DNA of 64,000 nt, from positions 124,001 to 188,000 of the forward strand of contig NZ_SEWZ01000004.1 of the NCBI RefSeq assembly GCF_004307425.1, written 5' to 3'. Below are positions 1 to 64,000 of this stretch, piece after piece (the first letter of the stretch is position 1; the number at the start of each line of letters is the position of its first letter). A model generated the notes under the pieces. It was not told where the DNA came from, made no database searches, and saw only the letters and a program-made list of their open reading frames with translations. The position numbers and the translations under genes were made by a program. The stretch comes from Aquirufa antheringensis (lineage in GTDB: Bacteria; Bacteroidota; Bacteroidia; Cytophagales; Spirosomataceae).

Positions 1-608
1 TTTTATCTGGACCCTACGCGAAGGCCGGTGACGTTAGTTCTTACGAGTTTATCCAAGAGTTAGTGGCTTATGCGCAAACATTACCAGGTGATTTAGCTGG
101 TTGTGTTTGTAATGCGGGGGTTACTACCTTTGGGAGTTTTTGGGATTATAGTCCAGCTTCTATGAAGTCTTTATTGGATTTGAATATTCAAGGGACTTTT
201 TTCTTGATTCAAGAAGTAGCAAAAGCCATTCGCAAAGCGGGTAATCCTGGTTCTATTGTGGTCACTTCTTCTGTTACGGGGCATCAAGCGCATCCAGATT
301 TAGCGGCGTATGGGATGACAAAAGCGGCGTTAAATCAATTAGTCCAAAACTTAGTCATCGACCTCTCCCCTGTCCAAATTCGCATCAATGCGGTTTCACC
401 TGGTGCTACCATGACAGAACGTACGGAGAAAGACGAAAACTATTTACTGGAATGGAGTAGATTGACACCTTTAGGGAAGCCTGCAGATGTTCAAGATATT
501 TCAGAAGCGGTTTGTTTCTTTTTGAGTGACAAAGCAAAGCATATCACAGGTCAAACATTAATTGTGGATGGTGGCTGGACAAGCATAAGTCCTCCGCCAA
601 AGGCCTAA
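1..608 (+). CDS. SDR family oxidoreductase, 5' truncated by window
   Basis: C-terminal about 200 residues of a short-chain dehydrogenase/reductase. The frame is open from base 3 to the left edge, so the true start and the N-terminal glycine-rich NAD(P) motif lie outside the window. The GTG at base 63 is not a credible start, because SDR sequence continues upstream of it. Visible family marks are CNAG (the NNAG position), a Ser in VTSS, the catalytic pair in YGMTK, VSPGAT and a C-terminal VDGGW. The substrate cannot be read from the sequence. It runs towards the fucose operon and its last 4 bases overlap the end of the M19 peptidase gene. It could be an additional sugar dehydrogenase, but this is only a neighbourhood guess. 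Confidence 0.85.
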   Translation, partial: LSGPYAKAGDVSSYEFIQELVAYAQTLPGDLAGCVCNAGVTTFGSFWDYSPASMKSLLDLNIQGTFFLIQEVAKAIRKAGNPGSIVVTSSVTGHQAHPDLAAYGMTKAALNQLVQNLVIDLSPVQIRINAVSPGATMTERTEKDENYLLEWSRLTPLGKPADVQDISEAVCFFLSDKAKHITGQTLIVDGGWTSISPPPKA

Positions 609-1663
609 GACCAGGTCTTTTCTAAGAAATCAAGCCAGTTTTGGTGACAAAATTTGACGATATCATTATCCGAAAATCCTCTTTTCAATAGCAATTCAGG
701 TAGTTTTTGTAAATCAGCAATCGTTTCAATATCGGCAGGACATTGCTCTCTACCGAACCCTCCATCTAAATCGGTGCCCAATCCCACATGATTCGTGTTT
801 CCTGCTAGGTCGCAAACGTGCACTAAATGATCAATTAGCGTGTTTAGGGTTACATTTTTGTTTAGTGGTGTGGATTCCCCTCTCACCCAACCTGGAACCA
901 TCATCCACGCATCCATCGGCATGCCAATCACTGCTCCTCGCGAAATAATCTCTTTCAATTGTTCATCACTGAATTGACGATTATGATCCACTAAGGCACG
1001 GCAATTTTGATGACTAGCCCAAACGGGACCTTGGTGGTATTCCATCGCCTCCCAAAAACTATCATCACATAAATGCGTCGCATCCAAAATGATCTGTAGA
1101 TCCGTCATTTTGTGCAATAAATCACGTCCCCTCGCTCCCATTCCGCCCTTGGCATTCGTACCTTGTGCATAACGTCCCGGACCATAATGAGCTGGACCTA
1201 AGGCACGTAAACCAAATTCATAGGCTATTTCTAAATACTCTAGTGAAATTATAGAATCAGCTCCCTCTAAACTTAAAATATAGCCGATGGTATGCCCATC
1301 AGCTTCCCATTGCGTTAAATGATCGTCTAATTCGGATCTATTTCGAATAGGACGAAGATCTCCTGTTCTCTCTAATGCTTTGTAATAGGCTAATTGGCCT
1401 TGCGTTTGTGCCCAGGCTTGATCGGGACTATTCCAACCGGGTAATGTGGAATCAGGTGCCACATAGCGAGCGATTTGAGTGGCCACGACGATGCCTATAT
1501 TCCCTTTTCGTAATTCGTCTAAACTTACGGTCGCATTGCCACGATCAGGTTTATCTGTTAAATGCTTCTCTCGATCATTGATTTCTTGAATGTTAGCGCG
1601 CAGGTCTCGATTCCACTCGAGCGCGTTCATACTTAAATCTAAATGGGCGTCGATTAATAGCAT
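605..1663 (-). CDS. M19 family membrane-dipeptidase-like metallopeptidase
   Basis: 352 residues, matching the renal/membrane dipeptidase (peptidase M19) family, a TIM-barrel two-zinc enzyme that hydrolyses dipeptides, including those with D-residues at the C-terminal side. The expected ligands are visible: His7-x-Asp9, Glu133 in SLEGAD, His197 and His218, and Asp298 in GLGTDLDGG. No signal peptide is seen, so it is probably cytoplasmic. It is the last gene of the minus-strand fucose operon and its start overlaps the end of the preceding PLP-enzyme gene by 10 bases, suggesting translational coupling. Its role in this operon is not obvious. Turnover of imported dipeptides is an inference from its pairing with a D-amino-acid-type PLP enzyme. 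Confidence 0.85.
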   Translation of the reverse strand: MLLIDAHLDLSMNALEWNRDLRANIQEINDREKHLTDKPDRGNATVSLDELRKGNIGIVVATQIARYVAPDSTLPGWNSPDQAWAQTQGQLAYYKALERTGDLRPIRNRSELDDHLTQWEADGHTIGYILSLEGADSIISLEYLEIAYEFGLRALGPAHYGPGRYAQGTNAKGGMGARGRDLLHKMTDLQIILDATHLCDDSFWEAMEYHQGPVWASHQNCRALVDHNRQFSDEQLKEIISRGAVIGMPMDAWMMVPGWVRGESTPLNKNVTLNTLIDHLVHVCDLAGNTNHVGLGTDLDGGFGREQCPADIETIADLQKLPELLLKRGFSDNDIVKFCHQNWLDFLEKTWS

Positions 1664-2718
1664 AGTCTGCGATTTCTAGCTTTCACTTCCCATAAACCAC
1701 CATCAATGACTTGAAGATGGGAATGTAGATTAACTGTAGGGCAAATATGATAAGGAATCATTCGGACGATTTCACCAATAGTGTAAGCTGAGTTATCACC
1801 TACTTCCACGATGCCATGTTCTTCGCTTTGGGACTTTAATACCCAATTTGGATGATCCAGGAAGCGAACGCGATTATCTATCGGATTTTCAGCCGCCACC
1901 GATTTATGACCTAAATCAAGACAAATAGTGGTATCGGTAGGTTTTGAAATGATTCTAGCGATAATCTCTACTCCAAATTCAAAGGTGTTTTCTGGAAATA
2001 AGGCCGCATAACCTGCATCGAAAAAGATAAAGGTTCCTGGACTACACGTAAATTGGGGATTTTTGTGGTGCACCAGGAAACTAGGGGTTCCGGATACGAC
2101 TAATTCTAGATCAGAACGGTTTAAGCGCTCTAGAAGTTTGTAGAATGAGGTGAAATCAGTTTCCACGTGTTTCACCCGATCCTCATATACTTTGTCCCGA
2201 ATATGACCATCATAGGCATGTAAACCCCGCAAAGTGACATTAGGCAAAGTTTCTATATGTTGAATTAAAGCCAAAGCTTTAGCAGGTAAAATACCCGTGC
2301 GATTCATCCCCATATTGAGGTCCACAAAAACTCCTGCTGAAAGGTCTGTAAAAATGCGATTCAGCTCGGATGAGGCAAATGCATCATCTACGATAGAGGA
2401 GAATTTTGTTTTAGGATAATGGGTTACTAATTCCTTAAAACGGTCCAAATTAGGTCCGATCAATTGCATGGAAATAAGCACATCTGGCGCTTCTGAAAGC
2501 GCTAATAGTTCCGCTTCGGCGATAGTAGCACATTTGAATTTGGTGATTCCCGCTGCTAATAATAAGTCGTTTCCTTCTTTTGTTTTATGTGTTTTGATGT
2601 GCGGACGCAAGCGTGCAGGATTACCATCCACCATTTCGATGACTTTGGCAATATTACGTTTTACCCGATCAGGATATACGATTAATCCCGGGCTTTCAAA
2701 GATTTCCAAATTTCTCAT
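1654..2718 (-). CDS. D-threonine aldolase / D-serine dehydratase-like PLP enzyme
   Basis: 354 residues with an alanine-racemase-type N-terminal PLP barrel. Lys42 in RPHIKTHK fits the PLP-binding lysine of D-threonine aldolases and eukaryotic-type D-serine dehydratases. Near the C-terminus His324-x-Cys326 (YHICPTVN) sits where this family binds its metal. A His-x-Cys pair resembles the zinc site described for D-serine dehydratase, whereas characterised D-threonine aldolases use His-x-Asp. The substrate is therefore probably a D-3-hydroxy amino acid, but the exact reaction is open. It overlaps the upstream SDR stop by 4 bases (ATGA) and the downstream M19 peptidase by 10 bases, so the three are coupled. 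No signal peptide. Confidence 0.82.
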   Translation of the reverse strand: MRNLEIFESPGLIVYPDRVKRNIAKVIEMVDGNPARLRPHIKTHKTKEGNDLLLAAGITKFKCATIAEAELLALSEAPDVLISMQLIGPNLDRFKELVTHYPKTKFSSIVDDAFASSELNRIFTDLSAGVFVDLNMGMNRTGILPAKALALIQHIETLPNVTLRGLHAYDGHIRDKVYEDRVKHVETDFTSFYKLLERLNRSDLELVVSGTPSFLVHHKNPQFTCSPGTFIFFDAGYAALFPENTFEFGVEIIARIISKPTDTTICLDLGHKSVAAENPIDNRVRFLDHPNWVLKSQSEEHGIVEVGDNSAYTIGEIVRMIPYHICPTVNLHSHLQVIDGGLWEVKARNRRLCY

Positions 2719-3497
2719 GAAATCGCTCGATCTAGGTGAACATAGCCCCCATCTACATGGATGATTTGTCCGGTGGTATGACTTGATTTAGGAGACATCA
2801 AAAATGTGACCATATCGCCTATTTCTTCTTTTGTGGTCATTCGTTGACCTAAAGGTATTTTGCTGGTAATGCTGGCTAATTTTTCCTTCGGGTTTTCTAA
2901 CGTCTCAATCCATTTCTCATACATAGGCGTAAAACATTCTGCCACGATGACCGAATTCACTCGAATGTTATAATCACGCAATTCTAGCGCCCATTCTCTC
3001 GTTAAGGCGTTGCGTCCTCCATTCGAAGCTGCATATCCAGAGGTGTTTCCCTGTCCTGTTTCTGCTGTTTTCGATCCGATATTAACGATAGCCCCTTTGC
3101 TTTTTTTCAAATAAGGTAATACTGCTTGAGCCATTAAATAGTAATGGGTCAAATTTGCGTTAATGGATTGAATGAATTTCTCGTAATTACCTGTTTCTAG
3201 GCCTACTCCGTCATTTAAACCTGCATTATTAACTAATCCATCAATTTTCCCGAACATCGTAGCCACTTTTTCAACTACTTGATGGCATTCGGAGGGATTG
3301 CTTAAATCAGCCACGAAGGAAAACGCTTGTCCACCAGTCGCTTGAATTTTTTCAATGCAACGCAGATTATCTGCCTCGTTTCTTCCTACAATGGCTACCA
3401 TGGCAGATTCTAAGGCCAAAGACTCGGAAATTCCTTCTCCTATACCTTTGGCTCCACCAGTCACAATAATCACTTTCTCTCTTAATCCTAAATTCAT
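2715..3497 (-). CDS. SDR oxidoreductase, probable L-fucose dehydrogenase (atypical active site)
   Basis: 260-residue SDR with TGGAKGIG at 13-20, NNAG at 90-93, a Ser at 142 and Tyr155. The usual Tyr-xxx-Lys motif reads YAASN here, so position 159 is Asn instead of the catalytic Lys. The codon is AAT and no frameshift is seen around it. Placed directly before the lactonase and the FAH hydrolase (4-base overlaps on both sides of the run), it is the best candidate for the first oxidation, L-fucose to L-fucono-lactone, by analogy with SDR-type fucose dehydrogenases. The assignment rests on operon context and the second SDR being a better fit for the later step. The missing lysine leaves activity open. 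Confidence 0.75.
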   Translation of the reverse strand: MNLGLREKVIIVTGGAKGIGEGISESLALESAMVAIVGRNEADNLRCIEKIQATGGQAFSFVADLSNPSECHQVVEKVATMFGKIDGLVNNAGLNDGVGLETGNYEKFIQSINANLTHYYLMAQAVLPYLKKSKGAIVNIGSKTAETGQGNTSGYAASNGGRNALTREWALELRDYNIRVNSVIVAECFTPMYEKWIETLENPKEKLASITSKIPLGQRMTTKEEIGDMVTFLMSPKSSHTTGQIIHVDGGYVHLDRAIS

Positions 3498-4327
3498 AGT
3501 GTCTCTAATTGATAAAATTCGATGGCGTTTTGATGGTAGATCAGTTCTTTTTCAGACGCGTTCAACCCTTTAAGCGCTTCTTGAAATGAGGTAACCCAGC
3601 GTTCTAACGTTGAATTGACTAAAACAACTGGATAATCACTTCCGATCAGTAGTCTCTGTGGACCAAAAACGTCTAAAGCCACCTCCACAATCTCATTTAC
3701 TTGTTCCTGTGTCCAAGATTGATCTGCTGCCTCCGTCACAATCCCCGATATTTTAGCGGAAACGTGCGATAAGTCAGCAAACGCTTGAATATCTTTCTTC
3801 CATTCTTGGATATTCCCTGATTTAAGTGGGGCTTTGGCCAAATGATCTAATACGATTTTTTGTTCATCGCAGGATTCACAAAAAGTAATAGCCGATTTAA
3901 TTTGATACGGATAAATCAATAAATCATAGCTTAAATCGAAGCTGGCGAGTGTTTTGACGCCTCGGATAAATGCTGAACTAGCCAGAATATTCGGATCTTT
4001 TTCCCCTTGAACGATATGTCTAAAACCTTTGATGGCCTCAAATTGGGAGAAATAAGCCAGTCGATCTTCAATATTGGGACTTTGTAAATCCACCCAACCT
4101 ACAACTCCTTGAATGAAATCATTTTGTTCCGCTAATGCTAATAGGAATAAGGTCTCCTCTTCAGAAGAATCCGCTTGGACAGCCACGCAGCCTGTAAAAC
4201 CTTGGTCTTTAAATAGACGTTCGCTGTAGTTTGGGTAAAAATCAGCCCGAAGAACGGACATCTCTGGTGTTATCCAGGTATCTCGCTCTTCGTTGTAATT
4301 CCAAAAATGTTGATGTGCATCAATCAT
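3494..4327 (-). CDS. Amidohydrolase-family lactonase, probable L-fuconolactonase
   Basis: 277-residue protein of the amidohydrolase 2 (COG3618-type) TIM-barrel family that opens sugar lactones. Seen: His5-x-His7 at the N-terminus (MIDAHQHFW), His162 in LDHLAK and Asp231 in GSDYPVV, the usual metal or catalytic positions. In the oxidative L-fucose pathway a member of this family converts L-fucono-1,5-lactone to L-fuconate, which fits its place between a candidate fucose dehydrogenase and an FAH-fold hydrolase. Start and stop overlap its neighbours by 4 bases each. L-rhamnono-lactone is an alternative substrate, but the FucP-like transporter and the adjacent fucosidase favour fucose. Confidence 0.85.
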   Translation of the reverse strand: MIDAHQHFWNYNEERDTWITPEMSVLRADFYPNYSERLFKDQGFTGCVAVQADSSEEETLFLLALAEQNDFIQGVVGWVDLQSPNIEDRLAYFSQFEAIKGFRHIVQGEKDPNILASSAFIRGVKTLASFDLSYDLLIYPYQIKSAITFCESCDEQKIVLDHLAKAPLKSGNIQEWKKDIQAFADLSHVSAKISGIVTEAADQSWTQEQVNEIVEVALDVFGPQRLLIGSDYPVVLVNSTLERWVTSFQEALKGLNASEKELIYHQNAIEFYQLETL

Positions 4328-5163
4328 CCCTGATAAGCTTTTGCCAATTGTTTTTGTTCCCCTAATCCATCCATGCCTAAGGTAACTACATCTCCTGGCT
4401 TTAAATAAATAGGAGGATTAAAGCCTAATCCCACGCCGTGAGGTGTACCCGTGCTGATGACATCGCCAGGCAATAAAGTCATAAATTGAGAGATATAGGA
4501 AACGACTTGAGGAACATTAAATATCAGTTGATTGGTATTACTTGTTTGAAAGCGTTTCCCATTGACATCTAGCCACATATTTAAGGCATGTACGTCTTTT
4601 ATCTCTTCTTTTGTCGCTAAATAGGGTCCCAAAGGCGCAAATGAATCACATCCCTTCCCTTTGGACCAGTTTCCACCACGTTCTAATTGGTATTCACGTT
4701 CAGATAGATCATTGTGCAAGCAATAACCTGCTACATAATCGTAGGCATCGGCTTCAGAAACATAGGAGGCCTTTTTACCGATCACAATGGCTAATTCTAC
4801 TTCCCAATCTGTCTTCGTCGAGTTCTTGGGGATAATGATATCGTCATTCGGCCCAGAAAGGGCTGTCGTGCTCTTGAAGAATAAAATGGGTTCCTTAGGA
4901 ATCTCTGCTCCTGTTTCTTTGGCATGATCCGCGTAATTTAAGCCTACACATACGATTTTACTCGGTCTTGCTACACAAGAACCTAATCGTCCGGATATGA
5001 CTGGGAAATCACTTGGGTGTAGTTGAGCTAATTCTGCTACGCCATTCTGTTGAAAAAAGGATTCGTTAAAATCTATAAAACGGGATGACACATCATAATA
5101 GGTACCATCTTGGTAAATACAGGGCTTTTCAGCCCCCTCTTCTCCGATTCTAGCTAATTTCAT
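4324..5163 (-). CDS. Fumarylacetoacetate-hydrolase-fold enzyme, probable 2,4-diketo-3-deoxy-L-fuconate hydrolase
   Basis: 279 residues with the FAH fold: an N-terminal capping region, GLNYADHAKE at 74-83, metal ligands Glu121 and Glu123 in DWEVELAIVIG, Asp152 in HNDLSERE, and the C-terminal ISTGTPHGVGLG loop. In the Xanthomonas-type L-fucose pathway a protein of this family cleaves 2,4-diketo-3-deoxy-L-fuconate to pyruvate and L-lactate. Its operon partners here (two SDRs, lactonase, fucose transporter) support that role. The closing LGMDGLGEQKQ is typical of the sugar-acid branch of the family. A second, shorter FAH paralogue lies at 62,198 in a central-metabolism context. The precise substrate is inferred. 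Confidence 0.85.
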   Translation of the reverse strand: MKLARIGEEGAEKPCIYQDGTYYDVSSRFIDFNESFFQQNGVAELAQLHPSDFPVISGRLGSCVARPSKIVCVGLNYADHAKETGAEIPKEPILFFKSTTALSGPNDDIIIPKNSTKTDWEVELAIVIGKKASYVSEADAYDYVAGYCLHNDLSEREYQLERGGNWSKGKGCDSFAPLGPYLATKEEIKDVHALNMWLDVNGKRFQTSNTNQLIFNVPQVVSYISQFMTLLPGDVISTGTPHGVGLGFNPPIYLKPGDVVTLGMDGLGEQKQLAKAYQG

Positions 5164-5164
5164 C

Positions 5165-5839
5165 TTATAATTTTTTAATAACGTCCCACATCGTATCAGC
5201 TAAGAACTGATTACCTGTTTCATTTAAGTGAACGCGGTCCGATGTCAGGATACCTGATGCCTTGTTTTCGATGTTGTTTTTAGCCTCGTAATCCATAAAG
5301 GCTTTGCGCAAATCGATCAATTGAACACTATTGTCTTTAGCGATTTTCTTGATGATGGCCGAATAAGCATTTAAGTCTCCATCGTTCTCGTTTGAGTTAT
5401 CAAACTTCTCTCCGATCACTGTAGGTGTGCAGATAACTACTTGAGCATTAGCTTTTTGAATCTTCTTGATTAAAGCAGTATAGAATCTTTCAAACTTATC
5501 CGCATCCGTACCCGTACGTGAACTTGTTTTATGCCAAACATCATTAATACCGATGTAAATAATGACTAAATTAGGATTCTTAGCGACCACATCCTCTTCG
5601 TGGCGTAAGTATAAATCGTAAATTTTATTTCCTCCGATGCCGGCTCCGATTAACTCATACTGATTCGAAAGGCCTTGTGCGGCAATCATTTCGGTCATTT
5701 TGGTAATATACCCGGTCTTTCCTACTCCCGCTTGAGTGATGGAATCTCCAAAGAAAATAATACGCTTAGGACCGTCTTTCTTGAATGAACTCAGTGAGGT
5801 TCCCAAAATCAATAACAGGCAAATCAGTTGTTTTTTCAT
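5165..5839 (-). CDS. Secreted SGNH/GDSL hydrolase (esterase)
   Basis: 224 residues beginning with a Sec signal peptide (MKKQLICLLLILGTSLSS), so exported to the periplasm or beyond. The SGNH blocks are clear: GDSIT (nucleophile Ser), a Gly in block II, GINDVW (block III Asn) and the Asp-x-x-His in DRVHLNE near the C-terminus. The family removes acyl groups from carbohydrates or lipids. Inside a fucose operon and near a secreted fucosidase, removal of O-acetyl groups from fucosylated glycans is a reasonable inference, but no substrate is shown by the sequence. It is 1 base from the FAH gene and 4 bases from the upstream SDR, so co-transcription is likely. Confidence 0.85.
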   Translation of the reverse strand: MKKQLICLLLILGTSLSSFKKDGPKRIIFFGDSITQAGVGKTGYITKMTEMIAAQGLSNQYELIGAGIGGNKIYDLYLRHEEDVVAKNPNLVIIYIGINDVWHKTSSRTGTDADKFERFYTALIKKIQKANAQVVICTPTVIGEKFDNSNENDGDLNAYSAIIKKIAKDNSVQLIDLRKAFMDYEAKNNIENKASGILTSDRVHLNETGNQFLADTMWDVIKKL

Positions 5840-5843
5840 AGGT

Positions 5844-6584
5844 TTAGTTGTTTAAATAAATGAATCCACCGTCGATTGGATAATCACACCCTGTGATAAA
5901 AGCGGCTTCATCGGAACATAAATATAAAGCTAAATGCGCAATTTCTTGTGGTTTCGCCATTCGACCTATCGGTTGAGTAGCAGAAAGTTTCTCAAACATT
6001 TCTTTTTGTTGGTCTGGGTAGTTTTTGGCAATAAACCCATCCACAAACGGCGTATGGACTCTTCCTGGTGATATACAATTACAACGAATACCCTGTTTTA
6101 CGTAATCTTTCGCCACCGATTGAGTCATCGATTTGATGGCTCCTTTTGTCATCGAATACCCAAAACGATCTGGAATTCCCACCGAGGCTGCCACCGAGGC
6201 CATATTCAATATTACCCCTGATTTCTGTTCCATCATAGCTGGAATAAAAGCATACATACAATGATAAGCCCCTTTTACATTGACATCAAAGATGCGTTGG
6301 AAGTCTGATGGACTCGTTTTCTCCAAATTACCAATCTGCGGAATCCCTGCATTATTCACTAGGATATCTATCGATTTCAATTCTGCAGCAATGGCTTCTA
6401 CCGCCTCCAGTGAAGTAATATCAGCCTGATGAAAGGTGATTTCATCCGGCATAGGTTCTGCAGATGGCTTTAAATCCAAAACATGCACCTCCGCTCCTTG
6501 TGCTAAGAAAGTTAGCGCAATGGATTGTCCGATGCCGGAGCATCCGCCGGTGATGAGGACTTTTTTGTTAGTTAGTTTGAACAT
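5844..6584 (-). CDS. SDR oxidoreductase, probable 2-keto-3-deoxy-L-fuconate dehydrogenase
   Basis: 246-residue classical SDR with an intact active site: TGGCSGIG at 12-19, NNAG at 77-80, Ser130, Tyr143 and Lys147 (YSMTK), then NCISPGRVHTPF and a C-terminal IDGG. In the diketo branch of L-fucose oxidation an SDR oxidises 2-keto-3-deoxy-L-fuconate to the 2,4-diketo acid, the substrate of the FAH-fold hydrolase encoded just downstream. This is the better of the two operon SDRs for that step because its catalytic residues are complete. Its start codon lies only a few bases from the heptanucleotide repeat tract that separates it from the dehydratase gene. Confidence 0.82.
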   Translation of the reverse strand: MFKLTNKKVLITGGCSGIGQSIALTFLAQGAEVHVLDLKPSAEPMPDEITFHQADITSLEAVEAIAAELKSIDILVNNAGIPQIGNLEKTSPSDFQRIFDVNVKGAYHCMYAFIPAMMEQKSGVILNMASVAASVGIPDRFGYSMTKGAIKSMTQSVAKDYVKQGIRCNCISPGRVHTPFVDGFIAKNYPDQQKEMFEKLSATQPIGRMAKPQEIAHLALYLCSDEAAFITGCDYPIDGGFIYLNN

Positions 6585-6590
6585 ATTTTT

Positions 6591-6681
6591 TAGTCGGTAG
6601 TAACTAGTCGATAGTCGCTAGTCGCTAGTCGATAGTCGCTAGTCGCTAGTCGCTAGTCACTAGTCGAAAGTCGCTAGTCAT
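6591..6681. repeat. Heptanucleotide tandem array, consensus TAGTCGC
   Basis: About thirteen consecutive 7-base units following TAGTCGC/TAGTCGA with a few single-base changes (first units TAGTCGG and TAGTAAC, last TAGTCAT). It occupies the gap between the SDR start codon at 6584 and the dehydratase stop codon at 6748, inside the fucose operon. Each complete junction contains CTAG or ATAG, and the units hold stop codons on both strands. No spacer-repeat architecture is present, so this is not CRISPR. Confidence 0.93.
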
Positions 6682-6689
6682 TATTTTTA

Positions 6690-6748
6690 CTCTATACTCT
6701 CTACTCTATAATCTATCATTCACCATTCACCATTCACCATTCACCATT
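6690..6748. repeat. Second and third 7-base arrays (CTCTATA then CATTCAC)
   Basis: Directly after the TAGTCGC array and an 8-base AT-rich spacer come three units of CTCTATA type (6690-6710), one transition unit ATCTATC, then four perfect CATTCAC units and a partial fifth (6717-6748). All keep the same period of seven. The array runs up to the stop codon of the UxaA-type dehydratase, whose TAA (minus strand) begins the gene at 6748. Confidence 0.9.
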
Positions 6749-8397
6749 TAAAGCGATACCCCTCTCCTCCAGAACATAAAGTCATCTTGGCCAAGATCCA
6801 TCGCTTTCGTATTAATCTCTCCAGAGGCTAATTGAATGATGTATTCTAAAACTTCCTCACCCATTTGCTCTACCGTCTTTTCACCGGAAATGATTGGACC
6901 ACAATCGATGTCGATAATTTCAGGCAGTTTCACAGCTAGTTTAGTGTTGGTTGATAATTTCACCATGGGGCTGATTGGATTACCTGTGGGTGTTCCTAGG
7001 CCTGTAGTGAATAATTGAATGGTAGCACCAGCACCGGCCATACCCGTTGTTGCTAAAACATCATTTCCAGGAGTACATACCAGGTTTAAGCCTTTCTTAG
7101 TTACGTATTGGCCATAGCCTAACACATCTTCGATAGGTGATGAACCGGCTTTTTTAGCGGCTCCCGCAGATTTGATCGCATCTGTGATGAGACCATCTTT
7201 GATGTTACCTGGAGATGGGTTCATATCAAAACCTGCGCCTACCAAGGCAGCGCGTCTTGCATATTCGCGCATTAAGAAACCGAAATTGTCAGCGATTTCT
7301 TTAGTCACTGATCTATTTTGAAGTTCTTGTTCGACACCACATAATTCAGGGAATTCAGCGATCATCACCGTTCCACCTAGTCCTACGACTAAGTCTGCGG
7401 TATGCCCAATAGCTGGATTCGCAGAGATTCCCGAGAATCCATCTGATCCACCACATTTAACACCTACGCGTAATGCGGATAAAGGAGCCGGTTTACGCGT
7501 TTGTTTATTGATTTCCACTAGACCCTTAAATGTTTGTAGAATCACTTCATTCAACATATTCTCTACCCCGCTGCCATTATCTTGTTGTTGCTCAAAGATG
7601 TATAATGGCTTAGAGAAATTCGGATCTTTTTCTTTCAACTTCTCTTTAAAAACCTCAATTTGAGAATGTTGGCATCCTAAACTTAAAACAGTTATTCCGC
7701 CAACGTTCGGATTTAGGCAATAACCCGCTAATAAGGCGCATAGATTTAAGGAATCGTCTTTATTCTCGCCGCATCCACTTTCATGCGTTAAGAATTTGAT
7801 ACCGTCTACGTTCGGGAATTGGGATGATTTATGAACTAAAACGGAGGCAGAAGAAGCCGTGTCTATTTCTAGTGCTTTTCCTTCAGCTAGTTGCTTACCT
7901 AATTGTTGCACCTTTTGAGTGAATGGGTCCATTTTTTGGAAGCCCAAACCATTTAAGAACGCATTCTTTAATAATTCGATATTTCTGTTCTCGCAGAAAA
8001 CCAGGGGAATGACTAACCAATAGTTTTGAGTACCTACTTGACCATCTGCGCGGTGGTAGCCATTAAATGTTCTGTTTTGGAATTTTGATACATCAGGCGC
8101 AGTCCAATTATACTCCTGTTGTTTTCCCACAAAATCAGTGGCAGCGTGATGTAAATTGAAGGTGTGAATGAGCCCTCCTTTGGGAATATCTTGACTCGCA
8201 AGTCCTACTAAAACGCCATACATCGTTGCTTTTCCCTCTTTAGCGATGGCTTCCGTGGTGAATTTATGCTTAGCTGCTATATCATCTTGAAGCGTAATTT
8301 CATTGCCGTTGTGCTGAATAACAGTTCCTTTAGGAAGATCTTGTAAGGCAACAAGTAAATTGTCAGTAGGGTTAATTTGTAGGAATGTTTGGCTCAT
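6748..8397 (-). CDS. UxaA-family sugar-acid dehydratase, probable L-fuconate dehydratase
   Basis: 549 residues: an N-terminal SAF-like domain (about 1-90) followed by the UxaA/GarD catalytic region (about 110-549), the architecture of altronate and galactarate dehydratases in one chain. Features include CGENKDDSLNLCALLAGYC and CGGSDGFSGISANPA. In the oxidative fucose route the step from L-fuconate to 2-keto-3-deoxy-L-fuconate is usually made by an enolase-superfamily enzyme in Xanthomonas, which is absent here. This is the only dehydratase in the operon, so it most likely fills that step, as UxaA-type proteins are proposed to do in Campylobacter jejuni. Its start overlaps the mutarotase stop by 4 bases. 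Confidence 0.85.
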   Translation of the reverse strand: MSQTFLQINPTDNLLVALQDLPKGTVIQHNGNEITLQDDIAAKHKFTTEAIAKEGKATMYGVLVGLASQDIPKGGLIHTFNLHHAATDFVGKQQEYNWTAPDVSKFQNRTFNGYHRADGQVGTQNYWLVIPLVFCENRNIELLKNAFLNGLGFQKMDPFTQKVQQLGKQLAEGKALEIDTASSASVLVHKSSQFPNVDGIKFLTHESGCGENKDDSLNLCALLAGYCLNPNVGGITVLSLGCQHSQIEVFKEKLKEKDPNFSKPLYIFEQQQDNGSGVENMLNEVILQTFKGLVEINKQTRKPAPLSALRVGVKCGGSDGFSGISANPAIGHTADLVVGLGGTVMIAEFPELCGVEQELQNRSVTKEIADNFGFLMREYARRAALVGAGFDMNPSPGNIKDGLITDAIKSAGAAKKAGSSPIEDVLGYGQYVTKKGLNLVCTPGNDVLATTGMAGAGATIQLFTTGLGTPTGNPISPMVKLSTNTKLAVKLPEIIDIDCGPIISGEKTVEQMGEEVLEYIIQLASGEINTKAMDLGQDDFMFWRRGVSL

Positions 8398-8729
8398 TTT
8401 GTTAGGCTAAATATGGTATTGGCAAGTACCCATTTGGCTCCTGCTGGAGTTCCAGGGATTGTTTTTTGGTAATTCGACATCAAGGTTTCCCAGGCTTGTA
8501 CGGCTGGGTTAAGGGAATCCATCTCCCCTTTTTTGGCAAAACTAAATTCATCATTTGAAATAATTTCCATACAAAGTCTATTCTCAAAACGAAAGATTTG
8601 CATGGATTCTATTCCTGAAGAAAGTATACTATCTTCAATTTCTGTAGGAATGGACTCGTGGTATTTCTCATACTCCCTGATTAATTCAGGGTCATCCTTC
8701 AAGTCTAGAAATAAGATAAATCGTTGCAT
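8394..8729 (-). CDS. RhaM/DUF718-family sugar mutarotase, probable L-fucose mutarotase
   Basis: 111 residues matching the L-rhamnose mutarotase-like (DUF718) family of small ferredoxin-like proteins: an early YEKYHESIP segment with the conserved His, a central beta region (MQIFRFENRLCMEII) and the Trp-containing WETLMSNYQ segment. Members interconvert alpha and beta anomers of 6-deoxy sugars, and a related protein accompanies the fucose pathway in Xanthomonas. It lies between the transporter (1-base overlap) and the dehydratase (4-base overlap), consistent with presenting the right anomer of incoming fucose to the dehydrogenase. Rhamnose remains possible by sequence alone. Confidence 0.85.
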   Translation of the reverse strand: MQRFILFLDLKDDPELIREYEKYHESIPTEIEDSILSSGIESMQIFRFENRLCMEIISNDEFSFAKKGEMDSLNPAVQAWETLMSNYQKTIPGTPAGAKWVLANTIFSLTK

Positions 8730-10054
8730 TAGTCTTTGATTTCAAATCCTTTGTAAGCGAAATAGATAATATAAGTAAAACACAATAAAGGTACGCTCAA
8801 TGCTGCTACCGTACCTATTTTGAATAAAGATGCGGTTAACGGAGGAACAAGTGCCCCACCTACAATGGACATAATGATTAAAGAGGATGCTAATTTAGAT
8901 CCGTCACCTAAGCCTTTGCAAGACAAGGCGAAAATGGTCGGGAACATAATGGATTGGAAGAAATAGACAGCTATCAAAGCCAATAAAGCAGCTAGTCCTC
9001 CTCCGAACATCGCCACGGCTACAGAGATCACTGCTCCTATGGCATATATGCCTAACACTTTGTTTGAGGCAATTCTTCCCATCAAATAAGTTCCTATGAA
9101 TCGACCTAGTAAAAACAAGATAAAAGCAAAGGAAGCATGGAAACTAGCAATCTGCGTAGGACTCATCGTATCTGATATTTGGTAGATTTTATCTACAATC
9201 CACAAATTGTCGTTTTTGGCCAAATCCAATTTCAAATCCACAAAATTCCCCCAAAGTGAAACCTGTGCCCCTACATTTAAAAACTGCGCTAATATCCCTA
9301 ATACCAAATGTTTACGCTTTAATAAACTCGCTATAGTTACTTTGCCGTTTGATTCTTCTGCTGATTGTAATTCTGGCATTTTGGTGAATACAAACAATAT
9401 GGCAACTAATGCTACGACAAGTCCGATGATTAGATAGGGCATTTGTACAGAAGCGGCTTGGCTTATCCGAATGGCTTCTGCTTCTGCAACAGGAAGCGCC
9501 TGAATCATTTCTCGTGTATATTCTTTCTCAGAGAAGATGAATAATCCACCGATGATAGGTCCTAAAATAATACTCATACCATTAAAGGATTGAGCTAGGT
9601 TTAATCTAAAATCTCCCTTTTTAGGATCTCCTAATACCGTCACATAAAGGTTTGCAGCAGTCTCTAAAAAGGCAATTCCAGAAGCCATTAAGAACAAGGC
9701 TGCTAAGAAAAAGCCATAAATACGTACTTCTGCTGCAGGGTAAAATAGAAAAGATCCAGCGGCATAAAGTACTAAGCCCATTAGGATTCCTGCTTTATAG
9801 CCCATCTTTTTCATGACATATCCGGCTGGGAGTGCCATCGCGAAATACCCAAAATAAAAGGCCGTCTCCACGATATTGGCTTGCCAGCGCTGCAAATCTA
9901 GGGCAGTTTGGAATTGTTTGACTAAGGAACCATTTAAGCTATTAGCAAGTCCCCACAAGAAGAATAAACTAGTGACTAGGATTAAGGGAATCGTATAAGA
10001 AGTGGATTCTGAATTCTTTAGGGTTGTTTTTTTATAGTTTAGAGGTAATGCCAT
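8729..10054 (-). CDS. fucP: L-fucose:H+ symporter, FucP-type MFS
   Basis: 441-residue major facilitator protein with about twelve hydrophobic segments. The first is PLILVTSLFFLWGLANSLNG, the signature of the FucP/GluP branch, followed by ETAFYFGYFAMALPAG and a long central loop. FucP imports L-fucose with protons across the inner membrane. It is the first gene of the minus-strand operon, so the operon promoter should lie in the 83-base divergent gap to the M14 peptidase gene. I could not find a convincing TAnnTTTG box there. Glucose or galactose transport by the same family is possible, but the downstream catabolic genes and neighbouring fucosidase point to fucose. Confidence 0.88.
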   Translation of the reverse strand: MALPLNYKKTTLKNSESTSYTIPLILVTSLFFLWGLANSLNGSLVKQFQTALDLQRWQANIVETAFYFGYFAMALPAGYVMKKMGYKAGILMGLVLYAAGSFLFYPAAEVRIYGFFLAALFLMASGIAFLETAANLYVTVLGDPKKGDFRLNLAQSFNGMSIILGPIIGGLFIFSEKEYTREMIQALPVAEAEAIRISQAASVQMPYLIIGLVVALVAILFVFTKMPELQSAEESNGKVTIASLLKRKHLVLGILAQFLNVGAQVSLWGNFVDLKLDLAKNDNLWIVDKIYQISDTMSPTQIASFHASFAFILFLLGRFIGTYLMGRIASNKVLGIYAIGAVISVAVAMFGGGLAALLALIAVYFFQSIMFPTIFALSCKGLGDGSKLASSLIIMSIVGGALVPPLTASLFKIGTVAALSVPLLCFTYIIYFAYKGFEIKD

Positions 10055-10137
10055 GTTGAATTAATTTATTTATAAAGTCAAAACACTGCTTAATTTACCG
10101 CCTTTTATTTAATTTTAATGCAAACCAAATTGACATA

Positions 10138-12564
10138 ATGAAAAATTACTTTGCTATTCTCCTATTACTAGGTAGCATAAGCCTTTCAGCTCAGATTAAG
10201 TCGCCTGAAGAATTCTTAGGCTACCCTATCGGTACAAAATTTACTTACCACCATCAGATTGTAGCCTATAGTCGTTATTTGGCATCACAAAGTAATGGAC
10301 TAGCACAATGGCAAGTATATGGTCAAACCAGTGAGGGGCGCGAGCAAGGCCAAATGCTTATTGCGAATCTTCCATCTGGAGTGAGCCTAGAGCAAGTGCA
10401 GCAAAATCACCAGAAACGTATCCAAGGCGAAAAAACGGATACTTCACTCCCCGTGATCATCAATCTTTCTTTTAATGTGCACGGAAATGAAGCAGCCGGA
10501 AGCGAGGCGGCTTTGAACACATTATATGCTTTGATTTCAAAACCCAATCAATCCGTTCCTTATGTTATTTTGATTGATCCTTGCATCAATCCAGATGGTC
10601 GCGATGCGTATGTGACCCAATACAATCGCCGTAATTATATCGCAGGTGGAAATCCAGATCCGAACGATCAAGAGCATTATGAGGGAATTACATCAGGTCG
10701 TTATAACCATTTCTCGTTTGACTTAAACCGCGATTGGGTTTGGCAGACACAGAAAGAGACACAACAGCGTTTGAAGTTCTACCGTTCTTGGATGCCCATG
10801 ATGCACGCGGATTTTCACGAGCAAAGTTTCCAACACTCGTATTATTTCCCCCCGGCAGCAAAGCCTTATTTGAATTTCATTGCGCAGTCGACAAAGGATT
10901 TACAGGAAAGTGTAGGTCGATCTTTTTCGAAGTTATTTGATGAAAAGAAATGGCCTTATTTCACTTCTGAAGTGTATGATTTATTGTACCCAGGCTACGG
11001 AGACACCTACCCTGTTTTGAATGGTGCCTTAGGAATGACCTTAGAGCAAGGGGGAATTAGAGGGGGATTGATTTCTGCCAAAAGTGACGGCGATACCATT
11101 TCCCTTGTGGATCGAGTGAAGCACCACTCGGCTTTGGCACTAAATTTAGTCGAATGGTCTTTAGCAAATGCAGAAAGCTTGAAAGCTTCGTTTTATGGTG
11201 TGCATGATAAGTCGAGAACGAATCCGTCGAATAAGTTTGCGTATTATTTTGTGCCGGAGGAGGAATTAGAAAAAGGTCAAGAATTTATTCAATTATTAGA
11301 GAAAAATAATATCACCTATATGAAAGATATGGGTGTTTCAAAATCAACTAGGGTGTATGATTATTCATCAATGAAGGTGGTTTCATTATTGGATAATTTT
11401 ACTGGATTATTAATTCCTGCTAAACAGTCATCTGCGCCATTGATTCAAGCTTTATTGGATCCAACTATCGCCATAGAAGATTCAATGACATATGATATCA
11501 CAGCTTGGAATTTGTTTCAATTGAATGGAATAAAGGCGTTTGGTGTTAATGAAAATGTGTTTAATGTAGTTAAAGATCATGAAGGAGAAAGGTTGTTAGA
11601 TCTTGATACAGCAATGCATGTCGCCTATATTGCAACGCCTAAAGTTCCATCCTTAAATCAAAAATTAATTCATTCTGCAATTCAAATAGGCGCTTTAGTT
11701 ACTTTTTCAGATGTGCAAAATGGAGAAATTATTATTTCGTTTACTAAGGTTAAAAACGCAGATCGTGTTAAATTTTTACAAAAAATGGAAAAGCTTAACA
11801 TATTTCTAGAATCTCTTGACTCCTACCGCTCAAAATCAAGCTACGACCTTGGTTCACCCCATTTTAAACCCATCTTTATTCCTAAAATTGCCGTAGTAGT
11901 CGATCCAGTTAATGACGTAAATCAACAAGGAGAACTAGCCTATTTCTTAACTCAGAAATACGGATTTAAGCCCTCGTTCATCCCGTCGACGCAATTATTT
12001 AAGTCGAATTTGTTCAATTACACGCACATCATTTATCCTGATGGCAAACATGCCGCCCTATCGAATACGAATTCAATTCTATTAACTGATTGGGTGAAAA
12101 AAGGCGGGAAACTAATTTTAATGGAAGGTGCTCGTAAGATTTTGGAGGATAAGGATTTAGTGGTGAAAGAGGATACCGCTAAACACACTTCGACTTATGC
12201 AATGCGTGAGAGAGCTGAATTGTCTAATACCACTTCAGGGAATATGTTGCAAGTGGAGTTAGAAAAGACCCATCCTTTGGCCTTCAGAATTAATGTTACA
12301 TCGATCTATATTCTAAATCAAGTGAGTGATTTCGTTAAGCTTCCGAAGGATTTTACACCTGTGTTAAAAACTTCTTCAAAGCCGAATATTATGGGTTTTG
12401 TAGGGGCTAATAAGAAAGCTCAACTAGCCAATTCTTTAATGTTAGGCGTTAAAGAGGTGGATAAAGGTAAAATTATTTGGTTTGGTTTTAACCCTTTATT
12501 CCGTGCGATTCCTAACCAAGGTCAAACCATTTTCGAAAATTGCTTCCTGTATACTGAATTCTAA
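10138..12564 (+). CDS. Secreted M14-family zinc carboxypeptidase
   Basis: 808 residues with a signal peptide (MKNYFAILLLLGSISLSAQ). The peptidase domain shows HGNE at 115-118 (zinc His and Glu), NPDGRD at 151-156, DLNRDW, the third zinc ligand probably His227 in ADFHEQ, and a catalytic Glu303 in GMTLEQGG. The C-terminal part (about 480-808) looks like the glutamine-amidotransferase-like domain common in long Bacteroidota M14 proteins (for example VVVDPVNDVNQQGELAYF). It should remove C-terminal residues from peptides outside the cytoplasm. The stop codon overlaps the ATG of the fucosidase gene by one base (TAATG), tying a peptidase to a fucosidase and suggesting fucosylated glycopeptides as food. 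Confidence 0.88.
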   Translation: MKNYFAILLLLGSISLSAQIKSPEEFLGYPIGTKFTYHHQIVAYSRYLASQSNGLAQWQVYGQTSEGREQGQMLIANLPSGVSLEQVQQNHQKRIQGEKTDTSLPVIINLSFNVHGNEAAGSEAALNTLYALISKPNQSVPYVILIDPCINPDGRDAYVTQYNRRNYIAGGNPDPNDQEHYEGITSGRYNHFSFDLNRDWVWQTQKETQQRLKFYRSWMPMMHADFHEQSFQHSYYFPPAAKPYLNFIAQSTKDLQESVGRSFSKLFDEKKWPYFTSEVYDLLYPGYGDTYPVLNGALGMTLEQGGIRGGLISAKSDGDTISLVDRVKHHSALALNLVEWSLANAESLKASFYGVHDKSRTNPSNKFAYYFVPEEELEKGQEFIQLLEKNNITYMKDMGVSKSTRVYDYSSMKVVSLLDNFTGLLIPAKQSSAPLIQALLDPTIAIEDSMTYDITAWNLFQLNGIKAFGVNENVFNVVKDHEGERLLDLDTAMHVAYIATPKVPSLNQKLIHSAIQIGALVTFSDVQNGEIIISFTKVKNADRVKFLQKMEKLNIFLESLDSYRSKSSYDLGSPHFKPIFIPKIAVVVDPVNDVNQQGELAYFLTQKYGFKPSFIPSTQLFKSNLFNYTHIIYPDGKHAALSNTNSILLTDWVKKGGKLILMEGARKILEDKDLVVKEDTAKHTSTYAMRERAELSNTTSGNMLQVELEKTHPLAFRINVTSIYILNQVSDFVKLPKDFTPVLKTSSKPNIMGFVGANKKAQLANSLMLGVKEVDKGKIIWFGFNPLFRAIPNQGQTIFENCFLYTEF

Positions 12565-13946
12565 TGAAAAGATTCACTCTATTCTTTGCTCTATTAAGCT
12601 ATTCGCTATTTTCTCAAAAGGTAGCTCCCGTCTATCCTATTCCTTCTGCTAAGCAATTAGCTTGGTCGGAATTAGAGTATTATGGTTTCATTCATTTTAA
12701 CATGAACACGTTTACGAATGTGGAATGGGGCGAGGGAAAAGAAAGTCCCTCTTCTTTTAATCCGACTGCATTAGATTGCAATCAGTGGGCTAGAATTGCA
12801 AAGAAAGCAGGAATGAAAGGATTGATTTTGACAGCGAAGCATCACGATGGTTTTGCGCTTTATTCATCTAAATATACTTCACATTCTGTGGCTAAGTCTC
12901 CTTGGAAGAATGGCAAGGGAGATGTGGTGAAGGAATTATCGGAAGCATGTAAAAAATACGATTTGAAGCTGGGTATCTATTTATCCCCTTGGGATCGTTT
13001 TCATCCTGCTTATGGAACGGATGATTATAATCAGGTGTATGCCAAAATGCAGGAGGAATTATTGACGAACTACGGACCTATATTCGAGTTTTGGTACGAT
13101 GGCGCGAATGGTGAGGGTCCCAATGGTAAGAAGCAGGTGTATGATTGGAATTTGTTCCACTCCATGGTTAATAAATACCAACCTACTGCGGTGCAATTCT
13201 CTGATGCAGGACCGGACATTCGTTGGGTAGGAAATGAACGTGGTTACGCCTATGATACGATGTGGAGCCCAATTTTACGCGATAAGATCTATCCAGGCTG
13301 CCCTGATTTTGACAATTACAGAAATGGTCAAGAAAATGGGACGCATTGGGTTTCTCCAGAAGTGGATGTTTCTATTCGTCCGGGATGGTATTATCATCCC
13401 GATCAGGACAATAAGGTCAAGACACCTGATTCTTTATTAAAGATTTACGCAGCCTCGGTAGGGCGCAATGCCAATCTTTTATTGAATATTCCGGTGGATA
13501 CGCGAGGATTAATTCATGAGAATGATTCAGCTTCCTTAATGGGCTTTGCGGCGATTCGCACAAAATCACTTGTTAATCTATTAAAGAAAAATACGAATGA
13601 TCCACTACTCGATGGAAAGAACTCGACCTTTTGGATGGCATCTCCTAAAAAGAAGGATATTCGCGTTGAATTGAAAAACCCTTTAAGCATAAACACCCTC
13701 ATGCTCCAAGAGCCTATTGCCTTAGGGCAGCGCGTGAGTAGTTTCGAAGTGGAATTGGTCGATGAATTGGGTAATAAGGAAGTAATTAAAGCGGGAACTA
13801 TCGGTCACAAGCGAATGATCACCTTCAAAGAGCGGAAACTAAAAAGCTTCCAAATTAGATTCACAGGATCTAGAGGTCCTGTTTTAATTTCTAATTTAGA
13901 AGCTTATCGGTTTATTTCAACACGTAACGAACCGCTTTTCCAGTAA
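12564..13946 (+). CDS. Secreted GH29 alpha-L-fucosidase
   Basis: 460 residues with an N-terminal signal peptide (MKRFTLFFALLSYSLFSQ). The GH29 TIM barrel is clear: FIHFNMNTF, substrate-binding His93-His94 in AKHHDGFALY, GIYLSPWDR, and the probable nucleophile Asp179 in FEFWYDG. Residues about 360-455 form a beta-rich C-terminal domain of discoidin or carbohydrate-binding type. It hydrolyses terminal alpha-L-fucose from glycans, supplying the adjacent uptake and oxidation operon. The sequence around the nucleophile resembles the linkage-specific (GH29-B) branch, but this is a tentative reading. Its 3' end overlaps the convergent lipoprotein gene by 35 bases. Confidence 0.92.
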   Translation: MKRFTLFFALLSYSLFSQKVAPVYPIPSAKQLAWSELEYYGFIHFNMNTFTNVEWGEGKESPSSFNPTALDCNQWARIAKKAGMKGLILTAKHHDGFALYSSKYTSHSVAKSPWKNGKGDVVKELSEACKKYDLKLGIYLSPWDRFHPAYGTDDYNQVYAKMQEELLTNYGPIFEFWYDGANGEGPNGKKQVYDWNLFHSMVNKYQPTAVQFSDAGPDIRWVGNERGYAYDTMWSPILRDKIYPGCPDFDNYRNGQENGTHWVSPEVDVSIRPGWYYHPDQDNKVKTPDSLLKIYAASVGRNANLLLNIPVDTRGLIHENDSASLMGFAAIRTKSLVNLLKKNTNDPLLDGKNSTFWMASPKKKDIRVELKNPLSINTLMLQEPIALGQRVSSFEVELVDELGNKEVIKAGTIGHKRMITFKERKLKSFQIRFTGSRGPVLISNLEAYRFISTRNEPLFQ

Positions 13947-14352
13947 AGGTAAAGCCGTTTGCTGTTTGGGTGCTATAAACGGAATATTTAACGTCTATTA
14001 GGGCAGTTGCACCTAATTCTTTGGCCTTATCGACCATTTGACGTAAAATTTCTTGCTTTTTATCTTGGTGGTTACCTCGGTAAAGCATTTTTCCATTCTG
14101 GAGCTGCTTATCCTCTAGAGGCACTTCCCCAGACATTTTAATGGTCTCGATATCCTCGTAGTTCTGTTTAGGTTTTTCGTTAAAATACACGACATCAATA
14201 TCGTATTTTACGGGCACCTCAAATCCTAGTCCATCGTGGCGTTCTACACCCCCATTTTTAAAATCGTTCGAGTAATAGGTAGAAGGTTTCACATATTTAG
14301 AACAACCCACCACGCTAAACACGAGAAGAAGCTTACATGCTTTCTGAATCAT
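13912..14352 (-). CDS. Small lipoprotein of unknown function
   Basis: 146 residues with a lipoprotein signal (LLLVFSVVGC, lipobox Cys17), so probably membrane-anchored and facing the periplasm or outer membrane. The C-terminal half holds an amphipathic helix followed by LGATALIDVKYSVYS and GKAVRYVLK, which resembles the YbjQ or DUF4156 style of small envelope domains, but I do not recognise the family with certainty. The gene starts 20 bases inside the end of the Dabb gene, so it is probably co-translated with dapA-Dabb. Its end overlaps the convergent fucosidase gene by 35 bases. No role can be assigned. Confidence 0.75.
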   Translation of the reverse strand: MIQKACKLLLVFSVVGCSKYVKPSTYYSNDFKNGGVERHDGLGFEVPVKYDIDVVYFNEKPKQNYEDIETIKMSGEVPLEDKQLQNGKMLYRGNHQDKKQEILRQMVDKAKELGATALIDVKYSVYSTQTANGFTFTGKAVRYVLK

Positions 14353-14635
14353 AGATCAAGACTTTGTCCCAAAGGTGGGCACAGTTTTTAATAAATTCTA
14401 AATGGATGGGAGCCGTTTGGTAATAATCGTGTCCTTTCTCCTCTTCAAATGTTGTTAATAAGCAATAATCGTATGAACGATCGATTACTGGACGATCTGT
14501 TTTAGCCGGTTTTCCTACGCTAAATACATCCACCGTTTCTACGTCAGCTAATGACTGGACGCCTGCTTCAAACAGCGCAATGTCTTCTGCGCTTAACCCT
14601 TTTTTTAACCAAAAATTAACAATGTGTACAAACAT
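14333..14635 (-). CDS. Dabb (stress-responsive A/B barrel) domain protein
   Basis: 100 residues with the features of a Dabb dimeric alpha-beta barrel: an initial strand FVHIVNFWLKKG, a helix, VGKPAKTDRPVIDRSYDYCLLTTFE and a terminal segment YYQTAPIHLEFIKNCAHLWDKVLIYD. The conserved His and the YD segments match the family. The biochemical role is generally unknown for bacterial members; some related proteins bind or cyclise small molecules. It is 6 bases downstream of dapA and overlaps the lipoprotein start, so it lies in the ligA-dapA transcription unit. Confidence 0.85.
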   Translation of the reverse strand: MFVHIVNFWLKKGLSAEDIALFEAGVQSLADVETVDVFSVGKPAKTDRPVIDRSYDYCLLTTFEEEKGHDYYQTAPIHLEFIKNCAHLWDKVLIYDSESM

Positions 14636-14641
14636 ATTTTA

Positions 14642-15535
14642 TTATTTATTTAATCCTTCTTGTGCGCTAATTTGCGCTAATTTTTTTCCTAATTCTGCAG
14701 ATGCGCTAGCGAGTGGCATACGGACCTGAGCACCAAACAAACCTTGATTCTCTAATAATTTCTTCACTCCTACTGGATTCCCTTCTTCGTATAAATACGG
14801 GTCGATGGTCAGGAATTTGCCTAATTCTTTTTGGGCTGACCGATAATCCCCTGCTAATGCGTGGTGAATCATCGTCGTAAATTGTTGCGGAAACGCATTC
14901 GCAATCACGGACATAACACCCACACCACCAATGGATATAATAGGCACAGCCTGAACGTCATCTCCAGAGATTAATAAAAAGTCGTCTGATTTGTGGTAGA
15001 CAATCTCCATACATTGCTCAATGATGCAAGACGCCTCCTTGATTCCAATGATATTCTGGTGTTCAGAAAGCTTTAAAACCGTTTCCGCTGACATGTTAAT
15101 GCCTGTTCTTCCAGGTATATTGTACATAATCACTGGAACAGGACAAGCATCAGCCACTGCTTCGTAATGTGCGATCACGCCTCTTGCACTCGGCTTATTA
15201 TAGTAGGGACAAACGGATAAAATGGCATCAATGCCCTCAAATGACGTTTGTTTGATTTGGTTTATTAATGAATCCGTATTGTTTCCACCTAATCCATAGA
15301 CGATGGGTAAGTTCTTTGTATTTGCCTCTTGAATGGTAGAAACAATTTGTTTCTTCTCATCCGATGTGGTAGTAGCAGATTCACCTGTAGTTCCTTGAAC
15401 GACTAAATAATCCACCCCACCGTTGCTCACGTGTTGAATTAATTTCGTTAAGCCAACCCAGTTAATGGAACGATCTTCGTTCATGGGAGTAACTAGAGCT
15501 GGCGCAACGCCGTGAAATTTAGGTAATGATTGCAT
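14642..15535 (-). CDS. dapA: 4-hydroxy-tetrahydrodipicolinate synthase
   Basis: 297-residue class I aldolase barrel that condenses pyruvate and aspartate semialdehyde, the first committed step of lysine and diaminopimelate synthesis in the cytoplasm. Active-site residues are present: GTTGES at 48-53, Tyr138 and Arg143 in YNIPGRTG, and Schiff-base Lys166 in IGIKEAS. The Arg in that position and the housekeeping neighbours (ligA immediately upstream, 2 bases apart) favour true DapA over a 2-keto-3-deoxy-sugar-acid aldolase, even though the fucose region is near. Length is normal for the family. Confidence 0.93.
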   Translation of the reverse strand: MQSLPKFHGVAPALVTPMNEDRSINWVGLTKLIQHVSNGGVDYLVVQGTTGESATTTSDEKKQIVSTIQEANTKNLPIVYGLGGNNTDSLINQIKQTSFEGIDAILSVCPYYNKPSARGVIAHYEAVADACPVPVIMYNIPGRTGINMSAETVLKLSEHQNIIGIKEASCIIEQCMEIVYHKSDDFLLISGDDVQAVPIISIGGVGVMSVIANAFPQQFTTMIHHALAGDYRSAQKELGKFLTIDPYLYEEGNPVGVKKLLENQGLFGAQVRMPLASASAELGKKLAQISAQEGLNK

Positions 15536-15537
15536 AA

Positions 15538-17535
15538 TTAAGAAAGGAGGGCAATAAACTCGTCCTCCGAGATAATTGGTATGGATAATGAATTTGCTTT
15601 TTCTAGTTTAGCAGGCCCCATATTTTCACCGGCGACTAGGTAATCTAATTTGGCAGAAATACTGGAAACGACTTTTCCGCCGTTTGCGATGATTTTTGCC
15701 TTTAATCCATCTCGATCGAAATGGCTAAATACTCCCGAAATTACGAAAGTTTTGCCGTCCAAAGCCGTTGTTTCTAAAACTATTTCGCTTATTTCTTCTG
15801 AAAATTGAACTCCTGCCCTCTTAAGACGCTCGATGATGTCCTTATTTTCGGAAGCCGCAAAGTATTCCAGTACACTGAGCGCAATCCGATCCCCTATCTC
15901 AGGAACCGCGATTAAATCTTCTAGGCTAGCCTGCATCAAATTCTCTAGGGAATGAAAATGCAAAACTAGTTTCTCCGCGATGGTGGCTCCTACATGCCGA
16001 ATCCCTAATCCAAATAATACTTGGCGGAACGGGATTTGCTTTGATTTTTCTATACTAGAAAGTATGTTTTGTATCGATTTAGACTGAAATCCCTCTAAAC
16101 CGATGAATTTCTCTGCATTTAAATCATACAGGTCAGCCACATTTTGAACGATCCCTTTTTCGAATAATAAGTCGACCGTTTCAGTTCCGAGGTTTTCAAT
16201 GTTCAGGGCTTTACGAGCAATAAAATGCTCGATTTTCCCTTTGATTTGCGGCGGACAGCCGGTATCGTTTGGACAATAGTGATTGGCTTCGCCTTCTAAG
16301 CGAACAAGTTCTGTTGAACAAGATGGGCATGCATGCGGAAACATAAAAGCATTTCCCTCTTTTCTGGCTGAAGTATCCACTCCAGTGATTTTAGGAATGA
16401 TCTCTCCCCCTTTTTCGATGAATACGGTATCTCCCTCGCGTAAATCGAGGCGATCCATTTCATTCGCATTATGAATGGAGGCTCGTTTAATAACGGTACC
16501 AGCCAGGTAAACAGGTTCTAAATTGGCTACAGGTGTCACATTACCTGTTCTGCCTACTTGGTATGAAACTGAATTGATACGTGTTCGGGCAATTTCTGAG
16601 GGGTATTTGAAGGCGATGGCCCAACGAGGTGATTTGGCCGTAAAACCTAAACGTTCCTGTTGTCCAAAATCATTGACCTTGATCACAATTCCATCTGTAT
16701 TCAAGGGTAAATCATTTCTTTTCTCTGCCCAATCCTCGATATACGTTAACACCTCATCAATGGATGCGCAAACACGGTACGTAGGGGAAATACTAAAACC
16801 GACCGATTTCAAGTGTTCTAATGCCTCGGAATGGCTATTAAATGGGTTCTCATTGCCTAAATAGGAATAGATAAAACATTCCATTTCTCTTCTAGCTACC
16901 TCTGCTGAATCCTGCATTTTAAAGGTGCCAGATGCAGCATTTCGTGGATTAGCTAGGGGTTGATCTCCTTTTGCAATTTTCTCCGCATTGATACGATCAA
17001 ACGAAGTGATAGGCATATACCCCTCTCCTCGAATCTCATAGGTAGTGGGTAGAATGGTGGAACTGACACGGATGGGCAGACTCTTGATGGTCTTTACATT
17101 CGCCGTAATATCATCCCCTCGCGTTCCATCTCCTCTTGTTACCCCTTTTTGTAATACTCCATTGGTATACCAAAACGATAAGGCCACTCCGTCAAACTTT
17201 AACTCACACACATATTCGAAGTCCTCTCCTTCTAACCCTTTTTTTACCCGTTCATCAAAATCCCTCAAGTCGGTTTCATTGTAAGTATTTCCTAAGGATA
17301 ACATCGGAAATTGGTGAGTGACGGATTTGAATTCTTTCGTGATGGTGCCGCCTACTTTTTGAGTGGGGCTATCAGAACGTGCAAAAAGAGGATTTTCTTG
17401 CTCTAATTTGATTAATTCAGCGAGTAATAGATCGAATGCTTGATCCGAAATAATGCTTTCATTCTGTTGATAATAGGCCTCATTGTAGAGATTGATCTTC
17501 TCAATGAGTTCATTCATCCGCTGATTTATATCCAT
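15538..17535 (-). CDS. ligA: NAD-dependent DNA ligase
   Basis: 665 residues with the full LigA layout: domain Ia at the N-terminus (NLYNEAYYQQ), adenylation site Lys113 in ELKFDG, SSFD-like nucleotidyltransferase motifs, an OB fold, a four-Cys zinc finger (CPSCSTELV...CPNDTGC), helix-hairpin-helix repeats (about 470-570) and a C-terminal BRCT domain (about 590-665, DGKTFVISGVF). It seals nicks during replication and repair using NAD+. It is probably transcribed together with dapA. The 74-base gap to the divergent rpe gene should hold its promoter, but no clear box was found on this strand. Confidence 0.97.
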   Translation of the reverse strand: MDINQRMNELIEKINLYNEAYYQQNESIISDQAFDLLLAELIKLEQENPLFARSDSPTQKVGGTITKEFKSVTHQFPMLSLGNTYNETDLRDFDERVKKGLEGEDFEYVCELKFDGVALSFWYTNGVLQKGVTRGDGTRGDDITANVKTIKSLPIRVSSTILPTTYEIRGEGYMPITSFDRINAEKIAKGDQPLANPRNAASGTFKMQDSAEVARREMECFIYSYLGNENPFNSHSEALEHLKSVGFSISPTYRVCASIDEVLTYIEDWAEKRNDLPLNTDGIVIKVNDFGQQERLGFTAKSPRWAIAFKYPSEIARTRINSVSYQVGRTGNVTPVANLEPVYLAGTVIKRASIHNANEMDRLDLREGDTVFIEKGGEIIPKITGVDTSARKEGNAFMFPHACPSCSTELVRLEGEANHYCPNDTGCPPQIKGKIEHFIARKALNIENLGTETVDLLFEKGIVQNVADLYDLNAEKFIGLEGFQSKSIQNILSSIEKSKQIPFRQVLFGLGIRHVGATIAEKLVLHFHSLENLMQASLEDLIAVPEIGDRIALSVLEYFAASENKDIIERLKRAGVQFSEEISEIVLETTALDGKTFVISGVFSHFDRDGLKAKIIANGGKVVSSISAKLDYLVAGENMGPAKLEKANSLSIPIISEDEFIALLS

Positions 17536-17597
17536 AATCGAAATTAAAACTTAATTCAATTGGAATCAAGCGGGAAACAAGGTTTAGGAATATTTTA

Positions 17598-17605
17598 TAC
17601 CTTTG
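17598..17605 (+). promoter_or_regulatory. Candidate -7 box (TACCTTTG) for rpe
   Basis: Exact match to TAnnTTTG ending 4 bases before the rpe ATG at 17610. If used, transcription would begin at or next to the start codon, giving a leaderless mRNA. No TTTG/TTG -33 element is seen at the usual spacing, so this rests on one box. Confidence 0.4.
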
Positions 17606-17609
17606 CCTT

Positions 17610-18272
17610 ATGAGAAATTTGATCATTGCCCCCTCGGTTTTAGCCTGTGATTTTTTAAACATTGGTTCAGAAGTACACATGTTGAATGAATCTGCTGCAG
17701 ATTGGATTCATATTGATGTCATGGATGGGGTTTTTGTGCCTAACATCTCTTTTGGTTTTCCGGTATTGGAAGCTATTCATAAAGTCGCTACAAAGGTGCT
17801 TGACGTTCATTTAATGATCGAAAAGCCAGAGCAATATATTTCGACTTTTGCCAAAGCAGGAGCCAAAGTCATCACCGTACACTACGAAGCATGTCCTCAT
17901 ATTCATCGTACGATCCAGCAAATCAAAGATGCCGGTTGCTTAGCGGGTGTGGCCATTAATCCGGGTACACCAGTAGAAGTTTATGAAGACATTATTGCGG
18001 ATTTAGATTTAGCCTTGATTATGTCAGTCAATCCAGGATTTGGAGGTCAAAAGTTCATTCCGAATGCGATCAATAAAACGAAGCGTTTAGCCGATATGGC
18101 CGCAAAAGCAGGTAATACGGCCCTAAAGATTGAAATTGATGGTGGTGTTACGATGGCAAATGCCGCAGATTTATATCAAGCAGGTGCAGATGTGTTAGTG
18201 GCAGGAAGCTTCGTTTTTGCGTCTAAAGATCCCAAAGCTACCATTGCTGAACTTTTGTCTGTAGCGAATTAA
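17610..18272 (+). CDS. rpe: Ribulose-phosphate 3-epimerase
   Basis: 220-residue TIM barrel that interconverts ribulose 5-phosphate and xylulose 5-phosphate in the pentose phosphate pathway. Motifs are complete: IAPSVLACDF at the N-terminus, the metal and catalytic residues in HIDVMDGVFVPNISFG, DVHLMIEKPE, MSVNPGFGGQKFI and IEIDGGV near the end. It lies 4 bases upstream of the OmpA/PD40 gene, an unusual metabolic-envelope pairing. The start is well supported because homologues begin at this point; a promoter box sits only 4 bases before it. Transketolase (59,925-61,746) and xylulokinase (33,383) in this window use the same xylulose-phosphate pool. Confidence 0.96.
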   Translation: MRNLIIAPSVLACDFLNIGSEVHMLNESAADWIHIDVMDGVFVPNISFGFPVLEAIHKVATKVLDVHLMIEKPEQYISTFAKAGAKVITVHYEACPHIHRTIQQIKDAGCLAGVAINPGTPVEVYEDIIADLDLALIMSVNPGFGGQKFIPNAINKTKRLADMAAKAGNTALKIEIDGGVTMANAADLYQAGADVLVAGSFVFASKDPKATIAELLSVAN

Positions 18273-18276
18273 TTTG

Positions 18277-20298
18277 ATGGGTGTCAGAATCTGCATCTTG
18301 TTGATTTTTGTTTCCACCCTTACTTTGGCCCAAAAAGTAAAATGGGCTTCTCAGGTTATTTCCGTTTCTAGTGAATACAAAGATCCCCTTTTAGGTAGGG
18401 AATACAGAGCTTTACATGCGTTAGGTCGTCCTAGTAAATACCCCAAAATGGCTGCCACTCCTAGTGCTTGGCAATCGATGACCGCTGATAGTCCAGAAGG
18501 AGAATACCTGTTAGTAGGATTTGATACGACGATGGCGGTGAAACAAATCGCTATTTTTGAAAACTTTGGAGCTGGTAGCATCACTTCGGTAGATGGTTTA
18601 GATCAGAATAATAGGATCTATCCTTTGCGGTTCTTCGCCCCTGGTTATGCTACCGCAGGATCTCAAGTTACCACCATTCGACTCCCGACTAAAACGAGTT
18701 TCAAATTAAAGGGCATCAAGATTTCCTTTAATTCATTACGGGTGAAAGGATACTCCCAAATTGATGCTATTGGTATCTCTGATAGCGATGAACCTATCGA
18801 GTCTTCTTTGAAATTAACCACTGATGCGAATGCCTTTCAGGCACGTGAAAACCTAGGAAATGCTATTAATTCGAAGTTTAATGAGATTTGTCCCGTTGTT
18901 AGCCCTGATGGCCAAAAGCTTTATTTCACTCGCTGGAAGCATCCTGATAATTTAGGAGCTAACAAGAACCAGGATATTTGGGTATCTAATTGGCAGCCTG
19001 ATCGTACTTGGTCAAAAGCTACGTTGTTTCCTGCTCCCATCAATAATGACGAAAACAATGCAGTTTGCGGCATTACCCCTAACGGAAAGACGTTGTTATT
19101 AAACAATGTCTACGGAAAAGACGGTACGATGGAAAAAGGCGTTTCCTTTTCTTTCTTATTACGAACAGGTGAGTGGAGTTTTCCTAAAGCGTTGAAAATT
19201 GTCAACTTTAAGAATAAATCAGAATTCTCTGAATATACGTTGGCGCCTAATGGTAAAGTCCTCTTGATGACCACGGAAACCAAAGATTCATATGGTGGAA
19301 AGGATATCTATGTTTCGTTTTTGAATGCAGATGATTCCTGGTCAGAACCGAAAAACATAGGCCCAGTTGTTAATACGGGTGAAGCGGAATCAACCCCTTT
19401 TATTGCTCCCGATGGAGTGACGATGTACTTCTCCTCCAGTGGTCACGTAGGTTATGGCAATAATGATATCTTTTTATCTCGTCGATTAGATGATACGTGG
19501 CAAAATTGGTCTGCACCAGAAAACCTTGGGCCTATTGTGAATACGCCTCAGTGGGATGGTTATTTCTCCGTTTCGGCCAAAGGTGATTTTGCGTATTTTA
19601 GTTCCACAGAGAATTCCATGGGCGCTGAAGATATTTTTCGTATCAAGATTCCAGAAAAAGCGAAGCCTTTGACCTTAATTCAGCTAACGGGTCAAGTCAT
19701 AAATCAGAAAACCAAAGAACCAATGGCGGCACACATCGTCATTAAAGCAAAAGGGAATCCATCAGACACTCTTTCACTTGATTACGATCCTTATGGTGGC
19801 GATTATAGCTTTATGTGGCCAGCCAAAAAGGCATTTACCGTTCAAATTAAGAAGCCGGGATTCTTCTCCAAGGTGGAGAATTTTGATTTCACTTCTTCTA
19901 CTAGTTTTCAGTTAATAAACCGCAATTTCTTCCTTCAAACGGTGGAGAAAAACAAAGCCTTTGCTTTTTCTAATGTTAGTTTTGATCAAGGGAAGTCAGA
20001 ATTAAAGCCCGGTTTTGAAGCTGAATTAGAGAAGATTATTTCCATTTTATCCGAGAATACGCAATATGCCTTGCTATTAGAGGGGCACACGGATAACCAA
20101 GGTGACTGGAATGATAATTTAAAGTTATCTATCGAACGAGTGGAGAACGTAAAGGCCTATTTGGTTTCTAAGGGAGTAGACGCGAATCGTATTCAAACGA
20201 AGGGATGGGGCGGTTCGAAGCCTTTGGCAAACAACCTATTAGAAGATACGCGTAAAAGTAATCGCCGGGTGGAGTTTACGCTCATTCCCATAGAATAA
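18277..20298 (+). CDS. OmpA-family protein with PD40 beta-propeller repeats
   Basis: 673 residues from the ATG at 18277; a TTG three bases earlier is an unlikely start. Signal peptide MGVRICILLIFVSTLTLAQ. Residues about 20-180 form a beta-rich discoidin-like region, about 195-460 contain WD40/PD40-type repeats (PVVSPDGQKLYFTR, GITPNGKTLLL, PFIAPDGVTMYFSS), about 470-545 a carboxypeptidase-regulatory-like insert (GQVINQKTKEPMAAHI), and about 560-673 an OmpA C-terminal peptidoglycan-binding domain (GHTDNQGD, LSIERVENVKAYL, RKSNRRVEF). It is probably an outer-membrane-associated cell-wall anchor, a type common in Bacteroidota. Its exact role is unknown. Confidence 0.88.
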   Translation: MGVRICILLIFVSTLTLAQKVKWASQVISVSSEYKDPLLGREYRALHALGRPSKYPKMAATPSAWQSMTADSPEGEYLLVGFDTTMAVKQIAIFENFGAGSITSVDGLDQNNRIYPLRFFAPGYATAGSQVTTIRLPTKTSFKLKGIKISFNSLRVKGYSQIDAIGISDSDEPIESSLKLTTDANAFQARENLGNAINSKFNEICPVVSPDGQKLYFTRWKHPDNLGANKNQDIWVSNWQPDRTWSKATLFPAPINNDENNAVCGITPNGKTLLLNNVYGKDGTMEKGVSFSFLLRTGEWSFPKALKIVNFKNKSEFSEYTLAPNGKVLLMTTETKDSYGGKDIYVSFLNADDSWSEPKNIGPVVNTGEAESTPFIAPDGVTMYFSSSGHVGYGNNDIFLSRRLDDTWQNWSAPENLGPIVNTPQWDGYFSVSAKGDFAYFSSTENSMGAEDIFRIKIPEKAKPLTLIQLTGQVINQKTKEPMAAHIVIKAKGNPSDTLSLDYDPYGGDYSFMWPAKKAFTVQIKKPGFFSKVENFDFTSSTSFQLINRNFFLQTVEKNKAFAFSNVSFDQGKSELKPGFEAELEKIISILSENTQYALLLEGHTDNQGDWNDNLKLSIERVENVKAYLVSKGVDANRIQTKGWGGSKPLANNLLEDTRKSNRRVEFTLIPIE

Positions 20299-20303
20299 AA
20301 AAA

Positions 20304-20321
20304 GAGGGGATTGCTCCCCCC
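20304..20321 (-). terminator. Intrinsic terminator after the ahpD-like gene
   Basis: G-rich/C-rich inverted repeat (GGGGA, loop TTGC, TCCCC) between the convergent OmpA and AhpD-like genes. Read on the minus strand it is followed by a run of seven T residues, so it best fits the end of the ahpC-ahpD transcript. On the plus strand the T run is weak. Confidence 0.7.
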
Positions 20322-20346
20322 TATTTCACTCAACCTAAAACTCGTA

Positions 20347-20919
20347 TTATAAAAGTACGATCAAACTCTTAATGATCGCCGTTAGACGGATGGCATCTAA
20401 AATACGCGCTTCAGTAGCTCCGTGGTTCTTCACAGATTGCTCATGAGAAGTTACACACATTTCACAGCCGTTAATCGCAGAAACCGTTAAGCTAGCTAAT
20501 TCAAAGAATTCTTTACCTAAAACAGGGTTCATCATAATCGACATACGAATACCCGCTGGTGCCGTATTGTAGTACTCTTTATCTACCATGTGCTTGAAAC
20601 GGTAGAAAATGTTGTTAGCATTCAGTAATGATACTAAAGCGTGCATTTCTGTAATCTCTGCATCGGTAGCTCCTTTGCTAAGCGCTAGTTCTGTTAGTGA
20701 ATCAATTGTTCTAGTGTGCTTTTGATTCACAGAAACCGCTAAGGCTAATAGAATAGCTTCTTTTTCTGTCAACGTTTGAGCGCGTAAGGCATTCGAAACA
20801 TTGATTTTAAGATCTTTAATGTAGCGGTGATCTGCTGCATCAAGGGTATCTAAAAGGGCAAACGATTCTGTGGCAGGGATATTGATCTCCGCCAATAAGT
20901 TGTCTTTTGTCTCACTCAT
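20347..20919 (-). CDS. AhpD-like carboxymuconolactone decarboxylase-family protein
   Basis: 190-residue all-helical protein of the CMD/AhpD family. The redox centre CEMCVTSHE (Cys-x-x-Cys-x-x-x-His) in the C-terminal half matches the disulfide site of AhpD, which re-reduces AhpC-type peroxiredoxins. It lies 48 bases downstream of ahpC, with a hairpin between them, and is read in the same direction, so it probably serves as the reductase partner of that peroxiredoxin. Use of lipoyl-protein electrons, as in Mycobacterium AhpD, is an extrapolation. Control by the divergent OxyR is likely. Confidence 0.88.
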   Translation of the reverse strand: MSETKDNLLAEINIPATESFALLDTLDAADHRYIKDLKINVSNALRAQTLTEKEAILLALAVSVNQKHTRTIDSLTELALSKGATDAEITEMHALVSLLNANNIFYRFKHMVDKEYYNTAPAGIRMSIMMNPVLGKEFFELASLTVSAINGCEMCVTSHEQSVKNHGATEARILDAIRLTAIIKSLIVLL

Positions 20920-20934
20920 GGTTGTTGATTTTAA

Positions 20935-20958
20935 TAGCCCCAGGGAATCCTGGGGCTA
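20935..20958 (-). terminator. Hairpin between ahpC and ahpD-like gene
   Basis: Perfect 10-base inverted repeat (TAGCCCCAGG, loop of 4, CCTGGGGCTA) in the 48-base gap. On the minus strand it is followed by only TTAAAAT, so it may be a partial terminator or an mRNA-stabilising 3' hairpin that gives more ahpC than ahpD message. Confidence 0.6.
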
Positions 20959-20967
20959 AAGAACTGA

Positions 20968-21516
20968 TTATAATGTAGCGTCTCCAGCTTTCCAGTTACA
21001 TGGGCAAAGCTCGTCTGTTTGTAACGCATCTAATACACGTAAAACCTCGTCTACGTTACGACCTACTGAAAGATCATTGGCAGATACCCAACGGATAACG
21101 CCATCTTGGTCAGCGATGTAGGTTACACGGTAAGCTACTTTCTCTCCTTCAGTTAAGATACCTAATTCTTCTGCTAAGCTCTTAGAAGTATCCGCTAACA
21201 TAGGGAATTTTAATCCACGTAAATCGTCGTGATCTCTTCTCCAAGCTGCGTGAACGAATTCAGAATCAGTAGAAGCTCCGATTAAAGAAGCATCGCGATC
21301 TGCGAAATCTCCTGCACGGCGGTTGAATTCAGCGATTTCTGTAGGGCAAACAAAAGTAAAATCTTTTGGCCACCAGAACATCACTAACCACTTACCGTCC
21401 TTCTTGTGATCTTCTGAAGTGATTGTTGAAAATTCTTTTCCTTGCTCTAAAGAAACGACTGCTGTTTTTGAAAATGTAGGGAATTGACTTCCTAATCCTA
21501 ACATGTGATTTGCCAT
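20968..21516 (-). CDS. ahpC: AhpC-type 2-Cys peroxiredoxin
   Basis: 182 residues from the ATG at 21516 (MANHMLGLG). A longer frame begins at 21558 but its extra 14 residues are not family-like. Peroxidatic Cys57 lies in FTFVCPTEIAEF, and the resolving cysteine is one of Cys171/Cys173 in ELCPCNW at the C-terminus. The enzyme reduces hydrogen peroxide and organic hydroperoxides in the cytoplasm. It is divergent from oxyR with a promoter box at 21584-21591 on this strand, leaving an untranslated leader of roughly 60 bases, and is followed by an AhpD-like gene, a standard peroxide-stress arrangement. Confidence 0.95.
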   Translation of the reverse strand: MANHMLGLGSQFPTFSKTAVVSLEQGKEFSTITSEDHKKDGKWLVMFWWPKDFTFVCPTEIAEFNRRAGDFADRDASLIGASTDSEFVHAAWRRDHDDLRGLKFPMLADTSKSLAEELGILTEGEKVAYRVTYIADQDGVIRWVSANDLSVGRNVDEVLRVLDALQTDELCPCNWKAGDATL

Positions 21517-21583
21517 CTGTATTGGTTGTTTTATTGTTCTTGTTAAATTGTGATGCAAAGATCTTGCTTAAAGTGTTATTAGT

Positions 21584-21591
21584 CAAATCTA
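21584..21591 (-). promoter_or_regulatory. Candidate ahpC -7 box (TAGATTTG)
   Basis: Exact TAnnTTTG match on the minus strand, 7 bases from the opposing oxyR box at 21599-21606. The two boxes are therefore face to face in one short control region where bound OxyR could affect both promoters. Confidence 0.5.
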
Positions 21592-21597
21592 TATTTT

Positions 21598-21611
21598 CTA
21601 TATTTGTATAG
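21598..21611 (+). promoter_or_regulatory. oxyR -7 box inside a perfect palindrome (probable OxyR site)
   Basis: CTATATTTGTATAG is a perfect inverted repeat (CTATA, 4-base centre, TATAG) that contains TATATTTG, an exact -7 consensus match, at 21599-21606. A second inverted repeat, ATAGT...ACTAT, covers 21608-21627. OxyR half-sites are ATAG/CTAT-like, so this is the likely operator for autoregulation and ahpC activation; binding itself is inferred. Confidence 0.5.
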
Positions 21612-21625
21612 TTTTAAATTATACT

Positions 21626-22549
21626 ATGACTATAACGCAATTAGAGTACATTGTCGCCCTAGCTGATTTGCAAAGTTTTTCCAAAGCAGCGGATTATTGC
21701 TGTGTTTCTCAGCCCAGCCTGAGTATGCAGGTGCAAAAGTTAGAGGATGAATTAAACCTTACCCTTTTTAATCGCAAGGCGAAACCTCTCGTTCCTACCC
21801 TAGCAGCAAGAGAAGTTATCGCAAAAGCACGGGCGATTCTGAATGAAAGTAATTCGATTCTTTCTCTTTCCAAAGGTTGGTCGAATCAAGTTAATGGTTC
21901 TGTTTCCATCGGTGTGATTCCTACGATTGCGCCTTATTTAATGCCCAAGTTTCTAGCGGATTTTCAGTTGAAGTACCCTGATTTGACTATTCGCATTGCG
22001 GAAACGACCACTGCTAATATCAAAAAAGGCATTCAGGAAGGAAAAATTGATATCGGAATTTTGGTTACCCCATTAAATGATTCGTTAGTAGAGATTCCAC
22101 TCTATTATGAAGAATTGTTCTTGTACTCTAATGTATGGGAAGAGGATGGTTCGAAACTGAAATCGACGTTAGATCCCTCTAAGTTATGGCTATTAGAGGA
22201 AGGTCATTGTTTAAGTAGCCAAGTGAATTCCATCTGTAACTTACCTTCAGGCCCATTAGTGGGCACTAAGATGACATATCAAACGGGAAGTATGGAAACG
22301 ATTGTGCGTCTGGCTGATCAAGGATTTGGCCAAACCATTATACCCCAAATGTTCGTGGATTATTTAGATCCTAAACTAAAAGAAAAAGTGTACACTTTGC
22401 CTGAACCTAAGCCTGTACGTGAGGTGGCATTAGTGCATGCCATTTCTTATTCAAGAAAAGCGATTGTTAAAGCGTTAGAATTAGAGATTTTGGCACACAT
22501 ACCTGATTCGTGGAAACAAGCGCAGGAACGGAACATTATCCCCATATAG
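21626..22549 (+). CDS. oxyR: Hydrogen-peroxide sensor, LysR-type regulator OxyR
   Basis: 307 residues: an N-terminal LysR winged helix-turn-helix (about 1-60, SFSKAADYCCVSQPSLSMQV) and a substrate-type regulatory domain. Cys195 and Cys204 in EEGHCLSSQVNSIC have the same nine-residue spacing and context as the peroxide-sensing pair Cys199/Cys208 of Escherichia coli OxyR, supporting disulfide-switch activity. It is divergent from ahpC, which it probably activates after oxidation. The start codon lies within an inverted repeat likely to be its own operator. The end overlaps the convergent MFS gene by 14 bases. Confidence 0.95.
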   Translation: MTITQLEYIVALADLQSFSKAADYCCVSQPSLSMQVQKLEDELNLTLFNRKAKPLVPTLAAREVIAKARAILNESNSILSLSKGWSNQVNGSVSIGVIPTIAPYLMPKFLADFQLKYPDLTIRIAETTTANIKKGIQEGKIDIGILVTPLNDSLVEIPLYYEELFLYSNVWEEDGSKLKSTLDPSKLWLLEEGHCLSSQVNSICNLPSGPLVGTKMTYQTGSMETIVRLADQGFGQTIIPQMFVDYLDPKLKEKVYTLPEPKPVREVALVHAISYSRKAIVKALELEILAHIPDSWKQAQERNIIPI

Positions 22550-23849
22550 TTTTTGCCTTAGCGCTTCTTAATAAAGGTCTAAGGAACAATAAACTAGCCC
22601 CAAAAACAAAGGTTAGTACCAAAATGCTGATCCGCATATTGCCCGTTAATTGAATAACAAGGCCAAACATAAACGTGCCTAAAACTGTTGACATTCGGTC
22701 ACAAACGTCAAAGAAGCTAAAATAGGACGCGGTATCCTTCTCCCCTTTTGGACATAATTTAGCGTAAGTAGCGCGGCTATTGGATTGAATTCCGCCCATC
22801 ACAAAACCGATGGCAGTCGCTAGTAAATAAAAATTAAATTGAGACGTGACCGTATACGCATAAGCGCAAATGAATATCCAAACTAGCACAATTAAACCTA
22901 ATGCTTTGATATTACCTATCCAGCCTGATAATCGGGCACAGAAATAGGCGCCAGGAATAGCTACGAGTTGAATCAGTAAAATAGTGATAATTAATGCATC
23001 TTCCGGTAAATGCAATTCTTGGCTTCCAAATAAGGCGCCTAAATACATCACCGTTTGGGCTCCCATATTAAATAAGAAGAAACTGACTAAAAAGAATTTG
23101 ACCTCTTTAATCACGATTACTTCCTTAAATACTTTGCGAAGTTCTTTAAAACCTCCCAGCCACCAGTGCCTCGTATCTTTCTCTTTTGCAATTGAATCAG
23201 GAAGGTAGTGTAAGGGGATTTGTGCAAATAATAACCACCACAAACCAACGGTTAAAAATGAAACGCGAGCAGCCATCTCGCCCCCTATTTCGCCATACCA
23301 TTCGGGTTTTAGAAGCATCGTTAGGTTTTGGACTAATAATAAAACAGAGCCTATGTAACCTAAGGTAAACCCTTTTGCACTTAAACGATCAAATCGATCG
23401 GGGGTGGCTATTTCAGGCAGAAAACTATTGTAGAATACCATACTTCCACCCCATCCAATGATAGAAAATAGGAATCCGAGCGTACCTATATAGTAATGGC
23501 CCTTACTGAAAAAAAATAAGGCTATGCAGCTGAAAGACCCTAGATAACAGAAAAAACGCATAAAACTTTTCTTCGCGCCTGTATAATCCGCAATTCCAGA
23601 GAGGAAGGGCATCAATATAGTTAGGGCTAAGAAGGCAACGGAAATAGAATAAGAAAAAACAACCGTATTGCTTAGTTCGAAACCTAAAATGGAAATCATT
23701 CCAGGCGTAGTGCTTCCTAGGGTAATCGCTGCTGAAGGAAAATAAATGGGAAAAATGGCTGAAGTAATCGTTAAAGAATGCACAGAATTAGCCCAATCAT
23801 AAAAGGCCCATGCATTTAACGTTTTCGGATTATTCAGCTTTTGTTCCAT
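22536..23849 (-). CDS. UMF1-family MFS transporter (ATG22-like)
   Basis: 437 residues with about twelve transmembrane segments. The opening LNAWAFYDWANSVHSLTI matches the UMF1/ATG22 signature (W-YDWANS), as does PFLSGIADYTGAKKSFM between the next helices. Members are inner-membrane exporters of uncertain substrate; yeast Atg22 moves amino acids out of the vacuole, which cannot be transferred directly. The start overlaps the topoisomerase IV A stop by one base (TAATG), so it is the last gene of the operon beginning at 28,706. It ends by overlapping oxyR. Confidence 0.85.
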   Translation of the reverse strand: MEQKLNNPKTLNAWAFYDWANSVHSLTITSAIFPIYFPSAAITLGSTTPGMISILGFELSNTVVFSYSISVAFLALTILMPFLSGIADYTGAKKSFMRFFCYLGSFSCIALFFFSKGHYYIGTLGFLFSIIGWGGSMVFYNSFLPEIATPDRFDRLSAKGFTLGYIGSVLLLVQNLTMLLKPEWYGEIGGEMAARVSFLTVGLWWLLFAQIPLHYLPDSIAKEKDTRHWWLGGFKELRKVFKEVIVIKEVKFFLVSFFLFNMGAQTVMYLGALFGSQELHLPEDALIITILLIQLVAIPGAYFCARLSGWIGNIKALGLIVLVWIFICAYAYTVTSQFNFYLLATAIGFVMGGIQSNSRATYAKLCPKGEKDTASYFSFFDVCDRMSTVLGTFMFGLVIQLTGNMRISILVLTFVFGASLLFLRPLLRSAKAKTIWG

Positions 23850-26569
23850 TAAAATAAGCCTAATTGTTCCCCTTTAGGTGGGTTTTTTATTTCAAAAGGA
23901 ATATCCTCTTTCTCTTCCGGTTGTTCTTTTTCTTCGGGGAAATTGACTACGAATTCAGGCTCCTCTGAAGTGGTTTCTGCTGGTGTTTCTGTGGACACTG
24001 AAACGGTTTCTGCTACCTCTTCCACTTCCTCCGCTTCCTCCATCTCTACAGGTTCAGGTACATCTGGTGACTTTTCAACGACTGGAGCTTCCTCCTTCGT
24101 TGCAAGGAAAACAACTTCGACTAGTTTCGGATAATTTAACTTACTTCCTAAAGCCTTCCACCCTCTTACTTCGGCTAACTCATCGATTGGAATGATTTCT
24201 AACTCATTCGTCTTACCATCTGGTTTATGCTTTATCTGTACGTTAGGGGCATAATTATCTGTTACAGCAATTAGTTTACTTGCTTTATGATCCGATATGA
24301 ATAAGAATTTCTTATCTAATGATGTTGTTTCTAAATGGAATCGTTTGATTAAGTGCGTCTTGTTAGATCCATCGAAGTAAGCTGCAGAAATAATAGCTTG
24401 AGGCTCGAATTTCTTTAAGTACATGATTTCCTCAGCCGGGTAACGATTTGTTAACTCAAAGTTAGTTAACTCATAATTACCTGATCCATAAATAGCAAGT
24501 ATGCTATCATTTGGTTCAAAATTGCCGATATGGTCTCCGTGTCCATCGCGGTTTAAGCGACCAATCGTAGGATCGTACCAGATATCCACCCCACCTAAAG
24601 TAGATACTCCCGCTGATTTCATTGTGATTTTACGAACGGGGTATTTGGTGAGCATATTTCCTAAAGACTCTCGGCCTTTAATCGCTAGTTTCGCGAAGTC
24701 ATAGTCAAATTGCTTGATTTTTGCCGTACAATTTGCGGTTAGACTAATTTGGATTACCTCAGCCTCGCCGTTTTCATTGGCAGAGAAATAGGTAAGCTTA
24801 GACTTCGCATTATCGCTACTCACTTTGTATTCGCGATCACGCGTAACCGAAGTTACTTTGAAACGTTTTACATAGGAAGTGCCAGACTTGCCATCTAAGT
24901 AAACGACGTTATAGACTTTTCTATCGTCGTTTTTCTTAAATACGGAGCAATAAATAATATCGCGACCCACGAATACCTTTTCTTGTACTTTAGTCACGAC
25001 ACAGGTACCGTTTGAGCGAAATACGATGATATCATCGATATCTGAGCAATCCATTACGTATTCGTCTTTCTTCAAGCCATAACCGATGAAACCATCTTCG
25101 CGGTTGACATATAACTTCTGGTTAGCAGCAGCAACGACAGTTGCAGAAATGGTATTAAAGTTCTTGATCTCCGTGCGACGCTCTCTCCCTTTTCCGTATT
25201 TAGCTAATAGATTCTTGAAGTAATCTATTGCAAAACGGATCAAGTTCGCCAAATGATCTTCTACTTCGGCTAATTCGTCTAATAAACGCTTCATTAATTC
25301 GTCTGCTTTGAAGCTATCGAATTTTGAAATACGCTTGATTCTGATTTCTAAAAGGCGAAGAATATCCTCCTCGGTGATTTCGCGGTAGAAGTCTTTTTTG
25401 TAAGGCTCTAAGCCTTTATCTACTGTTTGAATAACTAATTCAAAGGTTTCACATTCTTCGATATCACGGTAGATGCGGTTTTCGATGAAGATTTTTTCCA
25501 AAGAGCTGAAAAGCACTTTTTCCATCAACTCCCCTTTGCGAATCTCTAATTCTTGACGAAGTAAATCAACTGTTTGGTTAGTAGAAACGCGTAGTATTTC
25601 GCCTACACCCATAAAGTGTGGCTTATCTTCGATGATCACGCAGGCATTAGGTGAAATAGATACCTCGCAATCGGTAAAGGCATACAAGGCGTCTATCGTC
25701 ACGTCCGGTGAAATACCCGGTGCTAATTGAATTTGAATCTCTACGTCTTTGGCCGTATTATCAATTACCTTCTTGATCTTGATTTTACCCGTATCATTTG
25801 CCTTGATAATGGAGTCGATTAATGAAGTGGTTGTGGTCGTGTACGGAATCTCCGTTATGACAAGCGTTTTCTTGTCTAATTCATCGATTTTAGCGCGAAT
25901 ACGGATTTTTCCACCGCGAAGTCCATCGTTATAATTAGAGGCATCCATCATTCCACCTAATAGGAAGTCTGGATACAGTTCTACTTTCTTGTTATTTAAG
26001 ATGTCGATGGATGCCTGGATAATCTCACAGAAATTATGAGGCATAATCTTCGTAGCTAAACCTACGGCAATACCTTCAACTCCTTGAGCTAGTAAGAGTG
26101 GGAATTTAATCGGTAAGGTAATGGGTTCACGCTTACGTCCATCATAGGACATTTGCCATTCGGTGGTTTGGTTGTTAAAAACAACATCGCTCGCGAATTT
26201 GGATAAACGAACCTCAATATAACGAGCCGCTGCAGCACTGTCGCCGGTGCGGTTATCTCCCCAGTTACCTTGGCAATCAAATAAGAGCTCTTTTTGGCCT
26301 AAATTAACAATCGCATCATTGATAGAAGCATCCCCGTGCGGGTGGTATTGCATCGTTTGACCAATGACATTCGCAACCTTATTGAAACGGCCATCGTCCA
26401 TTTCCTTCAATGCGTGCAAAATACGACGCTGAACGGGCTTCAATCCATCTTCTACGGCCGGAACTGCACGCTCTAAAATAACGTAAGAAGCATATTCTAA
26501 GAACCAATTCTCATACATCCCTGCTACCGCAATCTGATTCTGTAGTGCGCCGTCCGCTGTTTCACTCAT
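23849..26569 (-). CDS. parC: DNA topoisomerase IV subunit A with acidic tail ending in QLGLF
   Basis: 906 residues of the GyrA/ParC family. The N-terminal winged-helix and tower region carries the catalytic Tyr117 in AAARYIE and the QTMQYHPHGD segment; the C-terminal propeller region follows (about 500-820). The last 81 residues (826-906) are a low-complexity Glu/Pro/Val-rich acidic tail, ending in GEQLGLF at the extreme C-terminus, which resembles a sliding-clamp-binding motif. The partner ParE is encoded at 36,516 on the other strand. Topoisomerase IV decatenates daughter chromosomes. Assignment as topoisomerase IV instead of gyrase follows the Bacteroidota-type divergent sequence and lack of a typical GyrA box; moderately sure. 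Confidence 0.9.
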   Translation of the reverse strand: MSETADGALQNQIAVAGMYENWFLEYASYVILERAVPAVEDGLKPVQRRILHALKEMDDGRFNKVANVIGQTMQYHPHGDASINDAIVNLGQKELLFDCQGNWGDNRTGDSAAAARYIEVRLSKFASDVVFNNQTTEWQMSYDGRKREPITLPIKFPLLLAQGVEGIAVGLATKIMPHNFCEIIQASIDILNNKKVELYPDFLLGGMMDASNYNDGLRGGKIRIRAKIDELDKKTLVITEIPYTTTTTSLIDSIIKANDTGKIKIKKVIDNTAKDVEIQIQLAPGISPDVTIDALYAFTDCEVSISPNACVIIEDKPHFMGVGEILRVSTNQTVDLLRQELEIRKGELMEKVLFSSLEKIFIENRIYRDIEECETFELVIQTVDKGLEPYKKDFYREITEEDILRLLEIRIKRISKFDSFKADELMKRLLDELAEVEDHLANLIRFAIDYFKNLLAKYGKGRERRTEIKNFNTISATVVAAANQKLYVNREDGFIGYGLKKDEYVMDCSDIDDIIVFRSNGTCVVTKVQEKVFVGRDIIYCSVFKKNDDRKVYNVVYLDGKSGTSYVKRFKVTSVTRDREYKVSSDNAKSKLTYFSANENGEAEVIQISLTANCTAKIKQFDYDFAKLAIKGRESLGNMLTKYPVRKITMKSAGVSTLGGVDIWYDPTIGRLNRDGHGDHIGNFEPNDSILAIYGSGNYELTNFELTNRYPAEEIMYLKKFEPQAIISAAYFDGSNKTHLIKRFHLETTSLDKKFLFISDHKASKLIAVTDNYAPNVQIKHKPDGKTNELEIIPIDELAEVRGWKALGSKLNYPKLVEVVFLATKEEAPVVEKSPDVPEPVEMEEAEEVEEVAETVSVSTETPAETTSEEPEFVVNFPEEKEQPEEKEDIPFEIKNPPKGEQLGLF

Positions 26570-26580
26570 AGTAATTATAG

Positions 26581-27144
26581 CTAATTATCTTCCGCATGGA
26601 AGAGTTGGTACATGATTAATGCTGTAGCCCCCCAAATCAAATTCCCCTCATACACAAAGGATGGACTCAGGATCTTATTTCCATCGTAGCTAACTTCAAA
26701 AGGTTGTAGATTAGCTGAATCTTGAAAGAAGGATACAGGTATTTCAAAAATACGATTAATTTCTCTTTTATTTAAATCGTAAGACAGCTTTTTATTTATC
26801 CGAATCGAAAATGCCGTCATCCAATAATTAGAGACATGAATCCAATGCTCTGTAATGTATTTCAAAGAAGTCGAATCGATCTCCACTCCTATTTCTTCCA
26901 GCACTTCTCTGGCTGCTGTCTCCCGTAAATCTTGATCAGTTGGATCCATTTTTCCGCCTGGCAGTGCCATTTGGCCACTGTGGTGACCATCGTACTGATT
27001 GCGCTCGATGAGAATAAGGTGAGGTTCTTGTTCTTCTATTTCGATCCACAGGACGGCGACTGCTGCCTGTTTCGCATTTTCTTTAATCTCCGGTTTTTGA
27101 AGAATTTGTTTGTAAATCTGCTTGAAAGGTTCGAATTCCTTCAT
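26581..27144 (-). CDS. Nudix hydrolase, CoA-pyrophosphatase-like (NudL type)
   Basis: 187 residues with a Nudix box: PGGKMDP followed by ETAAREVLEEIGV, providing the metal-binding Glu residues. The surrounding HHSGQMALPGG matches the CoA-diphosphatase (NudL/PCD1) subgroup, which splits coenzyme A or oxidised CoA into 4'-phosphopantetheine and 3',5'-ADP. It lies 2 bases from the FAD oxidoreductase gene upstream and 11 bases from the topoisomerase gene downstream, in one operon. The CoA substrate is a family-based prediction. Confidence 0.88.
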   Translation of the reverse strand: MKEFEPFKQIYKQILQKPEIKENAKQAAVAVLWIEIEEQEPHLILIERNQYDGHHSGQMALPGGKMDPTDQDLRETAAREVLEEIGVEIDSTSLKYITEHWIHVSNYWMTAFSIRINKKLSYDLNKREINRIFEIPVSFFQDSANLQPFEVSYDGNKILSPSFVYEGNLIWGATALIMYQLFHAEDN

Positions 27145-27146
27145 CC

Positions 27147-28706
27147 CTACATTGTTTTAGCGATAGCCTCTGCACATCGTATTCCGTCCAAAGCAGCAGA
27201 CATGATACCTCCCGCATATCCACCACCTTCACCACATGGATACAAACCTTTTATCTCGGGATGTTCCAACGTTTCTTTATCACGGGGTATTTTCACAGGA
27301 GAGGATGTTCTACTCTCTAAGCCAATGATTTGGCCTAAATTAGAAGAAAATCCAGGTATCTTCTTATTGAAATCTTGGAATCCCTGAGCTAATGGTTCTG
27401 AAATGTAATCTGGTAAAAATTCCCGCATCTCGCCTGGTTCTAATCCTGGTACATAACTGGTAGGATGCGAACTCTTGCTTGCTTTTCCTTGGATAAAATC
27501 GAGAGTATATTGGGAGACCGCTTTTTGGGACCCTCCTACTAAACTCCCTGCCTTCTGCTCTAATTCTTCTTGCAATTGCATCCCTGCCAAAGCTCCAAAT
27601 TCCTTGTACCTCGCTAAATCTTCCGCTACAATACTAACGACAATGCCAGAGTTGGCATATTTAGAATCCCGTCTGGAGGGGGACATGCCATTCACCACCA
27701 CTTGATTAGGGGATGTGGCAGAGGGAACAATGAAACCTCCTGGGCACATACAGAAAGAGAAAACGCCGCGTTGTACTCCTTGGAAATTACTTTGCGTTAC
27801 CAAACTAAAACTAGCTGGTGGTAAGTACTCGGGCCGTTGTTTTACCTTGTATTGAGCTTGATCTATGAAAGTTTGCTGATGTTCAATTCGTACGCCGATA
27901 GCGAAAGGTTTAGCTTCGATAGCTACGCCTCTGTTTTGTAATAATTGGAATATATCTCTGGCAGAATGGCCCGTGGCTAATAAAAGTCGATCGGCTTGAA
28001 ATTCTGCGTTATTCGAGCATACCACCCCTTTGATGTATTTATTTTCAATTAAAAAGTCCACTACTCGGTGATGAAAATGTACTTCTCCTCCCGCTGCAAT
28101 GACTGCATCCCGCATGGATGCGATAATACCTGGTAACTTATTTGTTCCTATGTGTGGGTGAGCCTCAAATAAGATATCACTATGAGCACCGTGAGCTACA
28201 AACGTCTCTAGAACGCCTTTAATATCGCCGCGTTTCGTACTTCTCGTATATAATTTACCGTCAGAATAGGTACCTGCGCCTCCTTCTCCAAAACAGTAAT
28301 TGGAATCTGGATCCACTAAATTAAAGCGGTTAATAGCGGCTAAATCCCTTCTACGGTCACGCACATCTTTACCGCGTTCTAAAACGATGGGTTTGATTCC
28401 TTTTTTGACAAAATCGATCGCCGCAAATAATCCCGCTGGACCAGATCCAATGATGATGACTTTTTTAGCGTTCTTTGATAAAGTGGGTAATTGAGCAGAA
28501 AGGCTGAAATCGTGCCCCTTCTCATAAAAGCCAATCCGAAGATTTACTTTAATTTGTCTACTTCTAGCGTCGATTGACCTTTTTTCAATGCGATAGGTAC
28601 AAGCCGCTAGATACGCCTCTCCCATTTCAGCTGTTAAAAATTGAGCTAATTTTTCAGGTGAATGGGCAATATCTGGGCTAAGAACAAAGTCTCTTTGGTC
28701 AATCAT
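27147..28706 (-). CDS. FAD-dependent dehydrogenase (COG2509-like)
   Basis: 519 residues from the ATG at 28706; a TTG at 28736 would add ten residues but would place the candidate -7 box at 28721-28728 inside the gene. An N-terminal ferredoxin-like or BFD-like portion (about 1-80) precedes an FAD Rossmann motif GSGPAGLFAA (87 onward). Later motifs are CFGEGGAGTYSDGKL, LLATGHSARDIF and PCGEGGGYAGGIMSAA near the C-terminus. The family is uncharacterised flavoproteins with a HI0933/aromatic-hydroxylase-like layout; the substrate is unknown. It heads the operon with Nudix, parC and an MFS gene. Confidence 0.85.
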   Translation of the reverse strand: MIDQRDFVLSPDIAHSPEKLAQFLTAEMGEAYLAACTYRIEKRSIDARSRQIKVNLRIGFYEKGHDFSLSAQLPTLSKNAKKVIIIGSGPAGLFAAIDFVKKGIKPIVLERGKDVRDRRRDLAAINRFNLVDPDSNYCFGEGGAGTYSDGKLYTRSTKRGDIKGVLETFVAHGAHSDILFEAHPHIGTNKLPGIIASMRDAVIAAGGEVHFHHRVVDFLIENKYIKGVVCSNNAEFQADRLLLATGHSARDIFQLLQNRGVAIEAKPFAIGVRIEHQQTFIDQAQYKVKQRPEYLPPASFSLVTQSNFQGVQRGVFSFCMCPGGFIVPSATSPNQVVVNGMSPSRRDSKYANSGIVVSIVAEDLARYKEFGALAGMQLQEELEQKAGSLVGGSQKAVSQYTLDFIQGKASKSSHPTSYVPGLEPGEMREFLPDYISEPLAQGFQDFNKKIPGFSSNLGQIIGLESRTSSPVKIPRDKETLEHPEIKGLYPCGEGGGYAGGIMSAALDGIRCAEAIAKTM

Positions 28707-28720
28707 ACGAGTATTTTGTG

Positions 28721-28728
28721 CAAATTTA
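28721..28728 (-). promoter_or_regulatory. Candidate -7 box (TAAATTTG) for the FAD dehydrogenase operon
   Basis: Exact TAnnTTTG match on the minus strand within the 45-base divergent gap, 14 bases before the ATG at 28706, predicting a very short leader. No clear -33 element is present. On the other strand CAATTTTG at 28734-28741 is a one-mismatch box for the thioredoxin-domain gene. Confidence 0.45.
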
Positions 28729-28751
28729 CGAATCAATTTTGACTATTTCAG

Positions 28752-30671
28752 ATGAATAAGCTTGGCGCAGAAGTTTCCCCCTATTTATTGCAACATAAAA
28801 ACAACCCGGTTCATTGGGAGCCATGGGGTCCTGAGGCATTAGAACGAGCAAAAATGGAAGACAAACCCATTTTAGTCAGTATTGGTTATGCTGCCTGCCA
28901 TTGGTGCCATGTGATGGAGCACGAATCATTTGAGAATGAGGAAGTAGCAGCCATCATGAATGAATACTTTGTAAATATTAAAGTAGACAGGGAAGAACGA
29001 CCGGATGTGGATATGGTGTATATGGAGGCATTACATCAAATGGGATTGAATGGTGGCTGGCCACTGAATGTGTTTTTATTACCAGACCAAAAACCTTTTT
29101 ACGGCGGGACTTATTTTAAAAAAGCTAATTGGATACAGCTGCTTCACTCTATTCACATTGCTTTCGTGAACAATCGGGAAGATTTAGCCAAATCAGCAGA
29201 TGGTTTCGCCGAAAGTCTTTCTGAAAAGGCCTCGTTCTTTGCTCATTCGGATTTAGCTGAAACGGCTGCTGTTATTCCTGCTGCTTTGACTAAAATTAAA
29301 TCGGCTTTAGATCCTGTTTTTGGTGGTATTAATAAAGCGCCTAAATTTCCTCTACCCTCTTTAATTCAGTTTTTGTATTCGGTTCCCAGTTCTCTATCTG
29401 TTGAATTAGGTTTACCTATTCTTCAAAAAACGTGGATGGAGAAAATGGCTCAAGGGGGAATCTATGATGCTGTAGGTGGTGGATTTTCGCGCTATTCGGT
29501 GGATTCGGAATGGTTTTGTCCGCATTTTGAAAAGATGCTCTATGATAATGCGCAATTATTGTCTGCCTACACGAAAGCCTATAAGCGAGAGCGTAATCCG
29601 CTGTACCAAGAGGTTATTTTTGATACGATTTCCTTTTTAAAGAGAGAGTTACTTTCTCCTCGGGGATTGTATTATTCCTCCTTAGATGCGGATTCAGAGG
29701 GTGAAGAGGGATTATTCTACACCTGGTCTCATGCGGAATTGGCTGCCTTGAATAATGAAGAATTCTTAAAGACTTATTCCATCTCAAAGAATGGGAATTG
29801 GGAAGACGGACGCAATATTTTATTCAAATCATCTCCTGTTTTAAATGCGCATTTTGAGAAAGAGATGGTGGTTTTACGAGCTGCAAGGCTTACGAGAATA
29901 AGACCTGGGACAGATATAAAGGAAGTCTTGGTTTGGAATGCTCAATTAGTGGCAGCATTTGTTGAGGTTTATCAAGTTTTTGGCCGAAAAGAGGATTTAC
30001 AAAGTGCTTTGGATTTACTGCAGGCCATTGAAACGCATTTGAACAAAGATAATCTTTGGTTACATCAAGCTCAGTATTCTCGTGAGCCTATTGGTGCTTT
30101 TTTGGATGATATGTCGGCTTTGGTTTTGGCCTATATTCATGTTTATTTATTGACTTCAGATATATCCTATAAAGAGAAAGCTGACAAACTTCTGCAGATA
30201 ATATGCGATGATTTTGCTCATCCTGAATTAGCGTTATATCAATACCGGTCTAAAAAGGCAGACTATTTAATTGCTGAAAAGGTGGAAGTAATGGATTCGG
30301 TGATGCCTTCGTCTAACTCAATGTTATGTGAAGCTTTTTTATGGATGGGAATATTGAAAAATAAAGCCGATTATACACTTCAAGGACGTGCGATGTTATC
30401 GCAGATACTCGAGAGAGCCATGGCTCATCCAGCCTATTTTGCGAATTGGTTGCGTATTTATTCCGAGTGGATGGAGCATCCCAAGGCGATGTTGAAATAT
30501 GCTGGAAATGGCGAAGAGTTAGCCGGTTTTGACTGGTGTATCGATAAGGATCAACTTGTTTATGTTCCTTCGGATGAAATAGAGGCCTATTTGTTGTGTG
30601 TGGGAGATTATTGCTTTGCCCCTGTTTTGACCTTGCAAGAGGTAGATAAACAGCTTTCGGAACTTATTTAA
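28752..30671 (+). CDS. Thioredoxin-domain protein, YyaL/SSP411 family (DUF255)
   Basis: 639 residues. The N-terminal thioredoxin-like domain (about 1-160) holds Cys49-His-Trp-Cys52 in [14 protein letters not shown] followed by DREERPDVD, the family hallmark. The rest is an alpha/alpha-barrel of the six-hairpin glycosidase type (for example [36 protein letters not shown]). Homologues are large conserved proteins (mammalian SPATA20) of unknown function. There is no signal peptide, so it should be cytoplasmic. Its last 8 bases overlap the convergent ruvC gene. Function is not assigned beyond a probable redox or protein-quality role. Confidence 0.9.
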
Positions 30672-31239
30672 TTCGTTCCGGATTCTCAGTGACGAATGCA
30701 CCCCAGCCTTTCTTCGTGCCTTTGAGCGTGGAACTGATGTTTTTATTGTGGAAATGATGGCAAATGGCGATTCCGAGGGCATCCGTAGCATCGTGCATTT
30801 TGGCATCTAACTTAATGTTCCCTATAATCTCCACCATTTTTGCGACTTGTTCTTTCGACGCATTCCCATTCCCTGTCACGGATTGCTTGATCTTTTTAGG
30901 CTCGTATTCCGCTATGGGAATTGATTTCGAAAAGGCCAAAGACATCACCATTCCCTGCACGCGCCCTAATTTCAACATCGACTGAACGTTTTTTCCAAAG
31001 AAGGGAGATTCAATTGCGATCTCATCTGGTAAAAACTCTTCTAAAATCCCTAAAACGCGTTCGTGAATCTTTAAGAATTTAGCTCCCTGCGTCGTGTATT
31101 TAGTTAAGTTTAACACTCCATACTGTAACACCGTAACCTTGTCATTCGTGATACGCAATAATCCATAACCAAGGAAACGCGTTCCTGGGTCAATGCCTAA
31201 GATTATTTTTTCTGAAGAGGAAGTGCTAATTTGCGCCAT
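30664..31239 (-). CDS. ruvC: Crossover junction endodeoxyribonuclease RuvC
   Basis: 191 residues with the RNase H-like fold of the Holliday-junction resolvase. Catalytic acidic residues are visible: Asp17 in [12 protein letters not shown], a Glu in [11 protein letters not shown], and the C-terminal pair in [13 protein letters not shown]. It cuts recombination intermediates with RuvAB. A C-terminal extension (about 170-191) is longer than in Escherichia coli. The start is 11 bases from the divergent polysaccharide deacetylase gene, so its promoter must lie within that neighbour. Confidence 0.95.
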
Positions 31240-31250
31240 TAATGCTGTGT

Positions 31251-31862
31251 ATGTTTATTCATCAAATTCCGTCGTTCGTTCCTGCCCTTTTACCGCGTTT
31301 TACGTGGTCAAAACCAGCTGATCGTCAGATTTACTTAACCTTTGATGATGGACCAACTCCTGAAATTACGGATTTTGTCCTAGAATGCTTGAACGAATAC
31401 AAGGCAAAGGCTACATTTTTTTGCATTGGCAAGAATGTGGTAGAAAATTCGAGTATTATTCAACGCATTCAGGCTGGTGGTCATAGTATCGGAAATCATA
31501 CCATGAACCATAGTAATGCCTGGAAAATGGATTATGCTTCCTTTTTAGCTGATGTTGAGAAATGTGAGGATGTATTTGCGCAGCAACACATCACATCTGT
31601 CGGTTTTCGTCCTCCCTACGGGCGGATTACGCGCAAGATGTACCTTGAAATGGAAAATGTTTTTCTATGGAGTGTATTAACGGGAGATTACAATGCATCA
31701 TTAACTTCTTCCGCTATCCTAAAATCGGTTCTTCCTTTATTAAAACCTGGTGCTGTTGTGGTGATGCACGATAGTGTCAAAGCTTTCCCCCACTTACAGG
31801 TTATTTTACCTGTCATTCTTCGTTATTGTCAAGAACAAAATTTTGATTTATCCGCCCTATGA
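31251..31862 (+). CDS. Polysaccharide deacetylase-family protein (NodB domain)
   Basis: 203 residues from the ATG at 31251 (MFIHQIPSF); an ATG nine bases earlier is also in frame. NodB motifs: TFDDGPTPE (motif 1, metal-binding Asp), HSIGNHTMNHSN (motif 2, two His), RPPYGRI (motif 3) and VVMHDS (motif 5). Such carbohydrate esterase 4 enzymes remove N-acetyl groups from peptidoglycan or other polysaccharides. No clear signal peptide is seen, although the N-terminus is short and slightly hydrophobic. Its stop overlaps the TatD start by 4 bases (ATGA), so the two are co-translated. Confidence 0.88.
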   Translation: MFIHQIPSFVPALLPRFTWSKPADRQIYLTFDDGPTPEITDFVLECLNEYKAKATFFCIGKNVVENSSIIQRIQAGGHSIGNHTMNHSNAWKMDYASFLADVEKCEDVFAQQHITSVGFRPPYGRITRKMYLEMENVFLWSVLTGDYNASLTSSAILKSVLPLLKPGAVVVMHDSVKAFPHLQVILPVILRYCQEQNFDLSAL

Positions 31863-32629
31863 TAGATACGCACGCACACCTGTATGATGTTCATTTTCAA
31901 GAAGATATTATATTTCACTTAAAGGAGATTCAGAACGCCGGCGTAACTGAAGTTTGGTTGCCTAATTGTGATTCGGAATCTTGGGTGGATCTGAAGAAGT
32001 TAAGTGAAAATCACCCTGATTTTGTTCTTCCTATGATTGGATTGCATCCTACCTATGTGAAAGAAAATTACTTAGAAGAGTTAGCTGTGCTAAAAAAGGA
32101 GTTAGACAATAAAAAGGTGCTAGCCATAGGCGAAATTGGACTCGATTATTATTGGGATACGACCTTTGCAGACCAACAAATGGACGCCTTTAAGCAACAA
32201 TGCCATTGGGCATTAGATCTTGGTCTGTGGGTAGATATACATTGTCGAAAAGCCTATGCAGATTTAATTAAAACGCTTAAGTTACCTGAATTCTCTCCTT
32301 TAGGAGGTATTATTCATTGTTTTGCAGGTGACGCTAGAGAAGCAAAGGTTTTGACTGATTTAGGCTATTATTTGGGTATTGGCGGTGTAATTACTTATAA
32401 AAACACGACGCTATTTGAGGATATCAAGGATATTCCTTTGTCTCGAATTGTATTAGAAACAGACGCACCCTATTTAAGCCCTGTACCCTTTAGAGGAAAG
32501 CCTAATTCACCTAAGAACATTCCGATTATCGCTCAAAAATTGGCTGATTTATACGAGGTATCCCTGGAACATTTGGTGGAGCAAACAAATCAGAATGCAC
32601 AGCAATTAAAAACTATCTCAGGTTATTAA
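31859..32629 (+). CDS. TatD-family metal-dependent DNase
   Basis: 256 residues of the TatD TIM-barrel hydrolases. Metal ligands are His5-x-His7 in MIDTHAHLYD, a Glu in AIGEIGLDYYW, His residues in VDIHCRKA and GIIHCFAG, and Asp in LETDAPYLSPVPFRG. The family has 3'-5' exonuclease and endonuclease activity linked to DNA repair. It follows the deacetylase gene with a 4-base overlap and its end overlaps the convergent ABC ATPase gene by 17 bases. Confidence 0.93.
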   Translation: MIDTHAHLYDVHFQEDIIFHLKEIQNAGVTEVWLPNCDSESWVDLKKLSENHPDFVLPMIGLHPTYVKENYLEELAVLKKELDNKKVLAIGEIGLDYYWDTTFADQQMDAFKQQCHWALDLGLWVDIHCRKAYADLIKTLKLPEFSPLGGIIHCFAGDAREAKVLTDLGYYLGIGGVITYKNTTLFEDIKDIPLSRIVLETDAPYLSPVPFRGKPNSPKNIPIIAQKLADLYEVSLEHLVEQTNQNAQQLKTISGY

Positions 32630-33368
32630 TTAGGCCTTTCATTTGATTATCCCAGTCAAGTATGGCTTTTTTTAGTCTTAAGACCACGGAATTTGATGAT
32701 TCCTTAAACTTTGTCCAAGAGCCTTGAAATACTAATTTCCCATTCTCCATAATTCCTACGGAATGGCTCAATTGTAGTATATCGGTCAAATCATGACTAA
32801 TCAAAATACAAGGAATAGCCCGCTCATTAACGACTGAAGCTATTATTTGAGAGAATTCTAATTTTTGTTCCGTATCTAATTGACTAAAAGGCTCATCTAA
32901 TACCAAATAAGAAATAGGTTGGCTGATGGCTTCCAGTAAGGCTAATTTTTGTCTTTCACCTCCAGATAAATCCGCTACTTTTGTGTCGCGCTGTTTCGAT
33001 AAGTAAAATTGCTTCAGGTATTTAGTTATTACCGCATCTTGTTGGGCATTAGGGAGGTATTGGAATAATACTTGTGCATAATTATATACGGTGTGATGAG
33101 GCTTTAAATGGAGGGTTTGAGGGACGTAGCCCGCTTTTTTGAATTTCGGAATTAATCGATCCAAACCATCATTTAATTCCTTTGAATCTATGCTAATGGA
33201 ATAGTCTGGATCGTATTTCAAACCCACTAATAGGTTCGCAATCGTACTTTTTCCCGAACCACTTTTTCCAATTAATGCGTAGATTTCACCTGATTTTACC
33301 TTTATTTGAATATTGGATAAAGCAAAATGACTAGTAACCTGGTGTTTCTTTATGCCGATTTTTAACAT
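32613..33368 (-). CDS. ABC transporter ATP-binding protein, partner unknown
   Basis: 251-residue ATPase with Walker A (GKSGSGKST, about 33-41), Q-loop region, signature LSGGERQKLAL, Walker B (YLVLDEPFSQLD) and the switch His in LISHDL. All sites needed for hydrolysis are intact. No permease or binding-protein gene adjoins it: the neighbours are tatD (convergent) and xylulokinase (divergent, 14 bases away). It probably works with membrane subunits encoded elsewhere, so substrate and direction of transport cannot be given. Confidence 0.9.
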   Translation of the reverse strand: MLKIGIKKHQVTSHFALSNIQIKVKSGEIYALIGKSGSGKSTIANLLVGLKYDPDYSISIDSKELNDGLDRLIPKFKKAGYVPQTLHLKPHHTVYNYAQVLFQYLPNAQQDAVITKYLKQFYLSKQRDTKVADLSGGERQKLALLEAISQPISYLVLDEPFSQLDTEQKLEFSQIIASVVNERAIPCILISHDLTDILQLSHSVGIMENGKLVFQGSWTKFKESSNSVVLRLKKAILDWDNQMKGLINNLR

Positions 33369-33382
33369 TAAACCTATTTAAA

Positions 33383-34858
33383 ATGATTCTGTGCGGAATT
33401 GATGTGGGAACTTCTTCCATTAAAGTTAGTATTGTTGATGCAGCAAACCAACAATTAGTTTATTCTACTTCTTATCCAGAGGTTGAAAATGAGATTTCTT
33501 CCCCTCAACCAGGTTTTGCTGAACAGGACCCAGAACATTGGTGGTATTGTGTTAAACAAGCTATTTTAAAAGCGAATTCTACAGGTTTGTATGACCCTAA
33601 AAACATCGGAGCCATTGGTATATCGTATCAAATGCATGGTTTGGTCGTCGTAGATAAAGAAGCTCAGGTGTTACGCCCATCTATTATTTGGTGTGATTCC
33701 CGTGCCACTCCTTTTGGAGAAAAAGCTTATAAAGACTTAGGAGAGTCATTTTGCCAAAGTCATTACCTGAATTCTCCTGGTAATTTCACCGCCGCTAAAT
33801 TAGCCTGGGTAAAGGAGAATCAACCTGCCGTTTTTGAACAAATCGCACAGGTATTATTGCCAGGTGATTTCATTGCAGGTCGTTTTACATCCAATTTTAC
33901 CACAACAGCTTCAGCCCTCTCAGAAGGTATATTGTGGGATTTTAAAGAATCGCACACTGCTAAAGACTTAATGGCTTATTATGGCTTCCCTGAATCCATT
34001 TTTCCGCCAGTTCATCCTTTGTTTTCGGATCACGGCACGATAACTGCTAATGTAGCTGCTGAATTAGGTTTAGGATCTCACGTGAAGGTAACCTATAAAG
34101 CTGGTGACCAGCCTAATAATGCCTATTCCTTAGGTGTTTTACATCCGGGTGACATCGCCACTACGGCTGGTACCTCAGGGGTAGTTTATGGAATTTCAGC
34201 TGACTTAAAGTTTGATACAGAAAATCGGGTTAATTCGTTTGCCCACGTAAATCATACAGCTACTAAAACAAGTGTAGGAGTGTTAATGTGCATCAATGGT
34301 ACGGGTATTTTAAACCGTTGGGTGAAGCAGAATTTCTTTCCTTCTTTAACTTATTCCCAAATGAATGAGTTAGGTGCAAAAGCGACAATTGGTACGAATG
34401 GTTTAGTTTGTATGCCCTTTGGGAATGGTGCAGAGCGGATTTTCCAGAATCAAACCTTAGGTGGCAGTTTTCAGCATTTAGATTTCAATCGCCATCAATC
34501 AGCTGATATTATTCGTGCCGCTCAAGAAGGTATTGCCTTCTCCATGGTCTATGGCATAGAATTGCTTGGTAACGTGGGCGTTAAGCCTAAGAAATTAAAG
34601 GCAGGTTTAGCTAATATGTATTTGAGTGAGCTATTTACACAAGCCATTGTGAATGCCTCAGGTGCTTCAGTAGAATTATTGGAATCAGATGGAGCTTTTG
34701 GTGCGGCTTTAGGTGCGGGTGCGGGTGTAGGATATTATGCTAATGAAGATGAAGCGGTGAGTCATATCAAAGTCTTGAAAACGATTCATCCTGATGGAAG
34801 TTTAAAGAATGCCTATGCGGATGCTTACGGTGTTTGGAAGAATAACCTACTCGCTTAA
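33383..34858 (+). CDS. xylB: Xylulokinase, FGGY family
   Basis: 491-residue sugar kinase of the FGGY family: N-terminal ATPase-fold block CGIDVGTSSIKVSIVD, substrate region GISYQMHGLVVVD (MHG is typical for xylulokinase), catalytic Asp in KAGDQPNNAYSLG and C-terminal EGIAFSMVYGIELL. It phosphorylates D-xylulose to xylulose 5-phosphate, feeding the pentose phosphate pathway. No xylose isomerase or xylose transporter is in the window. It is followed by a hairpin terminator and a convergent tRNA-Leu. Another pentulose or hexulose kinase activity cannot be excluded. Confidence 0.88.
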   Translation: MILCGIDVGTSSIKVSIVDAANQQLVYSTSYPEVENEISSPQPGFAEQDPEHWWYCVKQAILKANSTGLYDPKNIGAIGISYQMHGLVVVDKEAQVLRPSIIWCDSRATPFGEKAYKDLGESFCQSHYLNSPGNFTAAKLAWVKENQPAVFEQIAQVLLPGDFIAGRFTSNFTTTASALSEGILWDFKESHTAKDLMAYYGFPESIFPPVHPLFSDHGTITANVAAELGLGSHVKVTYKAGDQPNNAYSLGVLHPGDIATTAGTSGVVYGISADLKFDTENRVNSFAHVNHTATKTSVGVLMCINGTGILNRWVKQNFFPSLTYSQMNELGAKATIGTNGLVCMPFGNGAERIFQNQTLGGSFQHLDFNRHQSADIIRAAQEGIAFSMVYGIELLGNVGVKPKKLKAGLANMYLSELFTQAIVNASGASVELLESDGAFGAALGAGAGVGYYANEDEAVSHIKVLKTIHPDGSLKNAYADAYGVWKNNLLA

Positions 34859-34868
34859 AAAAGGTAAA

Positions 34869-34890
34869 GCCTCTCAATCGCTTGAGAGGC
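34869..34890 (-). terminator. Terminator between xylB and tRNA-Leu
   Basis: Perfect 9-base inverted repeat (GCCTCTCAA, loop TCGC, TTGAGAGGC). On the minus strand it is followed by TTTACC and six T residues, so it terminates the tRNA-Leu transcript. It probably also serves xylB, whose stop codon is 10 bases away, although the T run on that strand is poor. Confidence 0.75.
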
Positions 34891-34893
34891 TTG

Positions 34894-34977
34894 TACCCAG
34901 AGCCGGAGTCGAACCGGCACGGGCTTGCACCCACGGGTGTTTGAGACCAGCGCGTCTACCAATTCCGCCATCTGGGC
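34894..34977 (-). tRNA. tRNA-Leu (anticodon CAA)
   Basis: 84-base cloverleaf of class II type: acceptor GCCCAGA pairs with TCTGGGT, D arm GCGGAATTGGTAGACGC, anticodon loop CTCAAAC with CAA, long variable arm (GGG...CCC), T arm GCCGG/CCGGC with TTCGA. Discriminator base is A and CCA is not encoded. One anticodon-stem pair (positions 28 and 42, T opposite C) is mismatched. It reads leucine UUG codons. Confidence 0.93.
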
Positions 34978-34994
34978 AATTCAAAATTGCAATG

Positions 34995-35026
34995 CAAAAC
35001 TAGGCTAAATGATTTGCTTTCGCAAA
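34995..35026 (-). promoter_or_regulatory. Two-box promoter of tRNA-Leu
   Basis: On the minus strand TTTG at 35026-35023 and TAGTTTTG at 35002-34995 are separated by 20 bases, matching the Bacteroidota -33/-7 promoter (TTTG, about 19-21 bases, TAnnTTTG). Transcription would begin about ten bases before the tRNA 5' end. The -33 element lies in a small inverted repeat (ATTTGC...GCAAAT). Confidence 0.7.
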
Positions 35027-35048
35027 TGTGTTTAACACAAATTCTGTT

Positions 35049-36287
35049 TTATTCGTAACGTAAAGCTTCCACTGGATCCATCTTAGAGGCTTTAAAAGCT
35101 GGATAAATTCCTGAAAATAAGCCAACTAAAATGCAAATTATAATCCCGGTCGTCATCCATAACCAAGGGATAATAAAACTAGCTGAACCAGAGCTAATAG
35201 CTTGTGCAATTAGGTTTCCAATTGGAATGGCGAACATAATCCCTCCTATTCCTCCTAGTAAACATATAACAATCGCCTCAATCAAAAACTGTTGTAGAAT
35301 ACGACCTGGCGTTGCTCCTAGCGATTTACGGATACCAATTTCACGCGTTCTTTCGCTGACAGAAACCATCATAATATTCATTAAGGCAATAGCAGCACCT
35401 AAAAGTGTAATAAACCCTATCACAAATCCACCAATGCGTAAAGAACCTGTTATGCTTTCGAAACTTTTCGCCATAGAATCTGAACGGTCAATACTAAATG
35501 AATCCTCCATGCCTATCGGATCCATTCGTACCTTCCGCATAGCCCCACGGGCTTCTTCCATGAAATCATCGAGGTTATTAATTTTTGCAGACGATGTGGT
35601 GATATCAAATGTCAAATTGCGACCCACAGCCATTTTACGACCCGTTTCTAAAGGAACAACGACCACTCGATCATCTCCTCCACCCATCATATTGCCCTTT
35701 TTCTCTAATACTCCTATCACTTTTAGCTTTATCCCAGAAACGATAATTTCAGATCCAATAGGACTTTCTTTTTCATATAATTGATCAATGACGTCAACAC
35801 CTAAAATACAAACGTTAATGGCATTCAGTTGTTCATTGGGCGAAAAATTACGCCCTGCACCCACTTTATAACCTTTTAACTCCATGAAGTTTTCGTCAAT
35901 TCCGAGCACACGGGTGTTAGGATTTGTTTTCTTGGACGCAAATTTCGCAATGGCATTAAAATTGACATTGGTTTTTAGAGATACTTTTCCTTTTGTAGAA
36001 AATAAAGATTTGTAATGGATAGCCTGACGATAATCGATATTTTTAAATCGTTTTTCTTTTTGACCTTCTCGCCTTACTTGCATAGCTGGACGATTACGAA
36101 TGTCAAACGAATTAGCCCCTAAACCAGAAAAGGAATTATCTACAGAACTTTGAATTCCATCAATAGCCGTTAAAATTCCCACAAGGGAGGTAATCCCTAA
36201 GGATATGATGAGTGCAGTCAACACCGTTCTCAACAGGTTACCCTTGATGGAACGCAGACCCTCTAATACATTTTCTTTTACATTCAT
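35049..36287 (-). CDS. MacB/FtsX-type ABC transporter permease
   Basis: 412 residues: an N-terminal transmembrane helix (about 18-40), a MacB-like periplasmic domain (about 45-270) and three C-terminal helices forming the FtsX domain (about 280-305, 335-365, 375-400), with the conserved SERTREIGIRKSLGATPGRI and GIYPAFKASKMDPVEALRYE. Such permeases usually work with a cytoplasmic ATPase to move lipoproteins, peptides or drugs by a mechanical mechanism. No ATPase gene is adjacent. Upstream lies a hairpin-rich repeat tract that would be in its mRNA leader. Confidence 0.9.
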   Translation of the reverse strand: MNVKENVLEGLRSIKGNLLRTVLTALIISLGITSLVGILTAIDGIQSSVDNSFSGLGANSFDIRNRPAMQVRREGQKEKRFKNIDYRQAIHYKSLFSTKGKVSLKTNVNFNAIAKFASKKTNPNTRVLGIDENFMELKGYKVGAGRNFSPNEQLNAINVCILGVDVIDQLYEKESPIGSEIIVSGIKLKVIGVLEKKGNMMGGGDDRVVVVPLETGRKMAVGRNLTFDITTSSAKINNLDDFMEEARGAMRKVRMDPIGMEDSFSIDRSDSMAKSFESITGSLRIGGFVIGFITLLGAAIALMNIMMVSVSERTREIGIRKSLGATPGRILQQFLIEAIVICLLGGIGGIMFAIPIGNLIAQAISSGSASFIIPWLWMTTGIIICILVGLFSGIYPAFKASKMDPVEALRYE

Positions 36288-36295
36288 ATGCTCTA

Positions 36296-36362
36296 TTTGA
36301 CTAAGCCGGATTCTTCCGGCGACTTTTTGACTAAGCCGAAGGCGACTAAGTCACGCTGTGAC
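36296..36362. repeat. Cluster of short hairpins and direct repeats (REP-like)
   Basis: TTTGACTAAGCCG occurs at 36296-36308 and again 30 bases later at 36326-36338. Three consecutive inverted repeats follow: GCCGGA/TCCGGC (36305-36320), GCC-GAA-GGC (36335-36343) and GTCAC/GTGAC (36350-36362). The tract starts 8 bases before the permease ATG and is more GC-rich than the rest of the intergenic region. Confidence 0.75.
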
Positions 36363-36370
36363 GACTGTTG

Positions 36371-36378
36371 CAAAGCTA
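36371..36378 (-). promoter_or_regulatory. Candidate -7 box (TAGCTTTG) for the MacB-like permease
   Basis: Exact TAnnTTTG match on the minus strand, about 84 bases before the permease start. If used, the hairpin cluster at 36296-36362 would be part of the 5' leader. No -33 box at the expected spacing. The rest of the 228-base gap to parE shows no other feature I can support. Confidence 0.3.
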
Positions 36379-36515
36379 CCGCAAGTTATCCCCTTTTTCA
36401 CAGCATTAAAAACCAATGAAACAGGCTTTTAATCCGTTAGTCCTTTTTTTGACCTAATTAATTCAATCCTCCCTCTTTCTTAATCGCGAACTATTTGATA
36501 ATTTAGTGTAAAATT

Positions 36516-38402
36516 ATGTCAGTGGAAGAAAATCAACAAAGCGCACCCATTTATAACGACGATAGTATTCGTTCCCTAGATTGGAAAGAGCACATTCGGC
36601 TTCGTCCGGGTATGTATATCGGTAAATTAGGCGATGGTTCATCGGTGGATGATGGTATCTATGTTCTTGTGAAAGAGATCATGGATAACTCGATTGATGA
36701 GCACATGATGGGAAATGGGAAGTCCATTGACGTTAAAATCTCTGATCATAAGGTGGAAGTGCGTGATTACGGTCGGGGTATTCCTTTGGGAAAAGTGATC
36801 GATTGCGTTTCCAAAATTAATACGGGCGGTAAGTATGATTCAGGTGCTTTCCAAAAGTCCGTAGGTCTGAATGGTGTAGGTACAAAAGCTACGAATGCCC
36901 TATCTAATTATTTTAAGGTACAATCTTACCGAGATGGCCAAACAAAGTGGGCTGAGTTTTGTAAGGGTGAATTAACCGCTGAATCTCCTGGCATCGAAGC
37001 ATCGAATGGGAAAAGTGGAACGCACGTTCAGTTTGAACCAGATAATACGATCTTTAAAAACTATCATTTTATTCCGCAGTATTTAGATTCCTTATTTTGG
37101 AATTATGCCTATTTAAATGCGGGATTGACCATTAATTTTAATGGAGAGAAGTATTTCTCCCAAAACGGACTCTTCGACTTACTTTCTAAAAAGACGAATG
37201 CAGAAGAAAACCGGTATCCTATTATTCATTTAAAGGGTAATGATATCGAATTAGCGATAACCCATAATAACCAATACGGAGAAGAATATTACTCTTTCGT
37301 AAACGGACAAAATACGACTCAAGGAGGAACTCACCTGGCGGCCTTTAGAGAGGCGATTGTTAGAACGGTGCGTGAGTTTTTTAAGAAAGACTTTGATCCA
37401 TCGGATGTACGTGCGAGCATCGTGGGTGCCATTGCGATTCGGGTTCAAGAACCCGTTTTTGAATCTCAAACGAAGACTAAATTAGGTAGTACGACTATTT
37501 CACCTGATTCAAACTCTACCTCGATTCGTACGTTTGTAGGAGATTTTGTAAAGACGGAATTAGATAATTATTTGCACCAAAATCCAGCTTCTGCCGATGC
37601 TTTACTAAAGCGTATTTTACAATCAGAACGCGAGCGTAAGGATATTGCTGGTATCAAGAAATTAGCTAATGAGCGTGCGAAGAAAGCGAACTTACATAAT
37701 AAGAAATTAAGGGATTGTCGTGTACACTTGTCGGACGAGAAATCAGAGACACGTCACGATACTACTTTGTTTATTACGGAGGGTGATTCAGCTTCTGGGA
37801 GTATCACCAAATCACGTGATGTGCAATTGCAGGCTGTATTTAGTTTACGAGGTAAGCCATTGAATAGCTTTGGCCTAACAAAAAAGATTGTCTACGAAAA
37901 TGAGGAGTTTAATCTATTGCAACATGCGTTAGATATTGAAGATTCCTTAGATAATTTGCGTTATAATAAGATTGTCATTGCGACGGATGCCGATGTAGAT
38001 GGCATGCACATTCGGTTGTTGATTTTAACCTTCTTTTTGCAATTCTTTCCTGATTTAGTGCGTAATGGTCACTTGTATATTTTGGAGACTCCCCTATTTA
38101 GAGTTCGAAATAAGAAAGAAACGCGTTATTGCTACTCTGATGAAGAACGTCGCAATGCGATCGAGGCCTTAGGTCCTAAGCCTGAGATTACACGATTTAA
38201 GGGTTTGGGTGAAATTTCGCCTGAGGAATTCGGAAACTTTATTGGTGAAGATATTAAGTTAGAGCCAGTGATTCTAGAAAAAGATTTTACCATTCCGCAG
38301 CTTCTGACCTATTACATGGGTAAGAATACACCGGAACGTCAAAAATTCATCATTGACAACCTCGTTGTTGAAAAAGATTTGGAAGAGGTTTTATTAGGGT
38401 AA
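36516..38402 (+). CDS. parE: DNA topoisomerase IV subunit B
   Basis: 628 residues of the GyrB/ParE family: GHKL ATPase motifs ([26 protein letters not shown]), transducer domain, then a TOPRIM domain with [22 protein letters not shown] and the C-terminal [14 protein letters not shown]. It supplies ATP hydrolysis and metal-dependent cleavage chemistry for the tetramer with subunit A (23,849-26,569), used for decatenation at chromosome segregation. The start is preceded by an AT-rich segment without a clear promoter box. The gene ends immediately next to the convergent TPR gene with no spacer. Confidence 0.93.
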
Positions 38403-38711
38403 TTAGAAATTCAATTCAAGGAGTTGCTTAAGTTCTTTCAAGGCTTTAGTAGCTCCTTTTTTTTCTGCTTCCTTTATCCCTAATTGTATTATTTCTTCTG
38501 CTCTATCTTCCTTGATTTCAGTTAGAAGTGCGTTCGCATAGGTGTAGTACGTCGCTACATAGTCTGGGAAATCTGTAATGATTCGTTCAAATCGCTCAAA
38601 AGACGCTTCAATAGCCTTTTCTTTATACAATTCTATCGCTAATAGATAGTGGTTAAACGGATCCATTGGATCTTGATTAATCTCATTTTTAATAAATTCT
38701 TTGCGATCCAT
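38403..38711 (-). CDS. Small TPR-like protein
   Basis: 102 residues, entirely helical, with two to three tetratricopeptide-like units (NHYLLAIELYKEKAIEASFERFERIITDFP then YVATYYTYANALLTE when read in short parts). No signal peptide, so probably cytoplasmic, acting in protein-protein contacts. A conserved hypothetical protein of this size is common in Bacteroidota, but no function is known to me. Its stop abuts the parE stop codon. The 51-base gap to the divergent etfB gene must contain both promoters. Confidence 0.8.
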   Translation of the reverse strand: MDRKEFIKNEINQDPMDPFNHYLLAIELYKEKAIEASFERFERIITDFPDYVATYYTYANALLTEIKEDRAEEIIQLGIKEAEKKGATKALKELKQLLELNF

Positions 38712-38762
38712 TTTGCTAAATTAAAAACAAATTAGTATGCTTGCATAACAATTTAATCTGCC

Positions 38763-39497
38763 ATGAAAATACTAGTCTGTATCTCCTGTGTCCCAGACAC
38801 TACCTCAAAAATAACAATAGATCCATCAACCTCCCAAATTAGTAGCCAAGGATTAACATTTATCGTAGGTCCTTACGATGATTATGCCCTTTCAAGAGCT
38901 ATTGAATTAAAGGAAAGTACTGGTGCTGAAGTAATTGTTTTGCATGTAGGTGGTTCTGAATCTGAAGCACTTATTCGTAAATGTTTAGCGCTGGGTGCAG
39001 ATTCAGCTGTACGCGTGGATGGAAATCCTACTACTTCAGCTCAGATTGCGAATGCCATTGTATCCTACGTTAATCAAAACCCTATGGATCTCATTTTAAT
39101 GGGTAAAGAATCCATTGATTATAATTCAGGTATTGTCCATGGTTTAGTGGCGGGAGCTTTAGGGTATACCCATTTTAACCCGGTGATGCATTTAGATATT
39201 GCTGGTTATGGTTTAAAATTAGAAGTGGAGATGGATGGTGGTAAAATGGAGGTTTCTTGTCCCCTACCCGCTGTTTTGGGTTGTCAAGAACCCATTGCCG
39301 AGTGGAAGATTCCATCCATGCGCGGTATCATGACGGCTCGTACAAAAGAAATAGTGGTATTGCCTTTGGAATCCATCGGTCAAATTCAGATTGTTAAAGC
39401 GGATATTGCCGAAACAGCTCGCAAGAACAAGATGATTAAAGCCGAAGATGCTGAACAGTTAATTGATTTATTAAGAACGGAGACAAACGTATTATAA
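38763..39497 (+). CDS. etfB: Electron transfer flavoprotein beta subunit
   Basis: 244 residues of the ETF beta family: N-terminal KILVCISCVPDTTSKI, GPYDDYALSRAIELKE, the AMP-binding segment LILMGKESIDYNSGIVHG and a C-terminal helical arm. ETF carries electrons from acyl-CoA dehydrogenases to the respiratory chain. It is followed one base later by etfA, so the two subunits are co-translated. Length is normal. Confidence 0.95.
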   Translation: MKILVCISCVPDTTSKITIDPSTSQISSQGLTFIVGPYDDYALSRAIELKESTGAEVIVLHVGGSESEALIRKCLALGADSAVRVDGNPTTSAQIANAIVSYVNQNPMDLILMGKESIDYNSGIVHGLVAGALGYTHFNPVMHLDIAGYGLKLEVEMDGGKMEVSCPLPAVLGCQEPIAEWKIPSMRGIMTARTKEIVVLPLESIGQIQIVKADIAETARKNKMIKAEDAEQLIDLLRTETNVL

Positions 39498-39498
39498 G

Positions 39499-40428
39499 AT
39501 GAAAAAGGTCGCTATTATTGCTCAGACAAAAGAAGGTCAGCTTTCTGATACTTCTATTCAATTAATTTCATTTTTATCTTCCTTCACGCCGGAATCCATT
39601 TTACTGGTGGCTATAGGCGAAGTGAAGTTTGCTTCGTTACCTGCTTCAAAATCAGTTGATGTTATCACTTTATCTGAGGGATTGTGGGCAGATTCGTCTT
39701 CCATTGAACCATTATTGAAAATAGTAGACGGTTTCACCGTATTTGGTATAAAATCTATTCAAGTCGATAATTTGTTAAGCCTATTAGCTGCAAGTTCATC
39801 TCAAGAAATGATTTCAGGCGTTCAGCAATTGACTTATTCGGCAGGAAAATTCACTATTAGTAAATCGATCTTTTCTGGTAAGGCTTCGTTAACAGTGACA
39901 TCGGAATCTGCGTCTTATTTCAGCTTGAATCGCAATTTTGATTTTAGTGGTAATGCAGCGTATGGAGATCAATCGATTAGTTCTGTTACCACTTTAACGA
40001 ATGCATCAGGTAGCAAAGCTTCTATTCTTGCCTTAAAACCGATTACTGGCGCTATACCTTTGCCAGATGCCGCATTAGTGGTGGGTGCTGGTCGTGGTTT
40101 AAAAGATCCAGGTAATTGGACAATTGTAGAGGATTTGGCCAAAGCCTTAGGCGCTGCAACCGCTTGTTCTAAGCCCGTATCTGATCTAAATTGGCGCCCT
40201 CACCATGAGCACGTAGGACAAACCGGCGTTAAGATTTCACCTAATTTGTATATCGCTTGTGGTATTTCTGGTGCCATTCAGCACTTAGCTGGAGTAAATG
40301 GTTCGCGTATCGTAGTAGTGATTAATAATGACCCAGAAGCACCGTTTTTTAAACACGCAGACTATGGAATCGTGGGTGATGTGAATGATATACTTCCCAG
40401 GTTAACAAAAAAGCTTCAATCTCATTAA
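39499..40428 (+). CDS. etfA: Electron transfer flavoprotein alpha subunit
   Basis: 309 residues. The N-terminal domain is variable, and the C-terminal FAD-binding domain has the signature VGAGRGLKDPGNW, SKPVSDLNWRPHHEHVGQTGVKISPNLYIACGISGAIQH (in consecutive short blocks) and a final ADYGIVGDVNDILP. Forms a heterodimer with EtfB and binds the FAD that shuttles electrons. It is one base downstream of etfB. The next gene has its own promoter box, so this operon probably ends here. Confidence 0.95.
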   Translation: MKKVAIIAQTKEGQLSDTSIQLISFLSSFTPESILLVAIGEVKFASLPASKSVDVITLSEGLWADSSSIEPLLKIVDGFTVFGIKSIQVDNLLSLLAASSSQEMISGVQQLTYSAGKFTISKSIFSGKASLTVTSESASYFSLNRNFDFSGNAAYGDQSISSVTTLTNASGSKASILALKPITGAIPLPDAALVVGAGRGLKDPGNWTIVEDLAKALGAATACSKPVSDLNWRPHHEHVGQTGVKISPNLYIACGISGAIQHLAGVNGSRIVVVINNDPEAPFFKHADYGIVGDVNDILPRLTKKLQSH

Positions 40429-40446
40429 AATTAGCGGTCTAATTGG

Positions 40447-40454
40447 TACATTTG
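40447..40454 (+). promoter_or_regulatory. Candidate -7 box (TACATTTG) for the bifunctional-nuclease gene run
   Basis: Exact TAnnTTTG match 17 bases before the TTG start at 40472. It would drive the run that continues through the ftsX-like, uppP, truB and ribF genes. No -33 box found at the usual distance. Confidence 0.45.
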
Positions 40455-40471
40455 TGTTTTAATATAGGCCT

Positions 40472-41041
40472 TTGAAAGAGTTTGTTCCTTTGCGTATTCT
40501 ATCGGTTAACCCTAGTTCTGTAGGTGCTAGCTCCTACATTCTTTTACTAGAGTCTGATAATGCGCAGTCCTTGCGTTTTCCGATTGTGATTGGAAGTCAA
40601 GAGGCGCAATCTATTTCCGTTTATTTAGAAAAAATACAGACCAGTCGTCCCTTAACGCATGATTTGTGTGTTAATCTCCTTTCCTATTCGAATGTATCTA
40701 TTCAAAAAGTCTTAATTACCGACTTTAAAGATGGTATTTTCTATGCGAATCTGGAGGTATACAAAGATGGAGAGACCTTTCAAGTTGATGCGAGGCCGTC
40801 AGATTCCATTGCTTTGGCCATCCGTTTAGATATTCCCATTCTAATATCTGAAAAGTTGTTACATGAGATTTGCATTCCGGAGGAAGAGTTTTTGGATGAA
40901 TTAGAGGATGATCTTGATGTGTTAGCGAAGGCACCAGTTGTTCGATCTAAGGCCGAATTAGATGGATTGTTACAGAAAGCCCTGCAAGACGAAAACTATG
41001 AAGAGGCTGCCAAATTACGAGATGAAATTGAAAAATTATAA
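40472..41041 (+). CDS. Bifunctional nuclease-domain protein with UVR motif (DUF151)
   Basis: 189 residues starting at a TTG codon (no in-frame ATG is available near the conserved N-terminus). Residues about 1-130 form the BFN/DUF151 domain (RILSVNPSSVGASSYILLLE, RPSDSIALAIRL), and residues about 155-189 a UvrB/UvrC-type motif (LQKALQDENYEEAAKLRDEI). BFN proteins have been reported to have DNase and RNase activity in plants; in bacteria the role is unclear. It heads a tightly packed run with the ftsX-like gene 2 bases downstream. Confidence 0.9.
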   Translation: MKEFVPLRILSVNPSSVGASSYILLLESDNAQSLRFPIVIGSQEAQSISVYLEKIQTSRPLTHDLCVNLLSYSNVSIQKVLITDFKDGIFYANLEVYKDGETFQVDARPSDSIALAIRLDIPILISEKLLHEICIPEEEFLDELEDDLDVLAKAPVVRSKAELDGLLQKALQDENYEEAAKLRDEIEKL

Positions 41042-41043
41042 AT

Positions 41044-41928
41044 ATGAAATATTCTAAAAGCCGTCCACAATCTACCCAGTTAACCTTGGTGATTTCAATG
41101 GCGAGTTTGGCCTTTATTCTTGCATTATTCTTTCAATTGTTTGTTAGCGTAAAGTCGTGGGGAGATGAAATTAAGTCTCAGATGAAGGTATATGTCTATT
41201 TAAGCGATTCATTATCCACTTCTGATTTAGCTGCTACGATTACTTATTTCAAAACTCGCCCCTATTTAGGACAAAAGGAGTTGAAGCCTGAATTAGAGTT
41301 TAAGTCCAAAGCCCAGATTGCTTCTGAATTCCTTAAATCTTCACAAGAAGATTACCAAACCCTTCTAGGGGAAGAAAATCCATTTAAAAACTGTTTGATT
41401 TTAGGTATTAAGGATGAATTTAAAAACGAAGCTGCCTTTAAAAAGATTGTAACAGAAATTCAAACAAGACCCGAAGTGTACGAAGTAACTTACCCGAATA
41501 CATTCATCGGTTCTTTATTAGGTAAAATTAAGGCAGTGGGTTATGTAGGATTGATTTTAATAGTCATTTTAGTATTGTTTGTTTATGTACAATTAGCAAA
41601 CAATATTCGACTTCATATTCATGGAAACCGTGTTTTGATAAAGACGATGCAATTGCTAGGTAGCACGAATGGATTTATTCAAAAGCCCTATTTATTGAAT
41701 GCTTTATTAGTTGGTTTCTTAGGTGGACTAATAGGTTTCGTGCTAGCGGATGGAGCATTCTATTATTTTTCTACATCAATTCCTGAGATTTCCTCGCTAT
41801 TTTTTGAAATAAACAATCAAGTTCAATTGGTTCTGGTCTGTGTAGGTTTTTGTACCCTATTCAGTTTAATTGCTTCCTTCTTTTCTATTTCAAAGTATTT
41901 AAAAATTCAACATACAAACCTATTTTAA
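41044..41928 (+). CDS. ftsX: FtsX-family cell-division permease
   Basis: 294 residues with four transmembrane segments (about 13-38, 165-190, 212-240, 262-285) and an extracellular domain between the first two, the FtsX layout. FtsX forms a complex with the ATPase FtsE and controls peptidoglycan hydrolases at the division site. No ftsE lies nearby. The gene order with DUF3098, uppP, truB and ribF is one I know from many Bacteroidota genomes. It is separated from the preceding gene by 2 bases. Confidence 0.9.
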   Translation: MKYSKSRPQSTQLTLVISMASLAFILALFFQLFVSVKSWGDEIKSQMKVYVYLSDSLSTSDLAATITYFKTRPYLGQKELKPELEFKSKAQIASEFLKSSQEDYQTLLGEENPFKNCLILGIKDEFKNEAAFKKIVTEIQTRPEVYEVTYPNTFIGSLLGKIKAVGYVGLILIVILVLFVYVQLANNIRLHIHGNRVLIKTMQLLGSTNGFIQKPYLLNALLVGFLGGLIGFVLADGAFYYFSTSIPEISSLFFEINNQVQLVLVCVGFCTLFSLIASFFSISKYLKIQHTNLF

Positions 41929-41929
41929 T

Positions 41930-42133
41930 ATGAGTCAATCCAATATGCCATTAGGGGCTAAAGACATCAAAATTCTCTTACTAGGTATAGGAATTATGTT
42001 GGTTGGTTTTTTTGTGATGACCTTAGATAAAGAGGAATTTGGCTTTGGCTTTTTGGGCCTAACCCTTGGTCCTATTCTGGTTTTAGTCGGGATCATTATT
42101 CCGGTGTTCTCCCTTTTTAAGTGGAAACGCTAA
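41930..42133 (+). CDS. DUF3098 small membrane protein
   Basis: 67 residues with two hydrophobic segments (about 12-32 and 42-62) joined by TLDKEEFGFGF, matching the DUF3098 family that sits between ftsX and uppP in Bacteroidota. It is one base downstream of the ftsX-like stop, and its stop overlaps the uppP ATG by one base (TAATG). Function unknown; conserved position suggests a part in envelope or division processes. Confidence 0.88.
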   Translation: MSQSNMPLGAKDIKILLLGIGIMLVGFFVMTLDKEEFGFGFLGLTLGPILVLVGIIIPVFSLFKWKR

Positions 42134-42921
42134 TGACAGAGATTCTTAAAACGATCATCTTAGGTTTAGTAGAAGGTTTAACGGAGTTCTTACCTGTGTC
42201 ATCTACGGCTCATTTAATTGTGTCTGAAAATTTGTTAGGAATTGAAAATTCTAAGTTTCTTAATTTCTTTACTGTTTTCGTTCAATTAGGTGCTATTGCT
42301 GCTGTCCCGTTCCTCTACTTCAAACGATTATTTGCCTCTGGATTATCCATTTATTATACGATTATTGCTTCTTTTATTCCAGCGGTGATCTTAGGTGTTT
42401 TGTTGGATGATTTCTTAGAAGCGCTTTTCCAAGGCTATTGGTTTATAGCTGGGTCTTGGATCGTAGGAGGATTCATTCTTATCCGAATAGATGCTTGGTT
42501 GCCTTCAAAAGTAGACTCAACAGAAATTAACACCATCTCCTATTTAAATGCCTTCAAAATAGGCTTATTTCAATGTATAGCGATGATTCCTGGTGTTTCC
42601 CGTTCGGGTGCAACTATCGTAGGTGGCCGCGTTTTAGGTCTAAGTCATTCTGCAGCTGTCGAATATTCCTTTCTATTAGGTATACCTACTATTTTAGGAG
42701 CGTGTGCTAAGAAATTATTGGATTATCGCCACGACTTTGATGTGTTGTTTACGAAAGAACATTTTCAATTTTTGGGAATTGGCACAGTGATTAGTTTTAT
42801 CGTGGCACTCCTAACGATTCATTGGATGGTCGGATTTGTAAAAAAACATGGTTTTAAATTATTTGGATACTATCGCATTATTGTTGGTCTTTTATTAAGT
42901 GTGTACCTGTGGATGAGTTAA
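42133..42921 (+). CDS. uppP: Undecaprenyl-diphosphate phosphatase
   Basis: 262 residues from the ATG at 42133; a GTG twelve bases earlier would overlap the previous gene more. Polytopic membrane protein of the BacA/UppP family with both signature regions: EGLTEFLPVSSTAHL (active-site Glu-rich motif) and PGVSRSGATIVGGR (Arg and Ser motif). It removes one phosphate from undecaprenyl diphosphate to recycle the lipid carrier of cell-wall synthesis and confers bacitracin tolerance. Overlaps DUF3098 by one base and truB by 13 bases. Confidence 0.96.
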   Translation: MTEILKTIILGLVEGLTEFLPVSSTAHLIVSENLLGIENSKFLNFFTVFVQLGAIAAVPFLYFKRLFASGLSIYYTIIASFIPAVILGVLLDDFLEALFQGYWFIAGSWIVGGFILIRIDAWLPSKVDSTEINTISYLNAFKIGLFQCIAMIPGVSRSGATIVGGRVLGLSHSAAVEYSFLLGIPTILGACAKKLLDYRHDFDVLFTKEHFQFLGIGTVISFIVALLTIHWMVGFVKKHGFKLFGYYRIIVGLLLSVYLWMS

Positions 42922-43598
42922 TAGAAGTTCAAGATAAGTTTTATGTGATTAACAAGCCTAGAGAATGGTCTTCTTTCGATGTGGTAAAGAAGATTCGGAA
43001 TATGGGTCGATTTAAAAAGATAGGTCATGCAGGAACGCTAGACCCATTAGCGACAGGTATTCTAATCATGTGTGTGGGTAAATACACAAAGAAGATTGAT
43101 TATTTCCAATCTCTTCCGAAGACTTATACAGGCAAACTAGTTTTGGGTAAAACCACTCCTTCCATTGATTTAGAAACCGAGTTTGACGGTGAATATCCAA
43201 TTGATCATATTGATTCCAGTTTACTAGAGGATGTCCGTCAAACGTTTTTAGGTACTATTCAGCAAGTCCCTCCTATTTATTCTGCGATTAAACTCAATGG
43301 GCAGCGTTTATTTACGCATGCGCGAAATGGCGTAAGCGCAGATGAATTAGAGATTAAGATAAGGGAAGTGGAAGTGTATCGAATGGAAATTGATGCAACT
43401 CATTTTCCTGAGATTAGCTTTGAGATTGAATGTAGTAAGGGAACTTATATTAGGAGTATTGTACGAGATTTTGGCATAAAATGTCAATCAGGTGCTTATA
43501 TGAGTGAATTGGTTCGAACAAAAATAGGTGATTGGGGTTTAGATAAAGCCCAGGAGGTAGCCACTTTTAACAGCGAATTACATGAAGTGCTTTTATAG
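42909..43598 (+). CDS. truB: tRNA pseudouridine(55) synthase
   Basis: 229 residues with a GTG start inside the end of uppP. Catalytic Asp lies in GHAGTLDPLATGIL; further family marks are KPREWSSFDVVKKIR, KTYTGKLVLGKTT, and CSKGTYIRSIVRDFG. It makes pseudouridine 55 in the T loop of tRNAs. Slightly short for the family, lacking the C-terminal PUA-like domain, as is usual in Bacteroidota. It overlaps ribF by 17 bases. Confidence 0.96.
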   Translation: MDELIEVQDKFYVINKPREWSSFDVVKKIRNMGRFKKIGHAGTLDPLATGILIMCVGKYTKKIDYFQSLPKTYTGKLVLGKTTPSIDLETEFDGEYPIDHIDSSLLEDVRQTFLGTIQQVPPIYSAIKLNGQRLFTHARNGVSADELEIKIREVEVYRMEIDATHFPEISFEIECSKGTYIRSIVRDFGIKCQSGAYMSELVRTKIGDWGLDKAQEVATFNSELHEVLL

Positions 43599-44502
43599 TT
43601 TTGATACGGTTTCGATTGATTCGCCAACAGCTGTGACTATCGGTATGTTTGATGGTTTGCATTTGGGTCACCTGAAGGTGATACAGGGCTGTTTAACTGC
43701 AGCTAAGGAGGCAAATCTTAAGACCTGTGTCATTACGTTCTCAAATCACCCCGCGGATCATTTTACAGGCAAGCGTAATGAATTATTGATGCCCATGCAG
43801 GAGAAAATTGCAGCATTGGAGGGATTGGGAATTGATTATGTGATTATCATTCCATTTGATGCCTATATCGTCGAATTACCTGCAAAAATGTTTATTCAAG
43901 AACATTTAGTGCATCGTCTAAAAGCACAAAAAGTGATTTTAGGCTATGACAATCATTTTGGAAAAAACAGAGAAGGTTCCATTTCTTATATCAAGGAGCA
44001 TTTTTGTGCTGAATTAGAGGCCATCTCCATTGATGTGGCAAAAGTGGATGAAGTAATAGTTAGTTCCTCACAAATTAAAAAGTACCTTTCAGAAGGAGAA
44101 GTAATTAAGGCCAAAGCAATGTTAGGGCACTACTTTGCTATTTCTGGCCTTGTGGTTCATGGGAATCAGAATGGCCGTAAAATAGGTTTCCCTACCGCAA
44201 ATATGTCGCTAAACGCAGATAATAAATTCATTCCACAATTAGGAGTTTATTTATGCGAAGTGTATCTAAAAGAAGGTAGCTTCTACGGCTTGACTAATAT
44301 GGGATATCGTCCTACGTTAAATAAAGATGAAGGAATTCACATCGAAACACATATTTTAGGTTACGATGGAGACCTGTATGGACAAGGAATCGAGATTCGA
44401 TTTATGGAAAAAATTAGGTCTGAGAAGCGATTTGACTCCTTTGAAGAATTAAAGAATCAAATCGCCGCTGATTTAGCTTGGGCTAAATTGTATTTAGCAT
44501 AA
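43582..44502 (+). CDS. ribF: Bifunctional riboflavin kinase / FAD synthetase
   Basis: 306 residues in two domains: an N-terminal nucleotidyltransferase (about 1-180) with TIGMFDGLHLGHLKVIQ and VHRLKAQKVILGYDNHFG, and a C-terminal flavokinase (about 185-306) with GRKIGFPTANMSL and GVYLCEVYL. It makes FMN and FAD from riboflavin. Overlaps truB by 17 bases and the convergent pheA by 9 bases. No FMN riboswitch is seen upstream. Confidence 0.96.
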   Translation: MKCFYSFDTVSIDSPTAVTIGMFDGLHLGHLKVIQGCLTAAKEANLKTCVITFSNHPADHFTGKRNELLMPMQEKIAALEGLGIDYVIIIPFDAYIVELPAKMFIQEHLVHRLKAQKVILGYDNHFGKNREGSISYIKEHFCAELEAISIDVAKVDEVIVSSSQIKKYLSEGEVIKAKAMLGHYFAISGLVVHGNQNGRKIGFPTANMSLNADNKFIPQLGVYLCEVYLKEGSFYGLTNMGYRPTLNKDEGIHIETHILGYDGDLYGQGIEIRFMEKIRSEKRFDSFEELKNQIAADLAWAKLYLA

Positions 44503-45570
44503 ATTCATATAACTACCCAAGAAGACTATTTCATCCCCTCTTTTCGTTAATAATTCTTGTATTTTTTGATCTAATTTATTGCCTTCAATGTCAATAAAGA
44601 ACCAGAATTTAAATTCATTCGTGTCCTTCTGAGGTCTCGATTCTATTTTCAATAAGTTGATACCTCTCGTCTCAAAATCTTGTAAAAGAGAAAGTAAAGC
44701 ACCTGGTTTATCATCATTCTTTAGCATAACAGCCAAACTGGTCTTATCCTTATCTGTTTTCTTCAAATTTTCGACTTTGGAAATAATGAAAAAACGCGTT
44801 TGATTCGCATCGTTATCTTGAATGTTATCAAACAAAATAGGTAAAGAATAGATCTTAGCAGCGATGTGCGAACACAAAGCAGCTCCATCCTCTTCTTCTA
44901 CGGCTAATTTAGCCGCGCGTGAGGTAGAATCAACTTGAACAAAGAAATCTTCCTCCTGGCCAGAGAAATAGTCGTTTAAGAAGCCTTTACATTGTTGGAA
45001 GGCAATGTCTTTCGAATAAATTCTTTTAATGCCCTGAATTCCATTATGCTTAGAGGCTAAACAGAAGTTAACTGGAATAATAATTTCTGATATGACGAAT
45101 AAATTCTTCTCATTCAAAAGATCCATCGTTTCCTTTACCATCCCCTCTTGATTATTCTCAATGGGAACTACACCGTATTTGGCACGACCTGTTTCTACCG
45201 ATTCAAAAACAGATTTTATGGAAGGCAACGAGATGTAATCAGCTACCGCACCGAAACGGTTTTCTGCTGCCTGATGCGTAAAACTACCTTCAGGCCCTAA
45301 ATAACAAATAATTTCAGGTAATTCTAAATTACGTGATACCCCAAAAATTTCTAGAAAAATTGCCTCGATAGCCTCTTTCTTCAATTTACCCGTGTATTGA
45401 TTAGCTAAACGATCAATGATTTCTTTTTCTCTATCTGGATGGTAGATAACTGAATTAGATTCTCGTTTTAATTTACCTATCTCCTCTACAAATTCCATTC
45501 TTTGCACCAATAGGGAAAGAATCGAATCATCAATGTGATCTATTTTGTTTCTTAATTCAGGTATGTTCAT
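44494..45570 (-). CDS. pheA: Bifunctional chorismate mutase / prephenate dehydratase
   Basis: 358 residues in three parts: an AroQ-type chorismate mutase (about 1-85, ELRNKIDHIDDSILSLLVQRM), a prephenate dehydratase domain (about 92-270, YLGPEGSFTHQAAENRFG, VPIENNQEGMVKETMDLL), and a C-terminal ACT domain (about 280-358, DDKPGALLSLLQDFETRGINLLKIESRP in short blocks) for phenylalanine feedback. It makes phenylpyruvate from chorismate. Single gene, probably with its own promoter in the gap before the tRNA cluster; its 3' end overlaps ribF. Confidence 0.94.
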   Translation of the reverse strand: MNIPELRNKIDHIDDSILSLLVQRMEFVEEIGKLKRESNSVIYHPDREKEIIDRLANQYTGKLKKEAIEAIFLEIFGVSRNLELPEIICYLGPEGSFTHQAAENRFGAVADYISLPSIKSVFESVETGRAKYGVVPIENNQEGMVKETMDLLNEKNLFVISEIIIPVNFCLASKHNGIQGIKRIYSKDIAFQQCKGFLNDYFSGQEEDFFVQVDSTSRAAKLAVEEEDGAALCSHIAAKIYSLPILFDNIQDNDANQTRFFIISKVENLKKTDKDKTSLAVMLKNDDKPGALLSLLQDFETRGINLLKIESRPQKDTNEFKFWFFIDIEGNKLDQKIQELLTKRGDEIVFLGSYMNLC

Positions 45571-45630
45571 GCGTAAAATTGTGCTAATTAGCTCAATTTA
45601 CGAATTTTAGCAGATTTTAGGAAGGGAAAT

Positions 45631-45656
45631 AAAAAAAAGGATTTGAATAAATCCTT
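45631..45656 (-). terminator. Intrinsic terminator of the tRNA cluster
   Basis: Inverted repeat AAGGATTT, loop of 4, AAATCCTT at 45637-45656; on the minus strand it is followed directly by a T run (45631-45638 are all A on the plus strand). It lies 24 bases past the 3' end of tRNA-Arg. Confidence 0.8.
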
Positions 45657-45680
45657 TTCGTTAATGCTAGATGTACTGTG

Positions 45681-45754
<74 letters not shown>

Positions 45755-45766
45755 TTAATCAAAATA

Positions 45767-45816
45767 AAAAGTCAATTTATAATTGGTGTAAAACACGTCC
45801 TCATAAATTGACTTTT
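45767..45816 (-). terminator. Long inverted repeat between tRNA-Pro and tRNA-Arg
   Basis: AAAAGTCAATTTAT at 45767-45780 and its exact reverse complement at 45803-45816 form a 14-base stem with a 22-base loop, starting one base after the tRNA-Pro 3' end. On the minus strand the second arm runs into TTTTTATTTT. It may act as a terminator or a processing hairpin. A related AAATTGACT sequence occurs again at 45893-45901. Confidence 0.65.
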
Positions 45817-45817
45817 G

Positions 45818-45891
45818 TCGGGGTGGCAGGATTCGAACCTACGACCTCTTGGTCCCAAACCAAGCGCGATACCGGGCTACGCTACACCCCG
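45818..45891 (-). tRNA. tRNA-Pro (anticodon TGG)
   Basis: 74-base cloverleaf: acceptor CGGGGTG/CACCCCG, D arm GCGTAGCCCGGTATCGC, anticodon stem CTTGG/CCAAG with loop TTTGGGA, T arm GTAGG/CCTGC with TTCGAAT. Discriminator A; CCA not encoded. Reads CCA and probably other proline codons. Middle tRNA of the cluster. Confidence 0.96.
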
Positions 45892-45902
45892 AAAATTGAC
45901 TG

Positions 45903-45989
45903 CGGAGAGAGAGGGATTCGAACCCTCGGTACCGTTACCAGTACGCATGTTTAGCAAACATGTCCTTTCGGCCTCTCAGGCATCTCTCC
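45903..45989 (-). tRNA. tRNA-Ser (anticodon GCT)
   Basis: 87-base class II tRNA: acceptor GGAGAGA/TCTCTCC, D arm with CCTGAGAGG, anticodon stem CATGT/ACATG with loop TTGCTAA, long variable arm (GGTAACGGTACC region), T arm GAGGG/CCCTC with TTCGAAT. Discriminator G, as usual for serine. CCA is not encoded. Reads AGC and AGT codons. First tRNA of the cluster. Confidence 0.96.
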
Positions 45990-46006
45990 TAGCATTTAAG
46001 AGAGCA

Positions 46007-46014
46007 CAAATGTA
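46007..46014 (-). promoter_or_regulatory. Candidate -7 box (TACATTTG) of the tRNA Ser-Pro-Arg cluster
   Basis: Exact TAnnTTTG match on the minus strand, 17 bases before the tRNA-Ser 5' end, in the 63-base gap after gltD. Position is right for a tRNA operon promoter; no -33 element seen at the usual distance. Confidence 0.5.
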
Positions 46015-46052
46015 CTAAATATATTTAATAAATGAAATATATGGCGAAAAAA

Positions 46053-47552
46053 TTATTTTGCCATTACGTCAAAACTCGAGATAGATTTACCTTCTAAACT
46101 CGTTTTACCCATTAAAAACAGATCGATATTTCTAGCTGCTTCACGTCCTTCAGAGATTGCCCAAACTACTAATGATTGACCACGACGCGCATCACCAGCA
46201 ATGAAAACTTTCTCATTATCAGATTGATAAGATGCATTCGCGGCCAGGTTACCACGCTCATCTGCATTCACTCCCATAGCGGTTAATTGATCGAATAAAC
46301 CCGTGTGATCCGTGTGTAAAAAACCAGCCGCAATTAAAGCTAAATCACATGGAATTTTTCTGATATTTATTACCTCTTGCTCCATCTTTCCATCCTTCAT
46401 ATTATAAACGATGTCTCCAATGAGTAAAGCTTCTAGCTCACCTTTATCATTTTTGATAAATTCTTGTAACGAAATAGACCATAAACGCTCCGCTCCCTCA
46501 TCGTGAGAAGTTGAAGTACGCAACATATTAGGCCAATTAGGCCAAGGTGTGTTTTCTGCTCTAGCCACTGGAGGCTTAGGCATTACTTCAATTTGTGTAA
46601 TGGAAGCAGCTTTGTGGCGATTAGAAGTCCCTACACAATCAGAACCAGTGTCTCCACCGCCTATTACGACTACATGCTTTCCTTTGGCATGAATATCTGT
46701 ATTCGCATATTTCTCTCCTTTGTGGTTTACTTCTAACGCAATAGACGCATTTCGCTTATTCTGCTGAGATAAAAACTCCATCGCAGGATAAATACCAATG
46801 GCATCATTTCCCTTTGCTGTGATAAAACGGGGAGTCGTACTTCCTGTAGCTACTAAAACGGCATCAAAATCATTCGTTAAGTTAGCTAACTTCTCCGTAG
46901 TTCCGATATTAGCATTGGTAATGAAGGTAATACCTTCTTGCTTCATTACTTCTACACGACGAGTAACTACCGATTTATCTAATTTAAAATCAGGAATACC
47001 ATAGCGTAATAATCCTCCAATTTGATCTGCACGCTCATAAACCGTAACTAAGTGACCAGCTTTATTTAATTGCGCTGCAGCAGCTAAACCCGCTGGACCT
47101 GAACCGATAACAGCTATTTTTTTACCCGTACGCGTTTTAGGAATAAATGGAACAACCCACCCTTCTGAATAAGCCTTTTCAATGATTGATTTCTCAATCA
47201 ATTCAATAGCCACTGCTGGTTTGTTAATACCTAATACACAAGCTGATTCACAAGGAGCTGGACAAATACGTCCCGTAAATTCAGGGAAGTTATTGGTCGT
47301 ACTCAAAATATCATAGGCATACTTCCAATTTTGCTCATAAACCGCATCGTTGAATTCAGGAATGATATTCCCTAGAGGACATCCATTGTGACAAAAAGGT
47401 GTACCACAATCCATACAACGACTCGCCTGCGCTTCTGTTTCAGCTATAGAGTTTAATTGCTCAATTTCTTTGTAATCATTCACGCGCTCAGAAACAGCCC
47501 TTTTAGGAGCTAATTTGCGTTCAATTTCCAAAAATCCGGTTGGCTTACCCAT
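46053..47552 (-). CDS. gltD: Glutamate synthase small (beta) subunit
   Basis: 499 residues: N-terminal iron-sulfur domain with cysteine clusters CMDCGTPFCHNGCPLGN and CPAPCESACVLG, an FAD site (GSGPAGLAAAAQLNKAG) and an NAD(P)H site (VIGGGDTGSDCVG), ending with a redox GDARRGQSLVVWAI block. It passes electrons from NAD(P)H to the large subunit. It lies 6 bases after gltB, so the pair forms the gltBD operon for ammonia assimilation. Confidence 0.97.
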   Translation of the reverse strand: MGKPTGFLEIERKLAPKRAVSERVNDYKEIEQLNSIAETEAQASRCMDCGTPFCHNGCPLGNIIPEFNDAVYEQNWKYAYDILSTTNNFPEFTGRICPAPCESACVLGINKPAVAIELIEKSIIEKAYSEGWVVPFIPKTRTGKKIAVIGSGPAGLAAAAQLNKAGHLVTVYERADQIGGLLRYGIPDFKLDKSVVTRRVEVMKQEGITFITNANIGTTEKLANLTNDFDAVLVATGSTTPRFITAKGNDAIGIYPAMEFLSQQNKRNASIALEVNHKGEKYANTDIHAKGKHVVVIGGGDTGSDCVGTSNRHKAASITQIEVMPKPPVARAENTPWPNWPNMLRTSTSHDEGAERLWSISLQEFIKNDKGELEALLIGDIVYNMKDGKMEQEVINIRKIPCDLALIAAGFLHTDHTGLFDQLTAMGVNADERGNLAANASYQSDNEKVFIAGDARRGQSLVVWAISEGREAARNIDLFLMGKTSLEGKSISSFDVMAK

Positions 47553-47558
47553 TCTATC

Positions 47559-50500
47559 TTATTTTAAATCTACTTTAATATCTTGATACACTTTGTTTTT
47601 GTCTGCTAACACATCAGAGATGCTTAGTTTTCTAGAACTTAAGGCATTCTTGTAATCTACAGGCAATACTTTCTTGAATTGGCTTGCTAAGGCATTGAAA
47701 TTATCATACACTAGCTTTCCTTTCATTGAACCCGTAAGAGCAACGTGTTTTTTCAAATACATCAATATGATGTTTTTATCTTCTGGCGTCAATTCGGTAA
47801 TTTCTACCATTTCGCGATTCACTTTCGCATCAAACGTATTTTGTTCATCCAAGATGTAGGCTACACCACCAGACATACCTGCCCCGAAATTACGGCCTGT
47901 ATTTCCTAAAATGATCACCAAACCTCCTGTCATATATTCACAACCATGATCACCAATACCTTCTACGACAACTTTAGCACCTGAATTTCTGACACAAAAA
48001 CGTTCACCTGCCATACCCGCTAAATAAGCCTCACCAGAAGTAGCTCCGTAGAATGACACGTTGCCCACTATCGAATTCTCAGAGGCTTTGAAAGAAGCTA
48101 AAGGCGAAGGATAGGCTACGAGAGTCGCGCCACAAAGTCCTTTACCAATGTAGTCATTTGCATCTCCTTCTATTTCGAATTTGATACCTTTCACAGAAAA
48201 TGCTCCAAATGATTGTCCAGCCGTTCCTTTGAACTTGATATTTATGGTATCAACAGGCAAACCTTTTTCACCATACTTCTTCGTTATTTCATTCGATAAA
48301 ATGGTTCCTACTGAACGATTAACATTGATGATATCTAATTCACCACTTACTTTTTCACCTTTATCTATCGCAGGTTGAGCTATTTTCAATAATTCCCAGT
48401 CTAATTGATCTGCTAATCCATGATCTTGTTCCTCTGATTTGAATACAGCAACGCCTTCTTCTAATGCTGCTGGGGCCAAAATTGGGCTCAAATCAACATT
48501 TTTAAACTTCCAGTGTCCCGATAAATCTTTCATTTCTAATAGATCCACTCGACCCACCATCTCCTCTAGTTTACGGAAGCCTAATTCAGCCATAATTTCG
48601 CGCAATTCCTGCGCTAAAAAGTGGAATAAATTCACTACATGATCTGCTTGACCCGTGTATAAAGCCCTTAATTCTGGATTTTGGGTTGCCACTCCCACTG
48701 GACAGGTATTTAAGTGACACTTACGCATCATAATACAACCCGCAGTGACTAAGGCAGCCGTTGCTACTCCGAATTCTTCTGCTCCCAATAAGGCTGCTAC
48801 GGCAATATCCTTTCCGGTTTTAATTTGACCATCTGCCTGAATCGTAACACGACCACGCAATTTGTTTTTCACTAAAGTTTGGTGCGTTTCCGCTAAACCA
48901 AGTTCCCACGGTAAACCAGCATGACGGATCGAAGACAAAGGAGATGCTCCAGTACCTCCATCATAACCTGCGATCAAAATGTGATCAGCATGTGCTTTCG
49001 CTACACCGGCAGCAATAGTTCCTACACCCGCTTCAGAAACTAATTTTACAGAGATTCTAGCGGCTCTATTCGCATTCTTTAAGTCAAAGATTAATTGTGC
49101 TAAATCTTCAATTGAATAGATATCGTGGTGCGGAGGAGGTGAAATTAAACCTACTCCTGGCGTACTATGACGAGTTTTACCAATCCAGTCATCTACTTTG
49201 TGTCCTGGTAATTGACCTCCTTCTCCTGGCTTTGCACCCTGCGCCATCTTGATTTGAAGTTCCTTCGCATTGGTTAAATAATGCGCCGTTACACCAAATC
49301 GACCAGAGGCCACTTGCTTAATAGCTGAATTCATTGAATCTCCATTCGCCATTTTTTCAAAACGAATTGGATCCTCTCCACCCTCACCGGTATTTGATTT
49401 ACCACCAATACGGTTCATCGCGATAGCTAATGTGGTATGGGCTTCATACGAAATGGATCCAAAAGACATAGCTCCTGTAGCAAAACGGGCTAAAATATTT
49501 TCAACCGGCTCTACTTCATCAATCGAAATCGCTTTACTTGATTTGAATTTCAATAAACCACGTAAGGTGATGGACTTTTTGCTTTGGTCATCAATTAATT
49601 GCGCATACTTCTTGTACACAGAATAATCATTCTGCTTCGTGGCTTGCTGCAATAAGTGAATCGTTGCTGGATTGAATAAGTGCTCCTCTCCTCTTTGTTT
49701 CCATTGGTAAATACCACCTACTTCTAATTTAGGCGACTCTTGCTTGCGCAATTGATAACCAGAAGTATGCTTAATAAGGGCTTCTTTGGCAATCGTATCT
49801 AAGCTAATTCCGCCTATACGAGAGATGGAACCACTGAAATACGTATCTACTACGTCTTTACCTAAACCTAGAATTTCAAAAATTTGAGCCCCTTGGTAAG
49901 ATTGCAAAGTAGAGATCCCCATTTTAGAGAAGATCTTCAGTAATTCCCCATTAACGGCTTTGATGTAATTGTACTCTAGTTTATCGTAGCTCAAGTCTTT
50001 GTTCACAAATCCTTGATCTTTCATCGCTTTGATCGTCTCAAAGGCCATATACGGATTTACCGCACTAGCACCATAACCGATCAACGTCGCATAATGGTGT
50101 GTTTCCCACACATCCCCTGCTTCGATAATAATACCCACTTTTGCTCTTTTCTTCGTACGAATCAAGTGATTGTGAACAGAAGCCAAGGCTAATAAAGACG
50201 GAATAGGCGCATGTGAACTATCAATACCACGATCTGTCAATAAAATGATTGAATAACCATCATCCACCGCATCTTCTGCGTATTGATTAATACGGTCCAA
50301 AGCCTTTTTCAACACTCCTTCCTCCTCAGAAGCGCGGAAAGTCATGTGAATGGATTTTGTTTGGAAATTTTCATGGTCAATCCAACGGATCTTCTCCACC
50401 TCTTTGTTACGTAGAACAGGTTGTTGGATCTCGATTTGACGACAATGGGTAGGACTTTCCTCTAATAAGTTCGATAGACCTCCGATATCTGACAAAAGAG

Positions 50501-52127
50501 ACATAACCATTCTCTCCCGGATGGGGTCAATCGGTGGATTCGTCACCTGGGCAAATAATTGCTTGAAGTAAGAAGATAAGTGTTGAGCCTTCTCAGATAA
50601 AACCGCTAATGGCGTATCAATACCCATAGAACCTAATGCTTCCTTCCCAGTTTCAGCCATTTGGGCTAAAACGATGCGGATATCTTCGGTTGTAAACCCA
50701 AAAATTTGTTGTCTAGAAACTAGCTCGATCGCCTTCGGTTGTCTGTACTCAGATCCGGCTTCTGGAAGATCTTCCACACGAATCTTATTGTTAACCAGCC
50801 ACTCTCCATACGGTTGTTGTTGGCAAATCTTTTCTTTTAATTCTTCGTCTGGAATGATACGTCCTTGCTCCATGTCCACTACGAACATTTTACCTGGTTG
50901 TAAGCGTCCTTTCGATACAATCGCGGCTGGATCTAAATCTAAGACACCTGCTTCTGAAGCCATGATAACATGGTCATCTGACGTTACCCAATAACGAGAT
51001 GGACGCAATCCATTTCTATCCAATGTAGCGCCAATCATTTTTCCATCCGTAAACGAGATACTGGCTGGACCATCCCAAGGCTCCATCATCGCCGCATGGT
51101 ACTCGTAGAAATCCTTTTTGTATTTCTCCATACTCTCATTACCATCCCATGCTTCCGGGATTAACATCATCATGACATGTGGTAAAGAGCGACCTGTTAA
51201 ATACAATAATTCAATAGCATTATCTAAAATCGCAGAATCGGACTGTCCTAAACTACATACCGGAAGAATCATGTCTAATTCTTCTTGAGTAAAGTATTTG
51301 CTTGAGAATAAAGCGGATTGCGCTTGCATCCAAGATGAGTTACCTTTTACCGTATTGATCTCTCCGTTGTGCGCGATAAAGCGGAATGGTTGAGCTAATT
51401 TCCACTCTGGGAAGGTATTGGTAGAGAAACGGGAGTGTACGATGGCCAAAGCCGAAGTAAAGTTCTCCTGGAATAAATCCAAGAAGTAACCCGGAACCTG
51501 CATGGTCGTTAACATACCCTTATAAATGATGGTACGGCAAGACAAAGAGGCAAAATAAAACTTATTGTTTAGGCCCGCAATTGTTTCATTTAACAACTTA
51601 GACACATATTGTCTGAAAACATAAAGCTTTCTTTCAAAATCAATTTCAGTCGCGCAATCTGCTGGTCTTTCAATAAACAATTGTTGAATAGACGGCTCTG
51701 CGTTTCCTGAATCTGCTCCTGTGATTTCCGAATTATCTACAGGAACTATTCTATAACCTAAAATACGTAATCCTAATTTCTTAGACTTACGCTCAATGAC
51801 TTCTTTGCATTCTTTAATAAGCGTTTCGTCTTTAGGGAAAAAGACCATCCCTACTCCATAGTTTCCTAATGAAGGTAAAGCAAAACCTAAAGAACTAGTT
51901 TCTTCTAAGAAGAATTCGTGAGGGAGTTGCACTAAGACACCTGCGCCGTCTCCTGAATTAGGGTCACAACCACAAGCCCCTCTGTGATCCATACGAATCA
52001 ACATTTTGATGGAATCTTGAACAATGCGATGCGATTTGATACCTTTTAAACTGGCAACAAATCCAATACCACATGCATCGTGTTCAAATTCTTTTCTGTA
52101 CAAACCTACTTCATTCGGATTTCTCAT
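47559..52127 (-). CDS. gltB: Glutamate synthase large (alpha) subunit
   Basis: 1522 residues with the full layout: a class II glutamine amidotransferase domain whose nucleophile is probably Cys19 in HDACGIGFVA after an 18-residue propeptide, a central domain, the FMN synthase domain (about 800-1200) with 3Fe-4S cysteines in CIMMRKCHLNTCPVG, and the C-terminal GXGXG beta-helix domain. It converts 2-oxoglutarate and glutamine to two glutamates. A two-box promoter lies about 95-123 bases upstream. Followed by gltD. Confidence 0.97.
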   Translation of the reverse strand: MRNPNEVGLYRKEFEHDACGIGFVASLKGIKSHRIVQDSIKMLIRMDHRGACGCDPNSGDGAGVLVQLPHEFFLEETSSLGFALPSLGNYGVGMVFFPKDETLIKECKEVIERKSKKLGLRILGYRIVPVDNSEITGADSGNAEPSIQQLFIERPADCATEIDFERKLYVFRQYVSKLLNETIAGLNNKFYFASLSCRTIIYKGMLTTMQVPGYFLDLFQENFTSALAIVHSRFSTNTFPEWKLAQPFRFIAHNGEINTVKGNSSWMQAQSALFSSKYFTQEELDMILPVCSLGQSDSAILDNAIELLYLTGRSLPHVMMMLIPEAWDGNESMEKYKKDFYEYHAAMMEPWDGPASISFTDGKMIGATLDRNGLRPSRYWVTSDDHVIMASEAGVLDLDPAAIVSKGRLQPGKMFVVDMEQGRIIPDEELKEKICQQQPYGEWLVNNKIRVEDLPEAGSEYRQPKAIELVSRQQIFGFTTEDIRIVLAQMAETGKEALGSMGIDTPLAVLSEKAQHLSSYFKQLFAQVTNPPIDPIRERMVMSLLSDIGGLSNLLEESPTHCRQIEIQQPVLRNKEVEKIRWIDHENFQTKSIHMTFRASEEEGVLKKALDRINQYAEDAVDDGYSIILLTDRGIDSSHAPIPSLLALASVHNHLIRTKKRAKVGIIIEAGDVWETHHYATLIGYGASAVNPYMAFETIKAMKDQGFVNKDLSYDKLEYNYIKAVNGELLKIFSKMGISTLQSYQGAQIFEILGLGKDVVDTYFSGSISRIGGISLDTIAKEALIKHTSGYQLRKQESPKLEVGGIYQWKQRGEEHLFNPATIHLLQQATKQNDYSVYKKYAQLIDDQSKKSITLRGLLKFKSSKAISIDEVEPVENILARFATGAMSFGSISYEAHTTLAIAMNRIGGKSNTGEGGEDPIRFEKMANGDSMNSAIKQVASGRFGVTAHYLTNAKELQIKMAQGAKPGEGGQLPGHKVDDWIGKTRHSTPGVGLISPPPHHDIYSIEDLAQLIFDLKNANRAARISVKLVSEAGVGTIAAGVAKAHADHILIAGYDGGTGASPLSSIRHAGLPWELGLAETHQTLVKNKLRGRVTIQADGQIKTGKDIAVAALLGAEEFGVATAALVTAGCIMMRKCHLNTCPVGVATQNPELRALYTGQADHVVNLFHFLAQELREIMAELGFRKLEEMVGRVDLLEMKDLSGHWKFKNVDLSPILAPAALEEGVAVFKSEEQDHGLADQLDWELLKIAQPAIDKGEKVSGELDIINVNRSVGTILSNEITKKYGEKGLPVDTINIKFKGTAGQSFGAFSVKGIKFEIEGDANDYIGKGLCGATLVAYPSPLASFKASENSIVGNVSFYGATSGEAYLAGMAGERFCVRNSGAKVVVEGIGDHGCEYMTGGLVIILGNTGRNFGAGMSGGVAYILDEQNTFDAKVNREMVEITELTPEDKNIILMYLKKHVALTGSMKGKLVYDNFNALASQFKKVLPVDYKNALSSRKLSISDVLADKNKVYQDIKVDLK

Positions 52128-52221
52128 AGGAAACTATAAATATTCTAATATAAACAATAATGAATCGAAAACAACTGAACCTGACTACTGGGTCATTTCA
52201 GATAGATAATATACCTAATTT

Positions 52222-52250
52222 CAAATTTAATTAAAAATAAATTTGGCAAA
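52222..52250 (-). promoter_or_regulatory. Two-box promoter of gltBD
   Basis: On the minus strand TTTG (52250-52247), 17 bases, then TAAATTTG (52229-52222), an exact -7 consensus. The predicted leader is about 88 bases. The rest of the 200-base gap between gltB and the STAS gene is AT-rich with nothing else I can support. Confidence 0.65.
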
Positions 52251-52327
52251 ACGATCTATAGACAAAATATTCTTCTGAATTTGAATTATCAGAAATGCAA
52301 CACAAAAAATCTTGCTATAGTGCAATT

Positions 52328-52762
52328 TTAATCATAATCCTCTCCATAAGACTCTCCAAATTCGCTCTCTCCCTCTGTATCGTCCTCGTCTTGGAACTCA
52401 TTTTCTAAGTCATTCAAATAGATAGCATCGACTCCTTCCTGCACGGTATTCAACAAGGTAAGGTTTTCAATTTTAGCTGCATCTAATCGTTCAGCAATTG
52501 GATCGCTTTTAGTAACCACAACAAAAAGTCCACCTTCATTAGTACAAATTTTAGTCCCTTTGCGGATAGCGGAAACCCCAAATCCATCTAAATCTTCAAT
52601 TTTACCTATATTTAAGATCATGTTAGCGTAGTCTTTTTTAAACAAAAGACGGATAGCATTTTCTAATTCCTCAGCGTTAGCTGATCCTAATTGTTCTGCC
52701 TTCCAATCAATAACGGCATAACTTTCGTTTTGTTCGAGTTGAAATGAATTCATATTAGACAT
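52328..52762 (-). CDS. STAS-domain protein with acidic C-terminal tail
   Basis: 144 residues from the ATG at 52762, overlapping the purC stop by 8 bases; a second ATG at 52753, directly after that stop, is equally possible. A longer open frame to 52,939 runs antiparallel-free but through purC coding and is not credible. Residues about 8-115 form a STAS (SpoIIAA-like anti-anti-sigma) domain. At the usual phosphorylation site (Asp-Ser-x-Gly) the sequence is Asp59-Gly-Phe-Gly62, so the Ser is absent. Residues 118-144 are strongly acidic (Glu, Asp, Gly, Ser). Probably a non-phosphorylated STAS binding module; partner unknown. Confidence 0.82.
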   Translation of the reverse strand: MSNMNSFQLEQNESYAVIDWKAEQLGSANAEELENAIRLLFKKDYANMILNIGKIEDLDGFGVSAIRKGTKICTNEGGLFVVVTKSDPIAERLDAAKIENLTLLNTVQEGVDAIYLNDLENEFQDEDDTEGESEFGESYGEDYD

Positions 52763-53687
52763 GTTGCAAATACTGGATTGTGTTGTTATAAATACGGTTA
52801 TAAATATCTTCTTGAGGTTCTTTGTGAAATGGTAAGCCTGTGATTTCCTCGTATAACAAAATGTAACGTTCAGAAATTTGCTGAACGAATTCATCTGTAA
52901 TGGTGGGTATATTCTGACCTTCTTTTCCTTGGAAACCATTAGCTATTAGCCACTCACGAACGAATTCTTTCGATAATTGTTTCTGAGCCTCTCCTTTCGC
53001 GAATAATTCAGCATACGGTTCCTTATAAAAATAACGAGACGAATCAGGTGTGTGAATTTCATCCATTAACATGATCTTCCCTTCATAAAGACCAAATTCG
53101 TATTTCGTATCGACTAAAATCAAGTTTTTTTCAGCTGCCATTTCCTGCCCTCTTAGGAACAATTGATGTGTGATGGCACATAGTTCATCCATGTGGCCTC
53201 TTGAAACAATGCCTTGTTCAATAATCGCCGCTACAGAAATATCTTCGTCGTGTCCTTCACTTGCCTTTGTGGTGGGCGTAATAATAGGAGTAGGCAGTTG
53301 TTGATTCTCTACTAAACCATCCGGTAAGGTGACACCACAAACGCTTCGTTTTCCAGCTTTGTATTCACGCCAAAGATGTCCTACTAAATAACCCCGAATA
53401 ACCATTTCGATGGCAAATGGCTCGCATTTTAAACCATAAGCCGCATTAGGATCTGGTGTAGCCACTAACCAATTAGGCACGATATCAGCCGTCTTCTGTA
53501 GAAAATAGCTGGCAATTTGATTTAAGACCTGACCTTTAAAGGGAATTAACTTAGGAAGAACGACATCAAATGCTGAAATACGATCTGAAGTAATCATCAG
53601 TAAATGGTCTCCTATTCCATAGACATCACGTACCTTTCCTCTATAGAAAGACGTCTGATTAGGGAATTGATAAGGGGCTGGAATCAT
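52755..53687 (-). CDS. purC: Phosphoribosylaminoimidazole-succinocarboxamide synthase
   Basis: 310-residue SAICAR synthase: N-terminal FYRGKVRDVYGIGDHLLMI, SAFDVVLPKLIPFKG, EMVIRGYLVGHLWREYKAG and LVDTKYEFG identify the long form of the family. It joins aspartate to CAIR in purine synthesis. It is 11 bases downstream of the TPR-like gene and overlaps the STAS gene, so a mixed transcription unit of about four genes is likely (54,928 down to 52,328). Confidence 0.96.
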   Translation of the reverse strand: MIPAPYQFPNQTSFYRGKVRDVYGIGDHLLMITSDRISAFDVVLPKLIPFKGQVLNQIASYFLQKTADIVPNWLVATPDPNAAYGLKCEPFAIEMVIRGYLVGHLWREYKAGKRSVCGVTLPDGLVENQQLPTPIITPTTKASEGHDEDISVAAIIEQGIVSRGHMDELCAITHQLFLRGQEMAAEKNLILVDTKYEFGLYEGKIMLMDEIHTPDSSRYFYKEPYAELFAKGEAQKQLSKEFVREWLIANGFQGKEGQNIPTITDEFVQQISERYILLYEEITGLPFHKEPQEDIYNRIYNNTIQYLQHV

Positions 53688-53698
53688 GGTTTGGCTAA

Positions 53699-54235
53699 TT
53701 AATAGATAAGATTTTTTTGCTTCTTCTTCATTAAGTCAAGTAAAGATAAAGCTTCTTGTGTATTTATTTTTTGAGTTTGGCTGATCATTTGAGCTGAACT
53801 GGCTTGTTTCTTTAATTTGTTCTGAGGAAAATTGATTGCGTACAATTCAAATGCTTTAACGAGTGTATCTACATTTCCATTTTGAATGATAGAACGATGT
53901 AAATCAGTATATCCCTCCCGAGTATGACCATTTAAAGCCATAAAATAACTATATAAAATGTCATTAGAGATACTTTGATCTTTAATCAATAGGTGTTCTC
54001 CCTGAATCGAATTCTTATGTGTTTTTAATTCCAGAATGGCGATAAGGTGCTCGACTTCCGGGTTTGTATAGAGCGTAAAATGTTGAAGAGTTTGTGCATT
54101 ACGTAACGCTGCCTCATATTGATGCGAAGCAATTTGCTTGTTAAGTAGTGTAATTTGGGCATTGTATTCTTCTGATGATTTAGCGAATATACCATCATAG
54201 AATAAAATAAAAAGATAGAATAAGGTAGAAAACAT
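53699..54235 (-). CDS. TPR-like exported protein, BatC-like (tentative)
   Basis: 178 residues with an N-terminal hydrophobic segment (FSTLFYLFILFYDGIFA) that may be a signal peptide or membrane anchor, followed by helices resembling tetratricopeptide units (YEAALRNAQTLQHF, SISNDILYSYFMALNGHT). The ATG directly follows the stop codon of the upstream membrane protein with no spacer. The pairing of a BatA-like protein with a TPR protein recalls Bat (aerotolerance) loci of Bacteroidota, but identity is weak and no other bat gene is here. Function unknown. Confidence 0.7.
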   Translation of the reverse strand: MFSTLFYLFILFYDGIFAKSSEEYNAQITLLNKQIASHQYEAALRNAQTLQHFTLYTNPEVEHLIAILELKTHKNSIQGEHLLIKDQSISNDILYSYFMALNGHTREGYTDLHRSIIQNGNVDTLVKAFELYAINFPQNKLKKQASSAQMISQTQKINTQEALSLLDLMKKKQKNLIY

Positions 54236-54928
54236 CTAAATTTTAATGGCTTTGGCTGTAAAAACACTATCAATAAATACTAAAATAACGATTAAAACTA
54301 CTAAATACACTCTAACATAGGAGCCTCCAATCCAGCCATTCAGGGTATTAGTTGAAAAGATTGAAGATTTATTGCTTTCAATCGAAGTAGCTTGCCATCG
54401 GTCATTAGTTAAACCAAACAACTCAAACTGATCCTCAGAGGGGTGCTTAGGTGGTGTGGGTGTTAATACGTGTTTATGGTGAGATAATTTAGATCCATTA
54501 GCCTGTTCTAGCAAATTTAAAAATGACTCTTTGTTCGTTCGTGGGATCACTAGAAAGAATTCATCGCGCTTCCCTTCGTAGATACCTAGGCTGTAATTTC
54601 CTTTTTCAGGTAGTTCATTCAATTTATCTCGGAGCGCGTTCCATGTTAAACTGGAGCTATTATTAGCGATGACAAATAAGGTCGAACCTGCTTTTTGGCC
54701 TATGGAATCACTATTTTGCTTTCCATTTATGGTGTATAGACAGAGAGCCATAAAGGTTACTAAAAGCATAAAACGGAGAATATATTTAAAAACGACTATT
54801 CTCGAGATTTGAAATACCTTTCCTTTGGCTATATAATACTTATAAGCAATCAATAGGCAGGAACCCATAAATAATCCAACCAATAAAATACCAATTTCCT
54901 TTAAATTCATAAAAGGGGGTAAATTCAA
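54236..54928 (-). CDS. Membrane protein with BatA-like layout and degenerate VWA segment
   Basis: 230 residues with transmembrane helices at about 12-29, 48-66 and 206-222, the arrangement of BatA/BatB aerotolerance proteins. Immediately after the second helix comes LFVIANNSSSL (84-94), which aligns with the VWA metal-site segment (I/L-F-V-L-D-x-S-x-S) but has Asn89 where the metal-binding Asp is expected. Only about 70-120 residues separate the helices, shorter than a full VWA domain. I do not recognise the family firmly. It may be a reduced Bat protein; a TPR-like gene follows directly. Confidence 0.7.
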   Translation of the reverse strand: MNLPPFMNLKEIGILLVGLFMGSCLLIAYKYYIAKGKVFQISRIVVFKYILRFMLLVTFMALCLYTINGKQNSDSIGQKAGSTLFVIANNSSSLTWNALRDKLNELPEKGNYSLGIYEGKRDEFFLVIPRTNKESFLNLLEQANGSKLSHHKHVLTPTPPKHPSEDQFELFGLTNDRWQATSIESNKSSIFSTNTLNGWIGGSYVRVYLVVLIVILVFIDSVFTAKAIKI

Positions 54929-54960
54929 TTAAAATTAAATTGCTATTTTTACAATTCTAT

Positions 54961-54968
54961 CAAAAATA
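54961..54968 (-). promoter_or_regulatory. Possible -7 box (TATTTTTG) for the BatA-like gene
   Basis: Exact TAnnTTTG match on the minus strand, 33 bases before the ATG at 54928, in the short divergent gap to the aminotransferase gene. No -33 box; the AT-rich context makes chance matches fairly likely. Confidence 0.28.
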
Positions 54969-54970
54969 GC

Positions 54971-56182
54971 ATGGATATATTAAAAAGTAAGCGTCTCGAT
55001 CACCTAAAATATGAAATTCGAGGACCTGTGTATGATAAAGCGTTAGCTCTTCAAAATCAGGGTTACAAGATCACTTCCTTGAATATAGGTAATCCCGCCG
55101 CCTTTGGCTTTGAAACGCCAGACGAGATTGTCCATGATATTATTGTAAATATACGAAATGCTCAGGGATATGTTGATTCCCGAGGTCTATTTGCTGCGCG
55201 CAAAGCGGTCATGCAGTATTACCAAAACTTAGGTGTTAAGAATATTTTAATAGAAGACATCTATATAGGAAATGGGGTTAGTGAGCTTATTTCCTTAGTG
55301 ATGACTGCCCTATTGAATACAGATGATGAAGTATTAATCCCTTCGCCAGATTATCCGCTGTGGACGACTGTGGCAGGTTTAGCAGGCGGAAAAGCGGTGC
55401 ATTACATTTGCGCAGAAGAGAAAGATTGGGCTCCCGATTTAGCCGATATTGAAGCTAAAATAACCGCTAAAACGCGGGCTATTGTTTTAATTAATCCTAA
55501 TAATCCTACAGGAGCAGTTTACTCGGAAGAAACAGTGAAGCAAGTGGTGGCCTTAGCGGCTAAGCATCAGCTTGTTCTCTTCGCAGATGAAATATATGAT
55601 AAAATTTTGTTTGATGGAACAGCTCACCATACGGCAGCCGGTCTTTCTGATGATATTTTGATTATCACGATGGGAGGATTGTCTAAAAATTACCGGGCGG
55701 CAGGGTTTAGAGGTGGTTGGATGATTTTGACAGGTGCAAAACACAAAGCTAAATCTTATATTGAGGGGTTGAATTTCTTATTCAGCACGCGACTGTGTGC
55801 GAATGTGATCACACAATATGGAATTCAAACGGCATTGGGCGGATATCAGTCTATTAATGATTTAGTGGCTAAAGAAGGCCGCTTAAACCGTCAAATGAAC
55901 CTTGCGTATGAACGTATTAATGCCATAGATGGAGTTAGCGCAGTTAAGCCTAAAGGTGCTTTGTATTTATTCCCTAAAATAGATTTAACTAAATTCAATT
56001 TTGAAGACGATAACCATTTTGTGATGTCTTTACTAGAAGAACAAAAAATTCTAGTGGTAGGTGGTCAAGGGTTTAACTTCAAAGGAAAGGATCACTTTAG
56101 AATCGTCTTTCTCCCGCATGTAGAACAATTAGGTGTGGCTCTAGATAAAATTGCCTTACATTTTGAAAATTACCGTAAATGA
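54971..56182 (+). CDS. PLP-dependent aminotransferase, AlaA-like (class I/II)
   Basis: 403 residues of fold-type I. Seen: SLNIGNPAAFGFETP, YVDSRGLFAARKAV, INPNNPTGAVYSEE (175 onward), FADEIYDKILFDG and the Schiff-base Lys239 in GGLSKNYRAAGFRGGW. The combination resembles the alanine aminotransferase AlaA branch, which links pyruvate and glutamate, but amino acid specificity is not certain from sequence. Its stop overlaps the next gene by 4 bases (ATGA), tying it to the VUT transporter. Confidence 0.9.
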   Translation: MDILKSKRLDHLKYEIRGPVYDKALALQNQGYKITSLNIGNPAAFGFETPDEIVHDIIVNIRNAQGYVDSRGLFAARKAVMQYYQNLGVKNILIEDIYIGNGVSELISLVMTALLNTDDEVLIPSPDYPLWTTVAGLAGGKAVHYICAEEKDWAPDLADIEAKITAKTRAIVLINPNNPTGAVYSEETVKQVVALAAKHQLVLFADEIYDKILFDGTAHHTAAGLSDDILIITMGGLSKNYRAAGFRGGWMILTGAKHKAKSYIEGLNFLFSTRLCANVITQYGIQTALGGYQSINDLVAKEGRLNRQMNLAYERINAIDGVSAVKPKGALYLFPKIDLTKFNFEDDNHFVMSLLEEQKILVVGGQGFNFKGKDHFRIVFLPHVEQLGVALDKIALHFENYRK

Positions 56183-56922
56183 TTTTTAACGAATTCTCTC
56201 GGAAGCAAAAGCTGTTTATATTCCTTTTTGGAGTATTCTTAACGAATGCAATCGTGGCGGAGATAATTGGTGTTAAGATTGTTAGTATTGAGCGGACGCT
56301 TGGATTTTCGCCTTTACATTGGGCAACACCATGGGGGGATTTTTGGGATTTAAATCAAACGGCTGGAGCCTTAAACTGGCCTTTGGTATTTATTACTTCC
56401 GATATTATTAACGATTATTTTGGAAAAAAAGGGGTTCGATTCATCTCTTTCACAACTGCCCTATTTATCGCATTTTCCTTCCTAATTATTTATACAGCGA
56501 CTTTATTAGTACCAGCGGATTTTTGGGTGGAGGTAAACAAGGGGTCCGAAAATTTTAATATCAATTCAGCATTTGCGAGAATATTTCGTCAAGGATTGGG
56601 AATTATTCTGGGATCGTTATCCGCGTTTTTAGTTAGCCAAATCATTGATGCGTTGGTTTTTGAAAAGATTAAATCCAGAACGGGTTCTAAGCACATTTGG
56701 TTGAGAGCTACTGGTTCCACCTTGATTTCACAATTAATAGATAGCGTGTTAGTAATTGGTATTGCTTTCTATGCATTTGGAAATTGGACTTTTGCACAAT
56801 GGATGAATGTTTCCTTCAATAATTACTTCTACAAATTTATAGTAGCTATTCTATTTACGCCTATACTTTACCTAGCTCATTGGTTAATTGAAAAGTATCT
56901 AGCTAAGGATAAAGCGCTTTAA
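56179..56922 (+). CDS. VUT-family (YhhQ-like) queuosine-precursor transporter
   Basis: 247 residues with about six transmembrane segments and VUT-family features: a pair of charged motifs around ITSDIINDYFGKKG, and later RATGSTLISQLIDSVLVIG. YhhQ proteins import queuosine precursors (preQ0/preQ1) for tRNA modification. Members are often regulated by preQ1 riboswitches, but none is visible here because the gene overlaps the aminotransferase gene. The end overlaps the convergent methyltransferase gene by 24 bases. Confidence 0.87.
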   Translation: MIFNEFSRKQKLFIFLFGVFLTNAIVAEIIGVKIVSIERTLGFSPLHWATPWGDFWDLNQTAGALNWPLVFITSDIINDYFGKKGVRFISFTTALFIAFSFLIIYTATLLVPADFWVEVNKGSENFNINSAFARIFRQGLGIILGSLSAFLVSQIIDALVFEKIKSRTGSKHIWLRATGSTLISQLIDSVLVIGIAFYAFGNWTFAQWMNVSFNNYFYKFIVAILFTPILYLAHWLIEKYLAKDKAL

Positions 56923-57648
56923 ATTATCCGCAATCACGGCAGTTGAAATACCTACGTTTAAAGATTCTGCTTCACCAAAAGCAGGAATGGTAATTTGTTC
57001 ATCTAAGCTTTCCATTATTTCCTCCCGTATTCCATTGGATTCATTACCTAAAATAATAAAACCCTTATCTGGAAACTGATAGTGATGGATATTTTCGCCA
57101 TTCAGAACGGCTCCAATCTTTTTATATTCCGGGTGTTCTTTGAAAAAAGTAGGTAAATCAACGTAGGTAAATTCGATGCGCGAGAACGAACCCATGGTAG
57201 AAATAATTACTTTGGGATTATAAAACTCGGTGCAATCCTCCGAAAGTACTAGTTGCTTGAAACCATACCAGTCGCAAATACGAATAATAGTTCCCAAATT
57301 ACCTGGATCCCGAATACCATCAAGTACGATTGTATACCGATCTTGAATGATAAATGGAGGAAATTTCTTTTGTTGAACGACAGCTAGTCCAATCTGATTG
57401 TTAACTAAGGTGCTTAATTTTTGAATACTCTCTGCATCCAAAAAATAGATAGGAGCTTTTGATTGTTGACTAATTTGATCGGCGAGAGAAACATGAACTT
57501 CGTTCAACAGGAAAAAATCTACTGTAAAGTCAGACTTTAACAATTCAAGTAGCGACTTCTCCCCTTCCACTAAAAATAAATCATTCTCTTTTCTTCCTTT
57601 TTTAGAATGTAGGGAATTAATTAACTTTATTTGTTTATTAGTTAGCAT
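56899..57648 (-). CDS. TrmH/SpoU-family RNA 2'-O-methyltransferase
   Basis: 249 residues from the ATG at 57648 (MLTNKQIKLINSLHSKKGR); an upstream in-frame ATG at 57663 would overlap the divergent gene. An N-terminal substrate-binding domain (about 1-95) precedes a SPOUT domain with VLDGIRDPGNLGTIIRICDWYG, a central LGNESNGI and PAFGEAESLNVGISTAVI forming the knotted SAM site. It methylates ribose of tRNA or 23S rRNA; which one is not clear. Its start is 3 bases from the opposite-strand BamA-like lipoprotein. Confidence 0.92.
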   Translation of the reverse strand: MLTNKQIKLINSLHSKKGRKENDLFLVEGEKSLLELLKSDFTVDFFLLNEVHVSLADQISQQSKAPIYFLDAESIQKLSTLVNNQIGLAVVQQKKFPPFIIQDRYTIVLDGIRDPGNLGTIIRICDWYGFKQLVLSEDCTEFYNPKVIISTMGSFSRIEFTYVDLPTFFKEHPEYKKIGAVLNGENIHHYQFPDKGFIILGNESNGIREEIMESLDEQITIPAFGEAESLNVGISTAVIADNLKRFILS

Positions 57649-57651
57649 CTC

Positions 57652-59919
57652 TTGAAGAATCAATCAATTATCGGTTTTATTATCCTCAGTATAGGGCTCA
57701 TTTCTTGTGGTCAATACCACTCCTTTGAGATCCCGAGTCCGGTTATAAATCAAATTAACTTAACGGGTAATCGCCAAATTTCTAAAGCTGAATTACGCAC
57801 CAATGTAATGGGCGTTAAGAATTCATATCGCCGATTACTGCCTGCAAAATTATACACTTATCTGGGCATTAAAAGGAAAAGAAAAGATTCTCTTGAAATT
57901 AAACCTAGTTTCATTCAATTCTTTAAGTCCCCTAACCCTAGTTATAATTTAGCATGGTTAACGACAAACAAGGTACAAATCGAACGCTATTATCGAGAAA
58001 ATGGCTTCTTAAAAGCCAAGATAAAGTCGAATGTAGATTCTATAGCTAATTTAGTTAATGTAACTTTTGAGATTGAAGAAGGAGAACCTAGTTATTTCAC
58101 AAAAGAGGACTCGCTTTCGGTTGATAATCCCATTTTAGCAGAGCACGTTAATTCTTACATAAAAGAAAATAGTCTAATTCGTCCCATGGGTCGGTTAAAA
58201 TTAGAGGTATTAAAAAAGGAAAAAGAGCAATTAAGTCATCATTTGCGAAACGAAGGTTATTATTATTTTTCGCCGGATGCTGTAGGTATCCGGATTAATG
58301 ATGTGAAAGATTCGACATTGCGACGCATTTCGCTTTATTATAAAATACCGGAGTTTAAGAATCATACACTTATTGCTAATTATGATCGCCTTTATCGCAT
58401 AGGTGTTCCGGAATTTAGTATCTCAGATCCTTTTGGAAATCCAGCAGAACATCCGCCTTTAAAGAGTCTAAGTAAGTTAATCAACCTTCAGGAGGATGAC
58501 TTGTATTCAGTCGATTTATTTAATCAGAGTTTAAAGAATATCTACCTAACAGATCAGTTTAAAACGGTATCTATTCGATTCGACACGACGAGAACTAGGT
58601 TGTTTCCTAAGATTGAGTTATTCCAAAATGAAAAATACAATTTTAGCTCTGAATTAGGAGGTAGCATATTTAGAGGAATACCAGGGCCTTTTCTAACGAA
58701 TTCATTTAAAGTCAGACGGCTTTTTTCGAGTTTAGATTATTTTGATTTTTCTACACGAATCGGATATGAAGCTCAATCTGGATTTATTAATACGACAGAT
58801 ACGCGTAATAATTTAGAATTGAACGTTTCTGCCTCCATCAACTTCCCTAGTCTGTACTTGCCTAAGGCATTGATAGGAAAATTAGGTTCCTATTACGGAG
58901 CAAAGACTTCCGTGGGTGTTGGTTTTGATTTCATTAATCGTCCGGAATACCAACGTACTAATTTGAATTTGTTTCAACGATATACTTGGCAAAAAAGTGA
59001 ATATAGCTTCTTTACATTTTCTTTGATTAACCTCAATTTATTAAATACCATTTATCCGGAGACTGCCACATCAGATTCATTTAAAGCCTATTTAGATGAA
59101 TTAAAAGGTAAAGGGAATAATTTATACCGAAGTTTCAATCCCAGTTTTGTGAGTAGTTTGTCATTTCAATACATTTACCGGGACTTACTACCCAGCAATG
59201 AGTTGAAGAATGGAAAAATTTTTCAAATTGGGCTCGAATCTGGAGGTTCGACCTTAAATTTTGTTCCGAGTCATAAATTTAGTTACGTAACTGACCTGTT
59301 GAATAGTGGACAAGATATCCAGTTTTACCGCTTTTTACGGTTGAATTTTGATTACCGCAAGTATAAAATGCTAGGTCGAAATCAGAAATCTCAATTTGCA
59401 TTTAAACTCATAGGAGGAGTAGCCTATGCCTATGGTGATGAAAATGACTATCAATTACCTTATGAAAAAAACTTTTTCATCGGTGGGCCTTCTAGCGTCA
59501 GAGCATGGAAACCGCGTCGTTTGGGACCAGGCTCTTATGTTTCCTCGTCAAGTCTAGTAGAGCAGCCGGGTAGTATTTTAATAGAATCATCGATTGAATA
59601 TCGATTTAGATTATTCCCTTTATTTGGCCAAATGAATGGAGCCTTCTTCGTGGATGCAGGTAATGTTTGGAATATGACACAAGGAAATACGGATCCTAGT
59701 ACCCAATTTCATTTGAGTGACTTCTATAATCAGATTGCGGTAGGCACAGGCTTTGGCCTTCGTTGGGATTTTGACTTCTTTCTATTGCGCCTTGATTTGG
59801 CGACGAAGGTCATTAATCCGGCTAACCCTGTAAATCAAAAATGGGTTCTGTCACAAACTTCTTTCGAAGGAGGACAAAACCCAATTGAATTTAATATTGG
59901 TATTGGCTATCCTTTTTAA
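57652..59919 (+). CDS. BamA/TamA-family outer-membrane protein with lipoprotein signal
   Basis: 755 residues with a TTG start; no in-frame ATG is available before the signal. The N-terminus is a lipoprotein signal (GFIILSIGLISCGQ, lipobox Cys20), followed by POTRA-like domains (about 30-330) and a C-terminal Omp85 beta-barrel (about 340-755) ending in IEFNIGIGYPF. GGPSSVRAWKPRRLGPGSY marks the conserved barrel loop (the VRGY/VRAW motif). Likely an outer-membrane assembly or export channel of the TamA kind, lipid-anchored as is seen in Bacteroidota. Neighbouring gene is a methyltransferase. Confidence 0.9.
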   Translation: MKNQSIIGFIILSIGLISCGQYHSFEIPSPVINQINLTGNRQISKAELRTNVMGVKNSYRRLLPAKLYTYLGIKRKRKDSLEIKPSFIQFFKSPNPSYNLAWLTTNKVQIERYYRENGFLKAKIKSNVDSIANLVNVTFEIEEGEPSYFTKEDSLSVDNPILAEHVNSYIKENSLIRPMGRLKLEVLKKEKEQLSHHLRNEGYYYFSPDAVGIRINDVKDSTLRRISLYYKIPEFKNHTLIANYDRLYRIGVPEFSISDPFGNPAEHPPLKSLSKLINLQEDDLYSVDLFNQSLKNIYLTDQFKTVSIRFDTTRTRLFPKIELFQNEKYNFSSELGGSIFRGIPGPFLTNSFKVRRLFSSLDYFDFSTRIGYEAQSGFINTTDTRNNLELNVSASINFPSLYLPKALIGKLGSYYGAKTSVGVGFDFINRPEYQRTNLNLFQRYTWQKSEYSFFTFSLINLNLLNTIYPETATSDSFKAYLDELKGKGNNLYRSFNPSFVSSLSFQYIYRDLLPSNELKNGKIFQIGLESGGSTLNFVPSHKFSYVTDLLNSGQDIQFYRFLRLNFDYRKYKMLGRNQKSQFAFKLIGGVAYAYGDENDYQLPYEKNFFIGGPSSVRAWKPRRLGPGSYVSSSSLVEQPGSILIESSIEYRFRLFPLFGQMNGAFFVDAGNVWNMTQGNTDPSTQFHLSDFYNQIAVGTGFGLRWDFDFFLLRLDLATKVINPANPVNQKWVLSQTSFEGGQNPIEFNIGIGYPF

Positions 59920-59924
59920 GGGGA

Positions 59925-60878
59925 TTATTTGCGTGCCATTACCTTGATTGCTTTGGCTACGATAGCTTCTGCATTTAAACCATATTTCTCCATTAATTCG
60001 GCTGGCTTTCCTGATTCACCAAATGAATCATTCACCCCTACGAATTCCATTGGCGTAGGATGATTCATGGCTAAATATTGTGCCACTGAATCCCCTAATC
60101 CACCATTGTACTGATGCTCCTCAGCCGTCACAACACAACCTGTCTTTTTAACTGAAGTTAAAATAGCTTGCACATCTAATGGTTTAATCGTGTGGATGTT
60201 AATTACTTCTGCTTTAATACCCTTATCTAATAAAGCTTCAGCAGCTTGAATAGCTTCCCAAACTAGGTGACCAGTAGCTAAAATTGTTACATCCGTACCC
60301 TCTACTAAATGCAAAGCTTTACCGATTTCAAATTTCTGATCCTCTGGTGTGAATACCGGAACCACTGGGCGTCCAAAACGTAAATATACTGGACCTTCGT
60401 AATCGGCAATGGCGATGGTAGCTGCCTTAGTTTGGTTGTAATCACATGGGTTAATAACCACCATACCAGGCAACATCTTCATTAAGCCGATATCTTCCAA
60501 GATTTGGTGTGTTGCTCCATCCTCTCCTAGCGTTAAACCTGCGTGTGAACAACAGATCTTGACGTTCTTTCCAGAATAAGCAACTGATTGACGGATTTGG
60601 TCATAAACACGACCCGTTCCAAAGTTAGCAAAGGTCGTAGCGAAAGGAATAAAACCACCTAACGTTAAACCTGCTGAAATACCAATCATGTTCGCTTCTG
60701 CGATACCTGTTTGGAAAAAACGCTCAGAGCTATTCTTGATAAATCCTTCTAATTTCATTGAACCAATTAAATCAGCGCACAATGCGACCACTTTAGGGTT
60801 ATGCTGACTTAAATACTCCATACCTGCTCCAAAACCTGAGCGTGTATCCTTTTTTGTTTCGTAGGTAAATAATGCCAT
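59925..60878 (-). CDS. Transketolase C-terminal subunit (split)
   Basis: 317 residues covering the pyrimidine-binding and C-terminal domains of transketolase: SGFGAGMEYLSQHNPKVVALCADL, GIAEANMIGISAGL (catalytic Glu for cofactor activation), TFANFGTGRVYDQIRQS and the final domain. It forms the active enzyme with the separately encoded N-terminal subunit immediately upstream, 10 bases apart. The transfer of two-carbon units needs both halves. It connects to rpe and xylB through xylulose 5-phosphate. Confidence 0.95.
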   Translation of the reverse strand: MALFTYETKKDTRSGFGAGMEYLSQHNPKVVALCADLIGSMKLEGFIKNSSERFFQTGIAEANMIGISAGLTLGGFIPFATTFANFGTGRVYDQIRQSVAYSGKNVKICCSHAGLTLGEDGATHQILEDIGLMKMLPGMVVINPCDYNQTKAATIAIADYEGPVYLRFGRPVVPVFTPEDQKFEIGKALHLVEGTDVTILATGHLVWEAIQAAEALLDKGIKAEVINIHTIKPLDVQAILTSVKKTGCVVTAEEHQYNGGLGDSVAQYLAMNHPTPMEFVGVNDSFGESGKPAELMEKYGLNAEAIVAKAIKVMARK

Positions 60879-60888
60879 TTCTATCTGA

Positions 60889-61746
60889 TTAATAATCGCC
60901 TAAAGTTTCTTCTAATTGCGCTAATGCGTCTTGTAATTGTTGGTCATTAGGTGCCACACCATGCCACTTATGAGAATACATCATGAAGTCTACACCAGCA
61001 CCCATTTCCGTTTTCATGATGATCATGATTGGAGATCCTTTTCCTAACTCCGCTTTGGCCTTATTTAATGTATTTTGAATATCCTCCGCATTATTACCGT
61101 CCATGCGCATCACATTCCATCCGAATGCTTTGTATTTCGCTTCTAAATCACGGTTGCTCATTACTTTCTCTGTAGGGCCATCAATTTGCTGTCCATTTTC
61201 ATCAATGAAAGCGATCAAATTGTCCACCTTGTGATGAGGAGCATACATCGCAGCTTCCCATACTTGGCCTTCATTTTGCTCGCCATCACCCATTAAACAG
61301 AAAACGGTAGACTTGTCACCATTTAATTTCTTTGCTTGTGCAGCTCCAATAGCCACACTAAGACCTTGTCCTAAAGATCCTGACGCAATACGAATACCTT
61401 CTAAATGTTCGTGTGGCGTAGGGTGGCCTTGAAGACGTGTGTCAATTTTTCTAAATGTAGCTAATTCAGCCGTAGGGAAATAACCCCGACGAGCTAACAC
61501 ACTGTAGATTAAAGGAGAGATGTGTCCATTGGACAAGAAGAATAAATCCTCATTTGTTCCATCCATATCAAACACTACTTTTCCGGTAGCATCTGTTTTC
61601 AGATTCATCGTGCTGAAATACAGATCTACTAAAAGATCTGTACAACCTAATGATCCACCTGGGTGACCGGACTGGCACCCGTGAACCATTCTTAAAATGT
61701 CTCTACGAACCTGAGAGCTAATTTTTTGTATTTCTTGTGTTTGCAT
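60889..61746 (-). CDS. Transketolase N-terminal subunit (split)
   Basis: 285 residues of the thiamine-diphosphate PP domain: GHPGGSLGCTDLLVDLYF, SNGHISPLIYSVLARRGY, GSLGQGLSVAIGAA and the ThDP signature GDGEQNEGQVWEAAM through DENGQQIDG. It pairs with the C-terminal subunit gene downstream. Split transketolase is common in Bacteroidota and many other bacteria. It lies 9 bases after bcp and is probably in the same transcription unit as sucC. Confidence 0.95.
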   Translation of the reverse strand: MQTQEIQKISSQVRRDILRMVHGCQSGHPGGSLGCTDLLVDLYFSTMNLKTDATGKVVFDMDGTNEDLFFLSNGHISPLIYSVLARRGYFPTAELATFRKIDTRLQGHPTPHEHLEGIRIASGSLGQGLSVAIGAAQAKKLNGDKSTVFCLMGDGEQNEGQVWEAAMYAPHHKVDNLIAFIDENGQQIDGPTEKVMSNRDLEAKYKAFGWNVMRMDGNNAEDIQNTLNKAKAELGKGSPIMIIMKTEMGAGVDFMMYSHKWHGVAPNDQQLQDALAQLEETLGDY

Positions 61747-61755
61747 GGTAGGTGA

Positions 61756-62196
61756 TTAGTGAATTTGAGAACTGTGGTTCTTTGTATCCACCTTTTCGAT
61801 AATGTCAATAATAATTCCGTTTTCGTCGATGATAAACGTAGTTCTTGCTACGCCCATATATTGCTTCCCGTACATCGATTTCTCTACCCATACTCCAAAA
61901 GCTTCCGCTAATTGATGTTCAGGATCAGATAAAAGAGGGAAAGCTAAATTGTATTTTGCTTTAAACTTCGTGTGAGAGGCATTGGTATCAATACTTACTC
62001 CTACTACTTGAAAACCTTTGGCTTGAAGTGCATCTAGATTTTCATTCAGATTGCAGGCCTGAGCAGTACAACCGGGTGTATTATCCTTGGGATAAAAATA
62101 CAAGACTGTTTTCTTTCCACTAGGGATAGCAAAATTGTTTCCGTCAGAGTCCACCATGGATATGGTAGGAGCTGCATTACCTATTTGTAGTTTCAT
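61756..62196 (-). CDS. bcp: Thioredoxin-dependent peroxiredoxin, Bcp/PrxQ type
   Basis: 146 residues with the Bcp signature: peroxidatic Cys43 in TPGCTAQACNL and resolving Cys48 five residues later, giving an intramolecular disulfide reduced by thioredoxin. It removes peroxides in the cytoplasm, complementing the AhpC system. The start is 1 base downstream of the FAH-like gene stop, so it is co-transcribed with the sucC-led run. Confidence 0.94.
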   Translation of the reverse strand: MKLQIGNAAPTISMVDSDGNNFAIPSGKKTVLYFYPKDNTPGCTAQACNLNENLDALQAKGFQVVGVSIDTNASHTKFKAKYNLAFPLLSDPEHQLAEAFGVWVEKSMYGKQYMGVARTTFIIDENGIIIDIIEKVDTKNHSSQIH

Positions 62197-62197
62197 A

Positions 62198-62809
62198 TTA
62201 TGAGATAGCTAATTCAAATAAGGGAGAATCCTCTAATGCCCCAGTCAATACATCTCCGATGGCAACAGGACCCACACCCGCAGGTGTACCGGTAAAAATA
62301 TAATCCCCCGTTTTTAACGTAAAATACTTAGAGACTTCTTCTATCAGTTCTGCTACATTCCAAATCATCAACTCAGAATTTCCATCTTGAACTAATGCTC
62401 CGTTCTTATGCAACGTAAAATGAATAGGGTTTTCTAAAATAGCAGGTACAAAAGGCTGCATTGCACTAACAAAGGCAGAACCATTAAAAGCTTTCGCTTT
62501 TTCCCAAGGAAGTCCTTTTTCCTTTAATTTACTCTGTACATCTCTAGCTGTAAAGTCAATACCTAAGCCGTAAGAATCGATGTACTTGTGTGCAAATTTT
62601 GCTTCAATATTTTTGCCCACTTTGCCTATCCTAAATACTAGCTCAAGTTCGTAATGAACATCAGAGGAGAATTTAGGATAGTAAAAGTGACTATTTGCAT
62701 CTATTAAAGCCGTATCTGGCTTTAAAAAGACCACCGGTTCAGTAGGCCTTTCATTCGATAATTCAGTAATATGATCTACGTAATTACGACCGATGCAAAT
62801 AATTTTCAT
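62198..62809 (-). CDS. Fumarylacetoacetate-hydrolase-family protein
   Basis: 203 residues, the short form of the FAH family (catalytic domain only): KIICIGRNYVDHITEL, PVVFLKPDTALI, HYELELVFRIGK (metal Glu pair), DFTARDVQSKLKEKGLPWEKAK and the closing FTGTPAGVGPV. Short members include acylpyruvases and oxaloacetate decarboxylases that hydrolyse or decarboxylate 2-keto acids. Its position between sucC and bcp favours a role in central 2-keto-acid metabolism, not in fucose breakdown; a longer paralogue lies at 4324. Confidence 0.9.
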   Translation of the reverse strand: MKIICIGRNYVDHITELSNERPTEPVVFLKPDTALIDANSHFYYPKFSSDVHYELELVFRIGKVGKNIEAKFAHKYIDSYGLGIDFTARDVQSKLKEKGLPWEKAKAFNGSAFVSAMQPFVPAILENPIHFTLHKNGALVQDGNSELMIWNVAELIEEVSKYFTLKTGDYIFTGTPAGVGPVAIGDVLTGALEDSPLFELAIS

Positions 62810-62812
62810 GGC

Positions 62813-64000
62813 TTATTTCAATACTTCTGATACTAAACGAGCGGCATCTTTTAATAAAACAGCTGAGAATACTTTCAAGCCAGAGTTATTAATGATCGCA
62901 GCACCTTCTTCTGCATTTGTTCCTTGAAGACGAACAATGATAGGGATATTAATCTCACCAATGTTTTTGTACGCTTCTACAACTCCATTTGCAACGCGAT
63001 CACAACGAACGATACCACCAAAGATATTGATCAAGATTGCTTTTACATTGGGATCTTGTAGGATAATACGGAAACCAGCTTCAACTGTTTTCGCGTTTGC
63101 TCCACCCCCTACATCAAGGAAGTTAGCGGGATCGCCACCAGATAATTTAATAATATCCATAGTAGCCATCGCCAAACCAGCTCCGTTTACCATGCAACCT
63201 ACGTTACCATCTAATTTAACGTAGTTAAGATCATTTTCAGATGCTTCTACTTCTAATGGATCTTCTTCTTCGATATCACGTAAAACCGCTAAGTCTTTGT
63301 GACGGAATAAAGCGTTATCATCTAAGTTCACTTTAGCATCTACCGCTAAGATTTTATCATCAGATGTCTTCAACACAGGGTTGATTTCGAACATAGATGA
63401 ATCAGTCTCTACATAGGCACGGTACAATGATTGGATGAATTTAACCATCTCTTTCAAAGCAACACCACTTAAACCTAAAGCAAAGGCTACCTTACGTGCT
63501 TGGAAGTCTTGTAGACCTACACGTGGATCGATCCATTCTTTAATGATTTTTTCTGGACTATGCTCCGCTACCTCTTCGATGTCCATTCCACCTTCCGTAC
63601 TTGCCATGATGACATTGCAAGCCTTTGCGCGGTCTAATAAGATCGATAAATAGTATTCCTTCGGCTCAGAATCGCCAGGATAATACACATCCTCAGAAAT
63701 TAAAACTTTGTTAACTTTCTTTCCTTCAGGACCAGTTTGATGCGTAATTAATTGCATTCCCAATATTTGAGAAACGCGCTCTTTTACTTCATCTAAACTT
63801 TTAGCTAGTTTAACACCGCCCCCTTTTCCACGGCCACCCGCATGAATTTGAGCTTTAACAACAAACCATCCCGTGCCAGTCTGAGCTTTTAATTGCTCAG
63901 CCGCTGAAATAGCGTTGTCAACAGAGTCAATCACAATTCCTTCTTGAATGCGCACTCCGTAACCTTTTAAGATTTCTTTCGCTTGATATTCGTGAATATT
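62813..64000 (-). CDS. sucC: Succinyl-CoA ligase (ADP-forming) beta subunit, start just outside window
   Basis: Frame continues to the window edge; the visible N-terminus (NIHEYQAKEILKGYG) shows that the start Met is probably the next codon beyond 64,000. A GTG at 63955 is not the real start. ATP-grasp fold with the nucleotide-binding segment AQIHAGGRGKGGGVKLAK, the metal site FEINP, and the C-terminal CoA-ligase-like domain (NIFGGIVRCDRVANG). It makes succinate and ATP from succinyl-CoA in the TCA cycle. The sucD gene is not in the window. Confidence 0.95.
   Translation of the reverse strand, partial: NIHEYQAKEILKGYGVRIQEGIVIDSVDNAISAAEQLKAQTGTGWFVVKAQIHAGGRGKGGGVKLAKSLDEVKERVSQILGMQLITHQTGPEGKKVNKVLISEDVYYPGDSEPKEYYLSILLDRAKACNVIMASTEGGMDIEEVAEHSPEKIIKEWIDPRVGLQDFQARKVAFALGLSGVALKEMVKFIQSLYRAYVETDSSMFEINPVLKTSDDKILAVDAKVNLDDNALFRHKDLAVLRDIEEEDPLEVEASENDLNYVKLDGNVGCMVNGAGLAMATMDIIKLSGGDPANFLDVGGGANAKTVEAGFRIILQDPNVKAILINIFGGIVRCDRVANGVVEAYKNIGEINIPIIVRLQGTNAEEGAAIINNSGLKVFSAVLLKDAARLVSEVLK

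Follow-up and report, generated by a model that had tools for sequence, protein, structure and literature searches.

The window (the whole 64,000-nucleotide stretch of the Aquirufa antheringensis contig that was analysed) carries on its minus strand a 906-aa ORF that scored 1385 bits in a profile search against NF009397, titled DNA gyrase/topoisomerase IV subunit A (cut-off 780), and 357 bits against PF00521 (cut-off 31); the parC_Gneg and parC_Gpos models also matched, below their own cut-offs. By these profile matches, the ORF encodes a topoisomerase IV-type A subunit (ParC). Its residue 113 falls at the sequence AAARY, which we take to be the active-site tyrosine region. The features of the locus are as follows:

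23849..26569, minus strand: topoisomerase IV subunit A (parC), 906 aa (ORF, NF009397, PF00521, no GyrA-box pattern)
25244..26470, minus strand: catalytic core, residues 34-442 (PF00521 match)
24083..25132, minus strand: C-terminal beta domain, residues 480-829 (AlphaFold2 model, mostly strands)
23852..24094, minus strand: acidic Pro/Glu-rich tail, residues 826-906 (composition; predicted disorder from residue 830)
23888..23905, minus strand: second short patch DIPFEI, residues 889-894 (sequence)
23852..23866, minus strand: QLGLF, residues 902-906, proposed sliding-clamp-binding motif (sequence and conservation)
23849..23851, minus strand: parC stop codon TAA, the last base of which doubles as the first base of the next ATG (TAATG)
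22536..23849, minus strand: downstream ORF, 437 aa, with its start overlapping the parC stop; outside the proposed mechanism
36516..38402, plus strand: type IIA topoisomerase B subunit, 628 aa, probably parE (PF00204 match at C4:161233-161640, ORF)

An earlier note on this DNA had described a 906-residue ParC terminating in QLGLF, at the end of an 81-residue acidic, Pro/Glu-rich flexible tail. Translation of the ORF (26569..23849, minus strand) agrees, ending in NPPKGEQLGLF before the stop with the motif codons at 23866..23852, and so does the composition of the 81 residues from 826 to 906, which include 27 D/E, 5 K/R, and 11 P; the flexibility is a prediction. In an AlphaFold2 model of residues 480-906 (alignment of 15 sequences, pTM 0.44), most blocks of the beta domain had pLDDT values of 71-89, with weaker stretches in model blocks 171-210 (46-66) and 221-230 (64), and pLDDT was below 50 across residues 830-906, which stayed undocked from the ParC domain. 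The tail is predicted to be disordered, with the motif in an exposed, flexible region. Patches like DIPFEI or GxTIEL recur, as judged by eye, in other ParC tails. The 437-aa ORF downstream looks membrane-transporter-like by eye and had no NCBIfam matches.

A separate second A subunit is encoded on contig 3 of the genome. This GyrA ends in EEVTEE, which excludes it as a carrier of the motif. To tell the two paralogues apart, we searched after residue 470 for R[GA]GxG, a pattern representing the GyrA box; it occurred in 0 of 120 ParCs vs. all 36 GyrAs read from ParC-bearing genomes. This is a widened pattern, and a stricter form matched 6 of the 36 GyrAs and again none of the 120 ParCs. The genome also encodes two B subunits, of which the one in the window is the second; we infer the name parE because the NCBIfam gyrB and parE models both scored below their cut-offs. 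Its C-terminus, KDLEEVLLG, contains no clamp motif, excluding this subunit as a carrier in this genome.

ParC ends in the same five residues as E. coli Pol II (PolB), whose C-terminal peptide binds the E. coli clamp with a KD of 1.7 uM (crystal structure 3D1E; PMC11139829) and in which a change of QLGLF to QLGAA shortens clamp binding (PMC5731819). QLGLF also conforms to the published consensus, Q-aliphatic-x-[LM]-[FL], given together with a hexapeptide form in section 10 of PMC11139829, against which the penta- and hexapeptide patterns used here were checked. Similar penta- or hexapeptides, often C-terminal, serve as clamp motifs in Y-family polymerases (Pol IV QLVLGL; UmuC QLNLF; passages of PMC11139829 and PMC3716654). 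All of these clients are polymerases, whereas ParC is a topoisomerase; it shares with Pol II the extreme C-terminal placement of the peptide and differs from it in the long acidic, predicted disordered tether. With the letters of the Pol II ligand and a fit to the consensus, the earlier assignment of QLGLF as a likely clamp-binding motif stands at the level of sequence. A check set beforehand, that the motif be kept while the acidic linker varies, likewise came out in its favor: in 20 relatives (the window plus 19 loci) QLGLF was 100% identical, vs. a mean pairwise identity of 14% for linker residues 831-870.

Wider conservation was counted in 80 named loci, which are the best 80 of 321 and are biased toward near relatives, and in a phylum sample of 41 ParCs, which gives the fairer count. 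One named locus (L074) has no stop in its contig and was dropped, leaving 79; L233-L235, which are other, diverged A subunits, were also left out of the counts. A clamp-type motif lay within the last 10 residues of 107 of the 120 ParCs (75/79 named loci and 32/41 in the phylum sample), all 120 sequences being distinct, and three of the 79 named loci whose end is present (L072, L079, and L080) had no motif. When the last 60 residues of the sampled ParCs were searched for Qxx[LMI]F or Qxx[LM]x[LF], 37 of 41 matched (2000 shuffles gave a mean of 1.5 and a maximum of 7), spanning 10 of the 11 sampled families that possess this ParC. Both forms, QxxLF and the hexapeptide, were represented; all six ParCs of genus g10 use the hexapeptide instead (QITLSL, QIGLVL, or QITLTL). 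Placement varied: the motif lay at the extreme C-terminus, one or two residues before it, or as far as 46 residues from it. The second residue was non-aliphatic in 14 of the 37 motifs (e.g., QTALF, QPTLF, QTELF, QKDLF), which by analogy with E. coli standards makes for a weaker clamp motif. The four sampled ParCs in which the Q-motif was missing from the last 60 residues have IGDLF (L106 and L109) or end in APTLF (L137) or GKLF (L141).

The occurrence of QLGLF at the end of ParC is not due to chance. A scan of the 2.5-Mb genome for DNA encoding a QLGLF-type peptide (Leu or Phe allowed at positions 2 and 4) returned six sites, of which that in ParC alone falls in a long ORF, the others lying in ORFs of 16-77 aa. 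The broader pattern Q[LF]x[LF]F followed by TRR gave 15 sites, with ParC the sole credible gene end and an 82-aa leucine-rich ORF the next best. Among 480 other ORFs of at least 120 aa taken from the window plus the 80 loci, none had a clamp-type motif in its last 10 residues. Across 74 QLGLF loci the motif is spelled by 56 distinct 15-mers, and selection therefore acts on the peptide. The overlapping downstream gene might instead need these codons for its start signal, as the TAATG overlap would allow, or the motif might be accidental; this diversity of spellings, the retention of the motif at loci without the stop/ATG overlap, and its near absence from the shuffles and neighboring ORFs led us to reject both accounts, leaving them a vanishingly small probability.

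The genome encodes DnaN, the nearest solved relative of which by sequence is 8dt6. Compared at 26 positions of the groove region of E. coli DnaN, 14 residues are the same, among them R152, T172-L177, P242, N320, M362, and P363, and 12 are changed (Y153P, Y154A, L155M, R246N, V247A, S322K, Y323L, V344N, S346A, V360L, M364V, and R365M), so the affinity measured in E. coli is not transferable to this DnaN. Other candidate clients were read at 28 of 30 DinB and 24 of 30 DnaE loci; four of 34 genomes gave no DnaE locus. The organism's own Y-family polymerase has QLNLF, and of the DinBs read 16 match the clamp patterns (QLKLF, QLTLF, and QLTLDF among others), the remaining 12 having QLx[FI]xF close to the C-terminus. 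Of the 24 DnaEs read, 16 carry QxxLF or QxxMF and eight lack the Q; the organism's own DnaE, with TASLF, is also without it, and thus not every client here obeys the consensus. As far as their sequences go, the polymerases of these genomes use a peptide vocabulary similar to that of the ParC tail.

GyrA served as a paralogue control, read in 36 of 41 ParC-bearing genomes and in 57 of 107 others (most of family f16 lay outside the matches listed). No GyrA end was obtained from L264, L273, L276, and L369, and L373 was read via a second piece, L375. Among the matches listed, the motif was present in 0 of 36 GyrAs from ParC-bearing genomes and in 7 of 57 from genomes without this ParC, a contrast with a Fisher p of 0.04 for genomes that are not independent by descent. 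Five of the 57 genomes have two A subunits, and none of these five has the motif on GyrA. Spellings seen in follow-up of ParC-less genomes included QLDLF, QIDLF, QADLF, and QISLPL. Genus g48 had the motif in all 11 readable GyrAs (2 of 13 gave no match) and family f16 in seven of eight, the eighth ending in QLPLL. The total for single-A genomes, 33 of 101, is enriched because searches were centered on genomes already seen with the motif; p values from that set were disregarded, and 7/57 vs. 0/36 is the less biased figure. No Q-motif was seen on GyrA in 12 of the 22 single-A (gyrase-only) families read (f13, f15, f19, f22, f23, f26, f27, f32, f33, f35, f36, and f40), so a topoisomerase clamp hook is not universal in the phylum. 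Near forms without the Q occur on GyrA in L186 (f15), which ends in EPSLFE, and in L216 (f27), which has PDDLFGG. In ParC-bearing genomes the GyrA tails, too, are mostly acidic.

The peptide might instead fold back on ParC for autoinhibition or control of DNA binding; acidic GyrA tails play a role in wrapping, the ParC tail is acidic and comes after a C-terminal beta domain, and a second patch recurs, as judged by eye, in the tails. The absence of the motif from those mostly acidic GyrA tails (0/36) and its shifting position, from the very end to 46 residues in, speak against it. A self-docked tail is also unsupported by the AlphaFold2 model, in which residues 830-906 are undocked at pLDDT below 50, although a 15-sequence model with a pTM of 0.44 may miss weak docking. 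We regard this account as highly improbable.

A different replication or segregation partner that reads QxxLF (e.g., DnaX/tau, an SMC hinge, ParE, or FtsK) also seems improbable. Such partners of topoisomerase IV exist in other phyla, where the hinge of MukB binds to the C-terminal domain of ParC (PMC3950513) and SeqA, FtsK, and others are named (PMC8084294), and in E. coli the C-terminal peptide of Pol III alpha binds tau as well as the clamp (PMC11139829). Against this, QxxLF and QxxLxL both occur at the same place in ParC orthologues, and DinB of these genomes finishes in a closely similar peptide. We know of no other partner that accepts both forms. On the evidence of these sequences, ParC is most likely a client of DnaN, and its tail very probably binds the clamp through QLGLF.

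Such recruitment would differ from the known routes. In E. coli, topoisomerase IV, an enzyme of the same class, is also delivered by a partner to replicated DNA, being directed there by MukBEF and linked to SeqA (PMC3950513 and PMC11253446); there the recruiting partner is SeqA or an SMC complex rather than the clamp proposed here, and E. coli ParC ends in RASSGDSEE with no clamp motif within its last 40 residues. Caulobacter ParC moves with the replisome (PMC4470285, citing Wang and Shapiro, 2004), a location mediated through FtsK with the physical interaction described as undemonstrated in passages of PMC4470285, whereas a direct clamp tether is proposed for the ParC in this window. Searches of open-licence papers listed none on a ParC-clamp link. 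Among eukaryotic type IIA topoisomerases, topoisomerase II alpha has been reported to associate with the PCNA clamp, though both clamp and motif differ from the ParC case.

In the mechanism we propose for this ParC, QLGLF would plug into the hydrophobic groove of DnaN, the sliding clamp of the replication machinery, and the acidic tail, some 77-81 residues long and predicted to be disordered, would act as a flexible tether. Each topoisomerase IV enzyme would carry two clamp hooks because it holds two ParC subunits, and through them it may ride clamps at the fork or those remaining on nascent DNA, becoming concentrated where sister duplexes intertwine. The tail suggests that topoisomerase IV is hitched directly to replication; that the hook has this cellular role we rate at somewhat better than even. 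On balance we also lean toward a broader statement, that in Bacteroidota and its neighbors the sister-unlinking type IIA topoisomerase is a clamp client, with the hook on ParC where topoisomerase IV exists and missing from GyrA in those genomes, and on GyrA in several gyrase-only families.

If so, clamps left on new DNA would flag the region behind the fork as a target for unlinking, by a recruitment route other than MukB, SeqA, or FtsK, and topoisomerase IV would compete with polymerases for the two clamp grooves. The clamp's clients would gain a new enzyme class, and the prediction would be that the tether can follow the decatenating enzyme where topoisomerase IV is absent. Recruitment of topoisomerase IV to fresh DNA is partly known in E. 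coli (MukB and SeqA; passages of PMC11253446); a direct clamp tether would offer a testable answer for much of the phylum.

The open reading frame of topoisomerase IV subunit A (ParC) confirmed the earlier note's reading that this 906-residue protein ends in QLGLF (C-terminal end NPPKGEQLGLF). The window holds two type IIA topoisomerase genes:

26569..23849, minus strand: ParC, topoisomerase IV-type A subunit (NF009397, 1385 bits, cut-off 780; PF00521 at residues 34-442)
36516-38402, plus strand: type IIA topoisomerase B subunit, probably parE (below every NCBIfam cut-off)

A pattern search found no GyrA box in ParC, and the only other A subunit in the 2.5-Mb, 11-contig genome was a GyrA on contig 3. 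The probable parE is one of two B subunits and lies ~10 kb from parC on the opposite strand, with no shared operon, whereas PMC8565304 describes parC and parE as one operon in Bacteroidetes. The parC stop codon overlaps the ATG of the gene that follows by a single base (TAATG, 23847-23851, minus strand), an arrangement present in several near relatives and missing in others. Among the best 80 of 321 ParC loci, the closest matches, at 92-95% over the best segment, came from Cytophagaceae MAGs, and the nearest named isolate was Aquirufa ecclesiirivi (Bacteroidota; 81%). The acidic, flexible 81-residue tail noted earlier was borne out by composition (27 acidic and 5 basic residues, 11 prolines) and by an AlphaFold2 model of residues 480-906 (15 sequences; mean pLDDT 71, pTM 0.44), in which most blocks of the beta domain had pLDDT 71-89 and residues 830-906 were below 50 and undocked from that domain.

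Comparative tests (conservation, shuffles and a GyrA control) supported the proposal that QLGLF is a binding motif for the sliding clamp (DnaN), and on these sequence comparisons we consider it very likely to be functional. All 20 Aquirufa-like ParCs (the window plus 19 loci, 76-95% in the best segment) ended in QLGLF, whereas identity was 14% over residues 831-870 and 75-89% over residues 501-815; the motif was thus conserved while the acidic linker varied. QLGLF was spelled by 13 distinct 15-mers in these 20 loci, and by 56 in 74 QLGLF loci. Genome-wide, the QLGLF-type DNA pattern occurred at six places in any frame, with a long ORF only at ParC, and the Q[LF]x[LF]F-end pattern at 15, with a credible gene only at ParC. 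Across 120 distinct ParCs (the window, 79 of the best 80 of 321 loci and 40 phylum-sample genomes), a clamp-type motif (Qxx[LMI]F or Qxx[LM]x[LF]) fell within the last 10 residues in 107 and the last 80 in 113. The corresponding counts were 75/79 and 76/79 for the named loci and 32/41 and 37/41 for the phylum-sample ParCs; among 480 other ORFs (minimum length 120 aa) from the window and flanks, none had the motif in the last 10 residues.

ParC scored over the cut-off in 41 of 148 phylum-sample genomes, from 11 families, and 37 of the 41 (10 of 11 families) carried the motif in the last 60 residues, whereas 2000 shuffles of the same residues averaged 1.5 and never exceeded 7. The forms included QLGLF, QIGLF, QITLF, QTALF, QTTLF, QPTLF, QASLF, QADLF, QAELF, QTELF, QKDLF, QGDLF, QSSLF, QYSLF and QIPLF, with an aliphatic second residue in 23 of the 37, and all six members of one genus (g10) had a hexapeptide (QITLSL, QIGLVL or QITLTL). 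Four ParCs lacked the Q-motif, namely L106 and L109 (IGDLF with no preceding Q; the sole members of family f6), L137 (APTLF) and L141 (GKLF), as did three named loci from Roseivirga (L072), Fulvivirga (L079) and Thermoflexibacter (L080). In 92 pentapeptide tails the motif lay at the very end in 57, 1-2 residues from it in 31 and 10-46 residues from it in 4, and two tails, both of the same order, carried two motifs (L118, QTALF and QADLF; L136, QASLF twice). Such freedom of position is how a short linear motif behaves. By eye, a second short patch was also seen in the tail (DIPFEI, 23888-23905, minus strand), with variants elsewhere (VDFEI, VGSTIDL, VGETIDLDI, VGDTIELF; L072, L079, L103-L105, L107, L110, L118, L136, L145), often immediately ahead of the clamp motif, though a few tails end with the patch itself.

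No clamp-type motif was found on GyrA in the 36 ParC-bearing genomes read (of 41), whereas 7 of the 57 read (of 107) without an NF009397 ParC over the cut-off had one (shuffle mean 0.17; Fisher p 0.04, for genomes among the matches listed). Relatives of three of the seven positives were then read. GyrA carried Q[AGKP][DN]LF a few residues from its end in 11/11 readable g48 genomes (13 genomes, 2 without a match), Q[NK][DE]LF in 5/7 readable g67 genomes and QxxLPL in both f14 members; in f16, reached solely as relatives, 7 of 8 readable GyrAs had QLDLF, QIELF, QIDLF, QIQLF or QIDLDF, and the eighth ended in QLPLL. Overall, 10 of the 22 single-A families read had a GyrA motif (e.g., QLDLF, QIDLF, QADLF, QNDLF, QISLPL; L236-L275 and L353-L375, nearly all from genomes with a single A subunit), and the pooled count of 33/101 is inflated because positives were followed up. 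On one reading, the hook accompanies the sister-unlinking enzyme and can move; on a topoisomerase it is not obligatory, since the other twelve families had none.

The motif also fits the canonical clamp forms (Q-aliphatic-x-[LM]-[FL] or, one residue longer, Q-aliphatic-x-[LM]-x-[FL]); in E. coli, the Pol II peptide TLMTGQLGLF binds the clamp with a KD of 1.7 μM (crystal structure 3D1E; PMC11139829). The E. coli PolB sequence ends in QLGLF, the same five C-terminal residues as ParC here. Comparable peptides occur in polymerases of the same genomes. DnaE had xxSLFG-type motifs upstream of the GHP landmark, with Q present in 16 of 24 readable and absent in 8; ParC QLGLF is a closer consensus fit than the motif of its own DnaE (L148/L154; TASLF, aligned to E. 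coli QADMF), because the latter lacks the glutamine. Of 28 readable Y-family polymerases, 16 matched clamp patterns (QLKLF, QLTLF, QLTLDF, etc.) and 12 had QLx[FI]xF near the end. The organism's own (L153, contig 5), followed directly by a second, dnaE2-like DnaE-type polymerase, has QLNLF, the clamp motif of E. coli UmuC (PMC3716654).

Its DnaN shares 110 identities with E. coli DnaN over 354 aligned positions, and among solved structures 8dt6 is nearest to it in sequence. At 26 E. coli positions that we take to be the groove region, 14 residues were kept (including R152, T172-L177, P242, N320, M362 and P363) and 12 changed (including R246N, V247A, V344N, M364V and R365M); this groove may therefore plausibly read QLGLF as the E. 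coli groove does.

Among the matches listed from open-licence PMC literature, none described a clamp motif on ParC or GyrA, and the main text of a 2024 clamp review (PMC11139829) does not mention topoisomerase, gyrase or ParC; since subscription papers and preprints lie outside this literature, novelty is not proven. For both E. coli and B. subtilis, topoisomerase IV is reported to be distributed across the nucleoid (PMC12448304); in E. coli it is linked to MukBEF and SeqA (PMC11253446), and in Caulobacter ParC follows the replisome via FtsK, the contact not being demonstrated (PMC4470285). E. coli ParC has no clamp-type motif in its last 40 residues, in contrast to the terminal QLGLF here. 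In Bacteroidetes, induction of parCE by mitomycin C has been observed (PMC8565304), which would fit a replication-coupled role and is no proof of one.

Topoisomerase IV has two ParC subunits (PMC11253446), so that each enzyme would carry two hooks. The dimeric clamp offers two grooves, and a tail of ~80 residues can span many nanometres. Clamps remain behind replication forks. Tethered topoisomerase IV would be concentrated at clamps, both at the fork and on the new DNA in its wake, the place of precatenane formation (PMC11253446, PMC8084294). The motif would then probably, if with less assurance than its clamp binding, serve to place topoisomerase IV on newly replicated DNA.
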